Below are positions 1 through 24,282 of a DNA stretch of 24,282 nucleotides, one piece after another. Position 1 is the first letter of the stretch; each line of letters begins with the position of its first letter. The notes beneath the pieces were generated by a model, which was given only the letters and a program-made list of their open reading frames with translations, was not told the origin of the DNA and did not search any database. Made by a program: the position numbers and the translations under genes. Origin of the DNA: a virus; IMG/VR virus record IMGVR_UViG_3300009182_000313, positions 1-24,282 of that record, one strand, 5' to 3'.

Positions 1-48
1 ATAACTTCGGTTTTAGTCTTGACTCTTCCCATGACACAAAAATAATAA

Positions 49-71
49 TAATTTTGACAAAAATAATTTTG
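49..71 (+). promoter_or_regulatory. Two TAnnTTTG boxes upstream of the first gene
   Basis: Two identical TAATTTTG octamers lie at 49-56 and 64-71, 15 bases apart. Both match TAnnTTTG, the -7 element known for the Bacteroidetes primary sigma factor. No well-spaced TTG/TTTG -33 element is evident, so only half of the expected promoter is seen. The boxes precede the HTH gene and could drive the small-gene operon. Such octamers arise easily in AT-rich DNA, so confidence is low. Confidence 0.3.
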
Positions 72-103
72 AAATGATATTTATTTTAATTTATTTTGCT
101 TAT

Positions 104-367
104 ATGATAGAAATACAAGGCTATAACAAGGTCAATTACCAAAAATTCCAAACCGAAATGGATGCACGGTTTGCGAACTGCGAACTATCTGAGTTAGAAA
201 TTGCAGTAAAACTTGGACTAAAGTCAACGGCTACAATAAAGAACGCATTTAGAAAAGACAATCAGATAGTATCAGATGAGGTTATGTCTGGTATCATGGA
301 GTGTATTGAGTTGAGGGGATTTATTTTGTGGATGTGTGGGGATAGGTACTATTATATCAAAACATAA
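104..367 (+). CDS. Small HTH-type DNA-binding protein
   Basis: This 87-residue protein contains a stretch, SELEIAVKLGLKSTATIKNAF, that reads as a helix-turn-helix of the XRE/lambda-repressor kind. It is followed by a VSDEVMSGIMECI helix and a C-terminal strand ending in GDRYYYIK. I infer a small transcriptional regulator, probably acting on this operon or on a phage developmental switch. The start is uncertain. An in-frame ATG at 74 would add ten hydrophobic residues (MIFILIYFAY) and has a better A-rich leader. The ATG at 104 gives a more natural soluble N-terminus and leaves room for the promoter boxes. It is the first gene of the window; the next start follows its stop by 14 bases. Confidence 0.6.
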   Translation: MIEIQGYNKVNYQKFQTEMDARFANCELSELEIAVKLGLKSTATIKNAFRKDNQIVSDEVMSGIMECIELRGFILWMCGDRYYYIKT

Positions 368-381
368 ATATTCTTAACACT

Positions 382-468
382 ATGAAAAACTATTATTCTT
401 GGGGAGGTGAAGGTGCAGAAAGCACCGAAGAACTTGACTGGGATGCACATACAGAAGGGCAATTATAA
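382..468 (+). CDS. 28-residue acidic micro-ORF
   Basis: An ATG at 382 opens a 28-codon frame ending in TAA at 466-468. The product begins MKNYYSWGGEGAESTEELDW and ends HTEGQL. It is strongly acidic, with three tryptophan/tyrosine-rich spots, and matches no family I know. It fills the gap between the HTH gene (stop 367) and the GroES-like gene (start 479) with 14- and 10-base spacers, the spacing seen elsewhere in this operon. Its leader is AT-rich. It overlaps the false GTG extension of the next gene, which supports starting that gene at 479. A real small protein is plausible but unproven. Confidence 0.45.
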   Translation: MKNYYSWGGEGAESTEELDWDAHTEGQL

Positions 469-478
469 AACAAAAAAT

Positions 479-778
479 ATGCAAAAATTTGAGCCAGTTG
501 GCAGAAAAATGTTGGTTGAACCACTAAAGGAGGACAACTACACAACATCAGTAGGTATTGAACTTGTGCAACTTGAATTCCAAAAGGTAAGGGTTGTAGA
601 GGTTAGTAAAGAGTACAGCGATATGTACATTCCTGGAGATGTAGTAGTAATTAGTTCTAGTTCGGGCATTGGTCAGATGTATAATGGCGATGCTTGTCTA
701 TGGATTGACGCAAAGGCAGCACCAGATGGTGATGTATGGTTCATTGTAAGGGAATACGAAAATGATGATGCAATTTAA
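479..778 (+). CDS. GroES-like (chaperonin-10 fold) co-chaperonin
   Basis: The product is 99 residues, close to the usual 95-100 of GroES. It follows GroES in order. There is an N-terminal strand (VGRKMLVEPL, residues 7-16; compare DRVIVKR). A loop carrying a GIEL tripeptide region (26-29) sits where GroES has the GroEL-binding hydrophobic motif of its mobile loop. Then come a VRVVEVS strand (37-43), a PGDVVVISSSSGI segment (52-64; compare VGDIVIFNDGYG) and a closing DVWFIVRE strand (85-92). The likely role is to cap the host GroEL and adapt it to phage proteins, as T4 gp31 does for its capsid protein. I chose ATG 479 over a GTG at 407 because it gives the family length and clears the upstream micro-ORF. 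Its last bases overlap the next gene. The assignment rests on pattern similarity only. Confidence 0.55.
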   Translation: MQKFEPVGRKMLVEPLKEDNYTTSVGIELVQLEFQKVRVVEVSKEYSDMYIPGDVVVISSSSGIGQMYNGDACLWIDAKAAPDGDVWFIVREYENDDAI

Positions 779-965
779 TATACCGATTCCAGTAGTTACC
801 GAAAAGGGTGAAGATGGGTATGCCATTTATGTAGAATCATCAGGAATGTTTGAGAACGACATATGGTGTGTGGTTTTGTGTGATGGTGGGATTATTAGGC
901 ACTTCAACACTTCCCAAATAAAAATACATAAAAACGCAACCTTTGGAATACATAACGTATCGTGA
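762..965 (+). CDS. Small beta-rich phage protein of unknown function
   Basis: The protein has 67 residues, or 65 if the third of three consecutive in-frame ATGs (762, 765, 768) is used. It alternates short strands: FNIPIPVV, GYAIYVES, IWCVVLCDGGIIRHFNTSQIKI. This suggests a small beta-barrel, SH3-like in character. No catalytic motif is visible and I do not assign a function. Its start overlaps the GroES-like gene by 11-17 bases. Its end overlaps the next gene by 23 bases, so it is probably translationally coupled to both neighbours. Confidence 0.6.
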   Translation: MMMQFNIPIPVVTEKGEDGYAIYVESSGMFENDIWCVVLCDGGIIRHFNTSQIKIHKNATFGIHNVS

Positions 966-1266
966 ACAAGATAATGCTGGGGAATTGCAATACTATATTT
1001 TACAGCGTGAATTCCCTCACTATATAGGATTAATATCTACATACCCAAAAGATTCAATAATCCCATCCATACAAATAACCAATTATTATCTTTGGGTTGT
1101 ATTTAGCGGTTCTTTGAGAGGAAGTTTAATTCCAGGGTATAAAAATATAGAAAAGGATATTAAATTTGTATTGAACGACATGGCGATATGGTACTATGCT
1201 TATCGTATAGTTCCCAAAGAAAAAAAATACAAAAAATTCAAGTATGATTCAAGCCCCAACAAATAA
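943..1266 (+). CDS. Unknown small phage protein (TTG start)
   Basis: This open frame has no upstream ATG. The frame opens after a TAA at 919-921, and the only good initiator near its head is TTG at 943, giving 107 residues. The product is rich in aromatic residues (YYIL, HYIGL, NYYLWVVF, IWYYAYRI) and ends in a lysine-rich tail (KEKKYKKFKYD). I recognise no family. It overlaps the preceding gene by 23 bases and the following gene by 23 bases, which argues that it belongs to the same translationally coupled run. The exact start is uncertain. A frame this long with tight coupling is probably a real gene. Confidence 0.5.
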   Translation: MEYITYREQDNAGELQYYILQREFPHYIGLISTYPKDSIIPSIQITNYYLWVVFSGSLRGSLIPGYKNIEKDIKFVLNDMAIWYYAYRIVPKEKKYKKFKYDSSPNK

Positions 1267-1879
1267 AGTAATAGTACACCCAAAGACAAGATACATAAGA
1301 CATATAACAGACCTAATGAAGAGGTCATCAATTCAAAACGGGGCATCGGTAGACCCAGCAGATGTGGTAAATATTGTAGGGGAAATAGTTTCAATTCCCC
1401 AACGCATCACAACTGATATGCAATACGAGGGTTACTCAATAGAAGACCTAAGAGTAGGGGACATGGCAATATTCTCATTTAAGGTTATCTATGACCTAGT
1501 GATAAAGCAAGAGAATGGAGAGCCAATATACAGGAATTTAGTAAACTACAACGGCAAGGAGTACTTTAGCTGCGACATCAGAAACTTGTTTGGGGTTATT
1601 CGTGACGGGGAAATAATAATGGTCAATGGATATGTGATGCTTGAAGAGTTTGAGCAGGACAAAATTATATTGTCGCAGACCATAAAAAAAACAAAGAGGG
1701 CAAAGTCTTCGCACATTATGCACATTGGGAATAACAGGCAGCACCTCCCCAACATACAAGCCTCAAACGGCGACCTAGCATACTTCAACTCAGATAAGGT
1801 GCAGCACTATGAGATAAATGGTAAGAAGTTTATAATATTACAGCAAGACAGAATATTGGGCAAAGAAATTGTAGAATAA
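1244..1879 (+). CDS. Putative tandem GroES-like (cpn10) protein
   Basis: This 211-residue protein reads as two GroES-like units. Unit 1 (about 7-121) has NKVIVHP, a 25-residue loop, NIVGEIVSIP (compare GEVLAVG), DLRVGDMAIFSF (compare VKVGDIVIFND) and a closing segment, YFSCDIRNLFGVI. Unit 2 (about 127-210) has NGYVMLEE, a basic loop (KKTKRAK), HIMHIGN, NGDLAYFNSDK, INGKKFIILQQDRILGKE. The last part parallels the C-terminal half of GroES closely. Two cpn10 units in one chain are known in chloroplast Cpn20; I infer an analogous phage co-chaperonin. It shares an operon with a single-domain GroES-like protein. No GroEL-like gene is visible, so host GroEL would be the partner. Alternatively it could be a structural beta-barrel protein of similar fold. 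The start at 1244 overlaps the preceding gene by 23 bases. Confidence 0.5.
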   Translation: MIQAPTNKVIVHPKTRYIRHITDLMKRSSIQNGASVDPADVVNIVGEIVSIPQRITTDMQYEGYSIEDLRVGDMAIFSFKVIYDLVIKQENGEPIYRNLVNYNGKEYFSCDIRNLFGVIRDGEIIMVNGYVMLEEFEQDKIILSQTIKKTKRAKSSHIMHIGNNRQHLPNIQASNGDLAYFNSDKVQHYEINGKKFIILQQDRILGKEIVE

Positions 1880-1928
1880 AAATTTTTTTCTTAATAATAT
1901 TATTAAATTTGGCAAACTTTCAGCCAAA
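1880..1928 (+). promoter_or_regulatory. Intergenic regulatory region before the virion genes
   Basis: This is the longest internal gap in the window. It holds a poly-T run, then a perfect 16-bp palindrome TTAATAATATTATTAA (1891-1906). A TAAATTTG match to the Bacteroidetes -7 consensus follows (1904-1911). A 6-bp inverted repeat, TTTGGC (1908-1913) and GCCAAA (1923-1928), has a 9-base loop and ends immediately before the ATG at 1929. No clear -33 box is seen. The position, at the switch from small accessory genes to virion genes, suggests a promoter with an operator or start-occluding hairpin. That is inference. Confidence 0.4.
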
Positions 1929-2840
1929 ATGAATATTAAAGACTGTGTTGATTATATTAATTTCTGGATAAGAAAAGAAAGAGGTTCTTTCTTGACAATA
2001 GAAGAGTCTGTTGCCGTAATTGACTTGGGACAAATAGCATACTACAATGACATTATTCCAAAGTACGCTACATCTCAAATTGTAAAAGATTGTCTAACTC
2101 CATTTAGAACCACATACAATTTTAATTCTGCTGCTAGCGACCCACAGCTAGTTTCAATTCCCAACACATTTTTAGTATCAGTAATCACAGCCAATGCTGC
2201 ATCTTCTGGCACAACAATTAATGTGTCAAGTACAAATGGTTTAGTTATAGGAAGAATTGTTATAGTTAACACGGGAGTTGGTTTATTCCAGCCAGACACT
2301 GTTATAACTAAGATAATATCTTCTACTTCATTTGAGGTAAGTATAGCACCAATTACAACTATACAAAGCGGAGCTACAATAAGCGTCTTTGATAGCAGGG
2401 TATACCTTGATATGTTAGACATGGAAATTGTTTTTAATCAAAATGGGAGGGATACATACTACCCAATTAAGATGACGAATGAAGACGAGAGGTCTAATAA
2501 ATTAAATTCTCAAATAGACCCACCACTTCCCACAGCACCATTAGGAGAAATAGTTGCTCCAAGAACTATTCGCTTATATCCTGCTAATAACAATTATATT
2601 GGAAGCGTGTCTTACATGAGAAGACCGAAGAAACCTGTTTATGGATATAGCATTGTTGGCGGAAGAAATATTGTATATGACCCAATAAATTCTGTACAAT
2701 TGGAGTGGAGGGATACAGATATAAACATGATTTTAATAAAGGCTTTATTGAGTGTTGGTATAAATCTTAGCGATGCTGAGGTATCTCAATTTGCAGAAAT
2801 GAAATCACAACAAAATTATCAAGGCGTTAACCACATATAA
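1929..2840 (+). CDS. Putative neck (ring/connector) protein with inserted beta domain
   Basis: The protein has 303 residues. The N-terminal helices (DCVDYINFWIRKERGSFLT, then IAYYNDIIPKYATSQ) lead into a LTPFR motif (57-60) like the start of short-tailed phage connector proteins. The C-terminal half contains YYPIKMTNEDERSNK and SVSYMRRPKKPVYGY, then a helix, LEWRDTDINMILIKALLSVG. Between them, about 83-156, lies a separate beta-rich stretch (TINVSSTNGLVIGRIVIV, DTVITKIISSTSFEVSIAP, GATISVF). It resembles the small repetitive beta domains that decorate phage virion proteins. The gene leads the virion block, with two other connector-like genes downstream. I infer a head-to-tail ring or completion protein. 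Confidence in a virion role is good; the exact position in the particle is not known. Confidence 0.5.
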   Translation: MNIKDCVDYINFWIRKERGSFLTIEESVAVIDLGQIAYYNDIIPKYATSQIVKDCLTPFRTTYNFNSAASDPQLVSIPNTFLVSVITANAASSGTTINVSSTNGLVIGRIVIVNTGVGLFQPDTVITKIISSTSFEVSIAPITTIQSGATISVFDSRVYLDMLDMEIVFNQNGRDTYYPIKMTNEDERSNKLNSQIDPPLPTAPLGEIVAPRTIRLYPANNNYIGSVSYMRRPKKPVYGYSIVGGRNIVYDPINSVQLEWRDTDINMILIKALLSVGINLSDAEVSQFAEMKSQQNYQGVNHI

Positions 2841-2851
2841 AATAAAAAATT

Positions 2852-3430
2852 ATGACAAAAGAAGAATGGGATTCAAAACAAAACTCTTTGAAAAAATCAT
2901 ATAATTATATGCCTACTGGAGTTCCTGGTCAAGTAAAAAAAGTAGAAGCAACCGAAGAAGATGGTGAAGATAAAGACGGGAAAGAAGAGGAAGGTGAGCC
3001 TATAGTAACAGATAAGCATAAATCAGATTGGAATAAATATTTAACATGGCTTGATACTAAAAAAATGAGAGGTAAATCTGAATTAGATAAAAACGGGTTA
3101 GGTAATCAATTATTTGGTCAGTATATTAAAGAAAATCCAACAACAAGTTTAAGTGCTAACATAATCCCAGGCATTAGAAAAGAATATAAAAAATTAAGAC
3201 AATCTGGTATAGATGATATAATGAAGGGAAGTGCTTACTATTTAGGCAAGACAGGCAAGGGCGCAGATACATCTAGTTTTATGAAGCACATAGAATTGAA
3301 TGAGCAATCTAAAGACCCTAACTATGTAGGACAGCATTTGACACAAACTTATTTTCCTGATGTTAAAATTGGAGATGAAGAGGCGGTTAGATATAATATA
3401 AAAGAAAAAGAATCATTACTAAATAAATAA
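2852..3430 (+). CDS. Unknown charged protein in the neck-gene block
   Basis: The protein has 192 residues. Residues 1-50 are highly charged and probably disordered (an acidic run around 33-48). A helical core follows, with WNKYLTWLDTKKMRGKSELD, NGLGNQLFGQYIKENPTTSL and IIPGIRKEYKKLRQ. The C-terminal part, with NEQSKDPNYVGQHLTQTYFP, has no motif I can name. The coding DNA is more AT-rich than its neighbours and lacks the TTCCC pentamers common elsewhere. It sits 11 bases after one connector-like gene and 2 bases before another, so a virion assembly or internal role is likely. The sequence itself does not show function. Confidence 0.55.
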   Translation: MTKEEWDSKQNSLKKSYNYMPTGVPGQVKKVEATEEDGEDKDGKEEEGEPIVTDKHKSDWNKYLTWLDTKKMRGKSELDKNGLGNQLFGQYIKENPTTSLSANIIPGIRKEYKKLRQSGIDDIMKGSAYYLGKTGKGADTSSFMKHIELNEQSKDPNYVGQHLTQTYFPDVKIGDEEAVRYNIKEKESLLNK

Positions 3431-3432
3431 AA

Positions 3433-4128
3433 ATGAGTGTTGTAACAATTTACAGATTAGCAGAAAGCTGTTTATCACTTATTGAAGGCGGTGACATAGC
3501 AGAAGGTTCTAGTCTTTCATATAATGAAATAAAAATAGCCTGTGGTAATGTAATAAATCAATTACTTAAAACAGAGTATTTTAGTATTAATGGGAAGATG
3601 GGGGAAGTGATACCAAACGGCACAACATTAGGTCTATATGAAGGCATAGATGTTGTTTCATATAATGGCAAGAGTAAGGCAACGCTTCCCATCAAGCCAA
3701 TAAAACTACCAAGAAATATGGGTATATGGGCTATATATGCAAAGTACGACCCAAATGATATAGGATATGAATTAGACAAAGAGTTTATCCCATTACAAAT
3801 GGGTCAGGGAGGTCTTATTAAATCTCAGCCGTTATTGAACGACTTAATGGGGCAAGTGGGATATGAAAACTTTGGCATGGACGTTATCTTTACAAAGGAT
3901 TTGAAGACCCTATTCCCTAACATAAAGTTAGCAATGCGTTTAGCCATAATGGACATTTCTATGTATGGGGATTACGACCCATTGCCGATACTTCCCGAAC
4001 AAGAATGGCAAGTAATTCAAGAAGTATATAAATTATACAGCACTCAAGCAATACCTGATAAACTTGTTGACCCAACTGTTGACGAGAGTAAGGGAGTCCC
4101 TACAAACCAACAAAAAGCTAACCAATAA
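3433..4128 (+). CDS. Putative head-tail ring protein
   Basis: The protein has 231 residues. The N-terminal helical segment (IYRLAESCLSLIEGG, NEIKIACGNVINQLLKTEYF) precedes a beta region. A central stretch, FIPLQMGQGGLIKSQPLLND, is followed by GYENFGMDVIFTKDL and a helix with AMRLAIMDISMYGDYDPLPI. A final helix, EWQVIQEVYKLYSTQ, leads into a polar tail. This arrangement resembles ring/neck proteins of Bacteroidetes short-tailed phages as I know them. The context agrees: it lies between other neck-type genes and upstream of the nozzle gene. The start at 3433 follows the previous stop by two bases with an A-rich leader (aataaaaATG). It could alternatively be a portal-adjacent adaptor; the neighbouring 261-residue protein fits the adaptor role better. 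Confidence 0.5.
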   Translation: MSVVTIYRLAESCLSLIEGGDIAEGSSLSYNEIKIACGNVINQLLKTEYFSINGKMGEVIPNGTTLGLYEGIDVVSYNGKSKATLPIKPIKLPRNMGIWAIYAKYDPNDIGYELDKEFIPLQMGQGGLIKSQPLLNDLMGQVGYENFGMDVIFTKDLKTLFPNIKLAMRLAIMDISMYGDYDPLPILPEQEWQVIQEVYKLYSTQAIPDKLVDPTVDESKGVPTNQQKANQ

Positions 4129-4143
4129 AAATAATAATAAAAG

Positions 4144-4929
4144 ATGGTACTAGCAACATTAGATGAAATAACAAGGCGCGGACTTATTGAGTCAGGTCTT
4201 CCCATACATTACTATTTAGAATACATGGTACATGGTGCTACTTGCCTAAGAGAACTATCATTTGACACGCTTAAAATAGTTAACACGGTAGAACTACCAG
4301 TTAACGACTATGGTGCAGTAGACCTTCCAGACGATTTTGTTGACGATGTGTCTTGTGGTTTTTATGGTAATGGAGTTCTGCAAAAACTTCCACATCAAAG
4401 CTCTATTAGCCCGTTAAGAAAATATGACCCAGCAACGGCTCAATTTACGCATCCACATTACCCTACAACCAATGGAGTTACACCAGGGAATGTAAACAAC
4501 ATTTATGGCGGCAATCAGTTATTTTTAGGCGGTTTGGGTGTGTATTGGTTTTGGAACGTAAATGACTTTGGTGAGCCAACAGGTAGATTTTTTGGTGCTA
4601 CGGGAGGCACTAGTATTGGATACAAGGTAATAAAGGAAAGAAGACAAATACAGATGTCGCTGGGATTTGAAAGAAAGAGTGTAGTGCTTCAGTACATATC
4701 AAGCGGTCAGAGTGTAGATACTGCAAGTCAGATAGATATACAGGCTATACAGACAATAAGAGCGTGGCAGGAGTGGAAGCACTCCCCTAACGCAAACAAT
4801 GACTTCAGCCCAGAGGCTGTATCTTTCTATAACAACAAGAAAAGATTAAGAGCAAGATTAAGCGGATTATCATTAATAGACATTAAAAATACACTCCGCA
4901 ATGGATATACTGCGGCTATTAAAAATTAA
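4144..4929 (+). CDS. Putative adaptor / tail tubular A-like connector protein
   Basis: The protein has 261 residues. The N-terminus reads LDEITRRGLIESGLPIHYYL, then HGATCLRELSFDTL, NTVELPVN and DLPDDFVDDVS. This is a helical pair followed by a beta-sheet with an LP-D/E-DF turn, the pattern of podovirus adaptor proteins (T7 gp11, P22 gp4 and crAss-like ring equivalents). The middle is glycine- and aromatic-rich. The C-terminus is helical (IDIQAIQTIRAWQEWKH, YNNKKRLRARLSGL), with IKNTLRNGY near the end. In T7-like order the adaptor immediately precedes the nozzle gene, as here (2-base gap to the 1428-residue protein). I infer that it joins the portal to the tail nozzle. The assignment is by pattern and synteny. 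Confidence 0.55.
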   Translation: MVLATLDEITRRGLIESGLPIHYYLEYMVHGATCLRELSFDTLKIVNTVELPVNDYGAVDLPDDFVDDVSCGFYGNGVLQKLPHQSSISPLRKYDPATAQFTHPHYPTTNGVTPGNVNNIYGGNQLFLGGLGVYWFWNVNDFGEPTGRFFGATGGTSIGYKVIKERRQIQMSLGFERKSVVLQYISSGQSVDTASQIDIQAIQTIRAWQEWKHSPNANNDFSPEAVSFYNNKKRLRARLSGLSLIDIKNTLRNGYTAAIKN

Positions 4930-4931
4930 TA

Positions 4932-7900
4932 ATGAGGCAAAAAGACTTAAAATACTTTGGAGATATACAGTCAGGAAGATTAAATGCAGACGACTCTCCA
5001 TTTGCGGTAACTACTAATGAGTGGGTTAATGCACAGAATGTGCGTACGGGAACTACCGACAAGGGTGTTACGGGGGTTGTTGAAAGTGTTGGGGGAAATG
5101 TAGAAATTCCCAAACCTGCCGACTTAGCCTCAGTAGTTATAGGTGACCAAAAATGGTCAGCACAAAACTTAAATGTAACTAAATATAGAAATGGTGATGA
5201 TATCCTAGAGGTTACAGACCCCACAGCTTGGGCAGCACTAACAACAGGTGCTAGATGTTGGTATAATAACGACCCTGCTACAGGTATTATGCTTTATAAT
5301 TGGTATGCAGTAAACGACCCAAGGGGGTTAGCTCCTCAAGGTTGGTGGATTCCCACACGATATGAATGGCAACAACTATCTACTTATTTAGGTGGCGATA
5401 CCGTATCTGGAGGGAAGTTAAAAGAAGAAGGATTTGCACATTGGATTTCACCAAACACAGATGCTACAAATAGTAGTGGTTTTACTGCTTTGGGAAATGG
5501 ATTCAGAGATTCTAACGGCAGTTTTTTACAAATAAATGAATCTGGAAACATATGGTCTGCAACTGAATATTCACCAAGCCCAGTTGATTACGCTAACTAT
5601 GTAGGGCTTTTATACAATACCGCAGAAGTTGAATTTAATGCAGAATCCAAACAATTGGGCTTTTCTGTAAGGGTAATAACATTCAATTCCCAGTACATAA
5701 CAATAGGCTCAATAGAAGACACAGAGAACAACAGATTTGTTTACTTTGACTATGACACAGTAAGAAGCCATCAAGTGCCTATAGCCAACATAGTGTTATT
5801 AGGTACTCTATTCCCAGCCACCAATTTAATATACACATACGATTCAAGAGCGGCTGTATTAAAGGCAGGAGATGGCATAACTATAATAAACGGGGCTGGT
5901 ACTGCGGTATTATTTACTATTATTTCTTTTACTATTGACCCAGTTAGTAGTTATTATAGAATAGAGCTATCAGATATTTTCCCAATAAATGACAGCTTTA
6001 CTACTGATATTTTTTATACTGCTGGAGGGGAAGATAAGATTGTCTGTATGTATACAGATGCAAATACGCAATACAATGTTTTAACTTCCTCCGAAGTAAT
6101 TGGAGGGTTAAACTTTGACAAAAATTCTCTTATACATAGTGCACATATAGCAAACAATATTTTATCGTGGACAGACAGTACAAACAATGAACCAAGAAAA
6201 ATAAATATAGAGTCTGGCATTGGGGCTAATTACTTATTATTTCCCACAACAGAAAAAAGATATACATTCCCATTAAATTTTGATGAAATAACTTTAATAA
6301 AAAGACCGCCAATATCAACACCTAATTTTATTAAGGATTACGATGCATTGTTTACTAAAAACTTTATAAATAATGAATCTTTTGAGTTTGCGTTTCAGTA
6401 TCAATATTATGACTATGAAACAAGTGTTATAAGTAGCTACAGTGCGTCATCAAGATATAATTTCCCAGTTACAGCCCCAGATAATTCTCCTAATAGAATT
6501 ATTATAACTATGGATTTTAATGAATTTATACCTAATACAGTTAAAATAGTAAACTTAATTGTAAGAAGTAGCGATACAAATTATGCATTTATAGTTAAAT
6601 CATGGGACAAAGGGTTGGCTCAAGATGAAAACCAAATATTAGACCATAATAATAATATTAATGCATTAACATATAATTTTTACAATGACACAATTGGTAT
6701 AGTAATAGCAGAACCAGATGTACTAAGACCATTTGATAATATACCTATTTATTCCCAATCACATGAAATAGCAAAACAAAGATATTTTCTTGCAAATAAT
6801 ATAGATGGATATGATACTCCATTAACTACATCTATGGGTATAGGAGTTGGTAGTTTTTTAAATCCTACTACCACAACAAAAAATACTCAATTAATTAAAA
6901 TAAGTCATGGAGGTAAACATAATACAATCCCATTTCAGTGGTATGGTTATTCTGGGTGGTATTTTTATTTATCATGGGCTGAACAACCAGGTTGGTATTT
7001 ATTAAATGGGTACGATACTACTGTTTTTACATTTAGTTTAAATGCGCCTGGATACCCTACTCCACCTGCGCCCCCGTCATCTATTGTTTATAACACAGCA
7101 AACCTTAGATTTCAAGGCAGAGATATTCAAACTGTAATAAATAAAACAACACCATCCGCATATAAAAATAAATCATCTTCAACTACGCCAGGAAGCACCA
7201 TACCTATAACTGGTATAACTGGTAATATATTTAATGCATTCCCACAATCATCTATATATAAATGCGGAATGGTTTTTTATGATTATGCAATGAGAAAATG
7301 TGGTGTTGTAACTAATAATAATTGTTCAATATCAACTCCAGAAAGAGATTTTAATTATACTGTTGCAATATCTTCTTTTATATGGGGGGTTACTAACGCT
7401 ACTCCATTATTAGAAATACCAGACTGGGCTTATTATTACGCACCCGTATTAACAAAAAATCAAGATAAAAGATTTTTTATACAATCATTTACGAATCAAG
7501 CTAAATATTTTACAAAAGATAGTAGTGGGAATTATGTATATAGTGACCTTTTTTTACCTGCAACTATAGGCATTGCATTAAACACCAATGCTTTAAATAA
7601 TTCTGGGCTTGGATATGTATTTACAGAAGGAGATATTTGTATTTTAACAAAAGATTTTGGAAGCCCTGCTTATCAAACATTTACATTAAATGTTATTGGG
7701 CAAGACAATAATTATATTTTATTGCAAAGCAAAAATATATCTGACCCAAATCCATTAACAGACATAAAATTTGTTTATGAAATATATACTCCATATAAAT
7801 CAGCGCAACCAGAACCTTTTTATGAAATGGGTGAGATATATAAAATAAATAATCCTGGTACTATATATAGAGAATACTCTCAACTATATGGGTATTTTAT

Positions 7901-9218
7901 AGCAGATAGCTATATATTAAATAGAAGCTGGGGTACTAATTTATATTTTGCAAATGCAATGAGTCCAAATGATTTATTTTATAAAACATGGATTACAGAC
8001 ACAGGTAAGGTTAATATTATTACAAGATTAGGTCAAGTAAACAACAACACAGAGGTTGTATGGAGCGACACATATATATCGGGTACACAAATAAATGGCT
8101 CAAGTACATTCCGTTTGGGAAGTCAAACCTTTGTGTCAGATGATTGTGGTTCTATAAATAAACTTCAGAACACATCAAAGGTACAAGACCAGGGTAGTGT
8201 TATGTTAGCCTTGTGTGCAGTAGAAACTAATTCTATGTATCTTGGGGAAACGCAGATAACGGATAGTACAGGTGCAACACAGTTCTTTAGTGCAGGTAAG
8301 GATGTTGTGGGAACTATTAATATATTAAAGGGGAACTATGGTTGCATAGACCCTGCATCAGTTGTTCAGTATCGTGGTAATGTTTATTATCTTGATGCAA
8401 GTAATGGTAGATGGGTACAATATTCTGTAAATGGCTTAGATAATATATCATCAATAAAGATGTCAAGGTTTTGGAAGAATTGGTGCTACAAGTATATGTC
8501 TTTGACAAAGGATGAGATTGAGGCGTTTGGGAATAGACCGTATGTATTTGCAACGGTAGACCCTAGCCATGATGAGTTGTTGATAACAATTCCCAAACTT
8601 TCAGATGTACCACCAAAAGGATTTTTACCTGACTATCCATTGATAGTATATCCATTTGATATCCTAGACTATCAAGGTAAAACTATCTCTTACAAGTTAG
8701 GTACAGGAGCTGTAGTACAACCACATTGGCAGAGTGCATTTAGTTTCAACACAGAATACTTCTGCACAATACAGAACAGGTTGTTTTCATTTAAAAATGG
8801 TAATGCTTGGGAACACAATCAAGACAATCAAAATATATTCTATGGAGTATATTCCCCGTCACAAATAATGTTTACATCAAACATTTTACCACAAATGCCG
8901 AAGGTTTATGATAATTTTTTATCAGAATCTAATATTGTTCCAAATTTTGTGTATTTTTATAATGAATTCCCTTACTTACAAACATCAGACTTAGAGGACA
9001 TTAGTTTTGTACAGAAAGAAGGAATTTGGTACGCACAGATATTGAGAAACAAGGTAGTACCAACAACAAGTGGTGATGTGTATACAGGTTTGTTAACGGC
9101 TGAGGTAATGAGGAATACTAATATGTTTGTTTTAGCAGAGTATTCCCCAACAACATCACCTTTACAACTTCGTATTTTAGAACTAGGAATGTCAATAAGT
9201 AAAGGTCATATAGTTTAA
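4932..9218 (+). CDS. Large tail nozzle/muzzle-like protein with FISUMP domain insert
   Basis: The protein has 1428 residues and no visible signal peptide or membrane segment. The N-terminus (GDIQSGRLNADDSPFAVTTN, then EWVNAQNVRTG, ESVGGNVEIP) and the stretch after the insert (ITIGSIEDTENNRFVYFDYD) fit a beta-propeller-type nozzle protein like T7 gp12 and the crAss-like muzzle. Residues about 67-250 are a full FISUMP domain. Its hallmarks are DQKWSAQNLNVTKY, CWYNNDP, LYNWYAV, LAPQGWWIPTRYEWQQL, GGKLKEEGFAHW, SGFTALGNGFRD and IWSATEY. The rest is a long beta-rich chain. Codons for residues about 440-1030 are markedly AT-richer than either flank. It follows the adaptor-like gene and precedes internal-protein genes, the T7-like order. 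The likely role is the tail tube end, possibly with carbohydrate or surface binding through the insert. It is twice T7 gp12 in length. A receptor-binding or baseplate role cannot be excluded. Confidence 0.55.
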   Translation: MRQKDLKYFGDIQSGRLNADDSPFAVTTNEWVNAQNVRTGTTDKGVTGVVESVGGNVEIPKPADLASVVIGDQKWSAQNLNVTKYRNGDDILEVTDPTAWAALTTGARCWYNNDPATGIMLYNWYAVNDPRGLAPQGWWIPTRYEWQQLSTYLGGDTVSGGKLKEEGFAHWISPNTDATNSSGFTALGNGFRDSNGSFLQINESGNIWSATEYSPSPVDYANYVGLLYNTAEVEFNAESKQLGFSVRVITFNSQYITIGSIEDTENNRFVYFDYDTVRSHQVPIANIVLLGTLFPATNLIYTYDSRAAVLKAGDGITIINGAGTAVLFTIISFTIDPVSSYYRIELSDIFPINDSFTTDIFYTAGGEDKIVCMYTDANTQYNVLTSSEVIGGLNFDKNSLIHSAHIANNILSWTDSTNNEPRKINIESGIGANYLLFPTTEKRYTFPLNFDEITLIKRPPISTPNFIKDYDALFTKNFINNESFEFAFQYQYYDYETSVISSYSASSRYNFPVTAPDNSPNRIIITMDFNEFIPNTVKIVNLIVRSSDTNYAFIVKSWDKGLAQDENQILDHNNNINALTYNFYNDTIGIVIAEPDVLRPFDNIPIYSQSHEIAKQRYFLANNIDGYDTPLTTSMGIGVGSFLNPTTTTKNTQLIKISHGGKHNTIPFQWYGYSGWYFYLSWAEQPGWYLLNGYDTTVFTFSLNAPGYPTPPAPPSSIVYNTANLRFQGRDIQTVINKTTPSAYKNKSSSTTPGSTIPITGITGNIFNAFPQSSIYKCGMVFYDYAMRKCGVVTNNNCSISTPERDFNYTVAISSFIWGVTNATPLLEIPDWAYYYAPVLTKNQDKRFFIQSFTNQAKYFTKDSSGNYVYSDLFLPATIGIALNTNALNNSGLGYVFTEGDICILTKDFGSPAYQTFTLNVIGQDNNYILLQSKNISDPNPLTDIKFVYEIYTPYKSAQPEPFYEMGEIYKINNPGTIYREYSQLYGYFIADSYILNRSWGTNLYFANAMSPNDLFYKTWITDTGKVNIITRLGQVNNNTEVVWSDTYISGTQINGSSTFRLGSQTFVSDDCGSINKLQNTSKVQDQGSVMLALCAVETNSMYLGETQITDSTGATQFFSAGKDVVGTINILKGNYGCIDPASVVQYRGNVYYLDASNGRWVQYSVNGLDNISSIKMSRFWKNWCYKYMSLTKDEIEAFGNRPYVFATVDPSHDELLITIPKLSDVPPKGFLPDYPLIVYPFDILDYQGKTISYKLGTGAVVQPHWQSAFSFNTEYFCTIQNRLFSFKNGNAWEHNQDNQNIFYGVYSPSQIMFTSNILPQMPKVYDNFLSESNIVPNFVYFYNEFPYLQTSDLEDISFVQKEGIWYAQILRNKVVPTTSGDVYTGLLTAEVMRNTNMFVLAEYSPTTSPLQLRILELGMSISKGHIV
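5130..5680 (+). other. FISUMP (Fib_succ_major) domain coding segment
   Basis: Residues about 67-250 of the 1428-residue tail protein match the FISUMP consensus from end to end. The QxWxAxNLNVxxYxNGD opening, the tryptophan-rich core (NWYAV, GWWIP, EWQQL), GGKLKE..HW, SGFTALGNGFR and the closing GFSVRVI are all present. The flanking sequences, GNVEIP before and YITIGSIEDTENN after, read as one continuous structure when the domain is removed. It therefore looks like a cleanly inserted module. Such domains are common in secreted Bacteroidetes proteins; their ligand is not known to me. Confidence 0.8.
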
Positions 9219-9228
9219 AACTATAGTT

Positions 9229-9756
9229 ATGCAAAACGAAGAAAAGTCAGTGGTTACAATTTCGGCTTCTGACATACAAGAGAAGACTAAGGAGCAGAAG
9301 ATAGACGAACTAGAGTCAATAATGGCTGAGAACTTTGACATAATTAGTTGCCCATTAAATCACAGGTTTACAGATGGGCTTTATGTTAGGGAAATATTCA
9401 TGCCAGCAGGTTCTTTGATTGTAAGCAAGATACACAAAACACAGCACCAATATTTTATATTGAAGGGGTCTGTTTCTGTTTGGATAGATGAGGGCGTAGA
9501 GCAATATTTGGAAGCACCATATATTGGTGTTACAGAACCAGGCACAAGGCGTGTTTTATATATTTGGGAAGACTGCATTTGGGCAACGGCTCATGCTAAT
9601 CCAGAAAATGAAGATGAGTTTCAGGTAGAGGAAAGGATTATAGAAAAGCATGACAACCCAATGCTTCCCACAGACCTAAAAGAAAAATTAAAAATAATAA
9701 ATTCATCTAATAGCGTTAGATTAGATTCTGTTAACAATAAAAATTTAGAACTATGA
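9229..9756 (+). CDS. Cupin-fold protein
   Basis: The protein has 175 residues. The centre has the cupin order. LYVREIFMPAGSLIVSKIHK is followed by TQHQYFILKGSVSVWIDEG, giving H69 and H73 in the first motif and the ILKG turn. Then come a PGTRRVLYI motif (104-112) and H122 in a strand, CIWATAHAN. This is a single-barrel cupin, probably able to bind a metal through the histidines. About 35 charged residues precede the barrel and a disordered asparagine/serine tail follows it. It lies between the nozzle gene and the internal-protein genes and overlaps the next gene by four bases (ATGA), so it is co-expressed with virion genes. Its substrate is unknown; it could be a virion decoration or an enzyme. 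Confidence 0.6.
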   Translation: MQNEEKSVVTISASDIQEKTKEQKIDELESIMAENFDIISCPLNHRFTDGLYVREIFMPAGSLIVSKIHKTQHQYFILKGSVSVWIDEGVEQYLEAPYIGVTEPGTRRVLYIWEDCIWATAHANPENEDEFQVEERIIEKHDNPMLPTDLKEKLKIINSSNSVRLDSVNNKNLEL

Positions 9757-10550
9757 GTTTTGCAGCAATAGCAATAGGAGGCGCAGTTGTATCAGGGGCA
9801 GGTGTAGTTGGAGGTATAGCTAGTAGAGCGCAGGCTAACAAACAAATCAGAAATCAGCTCAAGAACAGACCGATGCCACAGATAAGTAACTTGGCAAGGA
9901 CTCAATTAAATGCAAGAATGCCAGGGGCAGAGCAGCAAGAAAGAAATATATATCAAAGTGGAGCTAACGCTATGGGAAGAACACAGCAAGCAGCCACGTC
10001 TGCTGCTGATGTAATGCAGGCTGCTGCTGGAATACAATCTCAAACAAATAATGCTATGGCAGCCTTGGGTCTTCAAGAAGCTGGTGATTACCAAAGAAGA
10101 TACGGCAACTTGGTTAACGAAGAGCAATATAATCAAGCACAAAGAATGCAAGACTTTGAAACAGTCAATTCAGCTCAAGCGGCTATTGCTCAAAATAGAG
10201 CAAAGTCTTGGGGAGATGCTGCTCAATTTGGAATGGGCGCAACATCAATAGGTTTAAGTGGTATGGGTGGCTCATTTGGGAAGGTTGGCGGAGGTGGGGG
10301 AGTAAATCAAGCTAATGCTGTATCTAATATGTCAAAGATGGGATACCCAACAGCTAATATGCCATCAAACATGGGATTAGTTCCAGGAGCATTAAATCCA
10401 TTTGCATTAAGAAATATGGGTAATATGGGGAATGGTAGTATAATCGGCAGTTATGGTCAAAGAGGAATACTTCCAAATGCAAATAATCCATATTATTATC
10501 AACAACAAGCATTAATGTATCCTCAGCAATATCCAGGTGGGTATGAATAA
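9753..10550 (+). CDS. Putative small internal virion protein (T7 gp14-like position)
   Basis: The protein has 265 residues. Residues 1-25 are an alanine/glycine-rich hydrophobic helix (FAAIAIGGAVVSGAGVVGGI) followed by basic residues. A glutamine/alanine-rich helical region comes next (GRTQQAATSAADVMQAAAGI, QEAGDYQRRYGNLVNEEQYN). Then there is a glycine-rich hinge (GGSFGKVGGGGGV) and a low-complexity tail rich in N, M, G, Y and Q. This is the build of the smallest ejected core protein of podoviruses (T7 gp14), which forms a pore in the outer membrane. Position agrees: it precedes two progressively larger genes, as in T7 14-15-16. Translation is coupled to the cupin gene through ATGA. Sequence identity to gp14 itself cannot be judged. 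Confidence 0.5.
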   Translation: MSFAAIAIGGAVVSGAGVVGGIASRAQANKQIRNQLKNRPMPQISNLARTQLNARMPGAEQQERNIYQSGANAMGRTQQAATSAADVMQAAAGIQSQTNNAMAALGLQEAGDYQRRYGNLVNEEQYNQAQRMQDFETVNSAQAAIAQNRAKSWGDAAQFGMGATSIGLSGMGGSFGKVGGGGGVNQANAVSNMSKMGYPTANMPSNMGLVPGALNPFALRNMGNMGNGSIIGSYGQRGILPNANNPYYYQQQALMYPQQYPGGYE

Positions 10551-10561
10551 AAAATAAAAAA

Positions 10562-12211
10562 ATGGCAGATTTTTCACAGTTTATAATTCCCCAACAAGAT
10601 TTTAGTGGACTATATAAAATAGGTCAACAACTAGAGGGGAAGCAACAAGCAAAAGCTAAGGCAGCTCAAGATGCAGCAAATAAAAAGGCTGCTACATCAG
10701 CACAATTAGCTAAGGATTTAGAATTGTCAAATTTTACTACTGGTACTGTAGAAGACCAAATATTCTCAAGAGATTTAGGCAGACTTCAACAAAAAGCTGA
10801 TTTAATGGCTCAGGGTGGGTATGATTATAATCATATAAGAATGGGAATTGCTGACGATGTAGCTAAATTGAGAACAGCAACAGAGAATGTAAAGTACGCT
10901 GAAACGCAAAGAAAATTAGGATTAGAAAATATAAAAGGCAAGAAAGGGTATAACCCAGATGCATACAATGCTGAATTTATAAAGAAATATTATTTAGATG
11001 CTGATGGTAAGCCAAGGGAAGACTATTGGAACTTAGATACAGCAGTAGACTTTGACTCTGAAATTAAAAAGAGTGGTAATATTTATAATTTAGATGAGGC
11101 TGTTGGGGAAGATATAAAAAATATGGCTAAAAGTTCTAAAGAAACGGATGTTAATGAAAGAGATGCAAATGGTTATGTTAGAAAGGTTAAAAAGAAAATA
11201 CAGACATCTTCTTCATTTGTCCCAGATATGGATGCCAAAGGTGTATTTCAGGGAGTAGTTCCCGAACACACAGTAGCACCAACCACAGACGCAAATAAGA
11301 CAATAAGCGAATACATATCTGGGGATGCTAACAAGCCACTAAGAATGGTGTCAGATAACGAGTTTAATAGGATGAGATATAACCCTGCCGTTATGGGGGG
11401 CGTTAATGCAGAAACTCAAAAGTTTGCACAGGCTTTGGGTCGTGTTCCCAAACCAGAAGAAATAATAGCATTCCAAAAAGCAAAGCTATACGACATATAC
11501 GCTAACAACGCCAAGGTAGGATTTGTACATGAGGATGTACAAGAAACCAAAGCACCTATAACTAAAAATATAACAAATGTTAGTGTAGGGGGAGCAGGTG
11601 GAGAAAAAAGGGATATATATACTCCTGCTGCTGAACAATATAAATCTCTTCAAGACCAAAAAGATAAAGCTGCTATTTTATTAAAGCAAGGCAAGAGTGT
11701 AAATGAAGTTTCAAAAGAAACGGGATTACAGCCAGACGCTGTACTAGCGTCACAGCAAGGTAGAAATACAGCTATGCTTCCATTGAATAGAGAAGACTTA
11801 GATGCGGAATTTTCAAAAAGTATTGTAGGGATAATTAAAGATTTAAAACTAGGATACGAAGTAACGGAACAAGGCAAAAAAGAAAAAAAAGAGTATGGTT
11901 CGGATAATTTAGGTGTAAAGTTAAATAAGCAAGGCAATTGGGAAGTGTATCCTGTTTTAGATAATAAAATAGGAAAAAGATTAACTACTATAGATGCCGC
12001 TACGTTGGGATATAAAGTACAGCCTAATGCAAAAGGCAAAACTATATTAGCAATAGAAGAAAAAAAAGGCATACCCAAATCTGCACCATCAATAAAATCT
12101 TATGATAATGCAACTCAAAAAAAGATTTCATCTTTTATGGGTAAGAATAAATTAAGCGAAAGCGATGCTATAAAAATACTTATTGCTGAAGGGTTAATAA
12201 AAAAACCATAA
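10562..12211 (+). CDS. Putative internal virion/cargo protein (T7 gp15-like position)
   Basis: The protein has 549 residues, is soluble, and is lysine- and alanine-rich with no membrane segment. The N-terminus has a coiled-coil region (IGQQLEGKQQAKAKAAQDAA) and continues with IFSRDLGRLQQKADLMAQGG, a signature I associate with phage internal proteins. A middle region follows (KKGYNPDAYNAEFIKKYYLD, FVPDMDAKGVFQGVVPEHTV). The C-terminal helix pair reads KKISSFMGKNKLSESDAIKI. No catalytic motif is visible. It lies between the gp14-like and the giant gene, with 11- and 12-base A-rich spacers, so I infer a capsid-internal protein ejected with DNA. This is supported by order and composition rather than by a diagnostic motif. 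Confidence 0.45.
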   Translation: MADFSQFIIPQQDFSGLYKIGQQLEGKQQAKAKAAQDAANKKAATSAQLAKDLELSNFTTGTVEDQIFSRDLGRLQQKADLMAQGGYDYNHIRMGIADDVAKLRTATENVKYAETQRKLGLENIKGKKGYNPDAYNAEFIKKYYLDADGKPREDYWNLDTAVDFDSEIKKSGNIYNLDEAVGEDIKNMAKSSKETDVNERDANGYVRKVKKKIQTSSSFVPDMDAKGVFQGVVPEHTVAPTTDANKTISEYISGDANKPLRMVSDNEFNRMRYNPAVMGGVNAETQKFAQALGRVPKPEEIIAFQKAKLYDIYANNAKVGFVHEDVQETKAPITKNITNVSVGGAGGEKRDIYTPAAEQYKSLQDQKDKAAILLKQGKSVNEVSKETGLQPDAVLASQQGRNTAMLPLNREDLDAEFSKSIVGIIKDLKLGYEVTEQGKKEKKEYGSDNLGVKLNKQGNWEVYPVLDNKIGKRLTTIDAATLGYKVQPNAKGKTILAIEEKKGIPKSAPSIKSYDNATQKKISSFMGKNKLSESDAIKILIAEGLIKKP

Positions 12212-12223
12212 AATACATAAATA

Positions 12224-15200
12224 ATGTCTGGAGCTAAAAAATATGATTTTTCCGCATTTGATGAAGCTGTTAGCAACAAAGAGCAAGCTCCATCTAATAC
12301 TCAATACGATTTCTCTGATTTTGATGATGTAAAAAAAAAAGTAGATGGTCAATCTGGTGGTCAAGAATTAAAGACAAATACCAATCCCCCTACACCCTCA
12401 CCATCACCATCAAATTTACAAGAAGGGGGAGAAAAGCCAAGTTGGCAAACAAGCGCACTTAATCCTGCATACTCAGCACAACAAGCTCAATTAAAAGAAG
12501 ACCAAAGTAAATACATAACGCCTCCTGTATCAAAGGAGGCTAAAGCTGATTTAGGCGCAACTAAGGCTAAGTTAAATATTGCTACAATGCAATTAAAGCC
12601 ACAAGAAAAAATTCAGCTTCCCACAACAAAAAAATTATTTGCAGTTAGCGTTACTGGTGGCGGAAGAACTCCTTTAGCAGAAACGGAAGAAGGGGCTTTC
12701 CAAGGTGCAGAAGATTATGCAAAATATATATGGGATAGAACTGTTGAAACCGTAGGTAAAATTACTTCTGGTACTGTAAAAGGATTAGGCAGAATGATAG
12801 CAATGGGGGATGACCCTAATTTCCCTAAAGAAGCATTTATAAAAGGGGTAGATGAATTAGGCGAAAAAGCTAGAAAAAAAATAGTATCCCCTTTAACGTC
12901 AAATCTGAATGAAAAAAGAAAGCAAGATTTTGATGATAGTTTCCTTGCAAGCACTGTAGCATCATTACCAGGATTAGCTATAGAGGCAGCAGTACCATAT
13001 GGCGTAGGGTTTATGGCAGATGCATTTGATGGTGCAATTACTAATATAAATAATACAAAAGAAGGAGCAAAACTTCCCGAAAGCATGAAGACCATATATG
13101 CAGCAAGCTCAGCAGCAGCTATGGGTATTTTAATGGAAGCAGGTATAGATAAAATTGTTGGGAATAAAATTGGGGTAGTTACTAATAAATTAACTGCTGA
13201 AACTATAACGAAACTTCTTTCTGAATCAGAAGCTCCCATAACAAAAGAAGCATTTGATGCAGCATTCAAACAAACAGCTAAAACATTTAAGAATAAACTT
13301 CTTACAAATACAGCTCAATTAGGACATTCCGCTGCTGTTGGTGCTGCCTTTATGGGTAGCAATGAAGCCTTGAATATAATGGCTGAAAAGGCAATAAATA
13401 AATATGAAGATAAAGATGTTTTTGAGCCTACTTCATTTGGTCAAGATGTAGCTAGAATAATAAAGAAAAGTGCAGAAGGAGCTGGATTTGGTTTAGTTAT
13501 GGGAGGTGTCCATATTCCATTTAATAAGGTAGATAACTATATTAAAACAAAGGTAGCAGAAGCAAAGACTCCCGAAGATATAAATAAATTAAAACAAGAT
13601 TTAGCTCAAAATGTACAAAATAGAGGCATAGATGCTAATTCAGCACAAAGAATTAATAATTTAATTGATGAATATACCAATATTCATAGCCAAATACCAG
13701 CAGAAGTTCAAAATAAAAAACAAGTAGCAGAAAAGATAAAGCAAAGCAATGATTTAAAACAGCAAGCTACTCAAACTTTAGAAAGCGCATCAACTTTACA
13801 CCCTGCATTTCAGTCAGAAAAAGTAGAGGAAGCTCAAAATTTATCAAAGGCTGCTGATGATATTGATAATAAAGTATCAGAAAAACCAATTTATAAAATA
13901 GGAGATAGAGAGGTAGATAGAAATACATTTGAGCAATTTGTAAAAAATAATGACGCTACTACTAAAGATATTGATTTGTATGTTGAGGGAGATGATGAAA
14001 TGAGTACCGAATTAGAAAAGATAGGTGGCGTATCAAAAGTAGCAGATGTAGAAGCAGGTATTCCCGAACACACAATAAAAACACAAACAAATGATAAAGA
14101 AAACATCCCAGGGTTACCAAGTAAAGTCGGAGTCGGGGAAGAACCTGTCACAACCGAACCTATCAAAGGAGCAGGCGCAGAAGAGATTAGCACAAGTGGA
14201 GTACTTCAAGCACCAGGGGCTGAAGGAGAAGGGAAAGGAATTGGTGATAAAGTTGGGGAAGAAGTAAAATCCAAAACAGATGCTGAGATAGAAACAAGGA
14301 TGTCTGAATTAGAAAAGAGTAATAATTATGATACAGGTGAATTTGATATTCTTGAAAAAGAAATGGAAAAAAGAGAACGAAATAGTGTTTTTGGTGTAAC
14401 ATTAGATAAAGTAAATGATGCGGTTGATGCTCTGATGAAAAAAGAAAAAGAAATGCCAAATGGATATGGTTCTTTTATTGAAAAAAGCGATGCAAGAGAA
14501 ACAAAAGCAGTAGCAACAAAATATTTAAATGCAAAAGAACTTACCGATAAAGAATTAAAACAAGATTTTTCAAATGCATTAAGAGGAAGACCTACCACTT
14601 GGTATGCTGATGGATTAAAATTAAGAGAATCATTAAAAGAAGCTACTAGTAGAGGTATTGATACAAAAGAAATGGTAGGTGAAGCAATTAAAGTATATAC
14701 AGATGCAGGATATGATATTGAAACAGCAAAAGATGTAGTAGCTGGTATGTTAAAGCCTGTATTTGAAGGTTCAACTGAAGCAAAGCCAGAACTTCCCCAA
14801 CAAAAAACAGTAGAACAACTAAGAGCAGATGAACAAGCCGAGTACGATGCGATGCCTGACCCAACAGACGAAGCAAAGCGAAAAGAAATTTATGACAAGT
14901 ACGATAAACTTATTAAACCTTTATTAAAAGAAGATGTAGGAAAGCTAGAAGTTCCCAAACAAGAAGAAACAAAAATAACAGGCATAGATGAAAAAGAAGT
15001 AGCAAGACTAGCTAAGCCTACTACAGATAGAATGGTAGAAATAGAACGTGAATTTGAAAATAAAGGATATACCATAGATACTACTTATGATAACGAAATA
15101 ATTGTAAATGATAAAGACGGGGAGCAAGTAGAGTTTGAAGATTTGCCAAATGAATTAAAGGATATTACATTAGAATATCAAGCCGCTACTGCAAAACTTG

Positions 15201-18200
15201 GAGAGGTTAGTGATAAGGCTAGGGAAATGGCACTTGCCGAATCTAGGAAAGTAGTAGAAACGGAAGCGGAGGTAGTTGAGCCTGAAAAGGTAGCACTTCC
15301 CGAACAAAATCAAGAACAAGTAAACCAACAAGAACTAAGAGAAACAGAAAACCTACTAAATGACGGAGATAAAATAAGAAAAGAAGGCAAGTATGTAAAA
15401 GACGGTGTTGAGTATGTTAGAAATGAAAAAGGTTTGGGAATCAAATCCGAAGAAGGTGGCAGTGTTAGATTTACAAGTGAGCCAGGTGGTGGCGGTGTAT
15501 CAGTTCCCTTTACATACAAATTAGTAGAATCGGAAACACTACAGCCTTCGCATCAAGACGGACTAAGAAATCCTAATCATTTTATATGGGAAGCACAACC
15601 TAAGAATAGAAATGACGAAGGTAGTATTCAAGCGGAAGAAGGATTTGCAAACAAGCCAAGGTTTGCTGAAATGGGCGAAAATACAAATGCGTATAGTGGT
15701 GCACCTGTAGTTAATGAAAGAGGTGAAGTTATACAAGGTAATAATCGTTCAGCAGGGTTAAAGAAGGGATACCAAAGGGGTATTGAAACATACAAAAAAT
15801 CACTTGCTGAAAATGCTGAAAACTTTGGATTTACAAAAGAACAAGTAGAAGGAATGAAAAATCCTGTTCTTGTAAGGGAAGTAGCAGTATCTGATACAGG
15901 CGCAATAGAACTAGGAAATTACGATGTAAAGGATTTGGAGTCGGGAGGTAAAAGAAGATTAGACCCTGTAGCCATAACAAGAAGAATGCCTTTTGAATTA
16001 AAGGGTAGAATAGCTGACTTGTTATTTAAGGGTGAGGGAACTCTTAATCAAGCCATTAGAGAGAATACAAAAAGATTAATGGAATTAATTAACCCATTCC
16101 TTAATCAAGCACAGAGAAATACTATTTTTAAGGACGGGGAATTGACGCAAGACGGGGCTAAGGATTTAGAAACTGTAGCACAACATTTCTTATTTGATGG
16201 CGGAGATACAGCACTTCCCGAACTTCATGATAATCTATCTCATACCCAAAAAGAAGGTCTAAGAAAATCATTACCATATATATTTTCTACAGGTATAGAA
16301 AAAAGCATAGTACCAGAAGTACAAGAAGCTATAATTGCATTAAACGACTTTGCTGCAAGTAAAGCAGGAAGTTTTGATAATTGGTTAGCTCAGTCCGATA
16401 TGTTCAATAACGGAATGACACCAAAAGACAAGTATTCCCCAACAGCAATAAAATTAGCAGAAATACTAAATGATGCTAAAAACCAAAAAGAAATAACAAA
16501 CCAATTTGGTAAATACGCAGAATTAGTAAATGATAAACCTGCTACAATGTTTGATGAAGCCACAAAGGGCATTTCTAAAAAAGAAGGTATTAAACAAATA
16601 TTTAAAACAGAATATGATGAAAGTAAAAGACCCGCAATTAGTGAAGGAGGTGGTAAGCAGATTCCTACACAAGAAGAACCACTCCCACAACCATCTGCTG
16701 AACCAAGTGCAACAAAGCCTACTAAGCCAACAACAAGAGCCACAGCAGAAGCAGCCAAGCCAAAGCCAGCAGAGCCAAAGCCAGCAGAGCCAAAACCAAC
16801 AGCTCCCGAACAAACAGCCATAGAAAAAGCAAGAGAAGCAAGAAAGACAGCTAAAGAAAAACTTGATACTATAAGAAGAGGGTTGGGCATCACTCCTGAC
16901 CCTAAAAAAGAAGCGGAAGCTCTATTTGAATACCATAAAGCATTAGTTACGGAAGCTAAAGAATACATTAAGGAAGGTGTTAAATCCGTAGAAGAATGGG
17001 CTAAGGAGGTAGGGGAAAAGGTAGGCGTTGCCTTGAAATCAGCATGGGACGAAGCAAGCGGTAAGATTTCCCCTACAGAAAAAGTAGAAGATTTAAAATA
17101 TACAATAAATGATTTGCCAAAAATAGAAGCCGAGAATATAGTTCTATCAAAAGGTAAAATACAAATGGGGGGTGAAGATGTAAGGGGGATAACTGTTGAG
17201 GAAAATAAAGAAAGAAGAAAAGATTTAGGTATGCCAGAAAGACAACCTAATCCAGAATCTTTTGAGCAATGGGATAATGAAGCTAAAAGTATTGTAGAAA
17301 ATGGATACAATATGAATAATCTTATTGAAAAAATGGAAAGGGGGGAAGCGACAACTCCTGTAGAAAATTCAATAAGGAAAATATTTGCTGCCACAATAGA
17401 TAAAAAATTAACAGAAAATCCATCTGATGAATTTTTAACTCAAGCAAGAAGATTTATAAAGGCATCCGATGTAGCTAGTTCCCAAGCAGGTAAAAATTTA
17501 GTTTCATTAAAATCAAATTCAAATCCACTTGAAACTATAACGGATTTCTATATGGCTAAAATGGATGCCAACGGAGTTGATGTCCTTACGGAGCAACAAA
17601 AAATTGATGTTCAAGAGCAATTTGATAAAATAAATGCAGCCAAGCAAGAATTTGAAATTAAATTAAAAGAGGCAGAAGATAAAAATTTAGCGTTGTTGGC
17701 TCAGAACGAATTGCTAAAACAACAAAAAAATAATCCTAAGCCAAAAGTTCCCAAACAAAAGAAAGATTTCATAGAAGAAAGACAATCTCTTAAAGACCAA
17801 TTAAAACAAGCAATACAAAAATATAAAAACAATTTAAACAAATTAGGCATATCGCCAGATGGTGGAGCTGAGAATTTTGCTATAACGGTAGACATGGCTA
17901 AGATAATAGCCAAAATAGCTAAAAGCCATGTTGAAGAAGTGGGAGCTAAATTATCAGAAGTAACAAAAAGAACGCTTGATGATGTAAAAGACTTATTTGA
18001 TGGGATAACAGAAAAGGATATAACAAACGTAATTGCAGGGGAGTATTCGGAAGGTAAAAAAACAAAATCTCAATTACTAGCCGACTTAAATGAAATTAAA
18101 TCAGAAGCTAAATTATTAAATGAATACCAAAGAGTTTTAAATGGCGAAGCCAAAACAGAAAAAGATAAAATAAAAAAGAATCAAAAATTAGTTGATTTAA

Positions 18201-20080
18201 GAAAATCTATAAACGAATTAAAAAAAGAAAAAGAGGTAGAGCAGTATTCAGACGAAGCAAAGGCTAAGAGAATGATAGAGGCTAACAAGAAGAAAGAGCA
18301 ACAAATAAGAGAGAAATTAGATAATGAAGATTTTGAAAAAGAAGATAAACCTAAATCTTTATTTGAAAACAAGGAATTTAAAAATAAGAATCCTAAATTA
18401 TATAAAGAGTTGCTAGATTCTTACACAGCAAAACAAAACGCTCTTCATGAATACGAAGTTGCTTTGCTTAATGATACCAAATCAAAGATGTCAAAAGGAG
18501 AACAAGTTTTGGATTTCACATCAAAAGCCGTTAATACAACAAAGAAACTTGTTACTGGTGTTGATGATTCCGCATTGTTTATGCAGACTTTGGTAGCCAT
18601 GATGTCTAGACCCATAACAGGTGGCAAAGCATTTGTTTCTCATATAAAAGATGCTGCATCCCAAAAACTATACGAAAGAAATTTAGCAGAATTGCACAAT
18701 AGCCCAATATTTGATTTAATGCAAAAATCTGGGTTAGATATTACAGAACCCAAAACATTATCAGCAAAAGCAAGAGAAGAGGCTTTTGCAGGGGAATCGC
18801 TTGATTTTAATGTTAAAATAAAAGGTAAAAATCATAGAGTGTTAGGTACATTATTAGAGCCATTTGAAAGAGCATTTACTAGTTTGGGTAACAATATGAG
18901 AGCCATCGCTTTTACAGAGTTGTCAGAAAAATACATGAGCGAAGGGTATACATTTGAAAATAATCCTAAATTGTTTAAGGATTTAGCTGCAATGCTAAAT
19001 ACTGAAACTGGCAGAGGAAAACAAAATGAGTATATTGAAAAAGCATCTAAATTAGTAACAGCAGGCATATGGTCGCCAAGGCTAATGGCATCAAGATTAA
19101 ATATTTTAGGCATAAGTGATGTATTGAGTCCATTTGTTAAAGGGACTGAGGGTTATTATAGAAAAATGTCACCAGAGATAAGAAAGCAAGCTATATATTC
19201 AGTTGCTAAATTTACGGCAGCAATAATGGCTCTATCTTATAGTGCAGCATATATGTTTAATGGAGATGTAGACAATGACCCTACAAGCCCAGGATTTATG
19301 GATATAAAAATAGGAGATAAAATATATAATATTGCAGGTGGGTTTGCTCAATACATAAGATTGATTGCTCAGACTATACGAGGGGGTAAAACAATTGATG
19401 GTAAATTTAAGGAATTTAGAGGCGGAGACAGGTCTGGTAATATGTTGCATTTTTTAAGAGGAAAATTAACACCAGTGGCTGGAACGGCAGCAAATGTTAT
19501 ATCTGGCATGAAAGATTATGTTGGACAACCAGTGACTGTTTCTCAAGAAATAAAAAAATTGACTATACCATTATCAATGCAAGGAGTATCAAAAGAAATG
19601 GAAAGAGATGGCGTAGCTTCAATATTTAAATCTGACTTGCCATCATTTGTGGGGATAGGCGTAAAGGATAAGAGGGATTTTAAGAAAGAAGAAATGTTTA
19701 CTGAAAAAGAAATGCAATCTTCTTTATTCAAAGATTTAGCTAAATCAGACATAGAATTTCCCAAACTTGGAACAAGATTATCGTACACAGTAAAATCAGA
19801 TGACGCTCATCCTAAAGGGGTAATGACAGTGGATGAATATAATAAATTCTCAGAGCTTGTAATCAAGTATTCCCATGACTATACAAAAGAAAACCTATCC
19901 GATTCTTATACTATATCTAATATTAAAAGATTAAAAGAATTAATTGATAAAGAATCGGAAGACCCTAAAATACAAGCAGAGATAACTGAATTAAAAAAAC
20001 AAATAAAATCAACTTTACAATCAGCACATAAAAATGCCATAGATATGGCAAGGGATGAATTGAAATTATATACAAAATAA
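12224..20080 (+). CDS. Giant polyvalent-type internal virion protein with DdrB/ParB-like domain
   Basis: The protein has 2618 residues. The N-terminus carries two short repeats, YDFSAFD (7-13) and YDFSDFD (28-34), and a proline/serine linker. Several hydrophobic Ala/Gly-rich segments follow between about 240 and 435. A long coiled-coil and linker region precedes a ParB-superfamily DdrB-like domain at about 1090-1385. Its core motif, VVNERGEVIQGNNRSAG (1162-1178), contains the conserved G-N-x-R. A K-P-A-E repeat linker (about 1485-1545) and long lysine/glutamate coiled coils come next. The C-terminal part has a hydrophobic helix (2324-2347), GDVDNDPTSPGFMDIKIGD and LRGKLTPVAG, as in large polyvalent phage proteins. 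It is the last and largest of three internal-protein genes, like T7 gp16. I infer ejection into the host, with roles in membrane crossing and DNA protection. No lysozyme or protease motif was found. Confidence 0.6.
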   Translation: MSGAKKYDFSAFDEAVSNKEQAPSNTQYDFSDFDDVKKKVDGQSGGQELKTNTNPPTPSPSPSNLQEGGEKPSWQTSALNPAYSAQQAQLKEDQSKYITPPVSKEAKADLGATKAKLNIATMQLKPQEKIQLPTTKKLFAVSVTGGGRTPLAETEEGAFQGAEDYAKYIWDRTVETVGKITSGTVKGLGRMIAMGDDPNFPKEAFIKGVDELGEKARKKIVSPLTSNLNEKRKQDFDDSFLASTVASLPGLAIEAAVPYGVGFMADAFDGAITNINNTKEGAKLPESMKTIYAASSAAAMGILMEAGIDKIVGNKIGVVTNKLTAETITKLLSESEAPITKEAFDAAFKQTAKTFKNKLLTNTAQLGHSAAVGAAFMGSNEALNIMAEKAINKYEDKDVFEPTSFGQDVARIIKKSAEGAGFGLVMGGVHIPFNKVDNYIKTKVAEAKTPEDINKLKQDLAQNVQNRGIDANSAQRINNLIDEYTNIHSQIPAEVQNKKQVAEKIKQSNDLKQQATQTLESASTLHPAFQSEKVEEAQNLSKAADDIDNKVSEKPIYKIGDREVDRNTFEQFVKNNDATTKDIDLYVEGDDEMSTELEKIGGVSKVADVEAGIPEHTIKTQTNDKENIPGLPSKVGVGEEPVTTEPIKGAGAEEISTSGVLQAPGAEGEGKGIGDKVGEEVKSKTDAEIETRMSELEKSNNYDTGEFDILEKEMEKRERNSVFGVTLDKVNDAVDALMKKEKEMPNGYGSFIEKSDARETKAVATKYLNAKELTDKELKQDFSNALRGRPTTWYADGLKLRESLKEATSRGIDTKEMVGEAIKVYTDAGYDIETAKDVVAGMLKPVFEGSTEAKPELPQQKTVEQLRADEQAEYDAMPDPTDEAKRKEIYDKYDKLIKPLLKEDVGKLEVPKQEETKITGIDEKEVARLAKPTTDRMVEIEREFENKGYTIDTTYDNEIIVNDKDGEQVEFEDLPNELKDITLEYQAATAKLGEVSDKAREMALAESRKVVETEAEVVEPEKVALPEQNQEQVNQQELRETENLLNDGDKIRKEGKYVKDGVEYVRNEKGLGIKSEEGGSVRFTSEPGGGGVSVPFTYKLVESETLQPSHQDGLRNPNHFIWEAQPKNRNDEGSIQAEEGFANKPRFAEMGENTNAYSGAPVVNERGEVIQGNNRSAGLKKGYQRGIETYKKSLAENAENFGFTKEQVEGMKNPVLVREVAVSDTGAIELGNYDVKDLESGGKRRLDPVAITRRMPFELKGRIADLLFKGEGTLNQAIRENTKRLMELINPFLNQAQRNTIFKDGELTQDGAKDLETVAQHFLFDGGDTALPELHDNLSHTQKEGLRKSLPYIFSTGIEKSIVPEVQEAIIALNDFAASKAGSFDNWLAQSDMFNNGMTPKDKYSPTAIKLAEILNDAKNQKEITNQFGKYAELVNDKPATMFDEATKGISKKEGIKQIFKTEYDESKRPAISEGGGKQIPTQEEPLPQPSAEPSATKPTKPTTRATAEAAKPKPAEPKPAEPKPTAPEQTAIEKAREARKTAKEKLDTIRRGLGITPDPKKEAEALFEYHKALVTEAKEYIKEGVKSVEEWAKEVGEKVGVALKSAWDEASGKISPTEKVEDLKYTINDLPKIEAENIVLSKGKIQMGGEDVRGITVEENKERRKDLGMPERQPNPESFEQWDNEAKSIVENGYNMNNLIEKMERGEATTPVENSIRKIFAATIDKKLTENPSDEFLTQARRFIKASDVASSQAGKNLVSLKSNSNPLETITDFYMAKMDANGVDVLTEQQKIDVQEQFDKINAAKQEFEIKLKEAEDKNLALLAQNELLKQQKNNPKPKVPKQKKDFIEERQSLKDQLKQAIQKYKNNLNKLGISPDGGAENFAITVDMAKIIAKIAKSHVEEVGAKLSEVTKRTLDDVKDLFDGITEKDITNVIAGEYSEGKKTKSQLLADLNEIKSEAKLLNEYQRVLNGEAKTEKDKIKKNQKLVDLRKSINELKKEKEVEQYSDEAKAKRMIEANKKKEQQIREKLDNEDFEKEDKPKSLFENKEFKNKNPKLYKELLDSYTAKQNALHEYEVALLNDTKSKMSKGEQVLDFTSKAVNTTKKLVTGVDDSALFMQTLVAMMSRPITGGKAFVSHIKDAASQKLYERNLAELHNSPIFDLMQKSGLDITEPKTLSAKAREEAFAGESLDFNVKIKGKNHRVLGTLLEPFERAFTSLGNNMRAIAFTELSEKYMSEGYTFENNPKLFKDLAAMLNTETGRGKQNEYIEKASKLVTAGIWSPRLMASRLNILGISDVLSPFVKGTEGYYRKMSPEIRKQAIYSVAKFTAAIMALSYSAAYMFNGDVDNDPTSPGFMDIKIGDKIYNIAGGFAQYIRLIAQTIRGGKTIDGKFKEFRGGDRSGNMLHFLRGKLTPVAGTAANVISGMKDYVGQPVTVSQEIKKLTIPLSMQGVSKEMERDGVASIFKSDLPSFVGIGVKDKRDFKKEEMFTEKEMQSSLFKDLAKSDIEFPKLGTRLSYTVKSDDAHPKGVMTVDEYNKFSELVIKYSHDYTKENLSDSYTISNIKRLKELIDKESEDPKIQAEITELKKQIKSTLQSAHKNAIDMARDELKLYTK
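16757..16798 (+). repeat. Short in-frame repeat encoding KPAEP linker
   Basis: A 15-base unit close to agccaaagccagcag occurs nearly three times in tandem and encodes KPKPAEPKPAEPKP. It forms a flexible linker after the DdrB/ParB-like domain of the giant protein. The unit is in frame, so copy-number change would lengthen or shorten the linker without breaking the gene. Confidence 0.7.
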
Positions 20081-20090
20081 AAAAACAAAT

Positions 20091-20591
20091 ATGACACCAG
20101 TAAAATTACCACAAGACATTGCCAACCTCCTAAACGAAAGAATAGGTAATGAATACAAGGCACACTATTATTACAGAGAAGTTACAAACTATTGTGAAAA
20201 TGTAGGTTACCTAAAGGCTGCTGAATATTTTAAAGGCGAAGCGGTAGATGAGCTTACTCATGCAGAAGGCTTACAAAAGTATTTAACAGATTGGAATGTT
20301 CAACCATCAATGCCTCCCATACAATCACCTCAAAAAGTAACAGGTTTAGTAGATGCTATTGAAAAAGCATACGAGATGGAATACGAGCTATATGAGGCTT
20401 ACGAAAAAATAAGCATGGAGATATTTAAAAAGAACGACCCATGTACTTGGGATTTCTTACAACAATATAGAACAATACAAAGATTAGCAGTAGCAGAATA
20501 TTCTACATTCTTAAATCAGTTAGAAACAATAGACCAAACTGATAAGAACTGGGTATACGAGTTTGAAAAGAGAGCATTTAAACATAAATAA
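20091..20591 (+). CDS. Ferritin-like protein
   Basis: The protein has 166 residues, the usual ferritin length, in a four-helix layout. Against E. coli FtnA, the diiron-site ligands appear kept: E21 (NEYKAHYYY), E54 and H57 (DELTHAEGLQKYL), E97 (YEMEYELYEAYEKI) and Q130 (FLQQYRTIQ). The extra acidic residues of the third iron site of FtnA (the SEQHEEE region) are replaced by TIQRLAVAE, so that site is probably lost. The expected role is ferrous iron oxidation and storage, or peroxide protection, in a protein shell in the infected cell. It lies between the giant virion gene (11-base gap) and the candidate small terminase, an unexpected place for a metabolic gene. A related ferritin-fold protein without iron function is possible. 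Confidence 0.75.
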   Translation: MTPVKLPQDIANLLNERIGNEYKAHYYYREVTNYCENVGYLKAAEYFKGEAVDELTHAEGLQKYLTDWNVQPSMPPIQSPQKVTGLVDAIEKAYEMEYELYEAYEKISMEIFKKNDPCTWDFLQQYRTIQRLAVAEYSTFLNQLETIDQTDKNWVYEFEKRAFKHK

Positions 20592-20617
20592 TTAATTAAT
20601 CACCAATTCCCAAACAT

Positions 20618-21052
20618 ATGACAGAAGAACAATTAAACGAGCTTATTGAAAAAAGAAAAAAAGATGTAGCTACTAAGAATGGAGAGGAATATATTCCCCA
20701 ACATGAAGAAATAGTAGACAAATCATCACCAGACTATCTTAAATCAAAGATAGCCAAGCTAGAAGAGAAGTTAGCCAAGTACGAAGACAACGGAATGGCT
20801 AAACTTTACTACAGCTTGAACAGGAAGGCAAACGAAATGGCTGACCTCATGAATGCAATAAGTTTGAAAGACCTTGACATTGACGACCCTAAAAGCAAGA
20901 CTTTCGATAGGCTTAAAGTTCTCTGGACTGGGGCATATGAAATTGCAACATCTATAACACAATTAGGGCAAATGGCAGGGGTATTAAAAGTTGATAAAAA
21001 GCTAGAAGAGCCAAAACCATTTGTTGATTTAATAGCCCAAGAAAGAAAGTAA
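20618..21052 (+). CDS. Candidate terminase small subunit
   Basis: The protein has 144 residues, almost all helical. A coiled coil at about 39-57 (YLKSKIAKLEEKLAKYE) is followed by NGMAKLYYSLNRKANEMADL, DIDDPKSKTFDRLKVLW (87-103) and a helix, AYEIATSITQLGQMAGV. I see no clear helix-turn-helix. Size, helical build and position upstream of the large terminase (with only the HNH gene between) fit a small terminase, which recognises phage DNA and oligomerises. The 26-base leader contains a TTCCCAAAC motif (20607-20615). Alternatively it is another head-associated protein. Function is inferred mainly from synteny. Confidence 0.45.
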   Translation: MTEEQLNELIEKRKKDVATKNGEEYIPQHEEIVDKSSPDYLKSKIAKLEEKLAKYEDNGMAKLYYSLNRKANEMADLMNAISLKDLDIDDPKSKTFDRLKVLWTGAYEIATSITQLGQMAGVLKVDKKLEEPKPFVDLIAQERK

Positions 21053-21053
21053 T

Positions 21054-21698
21054 ATGACAAATTTTATAAATTTAAAAGGACAAAAATTTAATAGATTATT
21101 AGTTATAGATATATATGATAAAAAAAAATCAGGTTCATATAGATATATATGTAAATGCAATTGTGGTAAAGATACAATCGTGGAATCTAGTAAGCTAAAA
21201 AGTGGTTGGACTAAATCTTGTGGATGTTTACAAAAAGAAATTGTATCTGCAAAAGGTACAAAACATAAATTATGTAATCATAAATTATATGGCGTTTTTA
21301 ATTCTATGAAAGAAAGATGTTATAATAAAAAAAATATAAGGTTTAAAAATTATGGTAATAGAGGTATAATTATTTGTGATGAATGGAGAAATGATTTTAA
21401 ATCTTTTTATGATTGGGCTATAGCTAATGGATATAAAGAAGGTTTGCAAATAGATAGAATAGATGTAAATGGCAATTATGAATCATCCAATTGTAGATTT
21501 ATTTCTTTTAAAGAAAATATGAATAATACTACAAGAAATGTGTTTATTGAAGTAAATGGCATTAAAAAAACAGCAGCTCAATGGGGAGAAGAAGTTAATA
21601 TAAATGGTATAGCTATAGCACAAAGAGTTAGAGAGGGTAAAACTGGATTAGAGGCTATTTATGGAACAAAATATAAAAACAAATGTCTGAAAAAATAA
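21054..21698 (+). CDS. HNH-type homing endonuclease-like protein
   Basis: The protein has 214 residues. An N-terminal zinc-ribbon-like part has CKCNC (33, 35, 37) and SCGC (56, 58). Next comes the family core, KLYGVFNSMKERCYN (78-91), NYGNRGIIICDEW (99-111), and IDRIDVNGNYESSNCR (133-148) with KENMNN. The C-terminal segment, KKTAAQWGEEVNINGIAIAQ, resembles a NUMOD-like helix-turn-helix. This family of free-standing phage endonucleases is usually annotated HNH, though a classic first histidine is not obvious here. The DNA is about 15-20% G+C in places, well below its neighbours, and lacks the TTCCC pentamer. It starts one base after the preceding stop and overlaps the large terminase start by 16 bases. 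I infer a mobile intruder; a role in packaging cleavage is the alternative. Confidence 0.7.
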   Translation: MTNFINLKGQKFNRLLVIDIYDKKKSGSYRYICKCNCGKDTIVESSKLKSGWTKSCGCLQKEIVSAKGTKHKLCNHKLYGVFNSMKERCYNKKNIRFKNYGNRGIIICDEWRNDFKSFYDWAIANGYKEGLQIDRIDVNGNYESSNCRFISFKENMNNTTRNVFIEVNGIKKTAAQWGEEVNINGIAIAQRVREGKTGLEAIYGTKYKNKCLKK

Positions 21699-23767
21699 CA
21701 ATATATCATACCGAAATAGAACTTCCCAAACAACCATCTATTGAAGAAATAGAAAATTGGGGAGTAAATGATATATCAGAACAATATTGGAGAAGAAGAG
21801 AATTGCCAGGTTATTTTGAATTGGTAGAATATGATAAAGATGGTAATGCTTTATTAAATTACGAACAAAGAGATTATGCAGTAGAAGAAGTAAAAAGATG
21901 TAGGGAAGGATTTTGGTTTATGAATAATGGCAATCCTACATATATAACAGGAAGAAATTATTTTTATTTGCAATGGTGGAAACTTGAAGATGATATTTAT
22001 CCAGACTATCGTGATTTAGATAGACGATATTTTATCTTTTTAAATCATTGGCAAAAAATTCCCTGGAATATCGGAATTTTGATAGGTAAGAAAAGAAGAC
22101 AAGGGCAGACCTCTATTGGTACATCCAATCTCATATACGAATGTATATTTTTCAAGAATAGCAAATGTGGTCTAACAAGTAAAACAGAAAAAGATGCAAA
22201 AACTGCTTTTACGGACATGGTTAGTTTTGGTTACCGTCAACTCCCAGTCTTTCTAAAACCTAAACAATTAAATAATAAAGACTCTGTAACTGAACTTGTA
22301 TTTGCGCATAAATCTGTTACGGTAAAGGGAGGAAAGGGCAGTAGTATAGATACTGATATAGGTCATAGGAGTAAGGTAGATTATCGTGCTCCAGGAAAGA
22401 ATGCATATGATTCTGGCAAATTAAATTATGGGCTTTTTGACGAAGGGGGGAAGTTCCCTTTAGAAGTCCCATTTTCTGAATTTTTATCTATTGTTAGCAA
22501 GACCTTAGTTAAGGGAGTAAAGAAGGTTGGTTATATAGAATGTCCCTCAACAATGAATAATATGTCTAAAGGTGGCGGCTCTGAATATAAAAAGGTTTGG
22601 GAATTGGCTGACTTTAAAAAATACGATAGAACGCCCAACAGAATGGTAAAATATTTTACTCCTGCTTATGATGGGTTCTTAGGATTTATAGATAAATATG
22701 GAATGTCAGTAATAGACCCACCAACTCCTGAACAATATGATTATTTAGTAGAGAACTTTGTAGGCATAGGCGACTTAACAGAAGAAGATGTGAAATTAGG
22801 GGCAAGACAATATCTTTTAGAAAAAAGAACAGGTCTTGAAGGCTCTCTTCTTGAGGAAGAGATTCGTATGAACCCTTTTGATGAGAAAGAAATGTTTATG
22901 TCAGCCCAGCAAGGCAGTATATACAACACATTTAAAATAAATGAGCAATTAGATTGGTTAAATTTTAACAAAGATTGCGTAGAAAGAGGTAATTTAGTGT
23001 GGGAAAATAATGATGAGTATTATAAGGAAGTCGTTCACGGTAATGGAGTTAGGGAAATGAAACCTAGTAAACTTATGTGGGTGGCAAATCCTAATGGTAT
23101 GTATGAGAAGGTAGTAGGTTGGATGCCCAAGGAAGCAAACAATGTTTTCCAAAGGGCAGGTAGTTTTGCACCAAACGGAAACTATGCGGTAAGGATTGGA
23201 TGTGACCCATTTAAGTACGATAAAACAAAAGACAACAGAAAATCAAACTGTGCAGCATATGCGTATCAAATTGAAGACCTATTGGATGAGAGCAGCCCGT
23301 ATAACGATATGTTTGTTTTACGTTACGTTGACAGAGCGGCTACGACAGATATTCAATACCAATACGTATTAAAGATGGCATGGTTTTGTGGCTGTCAGGT
23401 TTTATTTGAGAGAAATGTAAATGGTTGGAAGAAGTTTTTTGAAGAGAAGTTGTGTAGTTCGTTCTTGATGTGGATGCCAGGGGAAGTAGAGCCAGGCATC
23501 TACTCTGATGGTAAGGGTAAAACCATACAGCAAATATGCGACTTTACAGAGTCATATATTGAGAAAGATGTTAACAAGGTCTATTTCCCACAACTATTAG
23601 GAGATAAATCTGGCTGGTTAGGTTTTGAAGTAGGCGACACACAGAAGTATGATGATGCTATGGCAGCAGGATTTGCTCTTATAGCAGCAAAGTCAAAGAG
23701 GTACTACAAGCCTCAAGAGGCAACACAAAAAATAGAAACAATAATGCCATATAGAAAGGCAATATAA
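21683..23767 (+). CDS. terL: Terminase large subunit
   Basis: The protein has 694 residues, with both enzymatic halves intact. In the ATPase domain, a Walker A-like loop, GKKRRQGQTS (135-144), lacks lysine in the usual GK[ST] slot. The lysines lie earlier, as in deviant terminase P-loops. Walker B is YGLFDEGG with D253/E254. A motif C candidate is VGYIECPST. The nuclease half has the RuvC/RNase H-like acidic triad: D508 (IGCDP), E576 (LFERN) and D657/D658 (QKYDDAMAAG). The enzyme pumps phage DNA through the portal into the prohead and cuts it. The start at 21683 overlaps the HNH gene; the portal gene follows 15 bases after its stop. Length and motif spacing are normal for the family. Confidence 0.93.
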   Translation: MSEKITIYHTEIELPKQPSIEEIENWGVNDISEQYWRRRELPGYFELVEYDKDGNALLNYEQRDYAVEEVKRCREGFWFMNNGNPTYITGRNYFYLQWWKLEDDIYPDYRDLDRRYFIFLNHWQKIPWNIGILIGKKRRQGQTSIGTSNLIYECIFFKNSKCGLTSKTEKDAKTAFTDMVSFGYRQLPVFLKPKQLNNKDSVTELVFAHKSVTVKGGKGSSIDTDIGHRSKVDYRAPGKNAYDSGKLNYGLFDEGGKFPLEVPFSEFLSIVSKTLVKGVKKVGYIECPSTMNNMSKGGGSEYKKVWELADFKKYDRTPNRMVKYFTPAYDGFLGFIDKYGMSVIDPPTPEQYDYLVENFVGIGDLTEEDVKLGARQYLLEKRTGLEGSLLEEEIRMNPFDEKEMFMSAQQGSIYNTFKINEQLDWLNFNKDCVERGNLVWENNDEYYKEVVHGNGVREMKPSKLMWVANPNGMYEKVVGWMPKEANNVFQRAGSFAPNGNYAVRIGCDPFKYDKTKDNRKSNCAAYAYQIEDLLDESSPYNDMFVLRYVDRAATTDIQYQYVLKMAWFCGCQVLFERNVNGWKKFFEEKLCSSFLMWMPGEVEPGIYSDGKGKTIQQICDFTESYIEKDVNKVYFPQLLGDKSGWLGFEVGDTQKYDDAMAAGFALIAAKSKRYYKPQEATQKIETIMPYRKAI

Positions 23768-23782
23768 AAAACCCAAAAGAAA

Positions 23783-24282
23783 ATGCAATATCAACAAATT
23801 ACTAGTGGTGGACAATTCCCTTACCCAAATCATGACATAGACCCTGCAAAAAAAGGTGCAGACTTTTGTAGAGAGTATGCACAAGCAGCATATTATGATT
23901 GGCAGTTTGTTTATCCCAAGGGTATATTCTCTGGTAATGGTGGGGATTATTCCAAGTTTAGACTATATGCGTTAGGGAAGCAGCCGAATTCCCAGTACAA
24001 AAAATGGTTAGGTGTAGACGAAACAACTAACAACACATGGCTAAGTTTAGACTGGAGTATTCGTTCTATAGTGTCTGGGTATAGGGACAAGGCTATATCA
24101 AGACTAATGGCTACCGACTATAATATTGTTGCAACACCTGTAGATATTTTAGCTAAGTCAGAGATGGATGGCTACTATGCTAGTTTAAAGGCTAAGTTGG
24201 CTGTTAGGGAAATGATGATGCAACAAAATCCAGAGTTAGCAAATCATCCATTGTTGGCTATGGACTCAAAAGACCCAATGGA
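23783..24282 (+). CDS. Portal protein, N-terminal part (cut by window end)
   Basis: An ATG at 23783 opens a frame that stays open to the window edge for 166 codons. The start is MQYQQITSGGQFPYPNHDID. It continues with KGADFCREYAQAAYYDWQF, DYSKFRLYALGKQPNSQYKK, then NTWLSLDWSIRSIVSGYRDK and LMATDYNIVATPVDI. A tryptophan/aspartate-rich segment followed by a helix (SGYRDKAISRLM) and the position directly after the large terminase fit a portal protein of the kind seen in Bacteroidetes short-tailed phages. The portal forms the dodecameric DNA channel at the capsid vertex. The remaining two thirds or more lie outside the window, so the call is by synteny and N-terminal pattern. Confidence 0.65.
   Translation, partial: MQYQQITSGGQFPYPNHDIDPAKKGADFCREYAQAAYYDWQFVYPKGIFSGNGGDYSKFRLYALGKQPNSQYKKWLGVDETTNNTWLSLDWSIRSIVSGYRDKAISRLMATDYNIVATPVDILAKSEMDGYYASLKAKLAVREMMMQQNPELANHPLLAMDSKDPM

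Follow-up and report, generated by a model that had tools for sequence, protein, structure and literature searches.

A FISUMP domain occupies an exchangeable slot in a crAss-type phage tail muzzle protein

The window, by which we mean the whole 24,282-nucleotide stretch of phage DNA analysed here, carries at positions 4932 to 9218 (+) an ORF of 1428 aa encoding a crAss-type tail muzzle protein. The identification was made from a Pfam match to crAss_MUZ_C (PF25729) at residues 1299 to 1373 (8826 to 9050, +) and from the structural match of a homologue, L012. The Pfam match was a marginal pass, at 27.3 bits against a cut-off of 27. Higher scores were obtained for L107, L108, L008 and the second ORF of L016, while L085 reached 25.5 bits, just under the cut-off. 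The distantly related muzzles of Flavobacterium phage elemoF and Cellulophaga phage Calle_1 passed the muzzle C-terminal model strongly (65.9 and 65.0 bits), and gene order in both phages resembles that of the window, with structural proteins, the muzzle and a small protein. A Foldseek search with the model of L012, an empty-site homologue, returned the phi-crAss001 muzzle 7qok (E 9.9e-9) as its sole match at E <= 0.001. Against 7qol the same model gave Z 10.5, with 358 aligned residues that begin at L012 residue 57 and residue 50 of the chain; this match to phi-crAss001 gp44 belongs to L012 only, and the L012 model is of low confidence (mean pLDDT 46.8). An earlier note on this DNA had called the product a tail nozzle protein. 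We prefer the name muzzle to nozzle because of the crAss_MUZ_C pass and the match of L012 to the phi-crAss001 muzzle.

By homology, the window protein probably has a ring-joining, beta-propeller and Ig/crass-type architecture. It shares its C-terminal domain family with phi-crAss001 gp44 (PDB 7QOK/7QOL; PF25731, PF25729) and, via L012, its overall structure. In the published muzzle, the ring-joining domain and the propeller both resemble those of the T7 nozzle, and length varies through insertions in the crass and IG2 regions; the excerpts of that paper contain no mention of a domain in the loop before blade 1 (PMC10172136). In the window the central region, residues 426 to 1025 (6207 to 8006, +), is Ig2/crass-like by position and mosaic in nucleotide identity between relatives. 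On another IMG/VR contig from this phage, that of L002, genes matched terminase and portal PHROGs and the capsid model SU10_MCP. Judging from relatives, the host is probably a member of the Bacteroidota; the taxonomy line of Calle_1 reads Pervagoviridae, without Crassvirales.

Several neighbouring genes were also assigned. Directly after the muzzle, a small ORF at 9229 to 9756 matched short tail fibre/adhesin PHROGs (E 7e-30). An ORF of 2618 aa at 12224 to 20080 carries a ddrB-like ParB domain (PF18763, E 2.5e-26), which suggests a polyvalent protein. An HNH endonuclease gene (21054 to 21698; phrog_374, E 6e-71) lies just before the ORF at 21683 to 23767 (694 aa), whose counterpart in the contig of L002 matches a large terminase PHROG. 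That contig also holds, at L221:1112-9836, two long tail genes of 1782 aa and 1065 aa. The first matches a tail spike PHROG and the second a minor tail PHROG, with additional Fn3-like matches; from these matches, the two could be the main receptor-binding proteins of the phage.

Within the muzzle gene, the 22-row alignment delimited an insert of 193 aa, residues 61 to 253 (5112 to 5690, +). Its left border is the conserved N-terminal segment GVTGVVESVGGNVEIP, residues 45 to 60 (5064 to 5111, +), and its right border, which coincides with two strands of the model, is the segment of the first propeller strands, QYITIGSIEDTENNRFVYFDYD, residues 254 to 275 (5691 to 5756, +). The insert contains a FISUMP domain (Fib_succ_major, PF09603/TIGR02145) at residues 68 to 249 (5133 to 5678, +), recognised by Pfam, by NCBIfam and in a well-modelled part of the predicted structure. 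PF09603 matched over profile positions 1 to 186 of 187 (E 4.1e-33; 115.7 bits, cut-off 33.9) and TIGR02145 matched the same domain (E 1.3e-20; 74.8 bits, cut-off 41.65), so that both curated cut-offs were passed over nearly the full profile. The insertion is in frame. The earlier note had described a complete FISUMP domain set cleanly between the flanks ESVGGNVEIP and ITIGSIEDTENNRFVYF. Completeness was borne out by the profile match, both flanks were found at the places given, and in empty-site homologues the same two flanks are joined by 4 to 13 residues in place of 193. An assembly chimera was considered and rejected, its likelihood being close to nil, because L002 carries the gene and five relatives, at 56-82% identity, carry a FISUMP at the same insertion point. 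L002, a separate contig whose sample is not assumed to be independent, differed from the window at 7 of 15,215 compared bases, none within the FISUMP.

To place the insertion among relatives, slot contents were counted in 22 distinct muzzle contigs covering the site, with the window and L002 counted once. The slot was empty, with a linker of 4 to 13 residues, in 11 contigs (L010, L011, L012, L181, L184, L190, L191, L194, L195, L198 and L199). One FISUMP was present in 8 of the 22 (the window, L003-L007, L009 and L207), and L085 had two in a slot of 383 residues. The remaining two slots held unrelated segments, of 63 residues in L008 and 171 residues in L185, neither of which gave a Pfam match above cut-off or a PHROG match. 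This sample is non-random, its loci having come from pattern scans in which some patterns lie inside the FISUMP. L192 was left out because its contig begins downstream of the slot, and the more distant loci L013-L078 lie outside the census. The muzzles of two isolated outgroup phages, an Elemovirus and a Callevirus, also appear to have nothing inserted in this hairpin; sequence identity to them is low. The earlier note had proposed that the domain is exchangeable, the alternative being that all homologues carry it. Empty-site versions are present, so the alternative fails, and the 11 empty slots and the two unrelated segments agree with an exchangeable module. Since half of the homologues do without the domain, it is dispensable for the muzzle family.

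A scaffold tree was built from residues 1-60 and 1026-1428 only, columns of which L010 fills 13%. L190 (empty) and L185 (other segment) fell within the window's own clade with support 100/100, and it is the occurrence of empty and otherwise-filled slots in this subclade that marks the insertion as clean and exchangeable. A further pair, L008 with its 63-aa insert and the empty L011, had scaffold identities of 57/58 in the N-terminal and 386/406 in the C-terminal part. Well-supported branches forced at least 2 changes in FISUMP presence, an earlier 12-row tree likewise gave 2, and all slot states together needed 5. Given the empty outgroups, two gains of the FISUMP are the simplest reading; one gain followed by several losses is a possible alternative history.

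The earlier note had also called the domain recently acquired. For the domain as a whole this was not supported, because the FISUMP is common to muzzles whose conserved C-terminal scaffolds are only 75-78% identical (window against L009, L085 and L207). Recent replacement applies to the C-terminal half only, as described below, and is clearest between the window and L006. A quick domain tree split the slot FISUMPs, implying 3 changes with weak support. A tree holding them together scored better (p-AU 0.975, calculated after removal of three long-branch rows, from L095, L176 and L106); we therefore do not claim several separate captures from cells, exchange from one muzzle to another being just as possible. 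Of the two L085 domains, the second alone was represented in the domain trees, from which short domain matches had been removed. A single origin of the slot FISUMPs, as the sequences allow, would fit transfer between muzzles. FISUMP relatives were found at 69 loci in GTDB contigs, most of them titled Chitinophagaceae or other Bacteroidota. The closest cellular FISUMP among these contigs was L110, from Chitinophagaceae, 57% identical in the best segment. These Bacteroidota proteins (PF09603, TIGR02145) share the whole-domain profile match with the window but come from bacterial assemblies, whereas the window's domain sits inside a phage muzzle.

Divergence between close relatives was unevenly distributed along the gene. 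Between the window and L006, dS was 0.07 at residues 1 to 64, 0.08 at 65 to 164, 1.38 at 165 to 249 and 0.34 at 250 to 275, with silent sites saturated and 3 gapped codons in the C-terminal half of the FISUMP. A segment scan, which measures uneven divergence and not recombination in itself, placed the replaced stretch at residues 166 to 243 (5427 to 5660, +), where 95 of 225 nt differ against 25 of 591 outside, and 0 of 500 permutations scored as high. Taken with the dS values, this is a clear recombinational replacement as read from the sequences, in which an allele of the C-terminal half was swapped relative to L006. Of the five pairs scanned, four had a high-divergence segment in this half, again with 0 of 500 permutations as high; the exception was L004-L006, with a segment at 61 to 177 and 25 of 500 permutations as high.

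C-half dN was 0.37-0.71 in four of the five pairs. In three of them, window-L003, L003-L005 and L004-L005, it compared with only 0.09-0.12 in the N-terminal half, while dS differed less between the C-terminal and N-terminal halves (0.63 against 0.54, 1.06 against 0.81 and 0.71 against 0.43, respectively). Because C-half dS is near or moderately above that of the N-half, the excess in these three pairs is mainly amino-acid change; older recombination, diversifying selection or weak constraint may each account for it.

Identity also changed abruptly outside the FISUMP. The window and L003 are 100% identical in the 78 nt that follow the domain (residues 250 to 275), with identity at 68% in the preceding C-terminal half and 84% in the next segment. 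L004 and L006 share 99.8% nucleotide identity over residues 426 to 600 and 56.6% over 276 to 365. L004 and L005 show the reverse pattern, with 69.2% over 426 to 600 and 98.4% over 276 to 365. Residues 276 to 365 (5757 to 6026, +) are themselves a second inserted segment, shared by the window and L003-L006. In L207 its place is taken by a different segment of 128 aa, and the other 16 of the 22 aligned rows have at most 5 residues at this position. Residues 276 to 365 matched nothing in PHROG and nothing above cut-off in Pfam. They are predicted to form a small beta-barrel, the model of residues 279 to 365 having matched barrels in phage and other proteins at Z up to 8.5 in VIA-align.

Variability concentrated in the C-terminal half raises the question of a diversity-generating retroelement (DGR), for which the FISUMP would be the variable region, a role that such domains have in other FISUMP/DUF1566 proteins. 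DGRs are documented to target Fib_succ_major (passages in PMC4159848 and PMC8143477), one has been reported from a crAss-like phage (excerpt of PMC7290462), and the Bacuni phages and human microbiome DGRs have variable proteins alike in domain family and C-half variability. Here, however, RVT_1 matches were absent from sets of 7 and 39 records, any of which may be incomplete or fragmentary and which cover part of the slot contigs. In the 7 possibly incomplete records searched for a template, the variable half matched the FISUMP gene alone, with no second copy outside it (one of the 7 gave no match), and no repeat of at least 30 bases of the variable half was found within the window. DGR-type variation should leave neither silent saturation nor indels. 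The change that stands out most clearly here, that of the window against L006, replaced a segment; its dS of 1.38 and 3 gapped codons do not look like the product of adenine-directed substitution from a single template. The other pairs are less clear in this respect. With neither reverse transcriptase nor template repeat in the fragments searched, a DGR behind the FISUMP variation is improbable.

Predicted structure bore on what the domain may be and where it lies. In a model of residues 1 to 480 of the window protein, the FISUMP was predicted at pLDDT 84-97 in blocks from residue 71 to 250, and residues 1 to 62 were below 50; the model is good for the FISUMP only. VIA-align matched the FISUMP model to the C-terminal domain of Legionella Lcl (8q4e) over 106 residues with rmsd 4.1 and 21% identity, at Z 8.0, the level at which the tool warns of a mere common arrangement. 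Foldseek found no match of the window model in the PDB at E <= 0.001, and sequence searches of the PDB gave nothing at E <= 1 and E <= 0.1. The best viral structural match was another FISUMP (E 1.5e-21, rmsd 0.9), and the FISUMP ORF of L100 had an Lcl_C match below threshold (28.9 against 34.9 bits). We regard the resemblance of the predicted FISUMP fold to the Lcl C-terminal domain (8Q4E) as tentative. Lcl itself differs in being a trimeric adhesin domain on a collagen-like stalk; it recognises sulphated glycosaminoglycans, and its C-terminal domain is without the usual C-type-lectin motifs for calcium or carbohydrate binding (excerpts of PMC11162425).

VIA-align matched many propeller structures across a span from about residue 54 to 430-456 but aligned no more than about 75-85 residues of it, as expected if both flanks form one propeller and the inserts are skipped. 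In the model, strands A-D of blade 1 may be read as residues 255-263, 268-275, 369-374 and 379-385, which would put the FISUMP in the loop before A1 and segment 276-365 in the B-C loop. As a general rule, the DA and BC loops of a propeller share one face. In phi-crAss001, Ig1 is set between blades 2 and 3 and the Ig domains are found below the propeller (excerpts of PMC10172136). On this reading of the strands, the window's FISUMP occupies an inter-blade loop of the class that holds Ig1. Since these loop classes share a face and the phi-crAss001 Ig domains lie below the propeller, we infer that the FISUMP is on the host-facing side. Because residues 1 to 62 are unreliable, the placement of the slot was taken from topology and from the L012-7qol alignment beginning at residue 57. 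The earlier note had suggested structure prediction as a way to see whether the domain protrudes from the tube: the domain itself is well modelled, and protrusion is not displayed by the model itself, in which residues 1 to 62 have pLDDT below 50.

The tentative Lcl fold match and the propeller topology together favour a surface-exposed binding role, and by analogy the most likely function of the FISUMP is host or glycan binding. Against this role stand the Lcl match of only Z 8.0 and the other candidate adhesins of the phage. If the FISUMP were instead a structural spacer or stabiliser without specific ligand, its variability would reflect weak constraint. Half of the homologues do without it, muzzle region 426-1025 varies as strongly, and the role suggested for DUF1566 is carbohydrate recognition and/or trimer formation (excerpts of PMC11162425), all of which a spacer would accommodate. 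However, eight FISUMP positions are kept in at least 90% of a 48-row alignment (37 rows being isolated FISUMP pieces), variation between close relatives is concentrated in one half, and Bacteroidota and phage ORFs repeatedly contain related domains, as single or tandem copies; we regard a spacer as unlikely, though the strongest of the rival readings. That the FISUMP docks another virion part, such as a tail fibre or cargo protein, and not the host, appears less probable still, and slightly less likely than a retroelement. The phi-crAss001 muzzle does touch the barrel and hold cargo (excerpts of PMC10172136), and the next ORF here, 9229-9756, is the one with tail fibre/adhesin matches, but the slots of Elemovirus and Callevirus appear empty even though a small ORF, by position, also follows the muzzle.

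Our preferred reading is that of a swappable slot FISUMP acting as a surface-exposed host-binding module, to which as a whole we give a probability of roughly 0.62. The muzzle has a slot that tolerates inserts, with its conserved N-terminal segment on one side and the first beta-propeller strand on the other, and the FISUMP, a compact module of Lcl-CTD-like predicted fold, has been inserted there. Different lineages have filled, emptied, duplicated or refilled the slot, and homologous recombination within the flanking conserved DNA can exchange the C-terminal half of the FISUMP. With a hexameric muzzle as in phi-crAss001, each tail would bear six FISUMP copies, and these would contact the host surface, probably a glycan, when the tail docks. 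The insertion and the slot states are seen directly in the alignment, and the muzzle identity and one clear recombinational replacement are likewise shown; host-facing exposure, binding and any effect on host range are proposed.

A broader proposal can be put forward with less than even confidence. The loop before blade 1 may be a general docking slot of crAss-type muzzles, loaded with host-derived lectin-like FISUMPs or unrelated modules, gained independently at least twice, with the binding half diversified by recombination between conserved DNA borders. If true, the muzzle rather than the fibres would be diversified, in a manner comparable to that of DGRs but without a retroelement. A domain family known from DGRs apparently varies here without one. 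That related viruses leave the slot empty or fill it differently suggests a place where parts with possible host-cell contact can be plugged in. A discrete domain by the propeller that is naturally missing or swapped also gives a handle for comparing the empty, FISUMP and other slot states. A literature search, judged by titles, the beginnings of abstracts and passages, returned no report of a FISUMP in a muzzle.

FISUMP domains were also seen at other places in muzzle-type and further phage ORFs. L106 has one at residues 203 to 391, after a region aligned to window residues about 371 to 431; its slot appears empty by eye, and the protein is muzzle-like by profile, without a Pfam muzzle match. 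ORFs of 1380-2235 aa at 14 loci have a FISUMP close to their C-terminal end, and muzzle family membership among these was checked for L016 and L018. In L016 (5656-11390) the muzzle is split into two ORFs, the first matching PF25731 and bearing the FISUMP at its C-terminus, the next matching the muzzle C-terminal domain. The long ORF of L018 combines a FISUMP with a sub-threshold cadherin match and has no Pfam muzzle match. In the contig of L005, a weak second FISUMP match (G004:C1:22285-22662, minus strand; E 0.002, below cut-off) lies in a 3163-aa ORF downstream of the muzzle. Tandem arrangements were found in further phage ORFs, with two FISUMPs each in L090 and L098, three in L100 and five in L088 (4723-7785).
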